Source of the DNA: Pseudothermotoga hypogea DSM 11164 = NBRC 106472 | Lineage (GTDB): Bacteria > Thermotogota > Thermotogae > Thermotogales > DSM-5069 | Direction of reading: 5' to 3' | DNA: 64,000 nucleotides | NCBI RefSeq assembly: GCF_000816145.1 | Contig: NZ_CP007141.1 | Location: 1,178,001-1,242,000 of the forward strand | Part shown: positions 1-64,000 of the stretch, in pieces | Layout of the letters: each line of letters starts with the position of its first letter | Position numbering within the stretch: position 1 is the stretch's first letter | The notes under the pieces: model-generated | Told to the model about the DNA's origin: nothing | Databases searched by the model: none | The model's input: only the letters and a program-made list of their open reading frames with translations | Translations under genes and position numbers: made by a program

Positions 1-1183
1 AAGTATCAACGAACCATCTCCTTTTGAACGGTTCTTTCAGCCGTATGAAGAGTTGAAGTTGAGATTCTATCAGTTTTTCTGCCTCGGCGCTGTCCATGTC
101 CTTGGTTTTCTCGACGAAGTCCGCAACGCGCGCAAAGTAGAACGGCAAAAGATCCAGAACGATTTCCTCGCTCCTTTCTCTTTTGTATGCTAACGCGAAC
201 TCGTAGACAGTTTCAACCCATTGTTCTACGTCCAGTGTGCCGTTTTTGAGTATCGATTCGAGAAGTTCTCTTCGCAACGATGCTCTGACCGGCATCCTCT
301 CTCTCAAAGTTTTGCTCGCCTTTTCTTTCAAGTTTTTCAAGTCCACAACGATCTCTTCGACTCGCTGTGCGGGTTGTTCACCGTAGATTTCTGTGTCGAT
401 CAGATCGTTAACGTTTTTCCATCTGTCCTGATATTCGATCATGAGCTCGAAGAGCGTTTGCACGACCTGAACGAACATTCCTTGAAGTTGTTTACCAGGG
501 TCTTTCACGTCGTGAACCTTGGCACCGAGTGCCGCCTGAACGGGCAACTTTTCCAACTCGTTGATCGCCGTCGTCGTCATCCATATGTCGATACCAAAGC
601 GCGCGACATTGCTTTGCCAGACCTTCTCAGGCTTGCTCAAAAAGACTTGGATCAATTTCGAACCCACGGCGAAGTCTCCACCTATCGGCTGACGCACCTT
701 CACACCGTAGAGCGCTGAAGTTAGCGGATAACACACGTTGTTCGTGATGGTACCATCGTACTTGTGTCTCAAGTACAGCGGTGTCACGTAGTTGGTTCTG
801 TCTTCGAGTATGGGTCTCGCCATGCGTTCTATCCACCAAGGTTCAACGCTCCTGAGGTCCGAATCGAGCATTATGAAAACCTTGGCCCTTGCCTTGTGCG
901 CAGTCTCAAACAGTGCCCTGACGGCACTTCCCTTTCCGGGGATACCTCTATATCTCAGTGAAAACTTCGGAACTTCAAAAGTATCGCTGGCCAGAAAGGC
1001 TTCCACAGTTCCGTCCGTTGAGCCTCCGTCCGAGTTCACGATGAGGCCTTTGAGTCCCAACTTTTTGATACCTTCCGCGGCCGTTCGTGCGACGTGGGCT
1101 ATGGTGGTCGCATTGTTGAAGCTCGGTATACCCACCACGACGTCGCACTTTTCAACCTGTGGAATATCGTTGTGATACTTCAT
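1..1183 (-). CDS. GT-A glycosyltransferase, glucosylglycerate-synthase-like (3' end outside window)
   Basis: The frame is open from an ATG at 1183 to the window edge, giving 394 visible residues without a stop. The N-terminus has a nucleotide-sugar fold signature: a hydrophobic strand followed by GIPSFNN (18-24), then SDGGSTDGT near 51-59, and a DSD metal motif at 107-109. A later stretch with RHKYDGTITN and RQPIGGDF recalls single-step glucosylglycerate/mannosylglycerate-type synthases known from Thermotogales and other thermophiles. That subfamily call is from memory of motifs and is tentative. The ATG overlaps the stop of the upstream GH38 gene (ATGA), so the two are translationally coupled at the end of a sugar ABC operon. 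An alternative is a general family 2 glycosyltransferase. Confidence 0.72.
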   Translation of the reverse strand, partial: MKYHNDIPQVEKCDVVVGIPSFNNATTIAHVARTAAEGIKKLGLKGLIVNSDGGSTDGTVEAFLASDTFEVPKFSLRYRGIPGKGSAVRALFETAHKARAKVFIMLDSDLRSVEPWWIERMARPILEDRTNYVTPLYLRHKYDGTITNNVCYPLTSALYGVKVRQPIGGDFAVGSKLIQVFLSKPEKVWQSNVARFGIDIWMTTTAINELEKLPVQAALGAKVHDVKDPGKQLQGMFVQVVQTLFELMIEYQDRWKNVNDLIDTEIYGEQPAQRVEEIVVDLKNLKEKASKTLRERMPVRASLRRELLESILKNGTLDVEQWVETVYEFALAYKRERSEEIVLDLLPFYFARVADFVEKTKDMDSAEAEKLIESQLQLFIRLKEPFKRRWFVDT

Positions 1184-3714
1184 GTTGGACCCTCCTTCAG
1201 AAGTTCGACGATGTAGTCGTAGATTCTTTTCTCTGCACGAAGTTCGTTGAGCTTTCTCATCAGACGCTTTGATACCTTTCCCCGATTCAACGCGAGAGAA
1301 ACTATCAGTTCGAGCAACGTTCTTTTCTTGCTCAGTAGCTCATGCTTGCTCATATGGTATTCGCGCGAGTTCTTCTTCAAACCTTTCAGAATCTCTTCGA
1401 GTTGCTCGATCTCTTCTTCGATGATTTCGATCTTTTCCTTCATCTGCTCAAGCTCATGCTCTGTGATCTTTTTGAACACGAACTGCGGGAATCTCAAAGA
1501 GCTGAGTATCTCAACTTCAGCTCGATCATCACCACTGGGGAAAACCACGTCGATTGGAATCGTGCTTATTTGACTTGGCTTCAAACCATGCATCGGTTTG
1601 GAGTAAGGGTTGTAGACCAACAGTTCGCTGTTCTCGACGCAGATCCAAGGAAGTGAACCAGAAAAGAATTTCAGAGATTCCAAACCACGATCATCTCGTT
1701 TATTCACGGAAAGAAGCATCGGTGGATCGTCGAACAGGTTGAACCACTTGAAAAACTCTTCGGACCGCACATCCGTGTTCAGATCACAGATAGCGAGTTC
1801 GAAATCGATCGTTCCCTCACATCTGGCATCTGGAACGTACATCAAGGGTCCCGCATCGCCCGTTCGACCTCTCACGTTGTTCTTTGCGACCCATTCGACA
1901 CTTCTGATCAGATCTATCTTTATGTCGCCTTCTTCATCCACCTCGTACTGATGCACACCCTTCGCCATCACGGCCAGAGTTTTTTCACCTTGAAGAGCGA
2001 CAAAACCTTGGAACGGGAATTTTCTTATCGATCCAACTTCCCTTGCGGCGAGCAGAACCGAATTGAGGTTCTTCTCAGCGTTCTGTGGCAACAAATCGGT
2101 ATCGATCCTGTCCCTCTCGACGACATCGAACGGCATCTTTGCGAAAACCTTGGAAGTTCTGTCGAAGCTCTTGGTGATGAAGCTCAGAAGATAGTTTCTT
2201 CCAGAAGCGTGAACAATTATGTTCCACTTAACGAGTGGAGATTCGTCGAAGATTATCCTTTCCTCCGTTTCGATGGACACACCTTCGGCTTCGATGATCC
2301 TTTTCAACCGAACGATCTTGTGTCTCTCACCTGCGCGTTCAACCTGCATCTCTGAGACTCGGCAAGAGAAGTCGATTTCTTCCGTGTCCGTGGAGTAACA
2401 GTCACCAAGTTCTCTTTCCAGGTGCAGAACACCCGTCACGATCCCATTGACATCCAAACTTCCATCCTCATTGAATAAGGCTTCGTAATGATCGTTCCTG
2501 AAAGAAAGTGTCTCATCTGAGCGCGTTACATCGAACTCGTTCACCTTGAAAAGTCCAACGCCTTCACTCTGCAACCTGTAGCATCTTTCGCCGTCGCAAT
2601 AGTAATGATCGTATTCGAAGGGAGAGAAAGAAACGGCGTACAGACCCTTTTCGAGGTGAGTTGCGAGTTTTTTCAACTCTTTCTTGAGAGATTTTTCCAG
2701 CGAGCCGAACAACTTTTTGTAGACAGACTGCATCTTTCTGTGAATCGTGTCCACGCAGACTCCACAGATGTTGTCGTGCACAAGCGTTTTCAGATACGTT
2801 CTGTACAGTTCATCGACGCGCTCGTTGTGAAGAGAACTCAACAGTTCGACGTATCTGAGCAATTTGCCCACGACGTAAGCCTGACGCTTCAAATAAACCC
2901 TCGAAGACAACGTGCCAGGAAAGACACACGCGTACTTTCCACTCAGCAGTTCTCCACTGATCTTTGGAGGTTCTGCGATCTTCGAAAAGGCTTCATTCAA
3001 ATACTTCTCTGGAGATGAGAGTTCGATTTCTTCATTGAGAAGATCGCGTGGATCTTCCGGATTCACATCCAGATCGTAACCATCCAAGAGCGGTACGAAG
3101 CCGGAAAGAGAAAAGATCTTGAGCTTTTCTATCTCGTGTTTCAATCGCTTCTTAGCCAAATCTCTGGTGCGTGATAGTCCATAGAGGTTTCTGTAACCAC
3201 CTATGAGGAAGATGCATTTCACAGAAGAGCCATCCTTCGACTCCCACAAGAACTCGATGGAAGGTTTTTCAAGCTTCACTCCCCTCCAGAGGAACGCACC
3301 TTCGATGCCGTAACGTTTGAAAAGCTGCGGGAGCTGAGATATGAAGCCGAAGTTGTCCACCATCCAAGCAACAGACGCATCGCCGCCGAATTTCTTCACA
3401 TCCTCTTTTCCAAGCTCGAAGTTCTTGATGATAGCCACCTCTGGAGAGAGCCTGAAATCTATTTGAGCGTAAAGAGGTCCGATAAAGAGGTTGCCGGACC
3501 GAACAAGCTCTTTCACTTTTTCCCGGAACTCTGGTGCTGTGCTCAGAAGATCTTCCAAGATGAGCGTTTGACCATCGAGAACGTAACGGTAATCTCTTTT
3601 TGTCGAAATCAGATCAAGAAGCCTTTCGAAGAGCTCCTTGAGCCATTCGTTTGTGACGAATGAAGGGGCGAACCACTCCCTGTCCCAATGTGTGTGACAG
3701 ATCACACGGTTCAA
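1180..3714 (-). CDS. GH38 alpha-mannosidase family glycoside hydrolase
   Basis: This 844-residue protein opens with the GH38 signature HTHWDREW (7-14), where H9 and D11 are the expected zinc ligands. VDNFGF follows, with D120 as the expected catalytic nucleophile and zinc ligand. GH38 enzymes are retaining, zinc-dependent exo-alpha-mannosidases; the family also includes E. coli MngB, which cleaves 2-O-mannosylglycerate. The C-terminal 90 residues form a charged, Glu/Lys-rich helical tail unusual for a catalytic barrel. There is no signal peptide, so the enzyme is cytoplasmic. Its ATG overlaps the stop of the ABC ATPase gene and its TGA overlaps the start of the glycosyltransferase. The substrate is therefore probably the imported solute. 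Family is secure; substrate is not. Confidence 0.93.
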   Translation of the reverse strand: MNRVICHTHWDREWFAPSFVTNEWLKELFERLLDLISTKRDYRYVLDGQTLILEDLLSTAPEFREKVKELVRSGNLFIGPLYAQIDFRLSPEVAIIKNFELGKEDVKKFGGDASVAWMVDNFGFISQLPQLFKRYGIEGAFLWRGVKLEKPSIEFLWESKDGSSVKCIFLIGGYRNLYGLSRTRDLAKKRLKHEIEKLKIFSLSGFVPLLDGYDLDVNPEDPRDLLNEEIELSSPEKYLNEAFSKIAEPPKISGELLSGKYACVFPGTLSSRVYLKRQAYVVGKLLRYVELLSSLHNERVDELYRTYLKTLVHDNICGVCVDTIHRKMQSVYKKLFGSLEKSLKKELKKLATHLEKGLYAVSFSPFEYDHYYCDGERCYRLQSEGVGLFKVNEFDVTRSDETLSFRNDHYEALFNEDGSLDVNGIVTGVLHLERELGDCYSTDTEEIDFSCRVSEMQVERAGERHKIVRLKRIIEAEGVSIETEERIIFDESPLVKWNIIVHASGRNYLLSFITKSFDRTSKVFAKMPFDVVERDRIDTDLLPQNAEKNLNSVLLAAREVGSIRKFPFQGFVALQGEKTLAVMAKGVHQYEVDEEGDIKIDLIRSVEWVAKNNVRGRTGDAGPLMYVPDARCEGTIDFELAICDLNTDVRSEEFFKWFNLFDDPPMLLSVNKRDDRGLESLKFFSGSLPWICVENSELLVYNPYSKPMHGLKPSQISTIPIDVVFPSGDDRAEVEILSSLRFPQFVFKKITEHELEQMKEKIEIIEEEIEQLEEILKGLKKNSREYHMSKHELLSKKRTLLELIVSLALNRGKVSKRLMRKLNELRAEKRIYDYIVELLKEGPT

Positions 3715-4784
3715 AGCTCGATCCGCTCCTGAGTGTCTGGATGGAAGAAGTGAATTTGATCTAAATCCAAATACACCTGCATCTTCTCGCCTTCTTTCAC
3801 GGACAGATCGTACGGTACCTTAATGACCAAGTTCTTTTCGGCGTCTATGGAAAGATGTATCACCGTTTCCGACATGAGCTTTTCGGCGAAGTAGACCGTT
3901 CCAGTGATCGGAACGCAACGTTCAGTCTGCTGCAGGTGTATGTGTTCCGGTCTGATACCAACTATGACGTGTTCTGACTTTGGATCGCTCTTCAAAGGAA
4001 TTCTCAGACCGAAGTTCTCCGCATGGAATTGCGTCCCAGAGGACACGACCTTCATGCTCAAAAAGTTCATCTGGGGCGATCCAACAAAACCCGCAACGAA
4101 GATCGTCTTTGGTTTTTTGTATATCTCTTCGGGAGTGCCGAACTGAACGATCTTGCCAGCGTTCATGACCGCTATCTTGTCGCCCATGGTCATGGCTTCC
4201 GTCTGGTCGTGGGTAACGTATATCGTGGTGACCTTGACTCTCTCGTGCAGCTTTTTCAGCTCGCTTCGCATCTTCACTCTCAACAGTGCATCCAGATTCG
4301 ACAGTGGTTCATCCATGAGCAGCACCTTTGGCTGGTGCACGATCGCCCTCGCCACGGCAACCCTCTGTCGCTGACCTCCGGAAAGTTGCGCGGGGAACCT
4401 GTCCAGAAGCTCGCTTATGTGCAGAAGTTCCGAGACCCATTTGACCCTTTCCTCTATCTCGTTCTTCGGCACCTTCTTGAGTTTCAGGGGGTATGCGATG
4501 TTGTCTCTCACCTTCATGTGAGGCCAAACCGCATAACTCTGAAACACCATCGCCACGTTTCTGTCCTTTGGGGGAACGTTGGAAACATCTTTGTCATCGA
4601 AATAGATCTTTCCCTCGGTGAGTTTTTCAAGTCCCGAGATGCATCTCATCAAAGTCGTCTTTCCACAACCCGAAGGACCGAGCAATACCACGAAAGAACC
4701 TTCCTCGATCGTCAGATCTATCCCGTCCAACGCTTTCACGCTACCGAAGTACTTTTTCACATTTTCGATCCTCACTTTGGCCAT
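3711..4784 (-). CDS. Sugar ABC transporter ATP-binding protein (MalK/UgpC/MsmX type)
   Basis: The 357-residue ATPase has Walker A GPSGCGKTT at 36-44, the LSGGQRQRV signature, Walker B ending LLMDEP, and a C-terminal TOBE-like region with GIRPEHIHL, as in MalK/UgpC proteins. I placed the start at ATG 4784, behind an AGGTGAT ribosome site. A longer in-frame reading up to 4988 only adds non-homologous residues inside the permease gene. It lies 8 bp after the second permease and overlaps the GH38 start. Shared ATPases of this family often energise several importers. The importer at 13805-16775 has no ATPase of its own, so this protein may serve both; that is inference. Confidence 0.93.
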   Translation of the reverse strand: MAKVRIENVKKYFGSVKALDGIDLTIEEGSFVVLLGPSGCGKTTLMRCISGLEKLTEGKIYFDDKDVSNVPPKDRNVAMVFQSYAVWPHMKVRDNIAYPLKLKKVPKNEIEERVKWVSELLHISELLDRFPAQLSGGQRQRVAVARAIVHQPKVLLMDEPLSNLDALLRVKMRSELKKLHERVKVTTIYVTHDQTEAMTMGDKIAVMNAGKIVQFGTPEEIYKKPKTIFVAGFVGSPQMNFLSMKVVSSGTQFHAENFGLRIPLKSDPKSEHVIVGIRPEHIHLQQTERCVPITGTVYFAEKLMSETVIHLSIDAEKNLVIKVPYDLSVKEGEKMQVYLDLDQIHFFHPDTQERIEL

Positions 4785-4792
4785 CTTATCAC

Positions 4793-5587
4793 CTACTTGA
4801 GCGATATTCCCCACATCGAGATCAAATACTTTCTGATTATGAATATGAACACCAATGCTGGAACAGCCATGATCGTGCCCGCAGCAAATTTGAAATAATC
4901 GGGTGAGGCCATCGCGGTGTTCAGAATGTGTGCGGGCAAAGTTCTGTTCGTTATCGCGAGCACCGAGGCTGCGAAGACCTCGTTCCACGACATGATGAAC
5001 GCGAAGATCGCAGATGCAGCGAGTCCAGGCAGTGCCAAAGGCATCGTGATCCTCAGGAAAGCTCCAAACCTTGAAAGCCCAAAGACCATCCCCGCTTCTT
5101 CGTACTCCACGAAGACTCCAGAAAAGATGCTCGAAGTGATCAGCACGACGAAGGGTAGAACCATCGCCGCGTGCGCCAGACCAACGCCCAACACCGTGTC
5201 GGCCAGATTCAATCTCAAATACAGCGTCACCAAGGAAACCGCGATCACCACGAGTGGGATGGATCTTGTGAAGAGCATCACGAGCTTTATGAAGTCCTTA
5301 CCACGAAACTTGTAACGCGTGATCGCATAACCTGCAGGAATGCCCAGAGCGAAAGAGATTCCAATCGCTATGCCTGCGACCTGAATGCTGGAAAGCATGG
5401 CTCGCCAGCCACCCAGGTTCACGAGTAGCTTGTATATGTGATCGAAGGTGAGCTTAGAAGGAAAGATCCTGTCCCATTGGTAAAATTCGGAAGAAGGGGT
5501 CAGGGATGCGAGGAATATGAAGAACAGTGGTCCCAAGAACCACAGCGAAATCGCGACGAAGGCCAGCGCGTAGAAGAACTTTTTCAT
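4793..5587 (-). CDS. Sugar ABC transporter permease (MalG/CUT1 type)
   Basis: The protein has 264 residues with six predicted membrane helices. The conserved cytoplasmic EAA loop reads EYEEAGMVFGLSRFGAF followed by LRITMPLALPG, which docks onto the ATPase. The N-terminus (MKKFFYALAFVAISLWFLGP) matches the short MalG-like permeases. The start at ATG 5587 overlaps the stop of the preceding permease by four bases (ATGA). Open sequence further upstream is frame-shadow of that gene. It forms the membrane channel with the 5584-6438 product for the solute bound by the 6498-7760 protein. Confidence 0.93.
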   Translation of the reverse strand: MKKFFYALAFVAISLWFLGPLFFIFLASLTPSSEFYQWDRIFPSKLTFDHIYKLLVNLGGWRAMLSSIQVAGIAIGISFALGIPAGYAITRYKFRGKDFIKLVMLFTRSIPLVVIAVSLVTLYLRLNLADTVLGVGLAHAAMVLPFVVLITSSIFSGVFVEYEEAGMVFGLSRFGAFLRITMPLALPGLAASAIFAFIMSWNEVFAASVLAITNRTLPAHILNTAMASPDYFKFAAGTIMAVPALVFIFIIRKYLISMWGISLK

Positions 5588-6438
5588 TGTCTCACACCCT
5601 CTTCGAGGTGTTTGGAACGAATCGTGCCTATGTAGAACCAACCAACGATGAACGTGAGTACAGCTATCACCAACGCGTAAGTACTTGCGATGTATCTGTT
5701 GTTTCTGAGCACGTACCAATAGTAAGTCTCTCCCGCCAGCACCGTAATGTCCCTGCCAGCCAGAAGCCAAACGACACCGAAGATCTGGAACGCGAACAAA
5801 GTTCTGATCAAGAGTGCAGAGACGATGGAAGGTTTCAACAAGGGTAAGGTGATCTTGAAGAACTTCTTCCACGATGAAAAGCCAAAAACATCCGCTGCTT
5901 CAAGATACTCTGTGTTTATAGATTGAAGTCCTGCCAGCAAGATCACGAACACCAAAGGTGTCGCCCTCCAAATTTCCGTGAGAACGATGACAAGAAACTC
6001 TCTGGATTTGAACATGTATCCGAAGAAGTACAAAGGCCTCTCGATCCAGTTCAAACTGAGCAGGATTTTGTTGAGATAACCGTTGGGCGCGAAGATGGAA
6101 TAACTGATCAGCGCGGCCGTAACGTCACTGAGCGCGAGCGGTGCCGCGATGATGTACAAAAGCGTTCTGTAGCCACGCCATTTTTTGTTCACCAACAGCG
6201 CGAACAAGATCGCGAGCACGAACTGAATCGGTATGACGACCGCACCCAGGATCAGCGTGTTCAAAAAGGCGTTCTGAAAATCTTTGGAAGAAAAGACGTA
6301 CTTGAAATTTCCAAGCCATCCCTCATCGCTGGTGAAGGAAAGCTGAAAGGTTCCCACTATGGGATAACCTATGAACACCATGAGATAAACGAGCGTCGGA
6401 AGGATCAAAAGAAATGGAACGAAAGATTCTCTCCTCAT
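5584..6438 (-). CDS. Sugar ABC transporter permease (MalF/CUT1 type)
   Basis: This is a 284-residue inner-membrane permease with six predicted helices and the EAA motif EYLEAADVFGFSSWKKF followed by FKITLPLLKPS. The N-terminal helix with LPTLVYLMVFIGYPI is typical of CUT1 MalF/UgpA-type subunits. It follows the binding-protein gene after a 59-bp gap that contains a strong hairpin. It overlaps the next permease by four bases, so the pair is translationally coupled. Confidence 0.93.
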   Translation of the reverse strand: MRRESFVPFLLILPTLVYLMVFIGYPIVGTFQLSFTSDEGWLGNFKYVFSSKDFQNAFLNTLILGAVVIPIQFVLAILFALLVNKKWRGYRTLLYIIAAPLALSDVTAALISYSIFAPNGYLNKILLSLNWIERPLYFFGYMFKSREFLVIVLTEIWRATPLVFVILLAGLQSINTEYLEAADVFGFSSWKKFFKITLPLLKPSIVSALLIRTLFAFQIFGVVWLLAGRDITVLAGETYYWYVLRNNRYIASTYALVIAVLTFIVGWFYIGTIRSKHLEEGVRQ

Positions 6439-6466
6439 CGGATCTCACTCCAGGAAGAGTTTGAAG

Positions 6467-6491
6467 GGCGGGTGGTGTTCGACCACCCGCC
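6467..6491 (-). terminator. Intercistronic hairpin between binding protein and permease genes
   Basis: A perfect 10-bp stem (GGCGGGTGGT against ACCACCCGCC) with a 5-nt loop fills the gap between the binding-protein stop and the permease start. There is no long T-run, so it is more likely a partial terminator or mRNA stabiliser than a full stop. Such hairpins are common behind binding-protein genes, whose product is needed in excess over the permeases. Confidence 0.65.
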
Positions 6492-6497
6492 ACGTCC

Positions 6498-7760
6498 TCA
6501 AAACAGGCTCGAGTCGGGTTCTGGCAGTGGCGCACCAGTTTCTTTGAAGAGCTGTCTTATTTTCTCACCGAGCTCTGAGATCACCTTTGCGGGATCTTCT
6601 TTGTTGAAAACAATTCTTGTGAACGCCTGGCGGTAAGTCTCGTTGAACTCGCCACCCTTCGCTCCAAGCCCAGGGATGAAGCACACGATCGAATCGGGCG
6701 TTGAAGATTGTCTCACCACACCTTCCGCGAGGATCTTCAAGCCACCTTCGGGTATTCGACCTATCGCTTCCTGAACCACAGGGAAGAAGCCCACGTTCTC
6801 GAGGATCGCGGTTTGAGCCTCTGGACTCGTCAAGAAGTCTAACACCTTCAACGGCTCGGTCATGTCCGCGTTCTTCGGCACCGAGAGGCCCACGAGCACG
6901 ATGATGTATCCTCTACCCATCGGTCCTCTCGGCACAGGGACGACAACGAAGTCGTTCGGTCTTTCAACGATCGCCTGCTTGAGTCTGGCCGTGTGATCCC
7001 AAGCGATCATGACCTCGCCTCTGAGGAGCGGTTGGTCCATGTTGTCCCACGTCGTGCACGCAGGATGCACGTACTTGAACAACTCACGCATGTAGTTCCA
7101 CATGTCAATGGCTTTCACGCTATCGAACTTCACCGCTTGTGCGCCGGTGTAGGAAGGATAGATGTGACCATGCAGAAATCTGTGCCACAGACCCTTTGGA
7201 CCCAGCGGAAAGCCAAGCTGTGGTTGTTTTGTCTTTTCTTGCAGGTTTTTCGCCCATTCCAGAAGCGCATCGTAGGTCCACTTTTCCGTTCCGTTGAGCA
7301 CATCCTGCTGAGTCAAACCCTTGGGCAAATAATCGAAAGCCTTCTTGTTGATCGCCATCGCGTAGGTTGCTTGTAACCATGGGATGAAGACTTTTTCTTT
7401 GCCGACGTAGGTGTAGCGTTCGAAGGTCGGTACGAAGGTTCTGCCTTCGAACTTCACGCCAGACAGGTCTGCGAGAAATCCGCTCGCACCCATCGTGTTG
7501 AGACCGCTCTGAAGGTCCGCGATCAAGTTCAGAACAATTCTTCCGGCCTTTTGCTCGGCTTCGACCCTGCTCAGAAGATCGGTGTACTCGAAGTTCAGGA
7601 ACTCAATCTGGACACCGGATCTCTTCGAGAAATCGCCCAGCAGCCTGATCATGAACTCCCTTTCCGCCGCCGGGGTCATCTGTGTGGAACCGAAGTTGAC
7701 TTTTGCGAAAGCAAATGCCACGAACCCAACCAGGATCAAACCAACCAGCAACTTCCTCAT
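6498..7760 (-). CDS. Extracellular sugar-binding protein of ABC transporter (family 1)
   Basis: The 420-residue precursor has a clear Sec signal peptide (MRKLLVGLILVGFVAFAFA), then a mature domain starting KVNFGSTQMTPAAEREFM. The fold signatures fit CUT1 solute-binding proteins, with an AEQKAGRIVLNLIADLQ region in the N-lobe and LDFLTSPEAQTAILENVGFFP near the end. It is the first gene of the minus-strand operon with two permeases, an ATPase, GH38 and a glycosyltransferase. The ligand is probably a mannoside or a mannosyl/glucosyl-glycerate-type solute, judged only from the enzymes. Its ATG sits behind a GGAGGGGGTG ribosome site. Confidence 0.93.
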   Translation of the reverse strand: MRKLLVGLILVGFVAFAFAKVNFGSTQMTPAAEREFMIRLLGDFSKRSGVQIEFLNFEYTDLLSRVEAEQKAGRIVLNLIADLQSGLNTMGASGFLADLSGVKFEGRTFVPTFERYTYVGKEKVFIPWLQATYAMAINKKAFDYLPKGLTQQDVLNGTEKWTYDALLEWAKNLQEKTKQPQLGFPLGPKGLWHRFLHGHIYPSYTGAQAVKFDSVKAIDMWNYMRELFKYVHPACTTWDNMDQPLLRGEVMIAWDHTARLKQAIVERPNDFVVVPVPRGPMGRGYIIVLVGLSVPKNADMTEPLKVLDFLTSPEAQTAILENVGFFPVVQEAIGRIPEGGLKILAEGVVRQSSTPDSIVCFIPGLGAKGGEFNETYRQAFTRIVFNKEDPAKVISELGEKIRQLFKETGAPLPEPDSSLF

Positions 7761-7830
7761 GTGAACACCCCCTCCTATAGGTGAAAATTTTTTTCGTACT
7801 TACCATCCACAGAGAAAACTTTCTACCCTA

Positions 7831-7859
7831 TTTTTACCACATGTTACTTTCCATGTCAA
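7831..7859 (-). promoter_or_regulatory. Promoter of the ABC-GH38-GT operon
   Basis: Read on the minus strand, a perfect -35 TTGACA (7859-7854) is followed after 17 bp by TAAAAA (7836-7831), about 70 bp upstream of the binding-protein start. The -10 is only a partial match, which fits a regulated promoter. Confidence 0.55.
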
Positions 7860-7870
7860 CGCTGTTAACA
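7854..7870. promoter_or_regulatory. Candidate operator overlapping the -35 box
   Basis: TGTCAAC-GCT-GTTAACA is a 17-bp inverted repeat with 6 of 7 arm positions paired. It overlaps the TTGACA -35 box of the operon promoter. The layout suits a repressor that blocks RNA polymerase. It does not match the 14-mer LacI-type sites near 12600 and 12796, so a different regulator is implied. No regulator gene is adjacent in the window. Confidence 0.5.
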
Positions 7871-7963
7871 TCTATGTGTCTGAGAAGCTCTATGTGACAC
7901 TCTCTGCTGAGTTGTGGAAAGGTTCGACGATGGTGATTCGCAACTCTAATGAGAACAACGAGG

Positions 7964-7969
7964 TATAAT
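7964..7969 (+). promoter_or_regulatory. -10 box (TATAAT) of the LRR protein gene
   Basis: A perfect TATAAT lies 40 bp upstream of the ATG at 8010. No convincing -35 hexamer is present at 16-18 bp, so only the -10 is called. Confidence 0.4.
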
Positions 7970-8009
7970 GAGAACACCACGGCGAGGAACAATAGGGGGG
8001 GAGAGGGGT

Positions 8010-8972
8010 ATGAGAAGGTTTGTGGTGCTTGCTTTGTTTCTGATGGCACAAGTTGTACTTTTAGCAGGTCAAAGCACCACGCGACCAGATGTGATCGTCG
8101 TTCACCCAGCAAACAACTCAGTGGTAGTTGGCACAATCCTTGTACTGATAGCCGTCGATCAAAACGTGGACGCAGTGAAGGTGGAAATCTACGTTGATGA
8201 AATCAAAGTGGAAGAAGACAGTTCTGCTCCATACGAGTACAGCTGGAACACGGATACGCTTGAGCGTGGCTCTGTTCATTCGATCCAAGCGAAGGTCTAC
8301 GACAAGGCTGGCAATGTGAGGACCAGTCCAACGGTGAGCGTGAGCGTTGGCGATCCCAAGCAACCAGTGACGTTTGTGGATCTCAACCTTGAAAAAGCCG
8401 TGCGGAATGCTTTGAAGATATCCTCGGACCAACCTATCACCAGAGCGGACATGGCGAGGTTGACGAGCCTCTCTGTGCGTAACAAGTCCATACAGGATCT
8501 CTCTGGACTTGAATGCGCGATCAACTTGAAAGAATTGCGCCTCAACAACAACCAGATAAGTGATCTTTGTCCGTTGAGTACTCTTACGAACCTGAAGTGG
8601 TTGTACATGGACTACAACCAGATAAGTGATATTCTTCCGCTGGCTAACCTCTTTAACTTGCACACGTTGAGCCTCTCGAACAACCACGTGAGTGACATCC
8701 AGTCGTTGGCCAATCTCGTTAACATGGAATGGTTGGACCTTTCCAACAACCAGATAGGCGATATCAGTCCGTTGACCAACCTGACCAACCTCAAATGGCT
8801 GATCCTCAACAACAACCAGATAAGTGACATCGGCGCGTTGGTCAGAAACACTGGGTTAGGAAAAGGGGAACTGGTTGAACTTCGAAACAATCTATTGGAC
8901 CTTTCCCCAGGCTCTGACGATGTGCAGAACATCGAGACTCTTCGCAGTAGAGGTGTAATAGTGCAGTACTGA
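8010..8972 (+). CDS. Secreted internalin-type leucine-rich-repeat protein
   Basis: The 320-residue precursor has a signal peptide (MRRFVVLALFLMAQVVLLAG). An Ig-like beta domain (about 25-110; VIVVHPANNSVVVGTILVLIAV, then KVYDKAGNVRTSP) comes next. About six 22-residue repeats of the internalin kind follow (NLKELRLNNNQISDLCPLSTLT and similar). The repeats end in a short capping segment. I chose ATG 8010 behind a GGGGGGGAGAGGGG ribosome site; the ORF's upstream start lacks a signal peptide. LRR proteins of this kind bind proteins or polysaccharides at the cell surface. No neighbour fixes the ligand. It ends at a palindromic terminator shared with the convergent gene. Confidence 0.88.
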   Translation: MRRFVVLALFLMAQVVLLAGQSTTRPDVIVVHPANNSVVVGTILVLIAVDQNVDAVKVEIYVDEIKVEEDSSAPYEYSWNTDTLERGSVHSIQAKVYDKAGNVRTSPTVSVSVGDPKQPVTFVDLNLEKAVRNALKISSDQPITRADMARLTSLSVRNKSIQDLSGLECAINLKELRLNNNQISDLCPLSTLTNLKWLYMDYNQISDILPLANLFNLHTLSLSNNHVSDIQSLANLVNMEWLDLSNNQIGDISPLTNLTNLKWLILNNNQISDIGALVRNTGLGKGELVELRNNLLDLSPGSDDVQNIETLRSRGVIVQY

Positions 8973-9031
8973 TCTGAGGGACTTGAAGTTCTTTCGAAGT
9001 TCAAAAAATCGTAGTGTACAAACTGTAAGTT

Positions 9032-9057
9032 GAAAGGCGGGCAGCTGCCCGCCTTTC
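9032..9057. terminator. Bidirectional palindromic terminator (copy 1)
   Basis: A perfect GC-rich palindrome: the left arm ends GGCGGGCAG and the right arm begins CTGCCCGCC, with AAA/TTT extensions. It lies between the convergent LRR gene and the secreted-protein gene ending at 9074. The same 18-bp core recurs at 17705-17722. Confidence 0.8.
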
Positions 9058-9073
9058 GAAAAGATCGATGCGA

Positions 9074-11218
9074 TCATTCGTTTTCCAATTCCAGAGTTAT
9101 CGCAAAAATGTGCGTGTTAATGTTCCCTGAGACCAACATTTCCTTGATGGACTTGTTCAATTCGAACGAATGAACTTTCAAACCACATTTTATGAACTCT
9201 TTTTGCCCGCTCGCCGTGTAGCGAAAGTCGAGCACCAAATCCTTCTGTCCCCTGCACCAATCGGAAACCAGAACAGAAAATTTGTCTCCATCACACATAA
9301 GTGTGAGCTCATAATCTCCGTGGTTTGAAGCAGCCAGCAAATGCACACTTTTCACTTTCACAGCCTCTGGCAGTATGAGTTTTTGGTCTGACACACGAAA
9401 GTTGTCCAAGCCGATCGGTTTGAGTAAAAATGATATGCCGTTGATGACTTTCACACCTTCACTGAGTTCTTCCACAGGTAAGTAAGCTCCAACAGCTCCA
9501 CCAAGGTTGTCGAAATTACCAGGCATTTCGGGAGTGGCTATCCCGTCGTTGTTGAAAACTTCTTCGAGCCGTACGAGCAGAAAGCGATCGATCTTTTCCA
9601 AATGAACGTTGAAAACTTGTTCCTTTTTCGCTGCTTGGCGATGAAAATATCTTTCTGGCACAATCTTGAGTTTTTTCGATTCCTCAACTGAGTAAGCCAC
9701 GGTCCAGGCTTGATTTTCAAGTTCAAAGGACACACCGAAGACTACCGGAATCAAAATGAGCTGATCAACGACACCAGAGCCTTCAAGACTGAGCCTCAAA
9801 TTCGAAACGGCTTCGATCTGTCCAGCGTAGAAGACCCCATTTCCATCCAACGTTGTGGAAATAGATTTGGGGCCACTCGAAATTGTGCAACGGTTTTTGG
9901 CAAACTCCCCCGATACGTAGACATAATACTTCCCCTCAGGAACATCAGTCCATCTCAAATGCGTTCTCGATTCGAACCTGCAAGCAACGTTCGCTCCATA
10001 ATCACCCGTGACGAATGATATTGGTGAAATGCCTGGGTCTGCTGTTTCCGCTTCCAGTACAAGCATTCCTTTCTGGGCGAAGCTTTCCATCGACGTGGCA
10101 AGCTTTTGAAAGAAAATTGGTAAAGAGCTCAGATAGATCATGCTTCTGATGGCACAGATCGTCGATTCCGCACCAGCATTTCTGTTGACGTGCACGTACT
10201 CGAGTCCATCGTAACCTTCCCCGTTGGGCCCGTACATTCTTTCGTTCAGTCTATTCGCGCCGAAGTACCAGGCCGCGGTCAGAGCCGAGAGAAAAGCCAT
10301 GTTTTCGTCCTTCGTTAGTTCGTACGCTTTGGCAGCTGCGACGACCAAAGGCTCGACGGCATACGATAACTCCGGTGTGAGTTTCACATATCTACCCACG
10401 TTGTAAATGAAACCACTTGAGGAGAACAAAGGTATTTGCAGCTCAATTGATTCAGTTGCGATGTTCAGTAGGTTTTCCTCCCCCAGTACTTTGTACGATT
10501 CGATCAACGCTTCGGCGTAGCGGTTTCCCCAGCCGTTCCAGCGAAACTCTCCTTTTTGAGTGCTGAAGAATCTGCCGAAGATGGGATCATTTTCAACGAT
10601 GAGGAATTGCAACAACAATTCCACAGATTCTTTAATCTCATCCGTGACGTTCCTGATTTTGTTGTACTCGCACAAACCGAGAATGTAAACCGAAAGTTGA
10701 TCGGCAAAGATCGGAGGCTTTCTCGATATGGCCTGGTGGGACCTCCGGGCGGCTTCGACGATCTGTTCGTCTCCAGTCTCAACGGCAAGCGCAGCCAAAG
10801 CCCAGAATGCCCTCAGAGCCCACCAGGAGGTTGACTTGTAACTCGTTGGACCGTACATGTTGATCGTTCCGTCTCTGTAGGCGAAGTTGTAAAATTCACC
10901 GTCTTCGGCCTGCATCTGAATCAAGAAACTCGAGGCGTCTTTTGCCCGGTTCAAATACTCATGATTCTTCGTCAACCGGTAGGCTTCGGTGTAGACCAGC
11001 ACGGCTCTGGCAACGTCGTCCACGCAGAAATCTCCCTCGTTGATCGCCCCGACTGGTTTGTAATCGCTGTTGAACCTTTCAGCGTAGACCCAGTAACCCT
11101 TGACCAGGGAGTTTTTCAAGTTGAACCGTTCGGAGAGTTTTTCGAGATGGTCGAACTTCACAAGGTTCATAGCAAAGATGTGGGAACATAAAATCAGGCA
11201 GATCAAAACTGTTTTCAT
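9074..11218 (-). CDS. Secreted protein with alpha/alpha-barrel-like N-domain, possible glycosidase
   Basis: The 714-residue precursor starts at ATG 11218 behind GGTGATC and carries a signal peptide (MKTVLICLILCSHIFA). The first 400 residues are helical and rich in Trp/Tyr and acidic residues (NEGDFCVDDVARAVLVYTEAY; STSWWALRAFWALAAL). This resembles (alpha/alpha)6-barrel carbohydrate-active enzymes. Residues about 400-714 look like beta-sandwich, perhaps carbohydrate-binding, domains. I do not recognise a named family. It is second in a minus-strand pair under the same LacI-type control as a mannoside ABC/GH130 cluster, so a role in extracellular glycan handling is inferred. A hairpin at 11231-11252 separates it from the first gene. 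Confidence 0.7.
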   Translation of the reverse strand: MKTVLICLILCSHIFAMNLVKFDHLEKLSERFNLKNSLVKGYWVYAERFNSDYKPVGAINEGDFCVDDVARAVLVYTEAYRLTKNHEYLNRAKDASSFLIQMQAEDGEFYNFAYRDGTINMYGPTSYKSTSWWALRAFWALAALAVETGDEQIVEAARRSHQAISRKPPIFADQLSVYILGLCEYNKIRNVTDEIKESVELLLQFLIVENDPIFGRFFSTQKGEFRWNGWGNRYAEALIESYKVLGEENLLNIATESIELQIPLFSSSGFIYNVGRYVKLTPELSYAVEPLVVAAAKAYELTKDENMAFLSALTAAWYFGANRLNERMYGPNGEGYDGLEYVHVNRNAGAESTICAIRSMIYLSSLPIFFQKLATSMESFAQKGMLVLEAETADPGISPISFVTGDYGANVACRFESRTHLRWTDVPEGKYYVYVSGEFAKNRCTISSGPKSISTTLDGNGVFYAGQIEAVSNLRLSLEGSGVVDQLILIPVVFGVSFELENQAWTVAYSVEESKKLKIVPERYFHRQAAKKEQVFNVHLEKIDRFLLVRLEEVFNNDGIATPEMPGNFDNLGGAVGAYLPVEELSEGVKVINGISFLLKPIGLDNFRVSDQKLILPEAVKVKSVHLLAASNHGDYELTLMCDGDKFSVLVSDWCRGQKDLVLDFRYTASGQKEFIKCGLKVHSFELNKSIKEMLVSGNINTHIFAITLELENE

Positions 11219-11230
11219 AATGATCACCAT

Positions 11231-11252
11231 GGGGCGGGTAAGGTCCCGCCCC
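11231..11252 (-). terminator. Intercistronic GC hairpin
   Basis: GGGGCGGG pairs with CCCGCCCC across a 6-nt loop, between the stop of the 441-aa gene and the start of the 714-aa gene on the minus strand. There is no T-run; it is probably an mRNA stabiliser or a partial terminator. Confidence 0.5.
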
Positions 11253-11258
11253 CAGGCT

Positions 11259-12584
11259 TCACTCACCTACCTTGACAGATCTGAAAGAAGCACTCTTGGT
11301 CTCTATCCATTTCACTGCGCTCTCGATGTTCGGTGCCGAGTAAAGGCTGAGGAGTCTCAGGTGGCTGACTGAATCACCAAATTTGTAGCGATTCGGCATG
11401 TCCTCAACCTTCATGGAGTAGATTCCGCGTGTGGATTCGTATGCATCGAATTCTCCAGGCATCCACTTGAATATGCCATCGCGGAACTCCAAACTTTCGT
11501 AGACCCAAGTGTCCGAATCGAGCCATTTCTTGTAATCCGCATGGACGACTGGTACGAACGGTAGTATCTGCGCTACACCGATCTTGGCGTTCGGCGAATA
11601 GTTACTCCTCCATCTCTCCATCGATGCGAATATGTAAGTTGCACCCCACCAAAGGGGTTTCATACTGCTGGTTGCGGGGAAAGCTATGTAAGGTGTTTCG
11701 TCGACGTAAATTATCGCATTCCTCATCTTCCAGTATTCCAGTGGTGTTATGTTCAACTGATCGGCCCAGACCAATCTTCTGAAGACTGGAAGAATGTGCA
11801 GTGCATCGTCGAAGGCGGGAACAAGAGGTCGCGTAACCATAGTCTGGAGCTTCATCATGTCTGCGTAACTTTCGAATTTGAACGTGTTGTTCACCAAGAT
11901 ATCGCCGTTTGCGAAGACATATACCAACAGGATCTGGTTCAAACCGTGAAACCTTTCAGATTTCAAGTGCGCGTGGATGCCAACCGCGACCGGACCAGGT
12001 TTGAAAACGTTGACCGATACTATCCTGAAACTTCCCGTGGTCTCCTCATGATGATTTCCAAGTTTTCCATCGACCCAGTAAGTGCTCTCAGGCCAACCAC
12101 TCACCCGGGCGATACCGATCTCGTCGAGCAGTAGTTTTTCTACACCTTTGAAAGCAATCACTTGTGCCAGACCGTGCTTATTTGCGCGCAACTTCAATGA
12201 GCCATCTTTCGAGGTGATGGTCCAGCCATCATCAGTCTTTGTTGTGTCAAACTTGGGTTCGAACTTGGGAACTTCGATGTTTTCATCTGCATCTGGTATG
12301 ACGATTTCTCCTTGATCTTTGAGCAGAAAGACCAGATAGTCTCCTGCAGAAATTCTACCGTTGCCGTCGGCGTCGTCAATCTGGAAGGGCACGTGAGCGT
12401 TTCCCGAGACCACATGCAGTGCCGACCAGTCCGCATCGAAGTCTTCTGGCACCAGGCTCAAGAGGTCACTCATTTTGATCACGATCGGAACTTCAACCTC
12501 ACCGGCTTTAACTGGTATCTTGTAGACTGTGGCTAAGAGCACGAGCGAGAGCGTGAGTAATAACAGAGTGAGTAACCTTCTCAT
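11259..12584 (-). CDS. Secreted protein of unknown function (DUF4861-like)
   Basis: The 441-residue precursor has an N-terminal signal (MRRLLTLLLLTLSLVLLATV). The mature protein opens with a beta-rich domain carrying DDADGNGRISAGD (about 70-82), a calcium-loop or dockerin-like motif. It continues with WPESTYWVDGKLGNHHEETTG and a Trp-rich C-terminal half. The layout recalls DUF4861-type secreted proteins found beside polysaccharide-degrading genes; I hold that assignment loosely. I prefer ATG 12584 to the TTG one codon earlier because the GAAGGGGGTG ribosome site is better spaced. It is the first gene of the minus arm of the LacI-controlled divergent cluster. Confidence 0.7.
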   Translation of the reverse strand: MRRLLTLLLLTLSLVLLATVYKIPVKAGEVEVPIVIKMSDLLSLVPEDFDADWSALHVVSGNAHVPFQIDDADGNGRISAGDYLVFLLKDQGEIVIPDADENIEVPKFEPKFDTTKTDDGWTITSKDGSLKLRANKHGLAQVIAFKGVEKLLLDEIGIARVSGWPESTYWVDGKLGNHHEETTGSFRIVSVNVFKPGPVAVGIHAHLKSERFHGLNQILLVYVFANGDILVNNTFKFESYADMMKLQTMVTRPLVPAFDDALHILPVFRRLVWADQLNITPLEYWKMRNAIIYVDETPYIAFPATSSMKPLWWGATYIFASMERWRSNYSPNAKIGVAQILPFVPVVHADYKKWLDSDTWVYESLEFRDGIFKWMPGEFDAYESTRGIYSMKVEDMPNRYKFGDSVSHLRLLSLYSAPNIESAVKWIETKSASFRSVKVGE

Positions 12585-12599
12585 CAAAACACCCCCTTC

Positions 12600-12613
12600 T
12601 GAAAGCGTTTACA
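12600..12613. promoter_or_regulatory. LacI-type operator, minus arm
   Basis: Read on the minus strand the 14-mer is TGTAAACGCTTTCA, a close match to the LacI/cre-type consensus TGWAANCGNTNWCA. It lies just downstream of the minus-strand TATAAT at 12625-12620, where a bound repressor would block the start of the secreted-protein genes. A related 14-mer occupies the mirror position on the plus arm. Confidence 0.7.
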
Positions 12614-12619
12614 TATCTA

Positions 12620-12625
12620 ATTATA
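12620..12625 (-). promoter_or_regulatory. -10 box of the minus-arm secreted genes
   Basis: The minus strand reads TATAAT 36 bp upstream of ATG 12584. The hexamer 17 bp further upstream, TTAGAA, is a weak -35. Confidence 0.45.
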
Positions 12626-12762
12626 TAACCGTGTTTCGTTTTTTCTAACCCCGTATGAGACCAAGAATCTCATTATGCCGGCGAAACGAACAGTTACGGT
12701 GAAAATCCTTTCTTTTTCTTGAAATATCTTCGGTTTTCTCCTTCGATCTGATGTTTCTAAAT

Positions 12763-12790
12763 TTGAACTAAAATCTTGTGATGGTATAAT
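12763..12790 (+). promoter_or_regulatory. Promoter of the lacI-ABC-GH130 operon
   Basis: TTGAAC (12763-12768), a 16-bp spacer and TATAAT (12785-12790) precede the regulator gene by 36 bp. The operator at 12796-12809 covers the expected transcription start. Confidence 0.7.
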
Positions 12791-12795
12791 CTTTC

Positions 12796-12809
12796 TGAAA
12801 AGGCTTACA
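12796..12809. promoter_or_regulatory. LacI-type operator, plus arm (autoregulation)
   Basis: On the minus strand this 14-mer reads TGTAAGCCTTTTCA, sharing TGTAA and TTTCA/TTTTCA arms with the 12600 site, and both are flanked by CTGAAA and TACATAT. It sits directly after the -10 box, the classic position for repression. The LacI protein encoded just downstream is the obvious ligand. Confidence 0.65.
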
Positions 12810-12826
12810 TATGGAGGAATTTCACA

Positions 12827-13789
12827 ATGGCGTCCATTGACGATGTGGCAAGGCTTGCGGGAGTTTCCATAGCGACGGTGTCGCGAGTTCTGAACAACAA
12901 AGGCTACGTGTCCGAGAAAACCAAACTCAAAGTCTGGGAAGCGGTGAGGGAACTCGGTTATAGACCGCAAATATCTGCCAGGACTTTGGCGAGCAAGAGA
13001 CTGTTCAAGGTGGCTCTCGTGATAAGTGACAGAATCAACAAGCTTTTGAGGAGCGAGACAGGGAACTTCTACGCCATAGTACTGCAAGCGATTAAAGACG
13101 TGGAAAGAATGTTTCGATTCTCGACAGCTCCATTGATCTTGGAATCTTCCGATCCGAAAGGTTTTGACGGCTTCCTGCTGATAGGAAGCGACGCGACTGC
13201 TGAGCAGGTTATGTCCTACCGCAAGCACGGGAAAGTAGTTCTCGTGGACCACTACATAGATGGCCTGGGAATCGACTGTGTTGTGAGCGACGGCTACGAT
13301 GGGGTTTACAAAGTCGTGCAAGACTTCGTTCAGCGAGGGTTTGAGAACATTGTTCACCTGCATGGTCCATTGAGATTTTACGGCTTCAAAGACAGATACA
13401 GAGGCTATGTGGAAGCGATGCAGAGAAACGGTTTACTACCGGTCTGCTACGAGTACGACGACTTACATGAAGAAATAACTCCGGTGTTGAAGAAGATTTT
13501 CAGAGACAGAAAAGTTCAGGTTCTCATCTGTTCGAACGACATCATTGCAATAAGGGCCCTCAAAGAGCTCAAAAGTTGGGGATACAGGATTCCTGAAAAT
13601 GTCAGTGTCATAGGATTCGATGATATTCCGCAAGCCGAGAGAGAATCATTGTCAACCTTAAGGGTCCAAAAGTATGAGATGGGTTTAATCGCGGTGGAAA
13701 GGTTGTACGAGCTGTTGATCGGTCATGGTCACCATCCATACAGAATGTGTTTGTACACGGATTTCGTTAAGAGATCTTCGTCTGTCTGA
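12827..13789 (+). CDS. LacI family transcriptional regulator
   Basis: This 320-residue regulator has an N-terminal helix-turn-helix (IDDVARLAGVSIATVSRVL, about residues 4-22) and hinge helix, then a periplasmic-binding-protein-like sensor domain. The sensor includes VSVIGFDDIPQAE and LLIGHGHHP near the C-terminus. The sensor is slightly short because the segment after the hinge is compressed. ATG 12827 lies behind ATGGAGGAATT. It stands first in the plus-arm operon and very probably represses both arms through the two 14-mer operators. The inducer is inferred to be a mannoside or manno-oligosaccharide because of the GH130 gene. Confidence 0.92.
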   Translation: MASIDDVARLAGVSIATVSRVLNNKGYVSEKTKLKVWEAVRELGYRPQISARTLASKRLFKVALVISDRINKLLRSETGNFYAIVLQAIKDVERMFRFSTAPLILESSDPKGFDGFLLIGSDATAEQVMSYRKHGKVVLVDHYIDGLGIDCVVSDGYDGVYKVVQDFVQRGFENIVHLHGPLRFYGFKDRYRGYVEAMQRNGLLPVCYEYDDLHEEITPVLKKIFRDRKVQVLICSNDIIAIRALKELKSWGYRIPENVSVIGFDDIPQAERESLSTLRVQKYEMGLIAVERLYELLIGHGHHPYRMCLYTDFVKRSSSV

Positions 13790-13804
13790 GGGAGGTGAAT
13801 TGAG

Positions 13805-15055
13805 GTGAGAAGGTTCTGGATTTTCGCACTGATGCTGGTGGTCGTCGTCACATTCGGTGCCACAAAACTGGTGTTTTGGACAGCACCCAATCCACTCCAG
13901 GAAGAGTTCTGGAAAGAGGTCGTGTCGGAGTGGAACAGACTCAGACCGGATATTCAGATCGAAGTTTCGGTCATACCGGCGGCAGCCAGTTCTGAGGAAG
14001 CTATTCTCACTGCGATCGCGGCTGGAACAGCTCCGGACATTTCTGAGAACATATTCAGTGGTTTCGCGGCCCAGCTGGCAGACATCGGGGCAATATACCC
14101 GCTGGACAACTTCAAGGACGAATTTTGGAAACTCGTAGGCAACAGAAAAATGAGAAACATCGTGGAAGGATGGAAAGTCAAGGGTCACTACTACGTACTT
14201 CCAATTTATTCCAACCCGATGCTTTTCTGGTGGAGAGGAGATCTTCTCAAGCAACTGGGTTATGACAAGCCTCCGAGAACGTACTCTGAAATCTACGAAC
14301 TGAGCTCTAAATTCACCAAGATCAACGAGAGGTATGTGATGCAGGTCATCGCCGGAAGGAACTGGTGGGACAGGTGGTTCGACTTCATAACTTACTACTA
14401 CGCAGCCAGCGGTGGAAAGGCTTACATAGACACAGAAAAACGCAAGGCGGTCTTTAACAACGAGTACGGCCTGAAAGTCACAGAGTTCATCTACAAGATG
14501 TTCAAGGAAAATCACACCGCAGTTGAACTGGGTACAAATCCATTCTACATGGGCAACATACTGGGTAAGATCACAGGACCATGGGAGATCAACTGGGCCA
14601 AGGAGACTTTCCCAGACGTGATGCCGCACGTCTGGTTGGCTCCACCTCCTGTCCCGGACGAGTATCCAGCCGATCTTCCTGTTTACACCTTTGCGGACAC
14701 CAAGGGATTGGTGATCTACGAAAACTGCAAGGACAAGAAGGCCGCTTTTGAGTTCATCTCGTGGGTTTTTTCGAACGTAGAACACGATGTTTTGTGGATC
14801 GAGAAAACAAGGATGCCACCTGCCAGAGAAGATCTGGCAACCAACTCAGCGTTCGCTAAATTCATGGAAGATCCATTTTTCAAAGCTTACGCCGAATCTG
14901 TACCGTACGCCGTACCACCCGCGCTCATCGACAAGACCATAGATGTTCAACTTTCCATGACGACACACTTGATCGAACCGTTGATGCATTTGAAGGGAGA
15001 GCCAAAGGACATCCTGAACAACGCAGTTAAAGAAGTAAACAAGATACTGTTCTGA
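13805..15055 (+). CDS. Extracellular sugar-binding protein of ABC transporter
   Basis: The 416-residue precursor starts at GTG 13805 behind GGGAGGTG and has a signal peptide (MRRFWIFALMLVVVVTFGA). The mature protein begins TKLVFWTAPNPLQEEFWKEVV and shows the GTAPDISENIF stretch typical of CUT1 binding proteins. The C-terminal lobe contains the usual AFEFISWVFSN segment. It belongs to the operon lacI-SBP-permease-permease-GH130. The ligand is predicted to be a beta-mannoside from context only. Confidence 0.93.
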   Translation: MRRFWIFALMLVVVVTFGATKLVFWTAPNPLQEEFWKEVVSEWNRLRPDIQIEVSVIPAAASSEEAILTAIAAGTAPDISENIFSGFAAQLADIGAIYPLDNFKDEFWKLVGNRKMRNIVEGWKVKGHYYVLPIYSNPMLFWWRGDLLKQLGYDKPPRTYSEIYELSSKFTKINERYVMQVIAGRNWWDRWFDFITYYYAASGGKAYIDTEKRKAVFNNEYGLKVTEFIYKMFKENHTAVELGTNPFYMGNILGKITGPWEINWAKETFPDVMPHVWLAPPPVPDEYPADLPVYTFADTKGLVIYENCKDKKAAFEFISWVFSNVEHDVLWIEKTRMPPAREDLATNSAFAKFMEDPFFKAYAESVPYAVPPALIDKTIDVQLSMTTHLIEPLMHLKGEPKDILNNAVKEVNKILF

Positions 15056-15078
15056 GGTTTAACTGTCGGGTGGTGACC

Positions 15079-15954
15079 ATGGCCAGTTTGAGATCGAAAG
15101 AAAAGAGGTTTGGCTTCGGAATACTCGCCTCTTACCTGGCCCACACGGCCATCTTTTGGGGTTATCCCTTTGTCTGGATGGTCATGTTAGCCTTCTCACG
15201 CTGGCGATTCGTAGGTAAACCAAGTTTTGTCGGTTTTGCGAATTTCATCAGGATTTTTCAGGACAGCAATTTCATCAGGGTGGCGCTGAATACTCTGAAC
15301 TTTCTTGCATACCTCATTCCGATGCTTTTGTTTTCTTCTCTGCTGTTCGCCATAGCCCTTTCAAAGATGCGCTATTTTAAGACATTTGTTGTGATGAGCT
15401 TCCTGGTGGCGAACGTCTCTTCTGGCGTCGCATACTCGATAATGTTCTCAAATCTCTTTGCAGTGAACGGACCTGTGAACAGACTTGTGTATTCTCTCTT
15501 CGGCTTCACGATTCCGTGGTTCAACCATCCACAGCTCGCCATTTTTTCAATATGTCTGATCGTCACCTGGAAGTTCATAGGTTACTACGGGATGATAATA
15601 TACGCAGGATTACAGTCCATACCAACGAGCGTGTTTGAAGCTGCCAGAATGGATGGGGCGAGCAACTGGAAAATTTTTTGGACCATAACGCTTCCTTTGT
15701 TGAATCCATCGTTGATAACGGTCACAGTTTTCGCAACGACCCTGACCTTTGGAATCTTCACCGAACCTTACATGATCACCGGCGGTGGACCAATGATGAG
15801 AACAACGACTTTCTTGATCTACATGTACGACACAGCTTTCAGAAGAATAAATCCGTCCTATGCTACGGTCGTTGCCATAACAGCTGCGGCCATGAGCTTT
15901 TCGCTGGTTATGATCATAAGGCGCATCTTTGAAAGGGAAGTGGCTTTCGTATGA
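15079..15954 (+). CDS. Sugar ABC transporter permease (MalF/UgpA type)
   Basis: The 291-residue protein has six predicted membrane helices and the EAA loop VFEAARMDGASNWKIFW followed by TITLPLLNPS. I favour ATG 15079 over GTG 15070; the GGGTGGTGACC site suits the ATG. It overlaps the next permease by four bases. It forms a channel with the 15951-16775 product for the preceding binding protein. Confidence 0.92.
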   Translation: MASLRSKEKRFGFGILASYLAHTAIFWGYPFVWMVMLAFSRWRFVGKPSFVGFANFIRIFQDSNFIRVALNTLNFLAYLIPMLLFSSLLFAIALSKMRYFKTFVVMSFLVANVSSGVAYSIMFSNLFAVNGPVNRLVYSLFGFTIPWFNHPQLAIFSICLIVTWKFIGYYGMIIYAGLQSIPTSVFEAARMDGASNWKIFWTITLPLLNPSLITVTVFATTLTFGIFTEPYMITGGGPMMRTTTFLIYMYDTAFRRINPSYATVVAITAAAMSFSLVMIIRRIFEREVAFV

Positions 15955-16775
15955 GGAAGATGAAGATCTCTGATTTGATCCTTCACGCGGTGATGATCGC
16001 TCTGGCCTTAGTTTGGATCTACCCATACGTTTGGCTCTTCATGTCTTCTTTCAAGCCTGCGAGAGAAATCTTCACGACTTTCATACCGAGCAGGTTTACT
16101 CTTGAACACTATGAGTTCATATTCTTCATGTCCGGTCGACTCGGAAGACCTTTCCTTAGAGCATTACTGAATAGCGTTTTCGTCGCGAGCACCGTTACTT
16201 TCTCTGTTGTGATGACATCTGCCTTTGTCGGTTTCGTGCTGGCAAAGATCAGATTTTTGCTGTCTCGAACGATTCTCAATTTCATTCTGTACCAGATGCT
16301 TTTCCCAGGTTTCATGTTTCTCATACCGTTGTTCATGCTAATAAGAACGCTTGGACTGATGAACTCCTATTCGGCCTTGATCCTTCCAGGTTTGATGAGT
16401 TCCTGGGGCGCTTTCATGTTTGCGCAATCTTTTAAGACCATCCCTGACGATTACATTGACGCTGCAAAATTGGACGGGGCGAACAGATTCTGGATCGTGC
16501 TCAGGCTCATGCTTCCTTTGACGAGATCAACCGCGTCGATAGTGGGCCTCTTTACTTTCATAGGTGCCTGGGACAACTTTCTCTGGCCTTTGATGGTCAT
16601 GAAAGACTACAAGAAGATGCCACTCGCCGTCCTCTTGGCGACTTTCAACCATGAGTATGCGGGTTACGTTGGCCCCGTCTTAGCGGGAGCCGTGCTTCAA
16701 ACCATCCCCATGGTTCTAATATTCTTGATGCTCAGAAAGTACTTCTTGCAGGGAATATCCCTGTCACTCAGATAA
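15951..16775 (+). CDS. Sugar ABC transporter permease (MalG/UgpE type)
   Basis: The 274-residue permease has six predicted helices and the EAA loop DYIDAAKLDGANRFWIV followed by LRLMLPLTRS. Its ATG overlaps the preceding stop (ATGA). The operon carries no ATPase gene, so the transporter must borrow one. The MalK/MsmX-type ATPase encoded at 3711-4784 is a candidate. Confidence 0.92.
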   Translation: MRKMKISDLILHAVMIALALVWIYPYVWLFMSSFKPAREIFTTFIPSRFTLEHYEFIFFMSGRLGRPFLRALLNSVFVASTVTFSVVMTSAFVGFVLAKIRFLLSRTILNFILYQMLFPGFMFLIPLFMLIRTLGLMNSYSALILPGLMSSWGAFMFAQSFKTIPDDYIDAAKLDGANRFWIVLRLMLPLTRSTASIVGLFTFIGAWDNFLWPLMVMKDYKKMPLAVLLATFNHEYAGYVGPVLAGAVLQTIPMVLIFLMLRKYFLQGISLSLR

Positions 16776-16788
16776 GGAGGGTCAAAAG

Positions 16789-17673
16789 ATGGAGTTGAAG
16801 CTTCAGAGGTATCCAAGACCTATTCTCGAACCAATCCCATGGCACAGTTGGGAGAACAAGTGTGTTTTCAACTGTGCTGTGGTGCACGACGGAAAGGTCT
16901 TTCACATGCTTTACAGGGCTCAAGGAGAGGACATGGTCTCGAGGATCGGATATGCGATCAGTATCGATGGCTACAGTTTCAATCGCCTCGAAAGACCTGT
17001 CTTCACACCGGCCAGCCCCTACGAACTTTACGGCGTTGAAGATCCAAGAATCACGAAGATAGGAGAAAAGTACTACATGCTGTACACCGCTTATTCACCA
17101 AAGGGAACGAGGGTGTCGATGGCCTCAACTGAGAACTTCTTCATCTGGGAAAGACACGGTGTGGTGATACACGACGTCAACAACAAAGACGCCGCGCTCT
17201 TTCCTGAGAAGATAAACAACAGATACGTGATGTTGCACAGGATCGAGCCGGACATTTGGCTTGCGTTTTCTGACGATCTGATCCACTGGACGGATTTTGT
17301 CAGCATAGCCAAACCGAGAGAAGGTTACTGGGACAACTTGAAGATAGGAGCGGGTGCGCCACCGATCAAGACCCCGTACGGTTGGTTGCTCTTGTACCAT
17401 GGAGTTGAGAGAGCCGACAGACCCATCTACAGATTGGGGTTCATCCTGCTCGATCTCAACGATCCAACGAAGGTTTTGAAAAGGAGTGAAGAACCGATTT
17501 TGGAGCCAGAGGAAGAATGGGAAATTTTCGGAGTGGTTCCAAACGTCGTCTTCAGCGACGCGATGGTTGAGTATCAGGGCAAATACTTCGTCTATTACGG
17601 AGCGGCAGACACCTGCATCTGTGTTGCAACAATAGGCGTGGAAGAGACTCTCGAATGGTGTGAGAAAATCTGA
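16789..17673 (+). CDS. GH130 family beta-mannoside phosphorylase/hydrolase
   Basis: The 294-residue protein fits the five-bladed propeller fold of GH130. The catalytic motif YGVEDPRITK puts the general acid at D85. Other family markers are MLYRAQG near 40-46, AALFPEKINNRYVMLHRIEPDI and LLLYHGVERADRPIYR. Family members phosphorolyse or hydrolyse beta-1,4- or beta-1,2-mannosidic bonds in the cytoplasm, and T. maritima TM1225 is a likely relative. The His/Arg residues near 170 are compatible with phosphate binding, so a phosphorylase is favoured. It lies 13 bp behind the permease genes and ends before a palindromic terminator. Confidence 0.88.
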   Translation: MELKLQRYPRPILEPIPWHSWENKCVFNCAVVHDGKVFHMLYRAQGEDMVSRIGYAISIDGYSFNRLERPVFTPASPYELYGVEDPRITKIGEKYYMLYTAYSPKGTRVSMASTENFFIWERHGVVIHDVNNKDAALFPEKINNRYVMLHRIEPDIWLAFSDDLIHWTDFVSIAKPREGYWDNLKIGAGAPPIKTPYGWLLLYHGVERADRPIYRLGFILLDLNDPTKVLKRSEEPILEPEEEWEIFGVVPNVVFSDAMVEYQGKYFVYYGAADTCICVATIGVEETLEWCEKI

Positions 17674-17704
17674 GAATCGTGGCTAATTCTTTGTATTAAA
17701 AAAC

Positions 17705-17722
17705 GGCGGGCAGCTGCCCGCC
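17705..17722. terminator. Bidirectional palindromic terminator (copy 2)
   Basis: An 18-bp perfect palindrome (GGCGGGCAG/CTGCCCGCC) between the convergent GH130 gene and the hypothetical gene ending at 17748. It is identical in its core to the terminator at 9032-9057. Confidence 0.78.
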
Positions 17723-17747
17723 TTCAAATTTCGAGGTTCTCGAAGGC

Positions 17748-18269
17748 TTAGCCCGGTACGTCTGACCAGTAGGTGGCGTAGAAGCCGAAAGGTATTCCGT
17801 CCCACCAGGTGATTCCAGCCATGGCCCTTTTACTGGCATTATCAATCGTTTGGGTGAAGACGTAACCATCGAAGCGTTGATCGTCAGACTTGTTGGTTGG
17901 TGTTCTGGCGAAATCGACCATGAAGACGATACGATGACCCAGGTTGGTGTTCTTTCCCGTGTAACCCGGGCCCGTCATTCCCACAACGTTGTCCTGAGGA
18001 TTCTTGAGGATCACGTACTCGAGGTCGTACCTGGTTCCACTCACCTCGATGTAACCCTTGCCACCTTTTAACAGCACCAATGTGCCTTCCCAACCATCCC
18101 AATAGATCTTCCAAGCAGAACCGTAGGGACCGATGAGCTGAGATTCCTTGATCGTCGTCGTCAACATGGGGATGAAGGGAATGTTCGGTTTGATTGGCTG
18201 AAGCTGTCCGATCTGAGCAAATATCAAACCACTGACCAAAATCACCAAAAACAAGATAGCCCGCTTCAT
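17748..18269 (-). CDS. Secreted hypothetical protein
   Basis: This 173-residue precursor has a signal peptide (MKRAILFLVILVSGLIFAQ). The mature part begins with a Pro-rich linker (PIKPNIPFIP) and continues as a beta-rich domain with many Gly and Trp residues (WKIYWDGWEGTLVLLKGGKG; GITWWDGIPFGFYATYW). I do not recognise the family. ATG 18269 is preferred to ATG 18275 because the AGGAGGG site is then seven bases away. It seems to be a single-gene unit. An extracytoplasmic binding or structural role is all that can be inferred. Confidence 0.7.
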   Translation of the reverse strand: MKRAILFLVILVSGLIFAQIGQLQPIKPNIPFIPMLTTTIKESQLIGPYGSAWKIYWDGWEGTLVLLKGGKGYIEVSGTRYDLEYVILKNPQDNVVGMTGPGYTGKNTNLGHRIVFMVDFARTPTNKSDDQRFDGYVFTQTIDNASKRAMAGITWWDGIPFGFYATYWSDVPG

Positions 18270-18337
18270 TTCCATCCCTCCTCGGATGAGATGATTCTAT
18301 TTTAAGGTGGGTTCATTAGAAAACCATTAGAATTAAA

Positions 18338-18985
18338 TCAAACCCTCAAGACCTTTTCTATTCTTCCGTCCCTGACCACCAGCATCGTTTTGTTTTCCAT
18401 CGGCTTGAAATTGTCGTTCATGGGCTCTGATGCCACAACGAATCCCAAGCTGTCGTCGTACCAGAGCGTGTAGTAATCTTCGTTTTGGCTGTAACCGCAG
18501 TACACTATGAGCTCATCATCGTTGACCATCAAGAAGTTCATACCCGTGTGTTTGTGGCTCTCTGCGACGTTGCGAATCCTTTCTGCGAGCTCTTCGTACG
18601 ACGAAAAATCTTTGATCTTCACGAAGTAAGAGAATGTGTCACTCTCGATCGAGACGAAAGGAATATCGTAGATCGTTCCGTTGTGGCAGAAGGCCTTGCC
18701 ATGGTTGTCTGTGAATGGGTGAAGCTGTATGAAACTCACAGGCAGATGTTCCGAAGCCTTCCTGGCATGCAAAATCCCAACCCTTGCCTTCAATGGGATG
18801 AGTTCTTCTTCGTAGACAGGCTTTGGCGAACGATAGTAGATCACAGCGTCATCGAAGAGAGCGTAGATGCCCCAGCCGTGGTTGTGTGGGGCGTTTTTTC
18901 CCATTTTCGCCATACGTTGTAGATGTTCGAAGAAGCCGTTGATTTCTTGGTTCGTTTCAAAACAGAAGCCCACCATCCTGCACAC
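18338..18985 (-). CDS. Class II glutamine amidotransferase (YafJ type)
   Basis: The 215-residue protein starts GTG-TGC, which places Cys2 at the mature N-terminus as the catalytic nucleophile once the initiator is removed. This supports the GTG start behind GAGGTGATC. NHGWGIYAL and ARVGILHARKASEH, then HPFTDNHGKAFCHNGTIYD, are the glutaminase motifs of the Ntn-hydrolase YafJ/EgtC-like group. These proteins release ammonia from glutamine or cleave gamma-glutamyl bonds; the acceptor is unknown. It is a single gene, preceded by the terminator of the redox operon. Confidence 0.88.
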   Translation of the reverse strand: MCRMVGFCFETNQEINGFFEHLQRMAKMGKNAPHNHGWGIYALFDDAVIYYRSPKPVYEEELIPLKARVGILHARKASEHLPVSFIQLHPFTDNHGKAFCHNGTIYDIPFVSIESDTFSYFVKIKDFSSYEELAERIRNVAESHKHTGMNFLMVNDDELIVYCGYSQNEDYYTLWYDDSLGFVVASEPMNDNFKPMENKTMLVVRDGRIEKVLRV

Positions 18986-19001
18986 GATTCGATCACCTCA
19001 G

Positions 19002-19035
19002 AAAAAATACTACCAGCCTCATCGGCCGGTAGTAT
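19002..19035 (-). terminator. Terminator of the ArsR-ferredoxin-HdrA-like operon
   Basis: Read on the minus strand, ATACTACC and GGTAGTAT form an 8-bp stem closed by an inner GCC/GGC pair and a 5-nt loop, followed directly by TTTTTT (complement of 19002-19007). This is a canonical intrinsic terminator placed just behind the gene that ends at 19063. Confidence 0.85.
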
Positions 19036-19062
19036 CATCTGCGCATTGATTGCTCCTGCAGA

Positions 19063-19419
19063 TCAGCCGTTCTGGATCATTTCCCTGATCGCTTGAATGG
19101 CTTGCTCTGTGGTCATGTTCCTTATGTCCACACCGAAATGTTTTGACCTGTCAAAACCACTCTGTTCGAAAGCATCACGAAACATCTTTTTCTGCATGTT
19201 CGGATCGCAACCTGCTACGTAGAGTTTTTCTATCTGTTCATCCTTGAGCAGTGTTGAGAGATACACATCTCCGTCTTCTGCACAGAGTTGTGGGTGTATC
19301 GCCACAAAGTCGACGAGTCTTTCTCTCCTCACGGTGTTGAGTATCTCGAATATGTTCATCTGTTGAAACGACGGGCACGTCCCCTGACAGACACAGAGCA
19401 ACAAACCCTTTTTACCCAT
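19063..19419 (-). CDS. Small HdrA-like iron-sulfur/thiol redox protein
   Basis: The 118-residue protein resembles the N-terminal region of heterodisulfide reductase subunit A and related electron-transfer proteins. It has a CVCQGTC start (C9, C11, C15), HPQLCAED (C46) and YVAGCDPNMQKKMFRDAFE (C71), the last echoing the AACSPRxHExxF motif. There is no FAD domain. Its ATG overlaps the end of the ferredoxin gene by eight bases, so the two are co-expressed and probably exchange electrons. It could carry a cysteine-bound cluster or act as a thiol relay; the partner enzyme is not in the window. Confidence 0.72.
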   Translation of the reverse strand: MGKKGLLLCVCQGTCPSFQQMNIFEILNTVRRERLVDFVAIHPQLCAEDGDVYLSTLLKDEQIEKLYVAGCDPNMQKKMFRDAFEQSGFDRSKHFGVDIRNMTTEQAIQAIREMIQNG

Positions 19420-19624
19420 GGATTCTCACCTCCGCCGAGTAGGTTATCGCACCGTAGTCACACAACTTTTGACAGCCTCTGCAGAATTCGACACATTCGA
19501 GTGGGTTGACGACGACGGGTTTGCCATCTTCAACTGCATAAACTCCGTGCGGGCAGAAGTTGGCACAGGTCAAACACCCATTGCACTTGCTGTAATCGAT
19601 TATCGGATACCAGTTCTTCGCCAT
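19412..19624 (-). CDS. 2[4Fe-4S] ferredoxin
   Basis: This 70-residue ferredoxin has one canonical cluster motif CNGCLTCANFC (C14, C17, C20, C24) and a second, less regular motif C44-x3-C48-x2-C51-x3-C55. It is cytoplasmic. It sits between an ArsR regulator (3-bp gap) and the HdrA-like protein (8-bp overlap), forming a compact redox operon. It probably passes low-potential electrons to or from its neighbour. Confidence 0.9.
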   Translation of the reverse strand: MAKNWYPIIDYSKCNGCLTCANFCPHGVYAVEDGKPVVVNPLECVEFCRGCQKLCDYGAITYSAEVRIHG

Positions 19625-19627
19625 CTA

Positions 19628-19903
19628 CTACACCTCCTCAGTTTTTTCCGCTATCTGCTCGGCCAGTTCGATGAGCTCCATCACGCGAGGATCTTTCAGA
19701 ATCACCCTCTTCCTCTGTCCTTCTCTTCTCAACTCCACAATTCCCACGTTTTCTAAAAGCGATATGTGTCTCGATAGCGTTGTCTTGTCTATGTGGTTCA
19801 AAGCTTCAAGCTCGCACATGCACACATCCTGTTCGGCGATCTGTTTCAATATCTCGATCCTCCATTTGCAGGCAAGAGCTTTGAACAATTTTTCGACCCT
19901 CAT
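19628..19903 (-). CDS. ArsR family regulator with CxC sensor motif
   Basis: The 91-residue winged-helix repressor begins MRVEKLFKALACKWRIEILK and has the ArsR recognition region DKTTLSRHISLLENVGIVELRREG. DVCMCELE (C28, C30) lies in the position of the metal/thiol-sensing ELCVCDL motif of ArsR/SmtB proteins, so a metal ion or thiol redox state is a plausible signal. It is first in the operon with ferredoxin and the HdrA-like protein. An inverted repeat over its -10 box suggests autoregulation. Confidence 0.88.
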   Translation of the reverse strand: MRVEKLFKALACKWRIEILKQIAEQDVCMCELEALNHIDKTTLSRHISLLENVGIVELRREGQRKRVILKDPRVMELIELAEQIAEKTEEV

Positions 19904-19922
19904 CGATTACCTCCTTTCACTA

Positions 19923-19938
19923 TTGTACAATTATACAA
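19923..19938. promoter_or_regulatory. ArsR operator overlapping the -10 box
   Basis: TTGTACAATTATACAA is a near-perfect 16-bp palindrome (14 of 16 positions symmetrical). It contains the minus-strand -10 TATAAT (19935-19930), 27 bp upstream of the arsR-like start. A dimeric ArsR protein bound here would block transcription. The -35 region is weak. Confidence 0.62.
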
Positions 19939-20015
19939 CAATTCTTTTGACAGTCCCCGTGGTCGAACTATTAATCCTTCCTTAAGTCCCCAGGACAAGT
20001 GAAGATCTCGAAGTT

Positions 20016-20786
20016 TCAGTCTGCCGTGAATCTGGCGAGCAATCTGTCTGGCAGCAGTTTCTTCGCAGTGAAACTGATCAACTTGTTCTTGAATGCGGGT
20101 ACGTAGACGGGTTTTTTCTTTTCGAACGCCTCGATCGCACCGAGTGCGACTTGTTTCGGATCCATGAGCTTGCCAAAGGTACGAAAGCTTTGATCTTTGA
20201 ACGCACGTTCGAAGAATCTTGTTCGAGTCGGCCCGGGAGCAACGCACAACACGTGGACGTTGTACTTTCTGAGTTCTGCCCACAGCGCCAAAGAGAGATT
20301 GTACACGTAAGCTTTCGTGGCACCGTAAGCGTTGAAGTAAGCGAGCGGCATGTACCCAGCGATGGAAGAAACGTTTATTATGCCTCCGCGACGTCTTTGA
20401 ACCATCTGTTTTGCGAAGTGATGGCTCAACACAGTGAGCGCTTTAACGTTGACCTCGATCATGCTTTCCATCTCTTTCAGATCGAGCTTCACGAACTCAC
20501 CATAAAGGCCAAAACCTGCGTTGTTCACCAGAAGATCTATTTCGAAATTTGAAACTTCGTCGATGAAACGTTCCACTTCCTGCGGTGAGGATAGATCTAC
20601 CACGAAGGTGTGGATCTCTGTCTTGAATTCTTCTTTGACCTCGTCTGCCAACTGCTTGAGTCTTTCTTCATTTCTGCCTGTTGCTATAACGTTCAATCCC
20701 TTTCTGGAAAGTTCCAGAACGAACTCTCTGCCAATCCCGGAGGATCCTCCCGTCACGATCGCCCATTTGAAATCTTTCAAGTTCAT
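20016..20786 (-). CDS. Short-chain dehydrogenase/reductase (SDR, DltE/YqjQ-like)
   Basis: The 256-residue protein has all classical SDR landmarks: TGGSSGIG at 12-19 for NAD(P) binding, NNAG at 88-91, catalytic Ser at 140-141 and Y154-x3-K158. Arg28/38-type residues near the first turn suggest NADPH preference, but this is weak. The start at ATG 20786 sits one codon after a GTG; both lie close to GGGGAG. It appears to be a single gene, divergent from the flavoenzyme operon. Substrate unknown. Confidence 0.9.
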   Translation of the reverse strand: MNLKDFKWAIVTGGSSGIGREFVLELSRKGLNVIATGRNEERLKQLADEVKEEFKTEIHTFVVDLSSPQEVERFIDEVSNFEIDLLVNNAGFGLYGEFVKLDLKEMESMIEVNVKALTVLSHHFAKQMVQRRRGGIINVSSIAGYMPLAYFNAYGATKAYVYNLSLALWAELRKYNVHVLCVAPGPTRTRFFERAFKDQSFRTFGKLMDPKQVALGAIEAFEKKKPVYVPAFKNKLISFTAKKLLPDRLLARFTAD

Positions 20787-20863
20787 CACTCCCCAGCCTG
20801 TGTCACTAAAATTCTACCGAATTCTTCAGCTCAAGATTCTCGATCTCATGTAGCTGCTTTCAC

Positions 20864-20892
20864 TTGACATGTGGTCTGCATGGTGCTATAGT
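20864..20892 (+). promoter_or_regulatory. Promoter of the flavoenzyme/TAXI-TRAP operon
   Basis: TTGACA (20864-20869), an exact 17-bp spacer and TATAGT (20887-20892) lie about 58 bp upstream of the GTG start at 20951. This is a strong sigma-70-type match. Confidence 0.8.
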
Positions 20893-20950
20893 AATAAAAA
20901 CATCGATTCACATTCGTTTCCGCTGACCTTCCAAGGTGGGGTGTCGACGA

Positions 20951-22153
20951 GTGCCATTCTATGACGTCGTCGTCATCGGCGGTGGCATAATAGGACTTTC
21001 AACGGCTTTTCAGCTCGCTCAGAGGAAAAAGAAAGTTCTGGTCTTGGAACAATCCGACGTCGGCTCTGGCACTTCTGGTGCGTGTGATCACATGATTTTA
21101 CTCCAGTCGAAACTTCCGGGTCTGCCTTTGAAGATGGCCTTGCTGAGTCTTGAGATGTACAAAGCCTGGCAGAGAGACCTTGGTGAGGATCTGTGGTTCG
21201 AAACGCGCGGTGGAATGATCCTCGTGGACAAAGAGGAACATCTTCCATTCATGGAGCGTTTCGTCGCTGAGCAAGAATCTATAGGTTTGAACGTCACGAT
21301 GCTCGATAAAAAGCAGATCAGGAAAAAACAACCCTTCGTGAGCGAGCGCGTCTTGGCGTCCACCCACTGTCCGGACGATTCTCAGATCGATCCTTTCTGT
21401 GTTCTGAAGGCTCTTTTGAACGCGGGAGCACGTTTTGGAATGGAGTTGAAGAAATTTTCCAAAGTCGTGGCTTTGGAAAGATCTTCGGATCATTGGCGTG
21501 TGAGGGTTCAGAATGAAAACGAGTACGAAGCTCAAGTCGTGGTTTGTGCAGCTGGTGTGTGGTCCAGAGAGGTTTGCAAGATGGTGGGACTTGAACTACC
21601 CATCAGACCGAAGCGAGGGCAGATCCTCGTCACCGAGCCGATCGAACCGATCGGAGAAACGAACGTCTGGGATTCTGACTACATAATCGCCAAGCACGTG
21701 TCCCACATGCAAAAGGATGAGACCGCCAGAAGGCTTGGCCTCGGTTTTGCGATGTCGAAGACTCATCCGGGTAACTATTTGGTGGGAAGCACGAGAGAGT
21801 ACGTGGGTTTCGACAAGTCGACGAGCTTGGAAGCTTTCATTGCGATCGCGAAGCGACTGGTCGAGCTGTTTCCCATCTTCAAAAACGTTCGTATCATAAG
21901 AACCTTCGCTGGCTTGAGACCGGCGTGTGAAGATGGAAAGTATGTCATAGGAGAAGATCCAGAGAATCCAGGTTTCTTCGTTGCGACCGGACACGAAGGT
22001 GATGGCATCGCGCTCGCTCCGATCACGGGTGCTTTGATGACACAACTGATCTGCGGAGAGAAAACTTCTCTTGCAATCGACGAACTGAGCCCTGCGAGAT
22101 TCCGCAGTTCCAAGAAGCAAGAGCAATCAACTGTTGAAAGGGGGAGGTTCTGA
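20951..22153 (+). CDS. FAD-dependent amine/amino-acid dehydrogenase, DAO family (HcnC/PRODH-beta-like)
   Basis: The 400-residue flavoprotein opens with the dinucleotide-binding motif VVVIGGGIIG (6-15), and has VVCAAGVWSREV mid-protein and TGHEGDGIALAPITG at the FAD-binding C-terminus. It belongs with D-amino acid dehydrogenases, HcnC and the beta subunit of archaeal-type proline dehydrogenases. I prefer GTG 20951 to the GTG at 20936 because AAGGTGG is then well placed and the protein starts directly before the FAD motif. The operon also encodes a TAXI-TRAP importer, a racemase-like protein, an HcnA/B-like flavo-iron-sulfur protein and a BFD ferredoxin. It probably is the catalytic subunit that oxidises the imported amino acid. 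Confidence 0.88.
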   Translation: MPFYDVVVIGGGIIGLSTAFQLAQRKKKVLVLEQSDVGSGTSGACDHMILLQSKLPGLPLKMALLSLEMYKAWQRDLGEDLWFETRGGMILVDKEEHLPFMERFVAEQESIGLNVTMLDKKQIRKKQPFVSERVLASTHCPDDSQIDPFCVLKALLNAGARFGMELKKFSKVVALERSSDHWRVRVQNENEYEAQVVVCAAGVWSREVCKMVGLELPIRPKRGQILVTEPIEPIGETNVWDSDYIIAKHVSHMQKDETARRLGLGFAMSKTHPGNYLVGSTREYVGFDKSTSLEAFIAIAKRLVELFPIFKNVRIIRTFAGLRPACEDGKYVIGEDPENPGFFVATGHEGDGIALAPITGALMTQLICGEKTSLAIDELSPARFRSSKKQEQSTVERGRF

Positions 22154-23157
22154 TGAGGTTGTCACGGATCGCAGTGGTGGTCCTTCTGGTGCTCAGTCTC
22201 GGTACTGTTCTGGCTCAGGAGCTCAAACCCATAACACTGACCTGGATCGCTGGTGGTGTTGGAGGAGGCTGGTACGCTCAAGCGGGTGCCATCGCGGCGC
22301 TGATAAACGCTAAGGAGCCGAAGATATCCATCAAGGTCATACCCGGCGGAGGCGTCGTCAATCCCGTGCGTGTCTCGATGGGCGAGGCGGACCTCGGTTG
22401 GGGCATCACGTTCGTCGACAAGATGGCGCTCGAAGGTGCCGCACCGCTCTATGAGAAACCGAACCCGAAGGTCAGATCGATCGGAGGTTACTTCGGTTAT
22501 TATCAGATCCACTTCGTGGCGGATGCGGCAAAGGGATTGAGCACCGTACAAGAACTCGTCGACCTGATAAAAGCGAAAAAGGCCGTGAGGATCGCCATCC
22601 CAATGAAAGGAACATCAGACTTGCCCATCGTGGAGGAAATACTGCGCTTCTACGGAGTCACGCTGGATGACATCAAGAAGGCTGGTGGAGAATACTTCCA
22701 CGCGGTGTACGCGGACATGATAAGTCTCTACAAAGACCGCCATGTCGATTTCGTCATCACACATCTCTCCATTCCTGCAGCAGCGGTGACCGAGATGTTC
22801 TCCTCCAGAAAGTCCGTCCTCTTGGCCGTCTCGGATGAATGCATCGACCACATGCACAACAAGTTTGGAACGGTCGGCAGAGAAACCGGTTTGTGCCTCA
22901 TACCTGCGAACACGTATCCGGGCTTCGACAAGGACGTTCCTGCAGTCACAACTGCTGGTGAACTGCTGGTGAACGCGGATGTTCCTGAGATTGTTGTGTA
23001 CACGATAACGAAGATTCTCTGTGAAAACCTCGAGGAACTATACCAAGCGCACCCAGCGAACAAGACCTTCGTTCCTGAAGTCGCATGGCAACACGTGGCT
23101 GTTCCTCTGCACCCCGGAGCGGAGAGGTACTACAGGGAAAAAGGTTACATGAAATGA
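22153..23157 (+). CDS. TAXI family TRAP transporter solute-binding protein
   Basis: The 334-residue precursor has a signal peptide (MRLSRIAVVVLLVLSLGTVLAQ) and the TAXI-family opening ITLTWIAGGVGGGWYAQAGA. An IPGGGVVNPVRVSMGEADLGW stretch follows, matching ligand-binding TAXI proteins. Its ATG shares one base with the stop of the flavoenzyme gene (TGATG). TAXI proteins deliver carboxylates such as amino acids or dicarboxylates to the fused membrane subunit encoded next. Specificity is not readable here. Confidence 0.93.
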   Translation: MRLSRIAVVVLLVLSLGTVLAQELKPITLTWIAGGVGGGWYAQAGAIAALINAKEPKISIKVIPGGGVVNPVRVSMGEADLGWGITFVDKMALEGAAPLYEKPNPKVRSIGGYFGYYQIHFVADAAKGLSTVQELVDLIKAKKAVRIAIPMKGTSDLPIVEEILRFYGVTLDDIKKAGGEYFHAVYADMISLYKDRHVDFVITHLSIPAAAVTEMFSSRKSVLLAVSDECIDHMHNKFGTVGRETGLCLIPANTYPGFDKDVPAVTTAGELLVNADVPEIVVYTITKILCENLEELYQAHPANKTFVPEVAWQHVAVPLHPGAERYYREKGYMK

Positions 23158-23172
23158 CGAGGAGATAGGGAC

Positions 23173-25065
23173 ATGCGTCAACTCAAAGGATGGCAAAGAT
23201 GGATCCTGGGTGGCTGGCTCGTCGCCGCCACCCTGTTTCATCTGTACACCGCGACCGTGGGTATACTGCAACCGAGACTTCAGAGGGGCATGCATTTGTT
23301 GTTTCTTTTACCTGCAGCGTTTCTTCTTTTTCCGGCCACCAAGAAGTCTCCCAAAGACAGATTCACCATTTTCGACGTCGTGTTAGCCGTACTCGCAGTG
23401 GTTCCTCCCATCTATCTCATGCTGAACAATGACATGCTCAACATGCGCTTTGAGTTCATCGACCCTGTGACTTCAATTCAGATCGTTCTTGGACTGATCA
23501 ACATAGTTTTGATCCTCGAAGCGATAAGGCGCGCGGTCGCACCAGCGATGGCCATTCTGATCTTAGGTGTGATAGGTTATCTCTACATAGCACCCTTTTT
23601 ACCTGGGGTCTTTTACAACAAGCCTGTGAGATTACCTCGGTTGGTTGAGATGTTTTATTTGCTGACCGATTCGGGAATCTACGGTAGCATAACGGGCATC
23701 TCTGCCACCATCGTCGCATTGTTCGTGATCTTCGGAGCGTTCTTCGAGCAGACGAAGGTTGGCGATTATTTGCTCAGGATAGCGTCGAAATTGACGGGTG
23801 CATCACCTGGTGGACCGGCGAAGATCGGAGTTTTAGCCAGCGCCCTGTTCGGAACGATAAGTGGAACGGCCGCGAGCAACGTCTATGCGACGGGTTCCTT
23901 CACCATCCCGATGGGCATTAGGTTGGGTTACAAACCCGAGTTCTCAGCCGCCGTTGAGGCGGTGGCCTCGACGGGTGGTATCTTCGTTCCACCGGTGATG
24001 GGAGCTGCTGCGTTCGTGATGTCTGAGATCACGAACGTACCGTATTTGGAGATATGTTTCAGAGCCATACTTGGAGCTGTGTTCTACTACCTCGCGCTCG
24101 GTTTGACTGTGCACTTGGTGGCCCTCAGGGACAATCTGAGAGGTTTACCCCCAGAGGAGATGCCCAAGTGGCGTGAGATCGTGAGAGATTCCTATCTGTT
24201 GTTGCCTGTGGTGGTTTTGGTTTATTTCCTCGTCAAGGGTTTCTCACCCTTTTCGGCAGCGTACTACGCCATCTGGACCGCCTTCGCTCTGAGTTTCTTC
24301 AGGAAAGATACGATTATGACACCGAAGAGACTCGTCATCACCTTTGAGAAGGGTGCACGCAACATGATCGCGGTCGCTCTGGCCTGTGCGGGTGCGGGAA
24401 TAGTGGTGAGTGTTTTCACCAACACCGGGCTTGGTCTGGGCATAGCTTCGGCGATCACGAGTCTTTCCGGTGGAAGATTACTGCCTGCGCTGGTCTTGCT
24501 GATGGGCGTTTGTTTGATTCTGGGCATGGGTTTGCCAACCACACCGGCCTACGTGATCGCGGCCTCCATCGCGGGATTGGCGCTCACGAAAATGGGGGTG
24601 GACGTGCTCGCAGCGCATTTGTTCGTCCTTTATTTTGCGCTGCTTTCCGAAGTGACACCGCCTGTCTGTATAGCGTCCTACTGTGCCGCTTCGATCGCGA
24701 AAACGAATCCCATGAGGGTTGGATTCATCAGTTGGAGACTGTCGCTGACCGGTTACATAGCAGGTTATCTGTTCATCTACAACAAGGCCATACTCCTGAA
24801 AGGATCGATCATGGAAGTGATCTCAGTGTCAATCTTGATGACAGGTGTCAGTTACTTCCTGGCTGTGGTGAATTCTGGTTACTTCCACAGGCCCGTCAGT
24901 TCGCTTGGCAGGTTCCTGAGCGCAATCGTGGTCGTGTTCTTGATCATTTCGGCTGCCTGGGCGAAGATGCCGAGGAATATCATTGCCGCCGTTACTTTCG
25001 TAGTCTTGGTCTATTTGTTGATCAAAGCGAAGAGGTCCGAAAAGAGTTTGGAGAGTCAACGATGA
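23173..25065 (+). CDS. Fused TRAP transporter membrane protein (4TM/12TM)
   Basis: The 630-residue protein has about 16-18 hydrophobic segments, which combines the small (DctQ-like) and large (DctM-like) TRAP subunits in one chain. This is the usual form paired with TAXI binding proteins. Characteristic stretches are LFGTISGTAASNVYATGSF, STGGIFVPPVMGAAAF and ILGMGLPTTPAYVIAASIAG. Transport would be driven by a sodium or proton gradient. The start at ATG 23173 follows GACGAGGAGATAGGGAC. Confidence 0.95.
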   Translation: MRQLKGWQRWILGGWLVAATLFHLYTATVGILQPRLQRGMHLLFLLPAAFLLFPATKKSPKDRFTIFDVVLAVLAVVPPIYLMLNNDMLNMRFEFIDPVTSIQIVLGLINIVLILEAIRRAVAPAMAILILGVIGYLYIAPFLPGVFYNKPVRLPRLVEMFYLLTDSGIYGSITGISATIVALFVIFGAFFEQTKVGDYLLRIASKLTGASPGGPAKIGVLASALFGTISGTAASNVYATGSFTIPMGIRLGYKPEFSAAVEAVASTGGIFVPPVMGAAAFVMSEITNVPYLEICFRAILGAVFYYLALGLTVHLVALRDNLRGLPPEEMPKWREIVRDSYLLLPVVVLVYFLVKGFSPFSAAYYAIWTAFALSFFRKDTIMTPKRLVITFEKGARNMIAVALACAGAGIVVSVFTNTGLGLGIASAITSLSGGRLLPALVLLMGVCLILGMGLPTTPAYVIAASIAGLALTKMGVDVLAAHLFVLYFALLSEVTPPVCIASYCAASIAKTNPMRVGFISWRLSLTGYIAGYLFIYNKAILLKGSIMEVISVSILMTGVSYFLAVVNSGYFHRPVSSLGRFLSAIVVVFLIISAAWAKMPRNIIAAVTFVVLVYLLIKAKRSEKSLESQR

Positions 25066-25793
25066 TCGTTCAAGGTGGAAAGACCCTCTACGGCTTCACC
25101 TTGGGAGTGATAACACTACACACGCACTTTCCCAGAATTGTGGGAGACGTTGGGAACGCCAGAACCTGGAATTTTCCCGTGCTGTACAAAGTTTTGGAAG
25201 GTTTGAATCCCAGAGCGATCATAGGGAAAGAAAAGAACTGTGTTGAGGAAGTCTTGAACGCTGCGAGAGAGCTGGAAGCTGCGGGTGTGAAGGTGATAAC
25301 CACAAGTTGTGGATTTTTGGCCGTGTTGCAGGAAGAGCTCGCTCGTGCGGTGAGCGTGCCAGTGGTAACATCCTCTTTGCTGTTGGTCCCCTTAGTTCAC
25401 AGAATCTGCGGTATGAAGCCGGTGGGAATATTGACGGCGAATTCTCAGGCGCTTTCTCAGTCACACCTTTTACCTGTGGGAGCAGTTGAAGCTTTCGTCG
25501 AGATCGTTGGTCTTGAGAACACGAACTTCGGCAGAGTTTTGCTGAACGATGAATGGTGTATAGACTTTGAAGAGGCGCGGACCGAAGTTGTTGATGCCGC
25601 GAAGAAGCTCGTTGAAAAACGATCTGATCTTGGTTGTATCGTGCTTGAGTGTACGAACCTGCCACCCTTCGCCGCTGATGTGCAGAGAGTGACGAACTTG
25701 CCAGTCTTCGATCTGACGGATCTTGTGAACATGGTGTGCTTTGCCGTTGAGAAAGGTGGGACTTTTCCTTGGAAAGGTGCAACGATGGAGTGA
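25062..25793 (+). CDS. Aspartate/glutamate racemase superfamily protein
   Basis: This 243-residue protein has the two catalytic cysteines of the Asp/Glu/hydantoin racemase fold: TTSCGF (C83) and LECTN (C197). LLLVPLVHRI and GILTANSQALS flank the active site. Enzymes of this fold interconvert L- and D-acids by a two-base mechanism. Its ATG overlaps the TRAP stop (ATGA); longer readings reaching back to 24510 lie inside the transporter gene. In this operon it could convert an imported L-acid to the D-form needed by the DAO-type dehydrogenase, or the reverse. Confidence 0.85.
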   Translation: MIVQGGKTLYGFTLGVITLHTHFPRIVGDVGNARTWNFPVLYKVLEGLNPRAIIGKEKNCVEEVLNAARELEAAGVKVITTSCGFLAVLQEELARAVSVPVVTSSLLLVPLVHRICGMKPVGILTANSQALSQSHLLPVGAVEAFVEIVGLENTNFGRVLLNDEWCIDFEEARTEVVDAAKKLVEKRSDLGCIVLECTNLPPFAADVQRVTNLPVFDLTDLVNMVCFAVEKGGTFPWKGATME

Positions 25794-25801
25794 GAAAAGC
25801 A

Positions 25802-27793
25802 ATGTACGTCATAAGAGACCATCCCATCTTACATTTCAGCAGAGGTAGAAAGGTCATCTTCTACCACGACGGAAGGCCTTTGGAATGGTACGAGAACGAA
25901 CCCATCGCTGTCGCTCTGTATGCGAACAACGTCAAGGTTCTCAGCTACACGAAGAAGTACCACAGACCGAGGGGATTCTTCTGCGCCATAGGCAAGTGCT
26001 CGTCTTGCTTCATGAAGGTCGATGGTTTACCGAACGTCAGAACCTGTATCACACCACTCAAGGAAGGCATGAGGATCGAAACGCAGCACGGCTTGGGGAG
26101 ATTCACTGAAAGTTCAACCCTCGCGTTGGAAGAGCCTCAAGGATCGTCCATCGTCCAGGCCGAGGTTCTGATCATCGGAGGCGGTCCAGCGGGTCTGTCT
26201 GCCTGTCTCGAAGCACTGCGATGGGGTTGTAAGGTCACGCTCGTCGACGAATCGCTCCGTCTCGGTGGCCAGCTCATAAAGCAGACGCACAAGTTCTTCG
26301 GTTCATCGAAAGACTTCGCAGGCGTCAGGGGAATAGAGATAGCCCAGATACTCCAACGACAACTGAGTCCATACATCGGTTCAGGTCAACTCAAGGTACT
26401 TTCGAACACGTCCGCCGTGGCTTACTATGCGAAAGAAAACGTGGCTCTCTGCGAGCAGAGTGAGAAGAGACTCTTCATGATTGAGCCAGAGGCCATCATC
26501 GTCTCCACGGGGGCGATGGAGAAGCTGGTCCCCTTCGTGAACAACGATTTACCGGGTGTCTACGGTGCGGGAGCGGTTCAAACGCTCATGAACGTCTACG
26601 GAGTTCTTCCAGGAAAGAGAGTGCTGATGGTCGGAGCAGGAAACATCGGTCTGATCGTTTCTTACCAACTGCTCCAGGCTGGTGCCGAGGTGGCAGCGAT
26701 CGTGGAATTGGCTCCGAGCGTTGGAGGCTACTGGGTGCACGCAGCCAAGGTTCGCCGTCTCGGTGTTCCAATACTGCTCAGACACACGGTGAAAAAAGTC
26801 GTAGGGGAAAGTCACGTCGAAGGTGCTGTGATACAGGAAGTGGATGAAAAAGGCGAGCTCATCGGTGAAGAGAAATTCGTGGAATGCGACACGGTTTGCC
26901 TTGCCGTCGGTTTGTCTCCAACGGTGGAACTGTTTTGGCAAGCGGGTTGTGAGATGGCTTACGTGAACGATCTTGGTGGTTTCGTTCCAAAGAGGGATCA
27001 CACGTTGAGAACTTCAAATCCCAGATTCTGGGTCGCGGGTGATGTTGCAGGAATAGAGGAAGCCACCACGGCCATGCTCGAAGGAAGCATAGCGGGATTG
27101 TCCGTCAGCAGGGCTTTGAACAGGGTGGATGAAACCACCTTCGAGAGCAGACTCGAAGGATACTGGAACAAGTTGAACGAGCTTCGAATGGGTGAAACCT
27201 CTTACAGGGTGAGGAGGGGCTTGAGTCAGGTTTTCACCGAAGGTTCTCTGCCACTGTTTCAGTTAGTTGGTGATAGTCCGTTGGAAGATCGACTCCAAGA
27301 TGAGCAGTTCAGATCGGGTGTGCTGAGTGAGAACATGGTTGAAACCGTCGCACCACCCATGGAGCTTTGGAAGAAAAAGAAGAACGGTCTGGTGATAATA
27401 GAGTGTCCTCAGAAAATTCCGTGCGATCCTTGCCATGCCAATTGTCCCACGGGTGCGATACTACCTTTCGAAAACATCAACGATGTGCCGAGGATAGACT
27501 ATTCCAAGTGCACCGGTTGCGCCATGTGCGTTGCCGCATGTCCGGGCCTTGCCTGTTTCGTCGCCGACATATCTGGCGAGCAGGCGATTCTGAAGTTGCC
27601 CTATGAGATGTCGGCCAAACCTCAGGTGGGGGACGAGGTGGTCTGCCTCGACAGGTGTGGAAGAAAAGTCGCACGATCGAAGATCGTCAGAGTTCAGGAG
27701 CCGAGGAAGGATAAAACCTACGTCGTCCACGTGGTTGTTCCAAAGGATCTGGTGATGCACGTCAGGACGATAAGGGTGATAGATCGTGGATGA
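25802..27793 (+). CDS. HcnA/HcnB-like fused (2Fe-2S)/FAD-NAD/ferredoxin oxidoreductase
   Basis: The 663-residue protein fuses three modules. An N-terminal 2Fe-2S domain (FFCAIGKCSSCFMKVDG, then RTC) covers about 1-100. A two-dinucleotide flavin disulfide reductase-like domain follows (VLIIGGGPAGLSA near 122; VLMVGAGNIGLIV near 280). At the C-terminus a ferredoxin part carries CPQKIPCDPCHANCPTGA and CTGCAMCVAACPG. This matches alpha subunits of sarcosine oxidase, opine oxidase and multi-subunit proline/hydroxyproline dehydrogenases. It is probably the electron-transfer partner of the DAO subunit at 20951-22153. ATG 25802 lies after GGAGTGAG; an earlier in-frame GTG at 25790 is possible. Confidence 0.9.
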   Translation: MYVIRDHPILHFSRGRKVIFYHDGRPLEWYENEPIAVALYANNVKVLSYTKKYHRPRGFFCAIGKCSSCFMKVDGLPNVRTCITPLKEGMRIETQHGLGRFTESSTLALEEPQGSSIVQAEVLIIGGGPAGLSACLEALRWGCKVTLVDESLRLGGQLIKQTHKFFGSSKDFAGVRGIEIAQILQRQLSPYIGSGQLKVLSNTSAVAYYAKENVALCEQSEKRLFMIEPEAIIVSTGAMEKLVPFVNNDLPGVYGAGAVQTLMNVYGVLPGKRVLMVGAGNIGLIVSYQLLQAGAEVAAIVELAPSVGGYWVHAAKVRRLGVPILLRHTVKKVVGESHVEGAVIQEVDEKGELIGEEKFVECDTVCLAVGLSPTVELFWQAGCEMAYVNDLGGFVPKRDHTLRTSNPRFWVAGDVAGIEEATTAMLEGSIAGLSVSRALNRVDETTFESRLEGYWNKLNELRMGETSYRVRRGLSQVFTEGSLPLFQLVGDSPLEDRLQDEQFRSGVLSENMVETVAPPMELWKKKKNGLVIIECPQKIPCDPCHANCPTGAILPFENINDVPRIDYSKCTGCAMCVAACPGLACFVADISGEQAILKLPYEMSAKPQVGDEVVCLDRCGRKVARSKIVRVQEPRKDKTYVVHVVVPKDLVMHVRTIRVIDRG

Positions 27794-28067
27794 GAAGATT
27801 TTCGTTTGTCGATGCGAAGAAGTAACGCTCGAAGAAGTTAGAAGATACATCCGAATGGGCTTCACAACCTTCAGCGAGCTCAAGAGGCTTTTGAGGATCG
27901 GGATGGGACCGTGTCAAGGACGAGGCTGTAGAGAGATCGTGCTCAGGGAGTTATCCAAAGCCAAGGGTGTTTCGATTTCTCAACTCAATCCGGGCACCTT
28001 CAGACCTCCCTCAAAACCTCTTCTGGCTGGCCTGCTCTCGGACGTTGAATCGAAAAAGCGAGGCTGA
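27786..28067 (+). CDS. BFD-like (2Fe-2S) protein, gamma-type subunit
   Basis: The 93-residue protein has the BFD motif C8-x-C10 and GMGPCQGRGC (C43, C48), which binds one 2Fe-2S cluster. In opine oxidases and archaeal proline dehydrogenases this unit is a small subunit or a domain fused to the flavoprotein. It overlaps the preceding gene by eight bases and starts GTG-GAT-GAG. It completes a three-part dehydrogenase with 20951 and 25802. The same domain is fused at the C-terminus of the 58516-60225 protein. Confidence 0.9.
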   Translation: MDEKIFVCRCEEVTLEEVRRYIRMGFTTFSELKRLLRIGMGPCQGRGCREIVLRELSKAKGVSISQLNPGTFRPPSKPLLAGLLSDVESKKRG

Positions 28068-28153
28068 ACGGTTCGTTCGCGAGAGTGGGTCGATCCGTCA
28101 GAAATTCAAAGGTGAAGAAACGAAGATGAAACACATTGAGACCGGCGCGAGGG

Positions 28154-28159
28154 TATAAT
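28154..28159 (+). promoter_or_regulatory. -10 box of the pyr operon
   Basis: A TATAAT is the only strong promoter element in the 271-bp gap before pyrB. No good -35 is present at the expected distance. Transcription from here would run through the leader hairpins at 28247-28318. Confidence 0.5.
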
Positions 28160-28246
28160 TTTGTTTCAGAAAACGGGGTGAACGGTGTGCTGGCTGTAAC
28201 GAGCACGATTTTGGACCACGCTTTGAATAGATGTGAAAGCAGTCCG

Positions 28247-28318
28247 AAAGGGGCTTCAAAAGCCCCTTTTATTTTAAAAAGAGCGAAATTTGAGGGGCCG
28301 AAAGGCCCCTTTATTTTT
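28247..28318 (+). terminator. Tandem leader terminators (attenuator) of the pyr operon
   Basis: Hairpin 1 has a 10-bp stem (AAAGGGGCTT/AAGCCCCTTT, 28247-28269) followed by TATTTT. Hairpin 2 has a 7-bp stem (AGGGGCC/GGCCCCT, 28293-28310) with a GAAA loop followed by TTATTTTT. Both precede the pyrB start by less than 95 bp, so transcription must pass them. The GCCCC arm of hairpin 1 can also pair with AGGGGC of hairpin 2, giving a possible antiterminated form. I see no PyrR-binding loop of the Bacillus type. Confidence 0.78.
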
Positions 28319-28338
28319 GCTCCATCGGAGGTGATATC

Positions 28339-29271
28339 GTGAGGCATCTGCTGGACATCAAGGATCTGAGCAGGAAAGAGATCGAGACCATACTCGAGCG
28401 CGCCATGTGGTACAAGTCACTGAAGGTTTATCCGAAAACGCTCGAAGGCAAATTCGTGCTCACCGCCTTCTTCGAACCTTCCACGAGGACGAAGGTCTCT
28501 TTCCAGAAGGCCGCGATGAACCTGGGAGCCAACGTCATCGACTTTGCGCCTGAAAGTTCCTCACTGTTGAAGGGTGAGACCGACCTCGACACGATTTTGA
28601 CACTGAACATGATGGACTTCGACTGTTTGGTGGTTCGCATTCGAAGAAACGGTGCGCCAAAGGAGTTCTCAAAATACGTGAAAATGCCCGTGGTGAACGC
28701 AGGTGACGGCACGAACGAACATCCCACCCAAGCTCTCTTGGACGCCATGACGATGGTTGAACATTTCAACACGCTCAAACTCAAAGTCGCCATCGTTGGA
28801 GACATCGTCCATTCGCGCGTGGCCAGATCTTTAACCGAACTTTTGAACAAGTTCGGTGCGGAAGTGAGAATGGTCGGACCTAAAGGTTTTGTGCCGGAGA
28901 GCTTCGAAGGTGTGAGCCTGATAACGAACGATCTGGAAGAAGCCATACACGACGTCGACGTCATCTACGCGCTGAGGATCCAAAAGGAAAGACTTGAGGA
29001 AAGTTATCCAAACGTCGACGACTTCTTCCGCACGATGCAGATAAACTCGAAAACGATAGAACTCGCACCAAAACACGCCGTCTTGATGCACCCAGGACCC
29101 TTCAACAGGAACGTTGAAGTCTCAGACGACGTAGTTTACTCGGAGAGATCGAAGATATTGGAGCAGGTGAAAAACGGTGTCTTCGTGAGAATGGCCGTTC
29201 TGGAGTTCGCCATGGGAGTGATCGAGGTTGAGAGCGTACGATCCATGGAAGCGTCGCTGGCTGGACGTTGA
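28339..29271 (+). CDS. pyrB: Aspartate carbamoyltransferase catalytic chain
   Basis: The 310-residue enzyme condenses carbamoyl phosphate and aspartate, the first committed step of pyrimidine synthesis. The carbamoyl-phosphate loop FFEPSTRTKVSF has S48-T49-R50-T51. GDGTNEHPTQALLD is the second ligand motif, and HPGPFNRNVEV is the C-terminal one. T. maritima carries a pyrB-pyrI fusion, but here the chain ends at catalytic-subunit length, so a regulatory chain is absent from this gene. It starts GTG 28339 after CGGAGGTGATATC and overlaps pyrC by 44 bp. Confidence 0.95.
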   Translation: MRHLLDIKDLSRKEIETILERAMWYKSLKVYPKTLEGKFVLTAFFEPSTRTKVSFQKAAMNLGANVIDFAPESSSLLKGETDLDTILTLNMMDFDCLVVRIRRNGAPKEFSKYVKMPVVNAGDGTNEHPTQALLDAMTMVEHFNTLKLKVAIVGDIVHSRVARSLTELLNKFGAEVRMVGPKGFVPESFEGVSLITNDLEEAIHDVDVIYALRIQKERLEESYPNVDDFFRTMQINSKTIELAPKHAVLMHPGPFNRNVEVSDDVVYSERSKILEQVKNGVFVRMAVLEFAMGVIEVESVRSMEASLAGR

Positions 29272-30349
29272 GATCGATTTACCAGAGCCAAAGGAAGGGC
29301 TCGTGGCTTGTCCAACCTTCTTCGACATGCACGCGCACGTGAGGTTGAACGGCCAGGAAGACTACGATTCACTCGAAAAGGCCGCGATCGCAGGTGGTTT
29401 CGGTGCTGTTTTGATCCAACCGAACACCAATCCAAAGCTTGAGAGCGTGGACGTTTTGAACATGCACTTTCAACTCGCCAAGGACAAGATCGTCGATTTC
29501 TACTGGTCCGTCTCTCTGTTCGGTGAGCTCGAACCAGACGGAGAAAGAACGTTGTGCTATTCCAACGATGGTATTGAATACGACACGCTGAAGATCTTGA
29601 ACGCTTTCAGGAGAAAAAAACCACACCTCGTGTTGGACCACAGTCAGGTGCACGAACTTGGAGGTTTGTTCTACGAACCTACACCGATCGAAGTACCAAA
29701 GAGACCGATCTGCAGCGAAGCCATATCCATCTTTCGAAACGTGATGCTCGGTCTCGAACATGGCTTTAATAGGTTCCACATCCAGCACGTTTCAACGAAA
29801 CTTTCGATCGAAACGATACTTCATCTTCGAAACTATACCAAGGTGAGCTGTGAAGTCACACCACACCACCTCTTCTTCACCATGGACGATGTGAAGAACA
29901 CCAATTTCAAGATCAATCCTCCGCTCGGCACTGAGCAAGATAGAGAAGCGCTTCTCGAGGCCGTGGAGAAAGATTTGGTGGACGTTTTCGCGACAGATCA
30001 TGCGCCACATCCAGAAAAGCCGAACGATTTCGAAAAGGCACCGTTTGGAACCAGCGGTATCGAAGTGGCGTTCAGCGCCTTCTACACGGCCACAGAATGT
30101 CTCGAAAAAACCATCGAGAAACTCACCGTGGCACCCCGAAAGATCCTTGGAATCGAAAGGTCCTTCGAGCTGGACAACGTGATCGTGATCGATCCGAGCA
30201 TTCAATGGGTGGTTGATGCTAAAAAATTTTACAGCAAAGGAAAAAATTGTGTTTTCAATGGTACAAAACTGAGGGGCAAAGTGGTGGGAATGAAACGTTC
30301 AGGAAGGTGGGTGTACTGGGATGGAGAATTTCTCTCTGACGAGGAGTGA
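29228..30349 (+). CDS. pyrC: Dihydroorotase
   Basis: The 373-residue amidohydrolase has the first metal pair DMHAHVRLNG (H35, H37). A lysine/histidine region follows, with VLDHSQVHELGG, then HIQHVST and the catalytic FATDHAPHP. It closes carbamoyl-aspartate to dihydroorotate. HVRLNG replaces the more common HLREPG of bacterial dihydroorotases, a mild divergence. The start is TTG 29228, seven bases after GGAGTG, within the end of pyrB, so translation is coupled. It overlaps pyrK by 29 bp. Confidence 0.92.
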   Translation: MRAYDPWKRRWLDVEIDLPEPKEGLVACPTFFDMHAHVRLNGQEDYDSLEKAAIAGGFGAVLIQPNTNPKLESVDVLNMHFQLAKDKIVDFYWSVSLFGELEPDGERTLCYSNDGIEYDTLKILNAFRRKKPHLVLDHSQVHELGGLFYEPTPIEVPKRPICSEAISIFRNVMLGLEHGFNRFHIQHVSTKLSIETILHLRNYTKVSCEVTPHHLFFTMDDVKNTNFKINPPLGTEQDREALLEAVEKDLVDVFATDHAPHPEKPNDFEKAPFGTSGIEVAFSAFYTATECLEKTIEKLTVAPRKILGIERSFELDNVIVIDPSIQWVVDAKKFYSKGKNCVFNGTKLRGKVVGMKRSGRWVYWDGEFLSDEE

Positions 30350-30977
30350 GCTTGTCCAGCTCACCGCAGACACGTTCATCATTTCTTTCAACGAGTGGAT
30401 CGATTTTGAACCCATTCAGTTCATCATGATAGAAACGGAAACTTCGATCGTTCGAAAGCCTTTCGGCCTCGGTCGGTGGAACGGAAAGCTCGCCATAGGA
30501 GTGCAGATCATAGGTCCTGGAACGAACTACATAGTACAACAGAGCGTTTTGGAGGCACACGGTCCGTGCGGCAAAGGCTTCGTTCCACCTGAAGGTAAAG
30601 GTGCGATGATCGCAACGCCAGCTTGTCTACCAATGGCTCTCGATCTACACAAAAGATACGGTTGCGACGTGTTCATCGGTTCTTTGGAGGAACTTTCGAT
30701 CGAAATTCCCTTCCCACTCGTGGTGGGAGACGAAGCGTTTTTGAACCTGCTCAGATCGCTCGAAGGTTACGATTGGTTCTTAGTGATCGGTTCGGACCAG
30801 ATGGAGAAGATCAGCTATGATATTTTGAAAGGCAAAGCAGAAGTGTTCGTTTCGTTCAACGAATACATGGCCTGTGGGATCGGCGCGTGCAGAGGCTGTG
30901 CGAAAGAAACCAAGAACGGTTTGAAACATCTGTGCATCGATGGACCTGTTCTGAGAGGTGAAGAGGTGTGGAGCTGA
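30321..30977 (+). CDS. pyrK: Dihydroorotate dehydrogenase electron-transfer subunit
   Basis: The 218-residue protein is short for the PyrK family but keeps the C-terminal 2Fe-2S ligands ACGIGACRGC and HLCIDGP. The N-terminal ferredoxin-reductase beta-barrel is also kept (SIVRKPFGLG). With PyrD it forms the class 1B dehydrogenase that passes electrons from dihydroorotate to NAD+. The ATG lies inside the end of pyrC. Its stop overlaps the pyrD start. The FAD-binding loop is less clear than in Bacillus PyrK. Confidence 0.88.
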   Translation: MENFSLTRSELVQLTADTFIISFNEWIDFEPIQFIMIETETSIVRKPFGLGRWNGKLAIGVQIIGPGTNYIVQQSVLEAHGPCGKGFVPPEGKGAMIATPACLPMALDLHKRYGCDVFIGSLEELSIEIPFPLVVGDEAFLNLLRSLEGYDWFLVIGSDQMEKISYDILKGKAEVFVSFNEYMACGIGACRGCAKETKNGLKHLCIDGPVLRGEEVWS

Positions 30978-31771
30978 GACCACCCATAGTGATAGCTTCT
31001 GGAACTGGAGGCATGGGAGAGTATCTCAAGCTGATCGATCCAAAACATATAGGCGCCTACACGCTCAAGACCATCACGTTCAATCCGAGGCGTGGAAATC
31101 CTCCGCCAAGACTCATCGCCACGCAGAACTATTTGATCAACAGCATAGGACTTGAGAACGTCGGGGTTGAGAAGTTCATCGAAGAGCTCGAAAATAGAGT
31201 GTACGATGAACTCTTCAAGAAGGTGAAGGTGATCTTCAGCTTCGCAGGGGAAAACTTCGAAGAATACCTGTTGGTCGCTCAAAAGATGGCACCTTACCAA
31301 GACAGATTCGTCGCATTCGAGTGCAACTTCTCTTGTCCGAACGTGCATTTCAATCCGCTCTCCAATGTCGTTGAACTCGAGAGAATGCTATCGGAACTGA
31401 GAAAGAGATTGAACGTATTTCTCATCGCCAAACTTGGCGTAGAGGGTGCGTTCATTGAAGAAATCGCCAAAATCGTTGAAGACTGTGGTTGGAACGGTGT
31501 GACGTTGATCAACACGATCCGAGCGCTCCACGTGGACGGCGATAGGATCATAAAAGGTGGTATCTCAGGACCCGTGCTCAAGCCCATCGCGTTGAGGGCG
31601 GTGTACGAGGTGAGGAAGAAAACCAACCTCTACATCATCGCCTCGGGTGGGATCATGAACGAACAAGACGCCGAACAGTTCTTCAAAGTCGGTGCCAACG
31701 CGATCAGCGTCGGAACGGCTTTGTACAAAGATCCCAAGATGATCGAGAAGATCGCACAGAAATTCTCTTGA
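30968..31771 (+). CDS. pyrD: Dihydroorotate dehydrogenase catalytic subunit, class 1B
   Basis: This 267-residue FMN-barrel enzyme has FECNFSCPNVHF (the active-site Cys/Asn region), LINTIRALHVD and the phosphate-binding end IIASGGIMNEQDAEQFFKVGA. It starts GTG 30968 within the last codons of pyrK, so the two subunits are coupled. At 267 residues it is shorter than the usual 300, mostly in the N-terminal strand region. Confidence 0.93.
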   Translation: MELRPPIVIASGTGGMGEYLKLIDPKHIGAYTLKTITFNPRRGNPPPRLIATQNYLINSIGLENVGVEKFIEELENRVYDELFKKVKVIFSFAGENFEEYLLVAQKMAPYQDRFVAFECNFSCPNVHFNPLSNVVELERMLSELRKRLNVFLIAKLGVEGAFIEEIAKIVEDCGWNGVTLINTIRALHVDGDRIIKGGISGPVLKPIALRAVYEVRKKTNLYIIASGGIMNEQDAEQFFKVGANAISVGTALYKDPKMIEKIAQKFS

Positions 31772-31784
31772 AGGAGGGATTTTC

Positions 31785-32942
31785 ATGTTCGAAAGTTATC
31801 TTCCCACCAGGATCGTCTTCGGAGTGGGTGCGATTGAAAAACTTCCAAAGCTTGTGACAAACCTTGGCAAGAAAACCATGATCGTTACCGGAAGAAAAAG
31901 CACGAAGGTCACAGGCCTTTTGGACAGAGTGAAAGCGATGCTGGAGAAAGTCGGTATCGAAGTTTTGGTGTTCGACAAGGTCCAACCCAATCCCATCAGT
32001 GACCATGTGGATGAAGCTGCGAAGATCGCAATCGAACAGAACGTTGAATTCATCATTGGACTTGGTGGAGGAAGCGCTATTGACTCTGCCAAAGCCGTAG
32101 CGATTGCCGCCGCTATGAAGGACAGCTTTTGGAACTACACGAACGCTGGTGGCAACAAGAAACCAGACAAAGCCTTGCCTGTGATCGCGATCCCCACCAC
32201 CCATGGGACTGGCACCGAGGCAGATCCCTTTGCGGTGATCACCAACCCCAGAACGAAGGAAAAGGTTGGAATAGGCTACGATGTGATCTTCCCGAAGATC
32301 TCCATCGTCGATCCTTCACTCATGACCACTCTTCCAAAAGATCAAACTGCGTACACCTCGATGGACGCCTTCTACCACTCACTTGAAGCCTTCTTGAACA
32401 TCGATGCGAATCCCTATTCCGATCTTCTCGCCATAGACTCGATGAAGAGGATCGTCTCTTTCTTGATGAGAGCCTACGTGAACGGTGAGGACATCGAGGC
32501 AAGAACGAACCTCGCCTGGGCGAGCACCGAAGCGGGTATCACAGAAACGCTCACGGGTGTCATCGCCAACCATGCGATCGAGCACGGTTTGAGTGGCTTC
32601 AACGAACAACTTCCCCACGGACTCGGTCTGTGCATCACTGGGCCATATTTGCTCGAGTACATGTTCGAAGAGTGCAAAGAGAGGCTCGCGGTTTTGACCA
32701 AACATGTGTTCAACATCGACGAGTTCAATGTGAACAAAGCCGCGAGGTTGTTCATAGAAAAGCTCTACGAGTTCCAAGATCTCTTCAATCTGAACGAGAA
32801 ACTCTCCAAGTTCGGTTTCAAAGAGCAAGATCTTCCAGAGATCGCCAAGGTTGCCTACAGGATCATGAAGGGTGTGGTCGTGAAGAGCCCGAAGAAGCTC
32901 GAAGAAAAGGACCTCGTTGAAATCATGAAGAAAGCACTGTGA
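31785..32942 (+). CDS. Iron-containing alcohol dehydrogenase
   Basis: The 385-residue group III dehydrogenase has GLGGGSAIDSAKAVA (the NAD(P)-binding loop) and IPTTHGTGTEADPFAVI. The metal-ligand region contains FYHSLEAF, NHAIEHGLSG and PHGLGL. Such enzymes reduce aldehydes or oxidise alcohols with NAD(P)H. It lies 13 bp behind pyrD and directly before pyrF inside the pyrimidine operon, which is not a usual place. It starts ATG after GAAGGAGGGATTTTC. The pyrimidine role, if any, is unknown. Confidence 0.93.
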   Translation: MFESYLPTRIVFGVGAIEKLPKLVTNLGKKTMIVTGRKSTKVTGLLDRVKAMLEKVGIEVLVFDKVQPNPISDHVDEAAKIAIEQNVEFIIGLGGGSAIDSAKAVAIAAAMKDSFWNYTNAGGNKKPDKALPVIAIPTTHGTGTEADPFAVITNPRTKEKVGIGYDVIFPKISIVDPSLMTTLPKDQTAYTSMDAFYHSLEAFLNIDANPYSDLLAIDSMKRIVSFLMRAYVNGEDIEARTNLAWASTEAGITETLTGVIANHAIEHGLSGFNEQLPHGLGLCITGPYLLEYMFEECKERLAVLTKHVFNIDEFNVNKAARLFIEKLYEFQDLFNLNEKLSKFGFKEQDLPEIAKVAYRIMKGVVVKSPKKLEEKDLVEIMKKAL

Positions 32943-32957
32943 ATGGAGGTGGTGAAG

Positions 32958-33566
32958 TTGCATCTGGTACTGAGTTTGGACATGGATGAACCGCTGTCGT
33001 TCATCGATCGTTTTGGAAGTTTCGAGTACGTCAAGGTGGGTCACAACCTTGCATCACTCGGTAAAAGCGTGTTCGACGAACTTGCCAAGAGGAACCTCAA
33101 AGCCATACTCGATCTGAAGTTCGTCGACATTCCTTCAACCATCGCAAGATCCATCAAGGCATGGGACCATCCTTCGATCGTGGGTTTCACCATGCACGCC
33201 GCCGCGGGCATCGAGTCAGTAAAGGCCGCTTTGGAAAGCACAGAGAAACTGATCTTCGTGGTCGTGAAGCTCACGTCCATCGAAGGTTCCTTGGAGGACT
33301 ACGCGACGCAGGTGGAATCCCTCAGATTGCTCGGTTGTTCCTTCGTTCTTCCCGGAAGTTGGGCAATGAAGTTGCGCAAAAAGATCTCGGGAAAGATACT
33401 CGTTCCCGGTGTTCGCATGGAGAGGGGTGCGGACGATCAGAAAGACGTGGTGAGCCTCGAGCAGATCAAGAAAGTCGCCGACTTCGCCGTCATAGGCAGA
33501 GAAGTGTACAAGAGCCAAGATCCAAAGGCCACGATGGAAAAAATGAGGAGGTTCGTTCATGCTTGA
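32958..33566 (+). CDS. pyrF: Orotidine-5'-phosphate decarboxylase
   Basis: The 202-residue TIM-barrel enzyme has the catalytic charged network in AILDLKFVDIPSTIA and ends with GVRMERGADDQKDVV, the phosphate-binding part. I chose TTG 32958, which sits correctly behind GGAGGTGGTG and gives MHLVLSLDM, matching the length and N-terminus of thermotogal PyrF. The ATG at 32943 overlaps the ribosome site. The gene overlaps pyrE by eight bases. Confidence 0.92.
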   Translation: MHLVLSLDMDEPLSFIDRFGSFEYVKVGHNLASLGKSVFDELAKRNLKAILDLKFVDIPSTIARSIKAWDHPSIVGFTMHAAAGIESVKAALESTEKLIFVVVKLTSIEGSLEDYATQVESLRLLGCSFVLPGSWAMKLRKKISGKILVPGVRMERGADDQKDVVSLEQIKKVADFAVIGREVYKSQDPKATMEKMRRFVHA

Positions 33567-34122
33567 GCTACTCAAAGAAATCGGGGCAGTTCTGGAAGGC
33601 CACTTCCTGCTGTCTTCGGGCAAACATTCTTCAAAGTACATTCAGTGCGCGAAGATATTCGAGCTTCCAAGCTACGGTGAAAAGATAGGTAAAGCGATCG
33701 CTGAAAAGATATCCCAGCACAAGCCAGACATCGTCATAGGTCCAGCGCTGGGTGGGGTTATCTTGGCCTACGAAGTGGCACGCCACGTGAACGCACGTGC
33801 CATGTTCACAGAGAGAGAAGATGGTCGGATGAGACTCAGAAGGAACTTCAACATCGAGGAAAATGAAAGGGTCGCGATAGTTGAAGACGTCACGACGACT
33901 GGCAAATCCGTCTTGGAGGTCGCCGAGGTCGTTCGAGAGCACGGTGGACAGGTCTGTTGCATCGCGAGCATCGTGGACAGATCTGTAGAGAAACTTCCCT
34001 TCGAAGTGCCTTTCTATTCTCTCGTGAAGCTCGAGCTTCCCATATTCGAGCCGAACGACTGTCCACTGTGCCAACAAGGTGTTCCGTTGGTCAAACCAGG
34101 TAGCAGGAAACACATCGTTTGA
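33559..34122 (+). CDS. pyrE: Orotate phosphoribosyltransferase
   Basis: The 187-residue enzyme joins orotate to PRPP. Its PRPP-binding motif VAIVEDVTTTGKS is canonical, and SGKHSSKYIQCAKIFE and TEREDGRMRLRRNF are typical of the thermophile PyrE group. It is the last gene of the operon, translationally coupled to pyrF and followed directly by a terminator. Confidence 0.95.
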   Translation: MLELLKEIGAVLEGHFLLSSGKHSSKYIQCAKIFELPSYGEKIGKAIAEKISQHKPDIVIGPALGGVILAYEVARHVNARAMFTEREDGRMRLRRNFNIEENERVAIVEDVTTTGKSVLEVAEVVREHGGQVCCIASIVDRSVEKLPFEVPFYSLVKLELPIFEPNDCPLCQQGVPLVKPGSRKHIV

Positions 34123-34134
34123 GCGCAAAGAAAG

Positions 34135-34160
34135 AAAGGGGCCACTGGCCCCTTTTGATT
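34135..34160 (+). terminator. Terminator of the pyr operon
   Basis: AAAGGGGCCA and TGGCCCCTTT form a long stem with a minimal loop, then TTTGATTTTT. It begins 13 bp after the pyrE stop. Confidence 0.9.
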
Positions 34161-34168
34161 TTTGGTTG

Positions 34169-34174
34169 TATAAT
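34169..34174 (+). promoter_or_regulatory. -10 box before the secreted 353-aa protein
   Basis: TATAAT lies 27 bp upstream of GTG 34202, immediately behind the pyr terminator. The -35 region is weak, so expression may be low or activator-dependent. Confidence 0.5.
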
Positions 34175-34201
34175 TGTTCCAACATCCAAGGGGGTGATCG
34201 T

Positions 34202-35263
34202 GTGAAGAGAACGTGGCTCATGTGTTTTGTCTTCTTGTTCTCGGTCCTGAGTTTTTCTCAACTGAAGGTTCCACTGACGCACGTGGTGCCGGGAGGTTTC
34301 ACCGTTTCATCCATCGAAATACTCACAAATCCTGAGAAGTTCTACGGTCAAAGCATCATCAACGTGGGTGTGAGGATCAACTTCATGAGGGTCATTGGAC
34401 AAGCTGCGACGTATTCTTTTGATTTGAAAGAGAACGAAACGAAGCTGATGAGCATCAGGTTGATAGGTCTGAAACTCAGCGAGACGGAGACCAACACCTT
34501 GATCTACTACGGTCCAACGTCGGCTTTCCCGAGCAACTACCAGTACGGAGGTTTTCAGATCGTTGGTTTTTACGTCACAAAAGCCGATTTGGACACGGGC
34601 TACAAGGAGATCTGGGGTTGGAGAGTCTCATACCCGCTGGCTTGCAGGAATTTCAGCATCATCGCAGACCTCGACATGGATCCAGTCTACAATCAACCGA
34701 CGGCAGGTGTGCACAAAGGCGCCCGAGTGGACTGGGTGTCTGTTCAGAGGGTCACGGCACCCATGCAGAGTTGCGAGTTCGTCAGAAAGGATCAAGTTTC
34801 ACAGCAACAAACTCAACAGTACTTCCAAGTCGAACGAATCCTCGATGTACTCGTTGAGCCAGAACCATTCGAACTGGGTCAACAGTTGAAGATCATCGTT
34901 GTCGCAGATTCAAAGCCCCAGACGAATCCTTGGGATCAGTACTTGGTCTACTGGATAAACGTGAAATATCAGAATGGACAGACGAGCTCTATTCCACACT
35001 CCTTTGGCAACTTCGATCCCAACTCGGCCATCATCGTCACCTCGACTCCCAGGGGCGCTGGGGACGTCAGGTACTTCGTCGTGAACCAAGCAGGTTCGGT
35101 GAGCTACGTGTTGCCCGAGGCGATAAAGATTCCCTTCAACAGCTCGATCGTCGAAGTCGAAATAAAAGTACAACTCTGGGCGGGTTTGGACGTCGATCGT
35201 TTCTCACCTCACGATTTCACAAAACGCTGGGTCGCAAAGATCGTTTTCGTGCCAGTGCGTTGA
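34202..35263 (+). CDS. Secreted protein of unknown function
   Basis: The 353-residue precursor begins GTG behind AAGGGGGTGATC and has a signal peptide (VKRTWLMCFVFLFSVLSFSQ). The mature protein is beta-rich. An N-terminal half has ILTNPEKFYGQSIINVGVRI, an OB/DUF-like strand pattern, and a C-terminal half contains TSTPRGAGDVRYFVVNQAG, a possible Ig-like domain. A Gln-rich linker (SQQQTQQYFQ) joins the two. I do not recognise the family. It stands alone between two promoters. Confidence 0.72.
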   Translation: MKRTWLMCFVFLFSVLSFSQLKVPLTHVVPGGFTVSSIEILTNPEKFYGQSIINVGVRINFMRVIGQAATYSFDLKENETKLMSIRLIGLKLSETETNTLIYYGPTSAFPSNYQYGGFQIVGFYVTKADLDTGYKEIWGWRVSYPLACRNFSIIADLDMDPVYNQPTAGVHKGARVDWVSVQRVTAPMQSCEFVRKDQVSQQQTQQYFQVERILDVLVEPEPFELGQQLKIIVVADSKPQTNPWDQYLVYWINVKYQNGQTSSIPHSFGNFDPNSAIIVTSTPRGAGDVRYFVVNQAGSVSYVLPEAIKIPFNSSIVEVEIKVQLWAGLDVDRFSPHDFTKRWVAKIVFVPVR

Positions 35264-35280
35264 TTCCTTAAAAAATATCC

Positions 35281-35361
35281 CGGGAGCGCTATAAACGAAT
35301 TAGAATGAGGGCTTTCTACGATGACTTTGATCCATCCGGACGGTTCCTCGGAGCGCTCCCG
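35281..35361. repeat. Long-loop inverted repeat (possible structured RNA)
   Basis: CGGGAGCGCT (35281-35290) and AGCGCTCCCG (35352-35361) are perfect 10-bp complements separated by 61 nt. The loop holds a small internal TCCG/CGGA hairpin. The 81-nt unit lies alone in the 220-bp gap between the secreted protein and hflK. It is too far from a T-run to be a terminator and lacks tRNA arms. It could be a small structured RNA or a folded leader. Confidence 0.5.
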
Positions 35362-35430
35362 TAAATACATATACGGACTTCACCTTTGAGAGAAGGAAAC
35401 ATTTTGGAGAAGATCTACCAACTTTCGACT

Positions 35431-35458
35431 TTGAAGGTCCTCGAGCCCCTGCTATACT
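35431..35458 (+). promoter_or_regulatory. Promoter of the hflK-hflC pair
   Basis: TTGAAG, a 16-bp spacer and TATACT end 26 bp before ATG 35484. Confidence 0.68.
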
Positions 35459-35483
35459 CAACCCAGCGAAAGGAGGTAGAAAG

Positions 35484-36404
35484 ATGAAAACGAAATTCAT
35501 AGTGATCCTGGTCCTGATAGCTCTCGTCGTCGTTTACATCATGACCGGCATCTACCAGGTCGATCCATCTCAGGTCGCACTGGTAAAGACTTTCGGGAAG
35601 TATTCTTACACTGCCGGACCTGGTATTCATCTGCACGCACCCTATCCATTCCAATCGCACGTGATCGTGGATGTGCAGACGATTCGAAAGCAAGAGATCG
35701 GTTTCAGAACAATCCGGCCAGGTCAATACGCTTCGAAGAGAGAAGAAGCCCTGATACTCACCGGGGATGGAAACATCGTCTCCGTTGAGGCCGTGGTGCA
35801 GTTCCGCGTCAGCGATCCAGTGAAGTTCGTCTTCAACGTCGAAAGACCAGAAGAACTGGTTAAATTCACCACAGAATCTGCTCTGAGAGAGAGGATCGCC
35901 AAAAGGACCGTGGACGAGATCTTGACCGCAGAAAGGGACAAGGTGGCCTACGAGGTTCATGAGATGGTGCAGCAGCTTTTGAACGAGTACGACGTGGGTG
36001 TCACAGTCTTGAACGTTCTACTCCAAGAAGTCGTCCCACCGGACCCAGTCATAGCGGCCTTCGACGATGTGAACAACGCCAAGCAGGACAAAGAAAGATA
36101 CATCAACGAAGCGCTCAGGTACGCCAACAACCTGATTCCCGTGGTCGAAGGTGAGGCGAGAAAGATCGTGCTCGAAGCCGAGGCCTACGCACAACAGAAG
36201 ATCCTTCAAGCCACGGGTGAAACTCAGAGGTTCTTGAGCATACTGAACGAGTACAAAAACGCGCCCAAAATCACCGAGACCCGCTTGAGAATCGAGACAC
36301 TCGAGCAGGTGCTCCCGAGAGCGAAGACGATCATCCTTTTGGATCGATCCCAAAAGATCTTGCTCATGAATCTCGAAAACTTGCTGGGTGGTGGTGCAAA
36401 ATGA
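35484..36404 (+). CDS. hflK: SPFH/band 7 membrane protein, HflK type
   Basis: The 306-residue protein has one N-terminal membrane helix (about 4-22) and the SPFH domain opening YQVDPSQVALVKTFGKYS. The stretch RFLSILNEYKNAPKITETRLRIETLEQVL is typical of HflK C-termini. With HflC it forms the large membrane cage that regulates the FtsH protease; the soluble part lies outside the cytoplasm. It is behind AAAGGAGGTAGAAAG and overlaps hflC by four bases. Confidence 0.9.
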   Translation: MKTKFIVILVLIALVVVYIMTGIYQVDPSQVALVKTFGKYSYTAGPGIHLHAPYPFQSHVIVDVQTIRKQEIGFRTIRPGQYASKREEALILTGDGNIVSVEAVVQFRVSDPVKFVFNVERPEELVKFTTESALRERIAKRTVDEILTAERDKVAYEVHEMVQQLLNEYDVGVTVLNVLLQEVVPPDPVIAAFDDVNNAKQDKERYINEALRYANNLIPVVEGEARKIVLEAEAYAQQKILQATGETQRFLSILNEYKNAPKITETRLRIETLEQVLPRAKTIILLDRSQKILLMNLENLLGGGAK

Positions 36405-37249
36405 TGAAGCTGACCATAATCGTGACTGTTGCGATCGTTTCGATCTTGGCGATAGTTCTCGTGGCGCTCTCTCTGTTCATCGTGGATCAAACCCAGTACG
36501 CTATAGTGCTGAGATTCGGAGAGATAAGAAAGGTCATCTCGGAACCCGGTTTGTACGTGCGCACGCCTTTCGTTGACAACGTCGTTAGGCTGAGCAAGCG
36601 ATACTACATATACGATATTCCTGTTGAAAAGATCATCACGCTGGACAAAAAAACCATGCTCGTGGATTCGTACGCGATCTGGAGGATCGACGATCCTAAG
36701 AAGTTTCTCGAATCTGTAAGAACTGTGAGCCTCGCGCTCTCAAGGATCGACGATGTGGTCTACTCTGGCTTGAGAAACACGCTCGCCAAACTCGAGTTCG
36801 ACGACATCGTCACCGGTGAAAGACAGTACCTGGTCGACATAACCGATTTTGCGAAAAAGAATCTTGCCGACTTCGGTATAGAGATCAGAGACGTCAGGAT
36901 CAAACACACCGACCTTCCCACCGAGAACCAAAATGCAGTCTTCGAGAGGATGAAGTCCGAAAGACAGAGCATCGCCGCGCTGATCAGGGCGGAGGGACAG
37001 AAGGAAGCGCAGAAGATCCGCTCGGAGGCAGACAAACAAGCCACCATAATAAGGGCACAGGCGATGAGTGAGGCTGAAAGGATAAAAGGTTCCGGTGAAG
37101 CGAGCGCAACACGCATCTACGCAGAGGCGTTCTCGAAAGATTACGAGTTCTACAAGCTCCTCAGAACGTTAGAAAGCTACAAGACCATCATTCCAAACAG
37201 TGTTGTCATCGTGGGTGAGGATCTGAGCATTCTGCAGCAGATGAAATAG
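36401..37249 (+). CDS. hflC: SPFH/band 7 membrane protein, HflC type
   Basis: The 282-residue protein has an N-terminal membrane helix (about 4-27), an SPFH domain beginning VDQTQYAIVLRFGEIR, and a long helical coiled region rich in Ala/Glu/Lys (IRAEGQKEAQKIRSEADKQA). It ends with YKTIIPNSVVIVG, typical of HflC. It is co-translated with hflK (ATGATG overlap). The partner FtsH is not in this window. Confidence 0.92.
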   Translation: MMKLTIIVTVAIVSILAIVLVALSLFIVDQTQYAIVLRFGEIRKVISEPGLYVRTPFVDNVVRLSKRYYIYDIPVEKIITLDKKTMLVDSYAIWRIDDPKKFLESVRTVSLALSRIDDVVYSGLRNTLAKLEFDDIVTGERQYLVDITDFAKKNLADFGIEIRDVRIKHTDLPTENQNAVFERMKSERQSIAALIRAEGQKEAQKIRSEADKQATIIRAQAMSEAERIKGSGEASATRIYAEAFSKDYEFYKLLRTLESYKTIIPNSVVIVGEDLSILQQMK

Positions 37250-37431
37250 CGCAAAAGTTTTGAAAAGCATCTCTCCCAGCTGAAGAGTGTGTGATCCATT
37301 CGTGACCGAGGGGATGGACAGAGTTTTTATCTGTCTTCGTATCGGACTCCAACGAACTGGCTTTCTCGTGGAGATCTTTTCAAGAGGGGGTATCGTGTAG
37401 CAGGTGTACGTGGGGGGAAGGGGATGACAAG

Positions 37432-40400
37432 ATGTTTGAAAAGCGAGTGTGGGGCACACTGGCTTTTATGATCCTGTTCATTTGCATCGCGAACGGAGCG
37501 ATGAGCGAACTTCCTTGGGAATCGTTCGTACACGTCAAAGCCCAGTCAATGGCCGAGACACACATAGCCGTTTCTGACCAAGCCCTGGCTTTGCTTCTCT
37601 ATTCGGACAACGATTACACAGTCAAAGTTTATCGAGAACCAGATGGAAAGCTTCTCTGGCAAAAGTCCCTCGGGAACGTCAACACGAACATTTCTTCTTT
37701 TCAGATCGTGGGGCAATGGCTGTGTCTTTATGGATCTCAAGGAACAGATCCATGGCGTACGTTCATCTTCGACCTTGAAACGGGTAAAGATCTGTACGAT
37801 GTGATCGGAGCAAAGGTCTGGAATCAAGCTCTCCAGGGACAAGGGTTGAGCGAACCTATCGTTGCGACTTGCGGAAATCGAGTTGTTGTAGCCAGGATGG
37901 CAAACTTTGCGGTCTTCGACTTGAAAGAACGACGATGGTTCAAAACTGATATCACTCAGAATCTCTCCTTTCTCACTGTCATTGGTCAACACGTGCTGGC
38001 CCTCGATAGACGATCGCAGCGTAGACCTGTCTTGTTCTCCTTACAGGACGGAAGCGTTAAAACCGTTGATGTTCAGCTCAGCACCAGAGAGCTCGAGTCC
38101 CTGAGGGCCGATTTTTATTCACGCTACGTTGGCCCAGTTTATCATTGGCAGACAGATTTTCCAGTGTTGTTGACGTGTTCTGATTCTAACAAGACCAATT
38201 CTCTGCTTTTGCTCACAAAGAATGACAAAGGTTCTCTCATCTCAACCGAAAGCCTCGGGTTGGAACGCGATCAGAGGTGGAGAATTCTGTTTCAGAAAAC
38301 AATAGAAATTAAAGCCAATCTAATTCTTGCCGTTGTCCTAAGGCCAGACACACCAGACATTGGTAGTCGTGCGGTTCTTCTGGTCCTCGATTCTTCGGGA
38401 CGTGTTCTTGGGTGTGAGGAAATTGGGTTCACAGATCTTTACCACATCTGTGTACACCAAGAGAACTTGTTCTTTGTCTATTCAGATGAGACAAATGGTT
38501 CTCACATCATGGCGTACCATCTCCCATCGCTTGAGATATCTTGGGAAAGAGATTACGGATCTTTTTGGGAGACGTGTGGCAAGATCGCCGAGACCGAAAG
38601 CAGGATCTTTCTTGAAGTCAGCTACGAAGCACAGACAGGAACAAGTGTACGCGCGGTCATAGCGATCGAAAAGAACGATGGGAGTGTCAGTGGGTATTAT
38701 CCTTTTGGAGAAGTCCCAGACGCCTGTGTTTCGAGTGGCGGAGCGAATTCTTCGTCTCTGTTCTTCTCACTCAGCTCAACCATTTCGCCCGATGTCACGA
38801 TCTTACGCATCCCGTTGACTTCTCCAGGTTGGCTGGACGCGACGTTGAACGTGGCAGAACCGATTTATCCCAGCTCCACAGTCGAAGTGAGCTTCTCACC
38901 ATCTTTTGCCATTCTTTCTGCAAGTGCCGGCCAGGTCTCACAGAACAGATTTTGGACTTCTCCCAGCGATCCCGGAAATTACACACTCACGCTGAGCTTT
39001 GCAGGATTGAAGAAAGACTTTCCAATGAAAGTTTCCGAATACGTACTTGACCTGAACCTGCCAGAGTTTGTTTACACGAACAGCGAAGTTCCCATTTCTT
39101 ATACTCCAGAGATCGCGGTGGTCACAACCAGCGGGGGAACGGTGGAAGATAAAATATGGAGAACTCCGGATGAGCCAGGCTCCTACATCATCACCTTGAA
39201 AACATCGAGGGTCAGTCGGGAGTTCACCGTGAACGTGTTACCCAAAGATACAGACAAAGATGGTGTGAGCGACTGGAAAGAACGTCTACAGGGCAGCAAT
39301 CCACAGAATCCCGACACCGATGGTGACGGCTTGGACGATGGCAGAGATCTTTCGCCGACCATCGATCCGAGTCAGCCGAACTGGACGCAGTTCAAAGACC
39401 TCCAAGAACCTGGGATGATACGTGTGGAGCAACCTGTCATGTTCTACGGACTGCACGGTTGGGTCGAAGTTTACACACTGAACACATCGGGAGAACTCAT
39501 CTATCTGCGTCGTACCGAAACGGACGGTGTGAGACACAGCAAGATGGATGAGGACAGTTACAAAAAGAACCTCAACAGGCTCTTTGAAGAATCTGGTTTT
39601 GTCGTCTACGATATGAAGCCTGCGGGCAACAGATTCACCACGACGTGGCGAGCAGCAGCTGATTACAAGTCAGAGTTTCAGTACATCTTCAAGGCTGATT
39701 TTCTACACCCAAACGAGTATCGTTTCTACTACGACTTTCTCCAGGACTGTCGCTTGGTGCATCTGAAGAACAGCAAAGCGATGCTTTATCCGAGTCCGAA
39801 CAAGTGCTACAAATACCTCTTGTTGCCCGTTCGCTTGAACCAAGGATACAGAAACCGTATCACGATGCAGTTCAGAGATTACGACATGTGGTCCAACCTT
39901 AATTACGTCGCCGACGATGACTACAAGATTGCTGGTTTTCTGTTCGCCTTTTACGCCTCCAACGACTTCAGCGACGATGCAAACCTTCCATACCATCAAG
40001 GGCTCGCCTTCGCCATGATCGAGGACAAGGGAGTTTTTCGTCTCGTCATAGATGTTCCGGAGCGGAGTGTTCGTGCTCGCAGTTACTTGAAGATCACACC
40101 GGTTTGGGTGATACGGAAAAAGAATGTGACCAGTTATGATCCCACGGTGGTGAAATGGAACATCACTGGAATCACAAGGGAAGTGATCGCAGAACAGGAC
40201 ACCTCGGGGAGCAGTTGGACAGTGTGTGAACATTTTTCGTCCTTCGAGGACTTAGACCGCACGCCCATTGGCAGAGAACGATTCATTTCCACAACTGAGC
40301 CAACGAGAAGCTCTCAGGAATCGTTCAAGATCATTGAAAAGGAACCTACAGAACAAGGAAATTCTTTCACGGCGATGGAAGTTGTGCAAAAGATCACGAT

Positions 40401-41181
40401 GATCACCTTAGAAAGTGGCAAGAAGATCTGTTCGCTCACCGAAGCCGTGATGAAGAGCAAACACCGAGTGGACGATCTTGACAAGCTGCCCGACGGACAC
40501 TGGGCGAAATCAGCTGAGTTTGGACTCGTGAAGTCCAATTTGGAGGTGATCACCGGTGCGGTATCCATCGTCAGTAGTGGTTACGAGGCTTGGGTGGCGT
40601 TCAGAGAAGGGGACTACGTGACGGCGAGCTATTACGGTCTCAAGGCCCTGTCCACCTCTGTGAGTGTCGCACCAGAACTTGTGAACATCGCAAAGACGAG
40701 CTTTGGATACACCGGAAAAGCCACAAAGCTCAGTGTGATATCGTCAACGCGCGGACAGGTAGCACTCGCGATCGCTGTGGGCATGATTGAAGTTGGTTAC
40801 GACGTTTACAAGTACACAAGCACCGAAGATCCCATCTTGAAGAAAGCCTACGCAGAGAAGATAGCGGCCGACACCATAGACACGACTTTCGCGGTTATAG
40901 GTGAGATCTATCCTCCTGTGAAAGCGGCACTGTTGACCTGGGCGATCGAAGTAGAAATATACTCGTGGATCTTCGGCCAAGACCTTGGCTACAGGGTGTG
41001 CCGTACACCGGGAACCGCTCTGGTGTTCCTGTGGCAATATTTCGTCACAGATATACCATCTGCGTTTGCCGAGGAAGCCTATGAGAACGCGAGGAACAGC
41101 TTGGTGGAGATCGTCAAGAACGAAAACGAGGTCATGCGTGGTCAGTACATATCCATATTCGTCGAACCACCGACAGATTGA
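37432..41181 (+). CDS. Large secreted multidomain protein (propeller, Ig-like, TSP3-like)
   Basis: The 1249-residue precursor has an N-terminal signal (KRVWGTLAFMILFICIANG). Residues about 40-460 look like a PQQ/WD-type propeller (KVYREPDGKLLWQKSLG and similar strands). Two tandem 70-residue Ig-like domains (about 465-600) each contain RxWxxPxxPGxYxxTL. DTDKDGVSD...DTDGDGLDDG at 606-640 is a thrombospondin type 3-like calcium-binding segment. After a beta-rich middle, residues about 1020-1249 turn helical and hydrophobic (GQVALAIAVGMIEVGYDVY). The arrangement is not one I know. It has a GGGGGGAAGGGGATGAC ribosome site. The surface role is inferred, and no partner gene is adjacent. Confidence 0.85.
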   Translation: MFEKRVWGTLAFMILFICIANGAMSELPWESFVHVKAQSMAETHIAVSDQALALLLYSDNDYTVKVYREPDGKLLWQKSLGNVNTNISSFQIVGQWLCLYGSQGTDPWRTFIFDLETGKDLYDVIGAKVWNQALQGQGLSEPIVATCGNRVVVARMANFAVFDLKERRWFKTDITQNLSFLTVIGQHVLALDRRSQRRPVLFSLQDGSVKTVDVQLSTRELESLRADFYSRYVGPVYHWQTDFPVLLTCSDSNKTNSLLLLTKNDKGSLISTESLGLERDQRWRILFQKTIEIKANLILAVVLRPDTPDIGSRAVLLVLDSSGRVLGCEEIGFTDLYHICVHQENLFFVYSDETNGSHIMAYHLPSLEISWERDYGSFWETCGKIAETESRIFLEVSYEAQTGTSVRAVIAIEKNDGSVSGYYPFGEVPDACVSSGGANSSSLFFSLSSTISPDVTILRIPLTSPGWLDATLNVAEPIYPSSTVEVSFSPSFAILSASAGQVSQNRFWTSPSDPGNYTLTLSFAGLKKDFPMKVSEYVLDLNLPEFVYTNSEVPISYTPEIAVVTTSGGTVEDKIWRTPDEPGSYIITLKTSRVSREFTVNVLPKDTDKDGVSDWKERLQGSNPQNPDTDGDGLDDGRDLSPTIDPSQPNWTQFKDLQEPGMIRVEQPVMFYGLHGWVEVYTLNTSGELIYLRRTETDGVRHSKMDEDSYKKNLNRLFEESGFVVYDMKPAGNRFTTTWRAAADYKSEFQYIFKADFLHPNEYRFYYDFLQDCRLVHLKNSKAMLYPSPNKCYKYLLLPVRLNQGYRNRITMQFRDYDMWSNLNYVADDDYKIAGFLFAFYASNDFSDDANLPYHQGLAFAMIEDKGVFRLVIDVPERSVRARSYLKITPVWVIRKKNVTSYDPTVVKWNITGITREVIAEQDTSGSSWTVCEHFSSFEDLDRTPIGRERFISTTEPTRSSQESFKIIEKEPTEQGNSFTAMEVVQKITMITLESGKKICSLTEAVMKSKHRVDDLDKLPDGHWAKSAEFGLVKSNLEVITGAVSIVSSGYEAWVAFREGDYVTASYYGLKALSTSVSVAPELVNIAKTSFGYTGKATKLSVISSTRGQVALAIAVGMIEVGYDVYKYTSTEDPILKKAYAEKIAADTIDTTFAVIGEIYPPVKAALLTWAIEVEIYSWIFGQDLGYRVCRTPGTALVFLWQYFVTDIPSAFAEEAYENARNSLVEIVKNENEVMRGQYISIFVEPPTD

Positions 41182-41316
41182 AAACGATATCCTAACAGCT
41201 GTCTTTGGGACAGAAGTCGAGAATAGAGATGTGATCGACCAATCTATCCTGTAGCGGGATATCTCTTTAGCACTAACGACGTGGTGTACTCCATTCAACA
41301 AACTCGTAGACTATAA

Positions 41317-41757
41317 CGTGTCAAGAAAGAAGCTGGTTGTGAACGAAGATGGATGCGCTATATCAACCACTGTGTCTCGAAACGCATTGTAAAAATAGCG
41401 AACAGAGAAGGCAAGGCAATCGTACTGGAAAATCTGCTTGGTATCCGCGAGCGGACGAAAGGTTCCAAAAAGTTCAACCGCATGATGTCCGGGTGGAATT
41501 TCAAAGAGCTGGCTTCGTTTATCGAGTATAAGGCTGCGCTTGCCAAAGTTCCTGTGATCTGTGTTGAGCCCAAGGAAACCTCCAGGAGTTGTCCACGATG
41601 TGGAAACGTATCGCGCTATAACCGTAAGACTCAAGGCTGGTTCAAGTGCACCAGATGTGGTTATCAGTCAGATGCGGACAGAGTTGAGGCCTTGAATATC
41701 GCAGCCAAAGCACACGATGCTCTTAGGGCAAGACCCTGGGAGAAAGGGGAGCAGTGA
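41317..41757 (+). pseudogene. IS200/IS605-family TnpB remnant (C-terminal part)
   Basis: The open frame after a TAA at 41314 reads RVKKEAGCERRWMRYINH and continues through IVLENLLGIRERTKG (RuvC II glutamate) and CPRCGNVSRYNRKTQG...CTRCGYQSDADRVEALNIA. The latter is the zinc ribbon plus the RuvC III aspartate of TnpB. The first two thirds, with the RuvC I aspartate and the nucleic-acid-binding N-domain, are missing, and no TnpA lies nearby. It is a dead fragment of an RNA-guided nuclease gene. Its 3' side still looks like an element end. Confidence 0.9.
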
Positions 41758-41868
41758 CACACCCAAAGGCCAAGGTGATAATGGCTAATCCGGCGAATGC
41801 TGGCCAAGCTGCGGCGTATGCCGCCATCCCACGTAAGGATGCTCCCTAATTCATTGGGGAGAGGATGT
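41758..41868 (+). mobile_element. Probable right end of the IS605-type element with omega-RNA scaffold
   Basis: Directly behind the tnpB stop lies a GC-rich stretch with several short hairpins. The last is CTCCC-TAATTCATT-GGGGAG (41842-41860) followed by AGGATGTC. IS200/IS605 right ends typically finish with such a hairpin, and the omega-RNA 3' scaffold is read from it, with the guide coming from the flank beyond. The flank here starts near TCATCGTCACG. The boundary is inferred from resemblance only. Confidence 0.5.
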
Positions 41869-42371
41869 CTCATCGTCACGTTCACTGGAAAACAGGATTT
41901 TATGCAAGACGAAGGTTGCGTTACTGAAATTTTTCGATACAAAATGAGAAAGGTGTGTTATACTTTGGCAAGTTCCCATCAGCGGAACGAGGGGGGTGAA
42001 AGGGTTTCTAATTCCATCTCAGTGGGAATGTTTGATAAGAGCACTTCGAATGAAGCGAACTTTTCTCAACAGACGAAGGACGCAAAAACCCAGCCGCAGA
42101 TTAAACATAGTCTTTAGCCCTTGTACAAGCTGAATCATTTCTCCTGACTGTCTGATCGAAACCTACCTTACCTTTCCAAAGTCTCAGGTTATTTTACCCT
42201 CGTTTTAAGGCCGCACCTGCAAGAATCTCAGTTGAAGCGCACGAGAACTGCCATTTCAACGTGAAGCTTGTAGATCTCTTTGGATGATCCTTTTGTGATT
42301 CCACTGCTCACATTTCAACATAGTCATGCTTTCCATTCATTGAAAACACTAATCAGAGGGGGTGTTGTTTG
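41869..42371. other. Gene-poor 500-bp gap
   Basis: No gene with a convincing start is seen. A TATACT (41959-41964) precedes GAGGGGGGTGAAAGGG, which looks like a ribosome site with no ORF of homologous character behind it. The only open readings are short and Arg-rich. Short minus-strand readings near 42200-42310 have no recognisable product. The gap probably holds debris next to the transposon relic plus the upstream region of the lipoprotein gene. Confidence 0.5.
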
Positions 42372-43565
42372 ATGAGTGGGTTCTCAAGAATTTCTTTGTT
42401 TCTGATGGTCATGGCAATCTTACTACTCTATTCGTGTGCACAAGCCCCAATCTCTGTTGTTAGCATTTGGCAAAAAGCATTCGGTGGAAGTGAATGGGAT
42501 GTAGCGTATTCAATCCGGCAAACAACAGATGGAGGATACATCGTCGCTGGGTATACAGAATCGTTTGGAGCTGGTGAAGAAGATGTTTATGTTCTAAAAC
42601 TCGACGCTGATGGCAACAAGTTATGGGAGAAAACGTTTGGTGGAAGTGGTTGGGATGTAGCGTATTCAATCCAACAAACAACAGATGGTGGATACATCGT
42701 GGCAGGGTACACAACGTCCTTTGAAGGTGAAGGTCATGTTTACGTTCTAAAACTCGATGCTGATGGCAACAAGCTATGGGAGAAAACGTTCGCTGGAATT
42801 TATGCTGATAGGGCAAGGTCTGTTCAGCAAACACGCGATGGTGGATACATCGTTGCAGGATTCACAAATTCTTTTGGAGCCGGTGGAGATGATGTTTACA
42901 TCTTGAAACTCGATGCGAGCGGTGATCTGGAATGGGAGAAAACGTTTGGCGGAACCCTTGATGATATGGCAGATTCTGTCCAACAGACAAGGGATGATGG
43001 ATACATCGTTGCGGGACACACGTGTTCTTTCGCAAGCAGTGACGTTTATGTCATAAAACTCAATGGGGATGGTTATGAAGAGTGGCATAGAGTAATCGGT
43101 GACGAGCACTATTATGAAAGTGCAAATTGCATTCAACTGACAGGTGATGGGGGATACATCATAGCGGGATACACAGCCTCTGAAACCGGTTGGCGTGATT
43201 TTTACATCTTGAAACTCGATGCGAGCGGTGATCTGGAATGGGAGAAAACGTTCGGTGGAGATCGTGATGATGAGGCATACTCCATTCAACAGACGAGCGA
43301 TGGAGGATACATCGTCGCAGGGTATACGACATCGTTTGGAGCTGGTGAAGAAGATGTTTATGTTCTAAAACTCGACGCTGATGGCAACAAGTTATGGGAG
43401 AAAACGTTTGGTGAGGAATACTCTGATGAAGCATACTCCATTCAACAGACTAATGATGAAGGATACATCGTCGCAGGGTATACAGAATCGTTTGGAGCAG
43501 GTAGTAGGGATGTTTACGTTCTAAAGCTCGACAAGTACGGCAACACTGGTTCTTATCCGCAATGA
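42372..43565 (+). CDS. Lipoprotein with seven propeller-like repeats
   Basis: This 397-residue precursor carries a lipobox (LLLYSC; Cys about residue 22). Seven repeats of about 52 residues follow, each with WEKTFGG...AYSIQQTxDGGYIVAGYTxSFGAGxxDVYVLKLDADGNKL. Seven such units suggest a seven-bladed beta-propeller on the cell surface. Repeats 1 and 6 share about 80 identical bases (from 42560 and 43331), a sign of recent duplication or gene conversion. The start is ATG 42372, one codon after TTG, behind GAGGGGGTG. It ends in a strong terminator. Ligand unknown. Confidence 0.85.
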   Translation: MSGFSRISLFLMVMAILLLYSCAQAPISVVSIWQKAFGGSEWDVAYSIRQTTDGGYIVAGYTESFGAGEEDVYVLKLDADGNKLWEKTFGGSGWDVAYSIQQTTDGGYIVAGYTTSFEGEGHVYVLKLDADGNKLWEKTFAGIYADRARSVQQTRDGGYIVAGFTNSFGAGGDDVYILKLDASGDLEWEKTFGGTLDDMADSVQQTRDDGYIVAGHTCSFASSDVYVIKLNGDGYEEWHRVIGDEHYYESANCIQLTGDGGYIIAGYTASETGWRDFYILKLDASGDLEWEKTFGGDRDDEAYSIQQTSDGGYIVAGYTTSFGAGEEDVYVLKLDADGNKLWEKTFGEEYSDEAYSIQQTNDEGYIVAGYTESFGAGSRDVYVLKLDKYGNTGSYPQ

Positions 43566-43582
43566 ATTTACCGATTCGCGAA

Positions 43583-43614
43583 GGGCAGGGGTGTTCCCTG
43601 CCCTCTTTGTTTTT
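43583..43614 (+). terminator. Terminator of the repeat lipoprotein gene
   Basis: GGGCAGGG and CCCTGCCC form an 8-bp GC stem with a GTGTT loop, followed by TCTTTGTTTTT, 18 bp after the stop. Confidence 0.9.
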
Positions 43615-43639
43615 CAACGCTGGAACTTTTTCACAGCCT

Positions 43640-43819
43640 TCACTCTATGAACATCAACATCATTTTCGCCGCTCTTATGACCATCCTCAAACTGTCGTAA
43701 GACTCAGCTTGTGCTACTGAGAGAACCATGTAAAAACCCTTGTCTGGTACTTCAAAGATCGTGAATTCAACGTGGCAAGATAAGGTTGTGGCTTTGTTTA
43801 ATCCCATGAGACTTACCAT
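43640..43819 (-). pseudogene. Remnant of the FTIFEVP gene family (copy A)
   Basis: A minus-strand frame starting at an ATG at 43819 encodes 59 residues that end EFTIFEVPDKGFYMVLS and SYDSLRMVIRAAKMMLMFIE. Copy B at 57962-58276 matches this peptide almost residue for residue over its last 45 positions, so the frame is or was coding. A TAA lies just upstream of the ATG, and the longer copy B shows that the N-terminal part is missing here. The family is not one I recognise. It occupies the gap between two envelope-protein genes; the rest of the 435-bp gap shows nothing else clear. Confidence 0.6.
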
Positions 43820-44000
43820 CCGTGAAGTCCGTTATGTGGAAAAACAAGTGTGGTAATACGTTATGGTGCGACAACTCTTCTTGGTTCGTCGATATGAAGA
43901 AGTGAGCCTTCGAAAGATCAAGCAAGAAGTCATTCTGCGCGGCGAGGGTTTTTCTCATCTATAATTTGAATTGACCAAACGCTGTGAGGGGGGTGCTCTC

Positions 44001-45245
44001 ATGAAAAAATGTTTGACTGTTTTGGTTTTACTTGCCTGGGGAGCAATTCTGTTCAGTGGTGGAACAAAGATTGTCTACGACTTTGAAAAAGACACCTACT
44101 ACGAGTTCAAGTGGATGCTCGATTCGGAGTTACACACGTGGGTTGGCTACAATACTTACGTAGACATTCAAAAAGACGTTTTTGACCACCTTTTTAATAA
44201 TTTGATCCCGAGAAACGAGATGATTTACCGGGCTCTAAAGAACCAGCTCCGCAATCTCGAGGCTGTTCTATCCGAAAGGGGGAAACAAATCGAGAGCTTG
44301 AAGAACCAGATTTCCCGCAATGACGAGGAGATAAACAATCTCAAAGAACTCAGAGTCAGTCTGGAGAACAAGCTTAAGGAATTGGAGAGTCAGATTCTCG
44401 AAAAGGATAAACAGATAAACGATCTCAAAGGTGTATTGGAGAAGCGAGAAAAAGAAATCACTGATTTGAAGAGCGAAGTCGACAATCTCAAGGCCGATCT
44501 GTACGAAAAGAAAGAGCAAATTGAGAGCTTGAAGAACCAGATTTCCCGCAAGGACGAGGAGATAAACAATCTCGAAGAACTCAAAGTTAGTCTGGAGAAC
44601 AAGCTTGAGGAATTGGAGAGTCAGATTCTCGAAAAGGATAAACAGATAAACGATCTCAAAGGCGATTTGGAAAAGCGGGACAACGAAATCGCTGATCTCA
44701 AGGATGACTTGCTTCAGAAGGAAAACCAGATCAAGGAACTGAGTGACATAATCACCGCCAAAGAAGCTGAGATAAACGATCTCAAAGGAGAATTAGAGAA
44801 TCGAGAAAAAGAAATCACTGATTTGAAGAGTGAGATCAACAATCTCGAGGCTGTTCTGTCCGAAAGGGAGAAGCAAATCGAGGAGCTGAAGAGTTTGATC
44901 ACTTCCAAAGAGACAGAGATAAACAACCTCAAAAACGATTTAGAAAAACGAAACTCTGAGATCATCAGTCTGATGGCCGTTCTGTTTCAGAAGGACAGTC
45001 AGATTGAAACCATGAAGGGTCAGCTCTACGATAAAGATGAAAAAATCAAGCTTCTTGAAGAACAAATTACCACCTTGAGGAATCAGATGTCGGGCAAAGA
45101 TGTAGAGATAAAGACCTTGAAGGATGAATCGTCGCAGATGAGATCAAGATTCATCACTGCGGTCGTTATCGGGATCGTCGCTGTGGTTGTTCAGTTTGTG
45201 GTGATCTTCGTTCTTCTCAGAAGAAAAACGAAGGCAGCAACGTGA
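44001..45245 (+). CDS. Membrane-anchored extracytoplasmic coiled-coil protein
   Basis: The 414-residue protein has a signal peptide (KKCLTVLVLLAWGAILFSGG) and a short N-domain. Residues about 75-375 are a continuous heptad coiled coil of Leu/Ile, Glu and Lys. One C-terminal membrane helix (ITAVVIGIVAVVVQFVVIFVLL) is followed by a basic tail (RRKTKAAT). The fold thus stretches from the membrane outward, as in tethers between membrane and toga or S-layer. A 231-bp direct repeat (copies from about 44286 and 44517) equals 77 residues or 11 heptads. I chose ATG 44001 behind GAGGGGGGTG; a TATAAT lies at 43960. Confidence 0.82.
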   Translation: MKKCLTVLVLLAWGAILFSGGTKIVYDFEKDTYYEFKWMLDSELHTWVGYNTYVDIQKDVFDHLFNNLIPRNEMIYRALKNQLRNLEAVLSERGKQIESLKNQISRNDEEINNLKELRVSLENKLKELESQILEKDKQINDLKGVLEKREKEITDLKSEVDNLKADLYEKKEQIESLKNQISRKDEEINNLEELKVSLENKLEELESQILEKDKQINDLKGDLEKRDNEIADLKDDLLQKENQIKELSDIITAKEAEINDLKGELENREKEITDLKSEINNLEAVLSEREKQIEELKSLITSKETEINNLKNDLEKRNSEIISLMAVLFQKDSQIETMKGQLYDKDEKIKLLEEQITTLRNQMSGKDVEIKTLKDESSQMRSRFITAVVIGIVAVVVQFVVIFVLLRRKTKAAT

Positions 45246-45267
45246 CACAAAAATTGTGCTTTGCCTA

Positions 45268-45292
45268 TCACATCATTTTATTGTGATCTTTC
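45268..45292 (+). terminator. Weak terminator behind the coiled-coil gene
   Basis: ATCACA/TGTGAT stem with an 8-nt AT-rich loop, then CTTTCC. It is the best hairpin in the gap to the convergent hsdS gene but has a poor T-run. Confidence 0.35.
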
Positions 45293-45461
45293 CTCGATCC
45301 TTCAGCGGAGATGAGCGGGGCCGCTAATCGAAAAAACTTGGTGGGTTTCACACTTCACGTTGTTTTCCCATGTTCTAAAACTGGCTGCGAACGGACAGTT
45401 GTGGTAGATCCTCACTGGAGCCGGTAGCATTGTGGAAAGGTACGCTCGACGCGTGCCTGCT

Positions 45462-46049
45462 CTACAGCTCTCCCCGAAAAGCTTTGTTCAATATGGCTTG
45501 CTCTAGACGTTTGAGTTTTTCCTCTGTTTGATCCTGTGCCTCTTTCAAGGCTTTGATTTTCTCCTGCACTTCTTGGAGGTGTGCCACAATGCGTTTTTGT
45601 TCTTCAAGGGGTGGGAGGGGGATAGTGATTGCGAGGTACTCATTGAAGCGAAGGTTTCTTATGTTGGTGGTTTGTGTCTGGAGTGGCTCTGTTCGTCCGG
45701 ATATGTGGAAATGGAACAAGTAATAAAACAAAAACTTGGGTTCAACATCTGCACGTGAAACACGTAGACATGTAATGAAGTTACCAAAGCAGTATGTTCC
45801 TTGCCCCTGAAAATAGGCAACTCTACCGACCGGTTTGTTTGGTCCTCCGCCGGATCGTTCCAAAAGTATACCTCCTGGCTGCAAAATGGATTTTCTCAGT
45901 TGTTTCTCATTTAAAGCAAGCCGAATAGCTGTCCCATAAGATAGGCTACCATCAGGTAAAAAATCAGTTGATCGAAGAACAGGGATACCCTCGGGATCAG
46001 CCTGCGCCCACACCCCGGATTTGTAATCACACACCTCCCCCAATCTCAC
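45462..46049 (-). CDS. hsdS: Orphan half-size type I restriction specificity subunit (HsdS)
   Basis: This 195-residue protein has one target-recognition domain and one long coiled-coil spacer: it starts RLGEVCDYKSG, carries ITIPLPPLEEQKRIVAHLQEV, and ends EEKLKRLEQAILNKAFRGEL. Full HsdS subunits contain two such halves (about 400 residues). In the same frame, coding-like sequence (INEGPYKLPEGWRWV) continues upstream to a stop at 46110 without a good start codon, so the gene is truncated. No hsdM or hsdR lies nearby. It is probably a relic, or a stand-alone half-subunit working with a remote system. Confidence 0.82.
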   Translation of the reverse strand: MRLGEVCDYKSGVWAQADPEGIPVLRSTDFLPDGSLSYGTAIRLALNEKQLRKSILQPGGILLERSGGGPNKPVGRVAYFQGQGTYCFGNFITCLRVSRADVEPKFLFYYLFHFHISGRTEPLQTQTTNIRNLRFNEYLAITIPLPPLEEQKRIVAHLQEVQEKIKALKEAQDQTEEKLKRLEQAILNKAFRGEL

Positions 46050-46427
46050 CCACCGCCAGCCTTCGGGGAGTTTGTAGGGGCCTTCATTAATGGGCTTTCC
46101 CCTCCTTCTCTAAGTGAGCCCGCACCACTGCAAGGATTTGACCATCCTTGCAGATGAAATTAGTGCGAGAGAGTGAGCACCTCACCCGGATTCTTCGGGT
46201 GGGATTGCCCTTTAGAAAGGAATCATGATGATTCTTTTACATCGTCGCCGCGTCATTCACTCTGCGCTCTGCGGCGATTTTTTTATTGCCATCTGGAGAC
46301 GGAAAGTAACAGTTTTTGTCTCAGTGAGAGACAGATTGATTTTCTCAACGGTTTCGAAACATGGGATGGACTTTCTCGCATAGTCTGTGTAAAAGTTGTG
46401 GTAATATCAAATCAAGGGGGAATAACT
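46050..46427. other. Hairpin-rich gap between hsdS and the cas operon
   Basis: Three inverted repeats stand in a row. CTGCAAGGAT/ATCCTTGCAG lies at 46128-46153, CACCCG/CGGGTG at 46183-46201, and TCGCCGC/GCGGCGA at 46245-46277. The last is followed by eight T's and is a good plus-strand terminator. Downstream, TAATAT (46402-46407) may be the -10 of the cas operon. No convincing gene is present. Confidence 0.6.
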
Positions 46428-47246
46428 TTGAGGGTTCGGTTCGACTTTAGAGTCGACAAGCTTCCGATTCTCTACAGGCACCGCATCATGTCGTTGATAA
46501 AAGAAGCAATCCAGATATCAGATCCAGAGTACAAAGCCATTCTTTATCCTGAAGGATTCAAGCGCACCAAACCCTTCACGTTCAGTGTTTACATACCACC
46601 AGGCTTTAAAACGACTAAAGAGAAATTTCTGCTGGATGATGGCCTAGCTTTGGAAGAAACGGTCTTTCTCCTCGAAAGAGAGATTTCGTTGTTTGTAAGC
46701 TCATGGGCCCCCGAGTTCATTGTCAACCTCTACAATGGCCTTCTAAAGTTGAGAAAGTTCCCACTCTTTGAATTTCTGAGTGAATCGGGTGAAAGACAAA
46801 CGCATCACATTCACCTGGTCCGGGCGGTCGTTTTGAACGAGAGGAAAATAACCGCAGAAGAGGTTCCCTTCAAAACGATGTCTCCCATCTCTCTTGAAGA
46901 CGGGAACGACGAGCCAATAGAGATTTTGAAAAATGATCGGGTCGATCAGGAGGAGCTCAAAAGGTTCGTCCACCATTTGAACGTCGTGCAAGACAAAAGG
47001 TTCAAAGATCTGAGGGGATACGGATTGAAAAAACCGCTCGAATTCGTTCCAAACAAAATAATAAGAAAAGTGGTTAAGCACGCGTTGAAAGGTTTTCGAG
47101 ACGAAACCAAAAAACCGTACATGTTCCTGACTACGTACCATGGAGAATTCGTGCTGAAGGGGGATATGGAAGATCTGAGACTCACCTATCAAGTGGGACT
47201 TGGGCTCAGGACTGGACAAGGATTCGGAATGCTCGAGGTGGTGTAA
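46428..47246 (+). CDS. cas6: CRISPR-associated endoribonuclease Cas6
   Basis: The 272-residue protein has the two-RAMP layout of Cas6. It opens RVRFDFRVDKLPILYRHRIMS and closes with the Gly-rich GLGLRTGQGFGMLEVV motif, which binds the crRNA hairpin or repeat. Cas6 cuts the precursor at the base of each repeat. I chose TTG 46428, eight bases behind AAGGGGG. It is the first gene of the plus-strand cas operon and sits next to cst1 with one intervening base. Confidence 0.92.
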   Translation: MRVRFDFRVDKLPILYRHRIMSLIKEAIQISDPEYKAILYPEGFKRTKPFTFSVYIPPGFKTTKEKFLLDDGLALEETVFLLEREISLFVSSWAPEFIVNLYNGLLKLRKFPLFEFLSESGERQTHHIHLVRAVVLNERKITAEEVPFKTMSPISLEDGNDEPIEILKNDRVDQEELKRFVHHLNVVQDKRFKDLRGYGLKKPLEFVPNKIIRKVVKHALKGFRDETKKPYMFLTTYHGEFVLKGDMEDLRLTYQVGLGLRTGQGFGMLEVV

Positions 47247-47247
47247 G

Positions 47248-48395
47248 GTGGAGTATATTGAACTGAGGCCAAAGAACTGGTTCTACAATTTATCGGTAAC
47301 AGGTTTTTTGGAAGTTTTGGCCGATCAGAACAGCGAAGAAATTGAGAAACTGATCAGGGACGATGGAACAGTTCTAATAGACAGGAAGATATTCGCGAAG
47401 CACAGGGAACTTGATATTCCAGAAGCTTTGGTGAGGTATGTGAATTATCTGGTGAAAGGAGAGAATTTGGACGAATGGCTGGAGGAGAAGAAGAAAAATG
47501 ACCAGAAAACAAACAAAGAAAAGTACAAAAAGTACCACGATATGTTCGGAGAATTCGGCTACAAGTTGGCCAGGAGTTTCAACAAGCTGTTTAGATCGAA
47601 CACACCGTATCAAAATTTGGTTCAGGAAAATGAATGGTCGCACTTCATCGAGCTTGTGAAAAACTTGGAAAAGATCTCAGAAAAGAAAGATACAGAAAAA
47701 TGTGAGATCTGTGGGGGAAAGTGGTACCTCGATTTGGACAAGGCAACCGAGTTCACGAGGAGGTTGTTTCGCTTCGCCTCAGCTCATTCTTCTGAATTTG
47801 GATCGTCCGTAGGAGACTTTCCGAACGCATTCTGGAACAATAATTCTTCTCTGCTTGTCTGTCCACTCTGCGTTTATTTAATCATCCACAGTCACGTGGC
47901 TTGGACAAGGCTGAGCGATTCGACGAGCATCTTCATAAACGCCCCTTCTTTCAAGGTGATGTGGCATTTGAACAAATACGCGAAGGAGCTGTACGGTGCA
48001 GGAAAAGTTGAAGGTGTTAAAGAGCTCTTCGGAATGTCTCTGATCGAGCTTGCGCTGAAACTCAACTTGCAACTTGGAAAATGGACCATGATGAACATAG
48101 AGGTGGTTATCAAGTACAAAGACAAAAAAGGCAAAGACAAAGTGGAATTCTTTTCCATCCCACACGAAATCACCATGCTACTGCTCGACAAAAGTGTGGC
48201 ATCTCTTCTTTTCGACATCGGAAGAACAGAAGTTCTAAGCTGGTTCTTGGATGGTGAATTCGACAAAATACTGCGGGATGGGGAAAGACATTTCCGAGAG
48301 GCTTTGAAGAGTTCCGATGCAAAAACACTGTCATACTCTCAAAAACTCTTCGAGTTGTATGCGCTCGTGAATGAAAAGCGAAAGGGGGGAGCGTT

Positions 48396-48399
<4 letters not shown>
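47248..48399 (+). CDS. cst1: Cascade large subunit, Cst1/Cas8 type (I-B, Tneap)
   Basis: The 383-residue protein bears the two zinc-finger-like pairs of the Cst1 family: CEIC (C152, C155) and CPLC (C205, C208). The rest is helical. It starts at GTG 47248, one base after the cas6 stop. Cas8 proteins recognise the PAM and anchor target DNA in Cascade. It is shorter than a usual large subunit with a built-in C-terminal small-subunit domain. The next gene, overlapping by four bases, may supply that domain. Confidence 0.88.
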
Positions 48400-50088
<1,689 letters not shown>

Positions 50089-50105
50089 AGGGATGGGGCA
50101 AAGTC

Positions 50106-50909
50106 ATGGACAAGTTAAGGGTTTTGAAGATCAAAATCTATCAACCACAGGCTCATTTTAGAATCCCATTCACTTACAAAAGAAGGCTCACCTACCCCAT
50201 ACCACCGTACTCAACCGTGCTGGGTTTGATCGCCAACATGCTTGGTGTGAAAAACGTGCCTGGACAGGAGGAACCGTGCGTTCGTGAGAGCTGCGAGTGC
50301 GTCTATCACAAGTACAAAGAACTCAAGATATCGATTTGTGGCAAATTCAAAGTCAAAACAACTGAGTACGTTTGGCTAAGAAGCTTGGAGAAAGGTTGGC
50401 ACACAAAAAGATTTGGAAGCACGACCAACAGATGTGTGGGAGGACACGTTGAACACATCGGAGGTCAAATGCCCTGCTACGTGGACGTTTTGAACGACGT
50501 CGAGATCTTGATTCACCTTTATCACAGAGACAGAGATTTTCTCGAACTGATCGAGAAGAACTTTTTGGAGCCGAAGAACAGAACGTCCACGCTTCATTTG
50601 GGAAGGGCAGAAGACATCTTGGTGGTGAACAAGATCGGTTTTGAAGAACTCGAATTCAAACCCATCAACGGGCAGTTCGACTATTTCTTCTGGGTCCCAC
50701 AGAAGATGTTTGGTTCAAGCGAAAACGTGTTCGATTCGATTCAGGGTTTGACTTACGATCTTCCCACCTTCTACAGAATAAGGAACGGTGCGAGAGAGTT
50801 CGACTACGTGAGGGTGAAGCTGAACGATGGAGACTTCGGGGGGATCAAAGCCCACTACGATAACATCGAGGATGTCCCAGTTTTCTTGGCGGATCCAAGG
50901 GGTGGTTGA
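50106..50909 (+). CDS. cas5: Cascade subunit Cas5 (Cas5t)
   Basis: The 267-residue protein starts with the Cas5 signature PQAHFRIPFTYKRRLTYPIP and STVLGLIANMLGV, and has a single ferredoxin-like fold. It binds the 5' handle of the crRNA. A Cys-rich stretch CVRESCEC (about 59-66) is unusual. The ATG follows AAAGGGATGGGGCAAAGTC. It ends one base before cas3. Confidence 0.93.
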   Translation: MDKLRVLKIKIYQPQAHFRIPFTYKRRLTYPIPPYSTVLGLIANMLGVKNVPGQEEPCVRESCECVYHKYKELKISICGKFKVKTTEYVWLRSLEKGWHTKRFGSTTNRCVGGHVEHIGGQMPCYVDVLNDVEILIHLYHRDRDFLELIEKNFLEPKNRTSTLHLGRAEDILVVNKIGFEELEFKPINGQFDYFFWVPQKMFGSSENVFDSIQGLTYDLPTFYRIRNGAREFDYVRVKLNDGDFGGIKAHYDNIEDVPVFLADPRGG

Positions 50910-50910
50910 A

Positions 50911-53415
50911 ATGAACGCAAACGCCACGGAAAAGGTTAAGATCTTGGCAAAAACGACCGATCCTCGCGCGGGTGAGGTAACTCTTTCAAGGCATGTCAAA
51001 GACGTGCTGAAAGTCTTCGAAGCTTTGAGAGAGACCTTGAAGATAGAAGAAGACCTAAGCGAGGCTGTGAGGATCGCGATTTTTCTTCACGACCTTGGAA
51101 AGGTCCTACCCGCGTTTCAGATAAAACAGCTTCGAAACAGGAACTACGAACCTTGGGATGTGGTGTACGAAATACCCCATTCACTGTTCTCCATATTCCT
51201 GTTGAACGTGGATAGGCTGAAGAAGAAACTCGAGGAGAAGTTTAAAGAAAGGGCTGAAGATCTCTTCAACTTCTTGATCTCCTCGATCGCTTATCACCAC
51301 TGGAGGGAAGGGTACGAAGCTTTTCTCATTTCGAACAAACGCGAACTCGTCGCGGTTTGTCAAAAGCTCAAAGGGGAATGGGAAGAACCCCTTTTGAGAA
51401 ATCTCCGACAAGAACTCCAAGACTTTGAAGATTATTACCTTGATCTTGTTGGAACTAACAACGAGCTCGTCGAAGCCATTTTGAACGGAAGGAAACTTGT
51501 GAAACTCGTCGTACCACCGTACAAGTTCGACTACGAACCTTTGAGGAAGCAAATGAAAAAAGAGTGGATCCTCATCTCTGGAATTCTACAAAGATGTGAT
51601 CACTTTGCTTCGTGGTGTGAAATGGAGGGATTCGACGAGCTCGGGAAAATCGAGCAAAAGGTCGAAGTGAACGTGAGGGAAAACATCGAAAAGAAGATAG
51701 GATCGAACGCCTGGCAGTTTTCAAAGATCAACGATCTGACCGACAAGAACGTGGTTCTCATCGCTCCAACTGGTTATGGTAAGACCGAGTTCGCCTTCCT
51801 GTGGTCTAACTCGGAAAAGCTCTTGTACACACTTCCCTTACGCGTCGCGGTGAACCAGATACACGACAGGGCTGAGGGGATCTTCGGGAAAGATAAAGTC
51901 GGTCTGTTGCACTCCGACGCAGACTTGTTCCTCTTGGAGAAGGGTGATGAGATGGTTGATCCAATGAAGGTTTATGAGCTTTCCAGGCAACTTTCGTACC
52001 CCGTGATAGTTTCAACTGGAGACCAGTTCTTCCCATACGCCTTGAGACCACCCGGCTACGAGAAGATATTTGCGACGCTCTCTCACTCTCGTCTCGTGAT
52101 AGACGAAATCCAAGCCTACGATCCAAAGGCATGTGCGATAATCGTGAAGCTCATCCAATGGGTGCAGAAGATGGGTGGAAATTTCCTGCTGATGACGGCA
52201 ACCTTACCAGAATTTGTGGAGGGGGAACTGCCGAAAGAATTCGAGAAGATAAACATCTACGAAGAGAAGAAGCAAGATTTCGAGAAGATCATCAAACACA
52301 AAGTGCAGATCGAAGAGATAGAAAACGAAGATTCGAACTTCGATCTCAGGGAAAAGAACATCGACGAGATTCTCCGTCAAGCTCGAAAGGGAAAGAGAGT
52401 TCTTGTGATCCTGAATACGATAAAACTGGCGAAGAAAGTCTTCGAAAGGTTGAAATCAAAACTGAGGGACCAGGGTGACGATTGCAAGATCTTCCTCCTC
52501 CATTCCGAGTTCACGTTCGGGGATAGAAGAAGGAAAGAAGTGGAGATCTTGAAACACTTCGGCAACCCAAAACCGAAGGATGAAAAAGAAGCCAAGGTAC
52601 TGGTGACAACACAAGTTGTGGAAGCATCTTTGGACATAGATGCGGACTGCCTATTCACGGAAATCTGCCCGTTGGATGCCTTGATCCAACGAATGGGAAG
52701 GGTGATAAGAAGATACATTTACGCGAACGGAAGGGTTTTGAACAAAAGCGATGGGAAAGAGTACAAACTGCATCAAGAAATAAGACTCTACGACGGGTCA
52801 GAACCGAACGTCTTCGTGTGGGTATTCAAAGAAGGATATCAATCCGGTAGAGGTGCTGTTTATTCGAAAGATCAAATTGAGCAGACAAAAGAGATCATCA
52901 AAGAGGAAATCCGTCGAACAGCGGAAATGTCCGAATTTCGCAAGTATGAGATCGTCAACGATTATTACCGCTCGTTGAGAAACTCTAAAAAGTATCTCGA
53001 CGAGTTCTACAAGACCATCGAGATACTGAACGCTGGTTTCATGTCCGAGAGAAAAAGCGAAGCTTTTCAAATATTCAGAGAGATTTACTCGATACCAGTG
53101 ATACCGGAAAGCTTAGAGAAGCATTTCGTCAGAGAAATCAAAAAATACTCTCAAAAGGATAGTCTCAGTTACTCCGATTTCAAACTGAAAGTCTTGTCTC
53201 ACTTCGTTGTGAACGTAGATGCACGAAAGTACATCACCAAGAAAGCGATATCGCTGCGTCCAACTAAAGATTTGGTGTACGAAGCGAACATTGAAGCTGA
53301 GAAGGGATCGAGGATTGAAAGATGGCTCGATGGGATATACCTCTGCTCTGGGGAATACGATCCTGAGGAAGGCTTCACACCCAGAGAAACTCGAGAGGCT
53401 CACATCGTAGACTGA
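50911..53415 (+). CDS. cas3: CRISPR-associated helicase-nuclease Cas3 (HD + DExD/H)
   Basis: The 834-residue protein has an HD nuclease N-domain (H28; H60-D61 in FLHDLGK; H90; H129-H130 in YHHW). A superfamily 2 helicase follows: APTGYGKTE with K291, DEIQ at 398-401, LLMTATLP, and QRMGRVIRR with Q593-R597. The protein unwinds and degrades target DNA recruited by Cascade. ATG 50911 lies one base behind the cas5 stop; the longer frame reaching 50827 runs through cas5. All key residues are present. Confidence 0.95.
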   Translation: MNANATEKVKILAKTTDPRAGEVTLSRHVKDVLKVFEALRETLKIEEDLSEAVRIAIFLHDLGKVLPAFQIKQLRNRNYEPWDVVYEIPHSLFSIFLLNVDRLKKKLEEKFKERAEDLFNFLISSIAYHHWREGYEAFLISNKRELVAVCQKLKGEWEEPLLRNLRQELQDFEDYYLDLVGTNNELVEAILNGRKLVKLVVPPYKFDYEPLRKQMKKEWILISGILQRCDHFASWCEMEGFDELGKIEQKVEVNVRENIEKKIGSNAWQFSKINDLTDKNVVLIAPTGYGKTEFAFLWSNSEKLLYTLPLRVAVNQIHDRAEGIFGKDKVGLLHSDADLFLLEKGDEMVDPMKVYELSRQLSYPVIVSTGDQFFPYALRPPGYEKIFATLSHSRLVIDEIQAYDPKACAIIVKLIQWVQKMGGNFLLMTATLPEFVEGELPKEFEKINIYEEKKQDFEKIIKHKVQIEEIENEDSNFDLREKNIDEILRQARKGKRVLVILNTIKLAKKVFERLKSKLRDQGDDCKIFLLHSEFTFGDRRRKEVEILKHFGNPKPKDEKEAKVLVTTQVVEASLDIDADCLFTEICPLDALIQRMGRVIRRYIYANGRVLNKSDGKEYKLHQEIRLYDGSEPNVFVWVFKEGYQSGRGAVYSKDQIEQTKEIIKEEIRRTAEMSEFRKYEIVNDYYRSLRNSKKYLDEFYKTIEILNAGFMSERKSEAFQIFREIYSIPVIPESLEKHFVREIKKYSQKDSLSYSDFKLKVLSHFVVNVDARKYITKKAISLRPTKDLVYEANIEAEKGSRIERWLDGIYLCSGEYDPEEGFTPRETREAHIVD

Positions 53416-53461
53416 AGGTTGGGGGGCGAGCTGAATTTTCGACAGAACCGACCTGCAGAGG

Positions 53462-53947
53462 TTGAAGATCAACGGCGTGAAGATCAATTATTTGTACGTC
53501 TGTGAAAGGAAACTGTGGTTGTTCGACAGAGGAATTCAGTTGGAAGAAAACTCTGAGAAGGTCTTGCTGGGAAAGCTTCTCAGTGAATATTCTTACCCAA
53601 GCGAAACGAGGAGAGAAGTCCTCATAGACGACTTGATAAAAATAGACGTGATGGGCGAGGAAGAAATCAGAGAAATCAAGTACAGCAACAGCTTAGCGAG
53701 CGCGAATAGAATTCAAATACTCTACTATCTTTATTATCTAAAAATGCTCGGGATCGAGAGAAAGGGGATCATAAATTATCCGAAAATGAGAAGAATGGAA
53801 GAAGTTTCGCTGACACCAGAGGCCGAAAGAGAAGTTGAACAAGCCATAAAGAGGGTTGAAGAGGTCCTGAGTTCACCCAGACCACCGGAAGTCAAGAGGA
53901 AGTCCTATTGTCCAAAATGCGCTTACTATGAATTTTGCTTTGGATAG
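53462..53947 (+). CDS. cas4: CRISPR-associated exonuclease Cas4
   Basis: The 161-residue RecB-like nuclease has its four Fe-S cysteines (C14 in YVCERKLW; C150, C153 and C159 in SYCPKCAYYEFCFG) and the active-site EIREIKYS region. Cas4 trims prespacers and selects PAM. TTG 53462 gives the family's usual N-terminus but lacks a good ribosome site. GGGGGGCGAG (about 53424) is better placed for an ATT start further upstream in the same frame. The gap to cas1 is six bases. Confidence 0.9.
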   Translation: MKINGVKINYLYVCERKLWLFDRGIQLEENSEKVLLGKLLSEYSYPSETRREVLIDDLIKIDVMGEEEIREIKYSNSLASANRIQILYYLYYLKMLGIERKGIINYPKMRRMEEVSLTPEAEREVEQAIKRVEEVLSSPRPPEVKRKSYCPKCAYYEFCFG

Positions 53948-53953
53948 GGGTGA

Positions 53954-54937
53954 ATGACTTTGAGACCCTACTATATATTCTCGAGTGGGCGAATCATGAG
54001 GAGAGAAAACACGATCTATGTCGAAAACGAAAAAGGGGAAAAGAAGGCTCTACCAATCGAAGAGGTAGAATCCTTGCACATCTTCGGTGAAGTGGAGATG
54101 AACACAAAATTTTTGAATTTCTTATCTCAGCACGGAAAACCTATTCACTTCTACAATTACTATGGTTTTTACTCCGGCAGCTTTGTGCCGAGGTCCAAAA
54201 ATATCTCCGGTGAGCTTTTGGTAAAGCAGGTTGAGTACTATCTCGATAACGAGAAAAGGCTTTATCTGGCCAAAGCTTTTGTGGAAGGCGCGACTTTTCA
54301 CATGCTGAGAAACCTCAGAAATTACGACGGGACAGAAGAATTTGTGAGAATCATCAGCGAAGAGCAAGCCAAGTCGTTCGAAGCCAAAACCGTGCCGGAG
54401 TTGATGGGCTGTGAGGGAAGAGCGAGAGAGGCTTATTATCAAGCGTTCAACACGATTACGAGTGGCAGACTGGCAATGAATAAGCGAGAGAAAAGGCCAC
54501 CAAAGGATCCCATCAACGCTTTGATTTCCTTTGGTAACTCCGTTATGTACTCGGTTGTACTCTCGGAAATATACAAAACCGAGCTCAACCCAACGATAAG
54601 TTACCTGCACGAGCCAAGGGAAAGGAGATTTTCACTGAGCTTAGACATTTCTGAGATATTCAAGCCTTTGATAGTCGATCCGATCATTTTCAAGCTAATA
54701 AACAACAGCATGCTCAAAGAAGAGGATTTCGAAGATGAACTCGATTTTTGTTACCTAACATCATCTGGAAAAAAGAAGTTTTTGAAGGAATTCGAGGAAA
54801 AGCTTGAAACCACCATTAAACACAGAAAGCTGAAAAGGAGCGTCTCCTATAGGACCCTTATTCGTCTCGAGTGTTACAAGCTTATAAGACATTTACTACA
54901 AGACGAATTCTACAAACCTCTGAAGGCGTGGTGGTGA
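53954..54937 (+). CDS. cas1: CRISPR integrase Cas1
   Basis: The 327-residue protein has the metal-binding triad E154 (CEGRAREAYYQAF), H219 (SYLHEP) and E234 in LDISEIFKP. The N-terminal beta-domain opens RPYYIFSSGRIMRRENTI, typical of type I-B Cas1. It forms the spacer integrase with Cas2. The ATG follows GGGGTGA. Its TGA overlaps the cas2 start. Confidence 0.95.
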   Translation: MTLRPYYIFSSGRIMRRENTIYVENEKGEKKALPIEEVESLHIFGEVEMNTKFLNFLSQHGKPIHFYNYYGFYSGSFVPRSKNISGELLVKQVEYYLDNEKRLYLAKAFVEGATFHMLRNLRNYDGTEEFVRIISEEQAKSFEAKTVPELMGCEGRAREAYYQAFNTITSGRLAMNKREKRPPKDPINALISFGNSVMYSVVLSEIYKTELNPTISYLHEPRERRFSLSLDISEIFKPLIVDPIIFKLINNSMLKEEDFEDELDFCYLTSSGKKKFLKEFEEKLETTIKHRKLKRSVSYRTLIRLECYKLIRHLLQDEFYKPLKAWW

Positions 54938-55203
54938 TGCCTTATTACGTAATCACATACGATGTTTCGGAACAAAGAGTAAACAAAGTTAGAAAGATCT
55001 TGAAAAAGTACTTCGTATGGGTTCAAAATTCTGTTTTTGAGGGGGAAATTAGCTTGGGCAAGCTTGAGAAATGTAAGCAAGAGCTTTTGCAAGTCATAGA
55101 TCAAAGGGAAGATTCAATATACATCTATAAAGTTCATCGTCTCACAGATCTCGACAAGCAAGTAATCGGCGTAGAAAAAGAATTTACCGACAACTTCTTG
55201 TGA
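54937..55203 (+). CDS. cas2: CRISPR-associated Cas2
   Basis: The 88-residue ferredoxin-like protein begins PYYVITYDVSEQRVNKVRKIL (catalytic-type Asp9) and has YFVWVQNSVFEGEIS, both typical of Cas2. It overlaps cas1 by one base. It is the last cas gene and lies 213 bp before the first repeat. Confidence 0.95.
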   Translation: MPYYVITYDVSEQRVNKVRKILKKYFVWVQNSVFEGEISLGKLEKCKQELLQVIDQREDSIYIYKVHRLTDLDKQVIGVEKEFTDNFL

Positions 55204-55416
55204 GTTTGCAGTAAACCTCTTTACCTGTTGAAAGTATAAAGTTCATTGATCTCATCGAATCAAACCGATGTTTTTCACAATCATGGTTTTATGTAACTTG
55301 GGGTTCGCTGCAAAGACCTGAAAGAACGAAAGCCAAAATTTCTCGTCCGACAATATTGAAAATTTCTCTGAAAATCGATCTCCCTTTGCTCGGCTTTCTA
55401 CTTATGAATTAAGAGG
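55204..55416 (+). promoter_or_regulatory. CRISPR leader
   Basis: This AT-rich, gene-free 213-bp stretch lies between cas2 and the first, perfect repeat, while the degenerate repeats are at the far end. That polarity marks it as the leader. A weak hairpin CATCG/CGATG with TTTTT (55253-55275) may end the cas transcript. Confidence 0.75.
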
Positions 55417-57360
55417 GTTTGATCTGAACTATGTGGGATGTGAACTTCCCAAAGCGTAGTAGTTCAGCTCGCCTGAATTAGGTTTGATCTGAACTATGTG
55501 GGATGTGAACCGTGAGGCGAGAAAGAGGTTTGGGCACAACATTGCTTGTTTGATCTGAACTATGTGGGATGTGAACACTTATGAAAAGAGGTGGGAAGAT
55601 GATCTTGTCTACGTTTGATCTGAACTATGTGGGATGTGAACCAGGTTGAAGAACGTAGTACACGTCCGTTGTGTTGCGTTTGATCTGAACTATGTGGGAT
55701 GTGAACGAGTCAAGGGCGAAGGGAGAGAAAAGTCCACGTAACCACGTTTGATCTGAACTATGTGGGATGTGAACCCGTCCGTTCGGCTGGATTACAAGCA
55801 CAGACACAAGTTTGATCTGAACTATGTGGGATGTGAACCTGTCATGTCTATAGTCTTCCAAGGTACGTCAGAGACGTTTGATCTGAACTATGTGGGATGT
55901 GAACAAAATGATGTACTCAGATCCCGCAACAGGAGCCCAAGGTTTGATCTGAACTATGTGGGATGTGAACTAATGGGATTGATCGTCAACGGGGTGGACT
56001 TAAAAAGTTTGATCTGAACTATGTGGGATGTGAACAAACAGGTCAACATCTCTGTCAAGGTTGAAGAAGTGAGTTTGATCTGAACTATGTGGGATGTGAA
56101 CTTAGATCAAGTCATCGAGGGTGTGACAGGATACCAGGTTTGATCTGAACTATGTGGGATGTGAACCTGTGTTCACTACTTGCTCTTTGGTCAACAGCTT
56201 TGGTTTGATCTGAACTATGTGGGATGTGAACCTGGGAGTGCCCTTCCAGCTTACGAAAGGTGTATTAGGGTTTGATCTGAACTATGTGGGATGTGAACAG
56301 CGCGGTGGCGACAATCACGGAAGAGACCGCGAACAGTTTGATCTGAACTATGTGGGATGTGAACGTCCGTCCATCTATCAGGAGCGCGGTTCTTGAGGAA
56401 GAGTTTGATCTGAACTATGTGGGATGTGAACCTATAAGCTCCGCTCGTACCGCCTGTAACCGAAGGGTTTGATCTGAACTATGTGGGATGTGAACACAGC
56501 CGGGCGAAATCATCGAAATACCCGTCGAAAAGGTTTGATCTGAACTATGTGGGATGTGAACCTATAAGCTCCGCTCGTACCGCCTGTAACCGAAGGGTTT
56601 GATCTGAACTATGTGGGATGTGAACACAGCCGGGCGAAATCATCGAAATACCCGTCGAAAAGGTTTGATCTGAACTATGTGGGATGTGAACCATAAAGAA
56701 CGTTGACGGGCTCTTGCTGGTGGTAATTCAGTTTGATCTGAACTATGTGGGATGTGAACCAATCTTTTCGATGATTCCATACTTTTGCTGTGCGGTTGGT
56801 TTGATCTGAACTATGTGGGATGTGAACGCAGTGTGTATGTGCTTTTGATTGACAAGCGTGATTATAAGGTTTGATCTGAACTATGTGGGATGTGAACCTT
56901 GGATACGTTTGTCTGAAACGCATCTTCAGATTCTTGTTTGATCTGAACTATGTGGGATGTGAACCTTGGATACGTTTGTCTGAAACGCATCTTCAGATTC
57001 TTGTTTGATCTGAACTATGTGGGATGTGAACACTTTCAGAAAGTAATCTTCCGTTGCGTTTGTCAGGTGTTTGATCTGAACTATGTGGGATGTGAACTTG
57101 AGTGTGTTTAGAACATGTTTATTGGTATCAGAGTTTGATCTGAACTATGTGGGATGTGAACACAGGCAAGAGCTAATTGCCAGCGCCAGACATGACCATG
57201 TTTGATCTGAACTATGTGGGATGTGAACTCGGTCTGATTTACAAAATCAAGGTACAGCCTTTTCGTTTGATCTTAACTATGTGGGATGTGAACTTGGCAA
57301 CATAACGAGCCATCTGATCTTGTCTCAATCGCGTTTGATCTGAACTATGTGGTATGTAAC
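55417..57360 (+). CRISPR. CRISPR array, 30 repeats of 29 bp, 29 spacers
   Basis: The repeat begins GTTTGATCTG, has AACTATGTGG in the middle and ends GATGTGAAC. The last eight bases resemble the I-B crRNA handle. Repeats start at 55417, 55482, 55548 and so on to 57333, with spacers of 35-41 nt. The last two repeats carry changes: G to T in the 57265 copy, and a G to T plus a lost base in the 57333 copy. Spacers 16 and 17 are repeated as 18 and 19 (a 130-bp duplicated block), and spacer 23 equals 24, so 26 of 29 spacers are distinct. A 31st related repeat lies 572 bp further on. Confidence 0.98.
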
Positions 57361-57890
57361 CAGTCGCAGACGGACCAAGGCGTTGCCAAAACGCCTATAA
57401 GCGATTCGGCAACAGAAAGTGTTGCCGAAAAGCATGCTGACCAATCGGCAACTGTTGCCGAACAGCGTACTACACAAACGCTAACGTCTGGCACCCAACC
57501 AGCCGAAACCGATCAAGGTGTTGCCAAAAAGGATATATCCCAAACGGCAACACCAAGTGTTGCCAAAACGGAAACACCCCAGGGTGTAATACCCTTAGGT
57601 GAGACATTAACAGCGGAAGAAACCATAGAAATGGTAGATAGACTCTGCGATTTGAACACTACACCGACAACTATTCACGTTCTATGCGGATTCTCGTCAA
57701 ATACAAAAACACAAAATTGATGTTCAGCGTGCGGAAATTGGCACTTGAACTGCATCATGATCATGCGGGGCTACAGAAATACCTTGGGGAATTGCACAAA
57801 CACGTCGTCTTGACCGTGTTTTCGTCACCTCGAGGTACCATCATAGACTTCACGCCACTAAGGGGTGTTGCCAAAACGCATATCAGTTGA
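57349..57890 (+). pseudogene. Broken ORF with GVAK/SVA repeats and wHTH-like end
   Basis: An ORF starting in the last degenerate repeat (GTG 57349) encodes repeated QGVAK, SATESVAE and SVAKTE peptides, then TAEETIEMVDRLCDLN, and stops at 57720. Coding character continues in another frame from 57684: VRKLALELHHDHAGLQKYLGEL and TVFSSPRGTIIDFTPLRGVAK, which looks like a small winged-helix domain and returns to the GVAK motif. A frameshift is therefore likely. The DNA is full of GTTGCC/GGCAAC inverted repeats. It probably is part of a plasmid- or phage-type replication or regulatory gene; I do not recognise the family. Confidence 0.55.
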
Positions 57891-57912
57891 ATGGCAACTG
57901 TTGCCAAAGGCA
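57376..57912. repeat. Iteron-like GTTGCC/GGCAAC repeat field
   Basis: TGTTGCCAAAA or TGTTGCCGAA recurs about seven times (near 57383, 57420, 57451, 57519, 57560, 57868 and 57898). Several copies form tight inverted repeats with CGGCAAC, such as TCGGCAACTGTTGCCGA and GGCAACACCAAGTGTTGCC. The motif also encodes the VAK/VAE peptide repeats, so DNA and protein repeats coincide. Confidence 0.6.
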
Positions 57913-57932
57913 TATCAGCAATTTGTCTACAG

Positions 57933-57961
57933 GTTTCATCTGAACTATGTGGTATGCGAAC
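57933..57961 (+). CRISPR. Detached degenerate CRISPR repeat
   Basis: This 29-bp sequence differs from the array repeat at three positions (G to C at 5, G to T at 21, T to C at 26). It shares the position-21 change with the terminal repeat at 57333. It lies 572 bp beyond the array, with non-spacer sequence between. Confidence 0.85.
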
Positions 57962-58276
57962 ATGAACATCTCGAAATTGAGCGAACCGGTTCAGGGATTG
58001 GATTTGACAATGCTGGTGCGGGAGATCGCAAGAAGCTTGGAGAAGTCTGATTTTGAGACTCTATCTGCAGGTGAGAGAGATTCTCAAAAGTACAGAGCGA
58101 CGAGTTTTGAGACTCTGTCGATGCAGGAAGTCATGGCTGGGCGCGCTGAATTCACGATCTTTGAAGTTCCAAAGAGAGGTTTCTATACGATACTCTCAAC
58201 GACACAAAATGAATCTTAGGACAGTTTGAGGATGCTAATCAAAAGCGCAAAGCAAACGCTGATGTTCATTGAGCGA
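57962..58276 (+). pseudogene. FTIFEVP family gene remnant (copy B)
   Basis: An ATG immediately after the detached repeat starts MNISKLSEPVQGLDLTMLVREI and runs to EFTIFEVPKRGFYTILS. A TAG at 58217 then interrupts the frame. Reading through gives DSLRMLIKSAKQTLMFIE, matching copy A (43640-43819), where Tyr stands in place of the stop. The final TGA of copy A is CGA here. So this copy has lost its reading frame by an in-frame stop and its own stop codon. Two FETLS repeats occur mid-protein. Function unknown. Confidence 0.65.
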
Positions 58277-58282
58277 AAAAGA

Positions 58283-58313
58283 AAAAGGGAAAGGGTCTCT
58301 CCTGGCCCTTTTT
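58283..58313 (+). terminator. Terminator behind copy B
   Basis: AAAGGG/CCCTTT stem (extendable through flanking A and T runs) with a 10-nt loop, then TTT. It precedes the promoter of the FAD operon by about 130 bp. Confidence 0.65.
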
Positions 58314-58446
58314 ACTGTAGATACGAAAGACAGGAATTCTAATTACTCGCTTTCACCACGCAGTTTTTTCTTCACGCAGGGGTTTTCGCCATTTGACTGT
58401 CGAGGGTGATCGTGCACTTTCTGTCCTACGAAAGTTTTTCAGTGTG

Positions 58447-58476
58447 TTGACAAGGGAGGACCGGGAATGTTATGAT
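58447..58476 (+). promoter_or_regulatory. Promoter of the glycerol/polyol oxidation operon
   Basis: TTGACA (58447-58452), an 18-bp spacer and TATGAT (58471-58476). An inverted repeat ATACGG...CCGTAT follows at 58475-58498 over the expected transcription start, a candidate operator. Confidence 0.65.
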
Positions 58477-58515
58477 ACGGATGTACGGACAACCGTATGT
58501 AAGGAGGACCGTTTC

Positions 58516-60225
58516 GTGAGAGAGATAGAACGACGACTTTTCAAAAAATTCTCAGTTCCCATCCAGTGTGAAGAAAGAAACGGAGCGCTCTTTCTGTACG
58601 GGAAGGTCAAAAGTTGGGACCAAGTCGTCAAGATAGGCAAGTTCGCGACGAAATTTGGCTTCAGGGGTGTTGTGAACAAGATCGAGTGTGAAGACGCCGA
58701 ACCTTCAACTCCGAAAGCTCCAACCTTTCGAGATATGAACCTTCATGGAAGAAAAGTGGATGTTTTAATCATCGGTGCAGGTGTGATAGGCTGTGCGATC
58801 GCGCGGGAGTTGACCAAATGGAAGCTGGATATTTTGGTTGTCGACAAAGAAGCAGACGTTGCCATGCACCAAAGTTCTCACAACGCTGGCATGATGCATC
58901 CACCGATCGCGCCGCATCCGAAGAGTAAGAAGGCGTGTTACAACAGGAAAGGCCTGGACATGATAGAAACACTCTCACGCGAGCTCGATTTTCCCTTCCA
59001 AAGGAACGGTATGGCGATGTTGTTCCCGAGCGAGTGGTTCACACTCCTGCTGCCCTTCGTGAAGATGAGAGAAGTTCAAAACGACGTCAAAGACACACAG
59101 TTCTTGAGCGCTTCGAAGTTCTTGAAGATCGAGCCGAACGTGAAGAAGAACTTCTCGTGGGCGTACGTGATTTGGGAAGCGGGCGTGGTGGATCCTTTCC
59201 AAATGACCTTAGCCTTCGCCGAGAACGCCGTTCAGAACGGAGCAAAATTCTCTTTCAACACCTTCGTTGAGGATTTCGTCGTCAAAGATGACAGAATCGA
59301 GGCCGTTGTGACGAACAGGGGAACGATCTTTCCAAGAATCGTTGTGAATGCGGCCGGTGTTTGGGCAGATCACATCGCGGCTCTTGCCAACGATGAGTTC
59401 TTCACGATTCATCCGAGAAAAGGCGAGATGGCGATTATCGACAAAAAGAAATCCAACCTGTCCAGACTGACTCTCTCGAAAGTTTCTCTCAAACAGCTCG
59501 GTTCGGTCACCAAGGGTGGGGGATTGATTCCGACGGTTCATGGGAATCTTCTTCTTGGACCAACTGCGGTGGAAGTTCCAGACAGAGAAGATTACAGCAC
59601 GACTCAGGAAGGTTTGGACGAACTTTTCAACAAGCACGCAGGCTTGGTTGAAGGTCTCAGCAAGAAGGATGTGATCAACTACTTCGCTGGGACGAGGGCA
59701 GCAACGTATGAAGAAGACTTCATCGTTGAATCTTCTCAGAAAATCCAGAACCTGATCCACGCTGCGGGAATCCAGTCACCGGGACTTACCAGTGCACCTG
59801 CCATAGCGGTGGATGTAGCGGCTATGTGCATCGAAAAATTACAAAAAGAGATAAAGATCGCTCCCAACGAAAAATTCTGTCCTGTCAGAAAAAAGGATCC
59901 AGATTTCAAGAAGCTCTCTCTGGAAGAAAAACAAAGGATCATAGAGAAGAATCCAAACTACGGCGTCGTGATCTGCAGGTGTGAGACCGTGACGAAGGGT
60001 GAAGTCCTTCAAGCGCTCCATGGAAACGTACCAGCCACCACGCTCGATGGAATCAAATGGAGAACACGCTCTGGGATGGGAAGGTGTCAGGGCGGTTTCT
60101 GTACACCGTTTTTGGTCGAGTTAATGCGAGAGGTTGGAATCGATCCACTCACCATGACGAAGAAGGGTCCTGGTTCGGAGCTGTTCGTCGCGAAAACAAG
60201 ACTGGGAGGAGACGAACATGTATGA
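58516..60225 (+). CDS. BON domain-GlpA-like FAD dehydrogenase-BFD (2Fe-2S) fusion
   Basis: This 569-residue protein has an N-terminal BON-like domain (about 1-60; GALFLYGKVKSWDQVVKIGK). A DAO-fold flavoprotein domain follows (VLIIGAGVIGCAIA near 84-97; NAAGVWADHIAAL; HAAGIQSPGLTSAPAIA). The C-terminal BFD domain at about 485-540 has CRCETVTKGEV and GMGRCQGGFC. The family is the anaerobic glycerol-3-phosphate dehydrogenase GlpA-like group found next to a GlpB-like protein and a glycerol kinase in Thermotogales. I chose GTG 58516, six bases behind AAGGAGGACC; the upstream open reading is shadow. A BON domain on such an enzyme is unusual. Confidence 0.85.
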   Translation: MREIERRLFKKFSVPIQCEERNGALFLYGKVKSWDQVVKIGKFATKFGFRGVVNKIECEDAEPSTPKAPTFRDMNLHGRKVDVLIIGAGVIGCAIARELTKWKLDILVVDKEADVAMHQSSHNAGMMHPPIAPHPKSKKACYNRKGLDMIETLSRELDFPFQRNGMAMLFPSEWFTLLLPFVKMREVQNDVKDTQFLSASKFLKIEPNVKKNFSWAYVIWEAGVVDPFQMTLAFAENAVQNGAKFSFNTFVEDFVVKDDRIEAVVTNRGTIFPRIVVNAAGVWADHIAALANDEFFTIHPRKGEMAIIDKKKSNLSRLTLSKVSLKQLGSVTKGGGLIPTVHGNLLLGPTAVEVPDREDYSTTQEGLDELFNKHAGLVEGLSKKDVINYFAGTRAATYEEDFIVESSQKIQNLIHAAGIQSPGLTSAPAIAVDVAAMCIEKLQKEIKIAPNEKFCPVRKKDPDFKKLSLEEKQRIIEKNPNYGVVICRCETVTKGEVLQALHGNVPATTLDGIKWRTRSGMGRCQGGFCTPFLVELMREVGIDPLTMTKKGPGSELFVAKTRLGGDEHV

Positions 60226-61870
60226 TGTTGCGGTGATAGGTGCTGGGCCTGCTGGGCTTGCGGCTGCCATATCCGCATCCAAGAACGGTTCAAGTGTGGT
60301 GATCATCGAAAGAGAGCCGGAGCTTGGAGGAATACTGAAACAGTGCATCCACGATGGGTTTGGGATTATTCATTTCAGAAAGAGACTCACAGGGCCAGAG
60401 TACGCGGAGATTTTCATCGAAGAGCTTTTGAAGACAGATGTGCACGTTCTCACCAGTACCTTTTTACTGGACGTTCGAAGAGAACAAGGATTTTTCACCT
60501 TGACACTTCAGAACGAAAAAGGCATCTTTTCCATTCGTTCGAAGACCATTGTCCTTGCAACCGGTTGTAGGGAGAGAACCTCCAGGCAGGTCTTCATCCA
60601 CGGCGAACGACCAGCAGGGATCATGACCGCGGGAGCGGCACAGAGGTTTGTGAACATGATGGGTCTTTTGCCTTTCAGAAGATGCGTCGTTTTAGGCAGT
60701 GGGGACATCGGTTTGATCATGGCGCGCAGACTCACCATCGAGGGTGCCAAGGTGATAGGAGTTTACGAGATAAAATTCGAGCCAGCGGGACTCTTGAGGA
60801 ACGTTTCACAGTGCCTGCACGATTTCAACATCCCCTTGTATCTCTCACACACCGTCAGCAAAGTCTTTGGAAAAAATCGTGTCGAGAAGGTCGAAGTGGT
60901 GAGAGTCGATCAAAACCTTTCGTTTGTTGCTGGTAGCGAAAGAACGATCGAATGCGACGGGCTCTTGCTCGCCGTCGGTTTGCTACCCGAGAACGAGTTG
61001 GCTGAAAGGCTCTCACTTCAAATCGATCAAGTCACGAACGGTCCTTTCGTGGATCAGTATTTCATGGGCACGGTGGAAGGTGTTTTCAGCTGTGGAAACT
61101 CTCTGCACGTGCACGATCTGGTGGACTACGTCACGTGGACTGGTTTTGAGGCGGGAAAATGGGCAAGTGAGTACGCAAAGGGCAAACTGAAGGTGCAAAA
61201 GAGAGTTCCACTGAAATTCGATTCATCGTTGCAGTACTGCGTGCCACAGATGTTGAGTTTTCCTCTGACTGGAAAGGTGAGGATCTATTTCAGGGCCAAA
61301 ACGAAGCTTGTGAACGCGCAGATCGCAGTCTCTCAAGCAGGACAAGAGCTTGTTTCGAAGAAGTTCAAAATCTTGAGACCACAGCAGATAGAATTCATCG
61401 ATGTAACGCCGAGGTTCGAAGACGAGCCGTTGGAAATGTCGCTCAAACACGTCTCTTCCTTGGATGAACGAGAGCAACCTTTCAAGAGCCTGGTGTGCAT
61501 CGTGTGTCCAAAAGGTTGTGAGATAGAGCTGTACGGAGATGCCTCAAACCCAATCTTCAGAGGCTATAGTTGTGAGAAGGGGCTCGAATTTGCAAAACAA
61601 GACATCATCAATCCGAGGAGAGTCCTCTGCACGACCGTTCTGACAAAAGATGCAAGACTTCTTCCCGTCAGAACGGACAGAGAGATCCCACTCGAAAGTT
61701 TTGAGAAAGTCATGAACAGAGTGAAGAGCATCGTGGTAAAAAAGACTGTTCGCCGTGGGGAAGTGATCGTGGAGAATATCGAAAACACGAACGCCAATCT
61801 CGTTGCCACTGCGACTCTGTACAATCTTTCTGGGGGGAGGACGAATGTCGAAGCTCGTCTTGAGCGTTGA
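60218..61870 (+). CDS. GlpB-like FAD/NAD oxidoreductase with C-terminal DUF1667
   Basis: The 550-residue protein has FAD motif VAVIGAGPAGLAAA (4-17), NAD motif CVVLGSGDIGLIMA (about 157-170) and ATGCRERTSR typical of this oxidoreductase group. From about residue 425 a DUF1667 domain follows (CIVCPKGCEIEL; GYSCEKGLEFAKQDIINPRRVLCTT). It overlaps the preceding gene by eight bases. It is probably the electron-transfer partner of the GlpA-like dehydrogenase. Confidence 0.88.
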   Translation: MYDVAVIGAGPAGLAAAISASKNGSSVVIIEREPELGGILKQCIHDGFGIIHFRKRLTGPEYAEIFIEELLKTDVHVLTSTFLLDVRREQGFFTLTLQNEKGIFSIRSKTIVLATGCRERTSRQVFIHGERPAGIMTAGAAQRFVNMMGLLPFRRCVVLGSGDIGLIMARRLTIEGAKVIGVYEIKFEPAGLLRNVSQCLHDFNIPLYLSHTVSKVFGKNRVEKVEVVRVDQNLSFVAGSERTIECDGLLLAVGLLPENELAERLSLQIDQVTNGPFVDQYFMGTVEGVFSCGNSLHVHDLVDYVTWTGFEAGKWASEYAKGKLKVQKRVPLKFDSSLQYCVPQMLSFPLTGKVRIYFRAKTKLVNAQIAVSQAGQELVSKKFKILRPQQIEFIDVTPRFEDEPLEMSLKHVSSLDEREQPFKSLVCIVCPKGCEIELYGDASNPIFRGYSCEKGLEFAKQDIINPRRVLCTTVLTKDARLLPVRTDREIPLESFEKVMNRVKSIVVKKTVRRGEVIVENIENTNANLVATATLYNLSGGRTNVEARLER

Positions 61871-63401
61871 TTGTGGCACACAGAGTTTGAAGGCTCTCGC
61901 GTTCGATGAGACCGGAAATCTCGTTGACATGTGCAAGGCGGAGTATCCTCAAACCTACGTCTCACCGAAACCTGGTTGGGCGGAACAGGACCTCCAAGTT
62001 TACGAATCAGCGCTCTCGAAGGCTTGTAAAACGCTCTTCGAGAATGGCAAGGTAAAACCAGAAGAAATACTTGCGATCAGCGTAACGAGCCAGCGAGATA
62101 CGTGCGTGTTTCTGGCGAAGGACGGAAGACCGTTGAAGAGAGCGATCCTCTGGCTCGATCAAAGGATGGCCCAGTACGATGCGAAACTTCCTCTACACTT
62201 CAAGATCGGTTTCAAGATCGTGGGTATGGAGAAAGCTGCGATGATCTCTTCAAAGAAGTGCAAGGCGAACTGGGTGAGACAGAACGAGCCAGAGATCTGG
62301 AAGGAAACTCACAAGTTCTTGCTCCTTTCTGGTTGGTTCAACTATCTCCTGACTGGAAAGTTCGTCGATTCGATCGCGAGCCAGATCGGTCACATTCCCT
62401 TCAACTACAAAAAGCAGACCTGGGCAGATCCGAAGAGAGACTTTCATCCGTACCTCTTCCCGATAGACAGAAACAAACTTCCAGAATTGGTTGCACCGGG
62501 AACGATCGTGGGTGGTCTGACGAGCCAGGCTTCGAAACTCACCGGTTTGAAAGAAGGAACACCTGTGATCGCGTCGGGGTCGGACAAGGGTTGTGAAACG
62601 TTGGGAGCTGGGTGCATCGAAGAGTCCATGGCCTGTGCCAGCTTGGGCACGACGACTACGTTGCAAATAACGAGCGAGAAATACCTCGAACCGATCAAAT
62701 TCATGCCCTCTTATCCAGCGGTGATACCTGGCAAATTCAACCCGGAAGTTGAGATATTCAGAGGTTTTTGGATGGTGACATGGTTCAAAGAACAGTTCGC
62801 CTCGGTCGAAGCTCAGATCGCACGCGAACGAAACGTTTCGACAGAAGAAGTGCTCGAAGAACTGTTGCTGCAGACTGAACCTGGTAGCTTCGGACTGGTC
62901 CTACAACCTTACTGGGGGGCTGGGTTGAAGCAACCCGAAGCGCGTGGTGCCATCGTGGGCTTTGGGGATGTGCACAACCGTGCGTATCTTTACAGATCGA
63001 TCATAGAAGGTTTGGCGTACGCTCTGAGGGATGCGGCGGAGAAAATAGAGAAAGTTTCCAAGACCGCTATAGAAAAGATCGTGGCGACAGGTGGTGGTTC
63101 TCGCTCCAACATGGTTTGTCAAATTCTGAGCGACGTGTTGAACAGAAAGGTTTTGAGGACGCACGTGTACGAAGCTGCAGGCTTGGGATCTGCGATCGTC
63201 AGTTTCTGTGGCCTTGGGTTTTACAAAAGTTTCGAAGAAGCCGTCGGGAAGATGGTCAGATACGTCCACGAGTGCGATCCCAATCCAGAAAGGACTTCAC
63301 TCTATCAGAAGCTGTATCGAAGCGTCTACAAAAGACTCTATCCAAGACTCAGACCTCTCTACAGAGCGATGCAGAGGATAACGAACTATCCAGAGATGTG
63401 A
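61845..63401 (+). CDS. FGGY family carbohydrate kinase (GlpK-like)
   Basis: The 518-residue kinase has the N-lobe phosphate motif SVDCGTQSLK (7-16), AISVTSQRDTC, ILWLDQR and the C-lobe ATP motif VATGGGSRSNMVCQILSDVL. FGGY kinases phosphorylate glycerol, xylulose and other polyols. Context with GlpA/GlpB-like proteins favours glycerol or a related polyol, but the sequence is longer than GlpK (about 495 residues) and the sugar site is not decisive. ATG 61845 is behind TGGGGGGAGGACGA; longer starts lie in the previous gene. Confidence 0.88.
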   Translation: MSKLVLSVDCGTQSLKALAFDETGNLVDMCKAEYPQTYVSPKPGWAEQDLQVYESALSKACKTLFENGKVKPEEILAISVTSQRDTCVFLAKDGRPLKRAILWLDQRMAQYDAKLPLHFKIGFKIVGMEKAAMISSKKCKANWVRQNEPEIWKETHKFLLLSGWFNYLLTGKFVDSIASQIGHIPFNYKKQTWADPKRDFHPYLFPIDRNKLPELVAPGTIVGGLTSQASKLTGLKEGTPVIASGSDKGCETLGAGCIEESMACASLGTTTTLQITSEKYLEPIKFMPSYPAVIPGKFNPEVEIFRGFWMVTWFKEQFASVEAQIARERNVSTEEVLEELLLQTEPGSFGLVLQPYWGAGLKQPEARGAIVGFGDVHNRAYLYRSIIEGLAYALRDAAEKIEKVSKTAIEKIVATGGGSRSNMVCQILSDVLNRKVLRTHVYEAAGLGSAIVSFCGLGFYKSFEEAVGKMVRYVHECDPNPERTSLYQKLYRSVYKRLYPRLRPLYRAMQRITNYPEM

Positions 63402-63411
63402 GGTGAAATAG

Positions 63412-64000
63412 ATGAGTTGTCCGAAGTGGATCGAGCAGGTCGCACCGGAAAAAAGCTACAGATCGATCTTTCGTTGGGGAGATCCAAGCTATTTCAAGCA
63501 TCCGAACGAAAGACTGTGCAAACTCATGAGACAGGTTTTCGAACTGACTGAAGAAGATCTCAAAAGTCCTAAGAACACAGGTTTTGAAATCGTGGATGTG
63601 GAGGTTCCTATAAGGCTCGAAGCAAAGCATATAGAAGCGTTTCAAAAAATTGTCGGTCCAGAGAACGTCGCACTCGACGCTTACAGCAGAATCAAAGCGA
63701 GCTACGGAAAGACCCAGTACGACGTGCTCAGACTCAGACACAAGATCGTTGAGAACTTGCCAGATCTTGTGATTTACCCAAGGGACAAGAAAGATGTGGT
63801 CGAGATCGTGAGATATTGCAATCAGCACAAAATACCCATCTATCCGCGCGGTGGAGGTTCGGGTGTGACGAGGGGAACGGAATGTGTCTGTGGCGGTGTG
63901 AGTTTGGATTTGACCAGACACATGAACAGAATTTTGAAGCTCAACGAGACCAACTGTACCGTGACTGTGGAGCCTGGCATTTACGGACCTGCGCTCGAAG
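63412..64000 (+). CDS. FAD-linked oxidase, alkylglycerone-phosphate-synthase/GlcD-like (3' end outside window)
   Basis: The first 196 residues are visible and the frame runs off the edge. After a 100-residue N-terminal segment (WGDPSYFKHPNERLCKLMRQ), the PCMH-type FAD-binding domain starts: VIYPRDKKDVVEIVRYCNQHKIPIYPRGGGSGVTRG and CGGVSLDLTRHMNRIL. It follows the kinase by 10 bp in the same operon and probably oxidises a hydroxy acid or polyol phosphate. Confidence 0.85.
   Translation, partial: MSCPKWIEQVAPEKSYRSIFRWGDPSYFKHPNERLCKLMRQVFELTEEDLKSPKNTGFEIVDVEVPIRLEAKHIEAFQKIVGPENVALDAYSRIKASYGKTQYDVLRLRHKIVENLPDLVIYPRDKKDVVEIVRYCNQHKIPIYPRGGGSGVTRGTECVCGGVSLDLTRHMNRILKLNETNCTVTVEPGIYGPALE

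Follow-up and report, generated by a model that had tools for sequence, protein, structure and literature searches.

New spacers enter CRISPR arrays at the leader end, and the ends of a prespacer are fixed by Cas1-Cas2 approximately one spacer length apart. Some phage and plasmid replication initiator genes, e.g., lambda O, hold iterons inside the gene. Terminal repeats usually display substitutions or deletions at their 3′ ends (PMC8047081). In Sulfolobus islandicus, a transposon has been marked in a CRISPR region (PMC2946923), and one or two degenerate repeats next to a type I-B cas operon fit the definition of CreTA (PMC9458426).

The locus described here lies in a window of 64,000 nucleotides, i.e., bases 1178001 to 1242000 of a 2,165,416-bp single-contig genome. 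In agreement with the sequence-only reading of this DNA, a 572-bp block was confirmed between the last repeat of a compact CRISPR array (R30) and a detached repeat (R31). The coordinates of the features are listed in Table 1.

Table 1. Features of the CRISPR-cas locus, the block, and the adjoining chromosome (window positions)
Feature	Position	Strand	Basis
cas operon, type I-B (cas6, cas8b1/cst1, cas7/cst2, cas5b, cas3, cas4, cas1b, cas2)	46431..55203	+	NCBIfam above curated cut-offs
CRISPR array, 30 repeats of 29 nt, spacers of 35-41 nt	55417..57361	+	Pattern scan and spacer lengths
R30, last and degenerate repeat of the compact array: G21T, 3′ end GTAACC for GTGAAC	57333..57361	+	
Foreign block of 572 bp occupying the position of the oldest spacer: 3′ portion of a broken gene, 11 GTTGCC/GGCAAC hexamers	57361..57932	+	
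Hairpin/iteron-like section	57364..57594	+	Folding z of ~-5 versus synonymous-codon shuffles, both strands
Nonrepetitive coding section spanning the -1 frameshift (~57714), stop at 57888-57890	57595..57887	+	Reading frames
Further iteron units at and past the stop codon, traceable to the last base before R31	57864..57932	+	
R31, detached degenerate repeat: G5C, G21T, T25C versus consensus	57933..57961	+	
Gene X, truncated, on the chromosomal side of the junction (residues 62-165 plus downstream sequence)	57963..58311	+	79% identity to gene X of relative G006

The array, its terminal repeats, and the chromosomal junction

A complete type I-B cas operon precedes the 30-repeat array, the cas2 side being the leader side. 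Because new spacers enter at the leader, here beside cas2, the right end of the array is the oldest, and the degenerate repeats located there agree with this polarity. In other respects the array is an ordinary type I-B array. Spacers 16 and 17 are repeated as spacers 18 and 19 (positions 56432 to 56662) and spacer 23 is identical to spacer 24 (positions 56898 to 57002), so repeat-mediated duplications have occurred within it. Just upstream of cas6, a 195-residue fragment of a type I restriction specificity subunit is encoded on the minus strand (45462 to 46049).

The two terminal repeats, R30 (GTTTGATCTGAACTATGTGGTATGTAACC) and R31 (GTTTCATCTGAACTATGTGGTATGCGAAC), have the G21T change relative to the consensus in common. 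According to our own estimate, the chance of one common substitution, given one and three substitutions, is ~3%, and we regard the presence of G21T in both repeats as only moderate evidence that they were formerly adjacent. The proposal that R30 and R31 were once neighbors is upheld by this change together with the position of R31, which abuts a truncated chromosomal gene and hence is the real end of the array. Besides the 30 array repeats and R31, the genome contains no copy of the repeat, the opposite strand included, and it was likewise absent from 10 genomes of the family as well as from 85,000 species genomes and the viral contigs, the latter two collections possibly omitting records very near the source genome.

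The truncated gene, referred to as gene X, comprises ~165 codons when intact. Its homology, which amounts to 79% over 350 bp in comparison with the relative G006 of the same genus, starts one base past R31, whereas residues 1 to 61 and the neighboring gene are absent from the source genome. Besides G006, three genomes from a second genus of the family have intact copies, and in none of these four relatives does the gene carry a CRISPR repeat. Since the homology begins one base after R31, the border of the CRISPR-cas island with the chromosome lies at this repeat, and the half gene pins it down exactly. A detached repeat representing an ancient independent locus was looked for in the relatives and not found, gene X being intact there without a repeat; judged from this comparison, R31 is the array's real terminal repeat. 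With the true end of the array at R31, the block sits inside the array.

Two truncated tails of gene X are found in opposite orientations, one at 43643 to 43822 on the minus strand and the other next to R31; they flank a 14-kb stretch in which the cas operon and the array lie together with the restriction subunit. In G006, intact gene X adjoins the same upstream genes. A derivation of the CRISPR repeat from gene X was considered and rejected, as R31 matches at only 14 of 29 positions and two further gene X copies gave no match. Within gene X of G006, a stretch a few bases from the junction (L039:3412-3440, minus strand) matches the CRISPR repeat at 17 of 29 positions; this is probably a chance match, with a chance of 0.7% per 60-nt stretch for a stretch that was picked after the fact.

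Degenerate repeats occurring singly or in pairs next to a type I-B cas operon could also point to a CreTA-like RNA antitoxin (creA) or another ectopic-repeat regulator (PMC9458426). In a CreTA system, a spacer-like sequence would be expected to pair with the promoter of a neighboring toxin RNA. For the 11 seed bases following R30 and R31, however, the number of matches of at least 10 of 11 near the locus did not exceed that expected by chance, and the nearest match, at position 60407, is located inside glp-like genes. Moreover, no small toxin was recognized, and the sequence past R31 is ordinary gene X. A function of this kind is therefore considered highly improbable.

Extent and anatomy of the block

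With R30 taken as a 28-nt repeat lacking one G, the interval between the two repeats measures 572 bp. The unit GTTGCC-N20-GGCAAC recurs several times in the block, and the edges of the block were traced by aligning the outermost copies of this unit to the internal ones. To the left, the units reach position 57358, which is one of the four final bases of R30 (P = 0.0045 by shuffling); to the right, they reach position 57932, immediately in front of R31 (P = 0.012 for the best of six comparisons, uncorrected). At this moderate level of significance, the block abuts both flanking repeats, as a spacer does. The units being traceable to both repeats, there is no room for an ordinary spacer of 35 to 41 nt, and the lack of any remnant of one speaks against simple insertion into a normal spacer. 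For the left edge, which features an AAC microhomology, two readings exist: either the last four bases of R30 are given over to the block, or R30 lacks one G and the block begins cleanly behind it, as a spacer would. None of the array spacers matches the block.

An array interrupted by foreign coding DNA that bears inverted repeats might suggest the remnant of a transposon or insertion sequence in the last spacer. The block, however, is single copy in the genome and has no match to any transposase family; in addition, neither a convincing target duplication nor a terminal inverted repeat was seen, and no spacer is left over on either side. We regard such a remnant, which was already disfavored, as quite improbable.

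Another way to fill the interval would be the integration by Cas4-Cas1-Cas2 of an overlong piece of an invader (~570 bp, ~15-fold the usual length) as the founding spacer. Genes cas4, cas1, and cas2 are part of the locus itself, the block occupies the oldest spacer position, and its units reach both repeats without an ordinary-spacer remnant. On the other hand, its 572 bp contrast with 35 to 41 nt for the other 29 spacers and conflict with the fixed distance of about one spacer length between the prespacer ends in Cas1-Cas2. Furthermore, integration would leave an intact repeat, whereas the last bases of R30 resemble the block; this objection is softened by the frequency of 3′-end changes among terminal repeats (PMC8047081). 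Both its length, 15 times the norm, and its odd left edge speak against a canonical spacer, and we consider the capture of a giant spacer rather unlikely. Should the adaptation machinery have taken it up nonetheless, the presumed length limit of Cas1-Cas2 would be breakable, and gene-sized pieces would occasionally be taken up.

The broken coding sequence postulated for the block was confirmed and is a single gene fragment that carries one frameshift. Starting at R30, frame 0 runs open through position 57717 and ends in a TGA at 57718 to 57720, and a single -1 shift at ~57714 leads into a frame that stays open until the TGA at 57888 to 57890. The coding layout comprises a repetitive part, ~90 nonrepetitive residues, and then the repeat again. 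In a low-confidence structure model (pLDDT of 54), the nonrepetitive part displays a helix-helix-hairpin pattern, which we tentatively take as a hint of a winged-helix-like fold. This model, which covers the second fragment, was too poor to be used, and its PDB matches were meaningless.

The GTTGCC/GGCAAC repeats proved to be real, with 11 copies in ~571 to 572 bp versus ~0.28 expected according to our own arithmetic. In the coding parts, nine hexamers were observed, compared to a mean of 1.8 and at most 6 among 20,000 permutations of synonymous codons. For the first 231 coding bases, folding z values of -5.05 and -4.58 were obtained for the two strands, values as low as these being reached by none of 300 synonymous permutations, while control stretches from the neighboring gene scored between -1.1 and +1.5. 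The repeat copies also run on past the stop codon. Because the codon-permutation and folding controls cannot reproduce the repeats, these are a feature of the DNA or RNA and not just of a repetitive protein; the proposal that the hexamers are iteron-like and act at the level of DNA or RNA is thus supported and strengthened. As expected for an iteron-type origin, a cluster of dyad repeats conserved at the DNA level lies within the reading frame. An initiator domain was not detected by matching against Pfam, PHROGs, or PDB with the query protein, an incomplete fragment. The simplest analogy is a replication gene that harbors iterons or a hairpin array.

Elsewhere in the source genome and in 102 other Thermotogota genomes, the hexamer pattern is absent. 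An equally dense GTTGCC cluster was noticed in viral contig L044 (positions 3400 to 3520); it is a simple ATGTTGCC repeat in a nonhomologous stretch and is unrelated.

Origin and entry route of the block

According to the sequence-only reading, the block could be an inserted plasmid or virus fragment or a giant misacquired spacer, and plasmids, phages, and related genomes were proposed as places to search for it. Searches were run with blastn and tblastn, the contig scans reaching close relatives only. No relative was found in phages, plasmids, or viral contigs or in 85,000 genome representatives (species genomes), and nothing significant was obtained in 11 genomes of the family, in 103 genomes of the phylum Thermotogota, or in Pfam, PHROGs, PADLOC, and PDB. 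An invader sequence adjoining a PAM, as expected for the source of a spacer, did not turn up among the phages, plasmids, viral contigs, and species genomes either. Five weak matches within the phylum (E values of 0.01 to 0.06) were rejected as chance for a search of 103 genomes; three of the five were read and correspond to an AAA ATPase, an ArsR-like regulator, and an unrelated frame. Of the original proposal, the former proximity of R30 and R31 and the iteron-like repeats have held up, whereas a plasmid or viral origin is unproven, because no relative was present in any collection searched. Consequently, it is the place and the anatomy of the block from which we infer its origin in a mobile element.

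One route by which a mobile element may have entered is via a CRISPR repeat of its own: a plasmid or virus with one such repeat would have recombined into the array, placing its backbone between two repeats, and most of this backbone would have been deleted later. The resulting block would adjoin a repeat on either side and leave no remnant of a spacer, in line with the observation, and virus-borne mini-CRISPR arrays have been described (PMC6858448). However, the array repeat occurs in no viral contig or other species genome of the collections, and a large subsequent deletion would be required. We therefore rate this route as unlikely. Should it apply, the block would be the fossil of a rarely documented disruption of CRISPR memory by a plasmid or virus.

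We favor, with roughly even confidence, the view that the block is a decayed mobile-element fragment that was lodged in the array by recombination and replaced the oldest spacer. In our ranking of the entry routes, this replacement comes first, integration by way of an element-borne repeat follows at a low probability, and the giant spacer comes after it at a slightly lower one. For replacement by recombination, the following course is conceivable. The arrival of the CRISPR-cas island would have cut gene X in half, with R31 as the junction and R30 and R31 as the two oldest repeats of the array. The source would have been a mobile-element gene with dyad, hairpin-forming, binding-site-like repeats, most like an initiator gene with internal origin iterons, and by this analogy the block is perhaps a fragment of an initiator gene with an embedded origin. 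Entry would presumably have occurred by recombination using the repeats or a short microhomology, such as the AAC at the left edge, as an edge, with loss of the oldest spacer. Subsequent decay would have introduced the frameshift and left no full gene, the block residing at the inert trailing end of the array. It is probably inert itself, an odd fossil rather than a working part. Whichever way it entered, by capture or by recombination, the block would preserve a piece of an unknown hairpin-rich element of the Thermotogota.

Comparison with known systems

R30 and R31 resemble the degenerate trailer-end terminal repeats reported previously (PMC8047081) in being leader-distal and in displaying the usual pattern of substitutions and a 3′-end change, but here they are parted by 572 bp of coding DNA and not by one spacer. 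With the transposon of Sulfolobus islandicus (PMC2946923), the block shares the occurrence of foreign DNA within or beside a CRISPR locus; unlike that case, it lacks a transposase, is single copy, abuts both repeats, and left no spacer remnant. Virus-borne mini-CRISPR arrays (PMC6858448) would provide a repeat with which a host array could recombine, but no element with the repeat of this array was found.

In contrast to initiators of the lambda O type, the block is only a fragment, showed no sequence relationship to them, and yielded no initiator domain. Nevertheless, like initiator genes such as lambda O, it features dyad repeats that are embedded in the reading frame beside a possible DNA-binding domain and that are constrained at the level of DNA or RNA.
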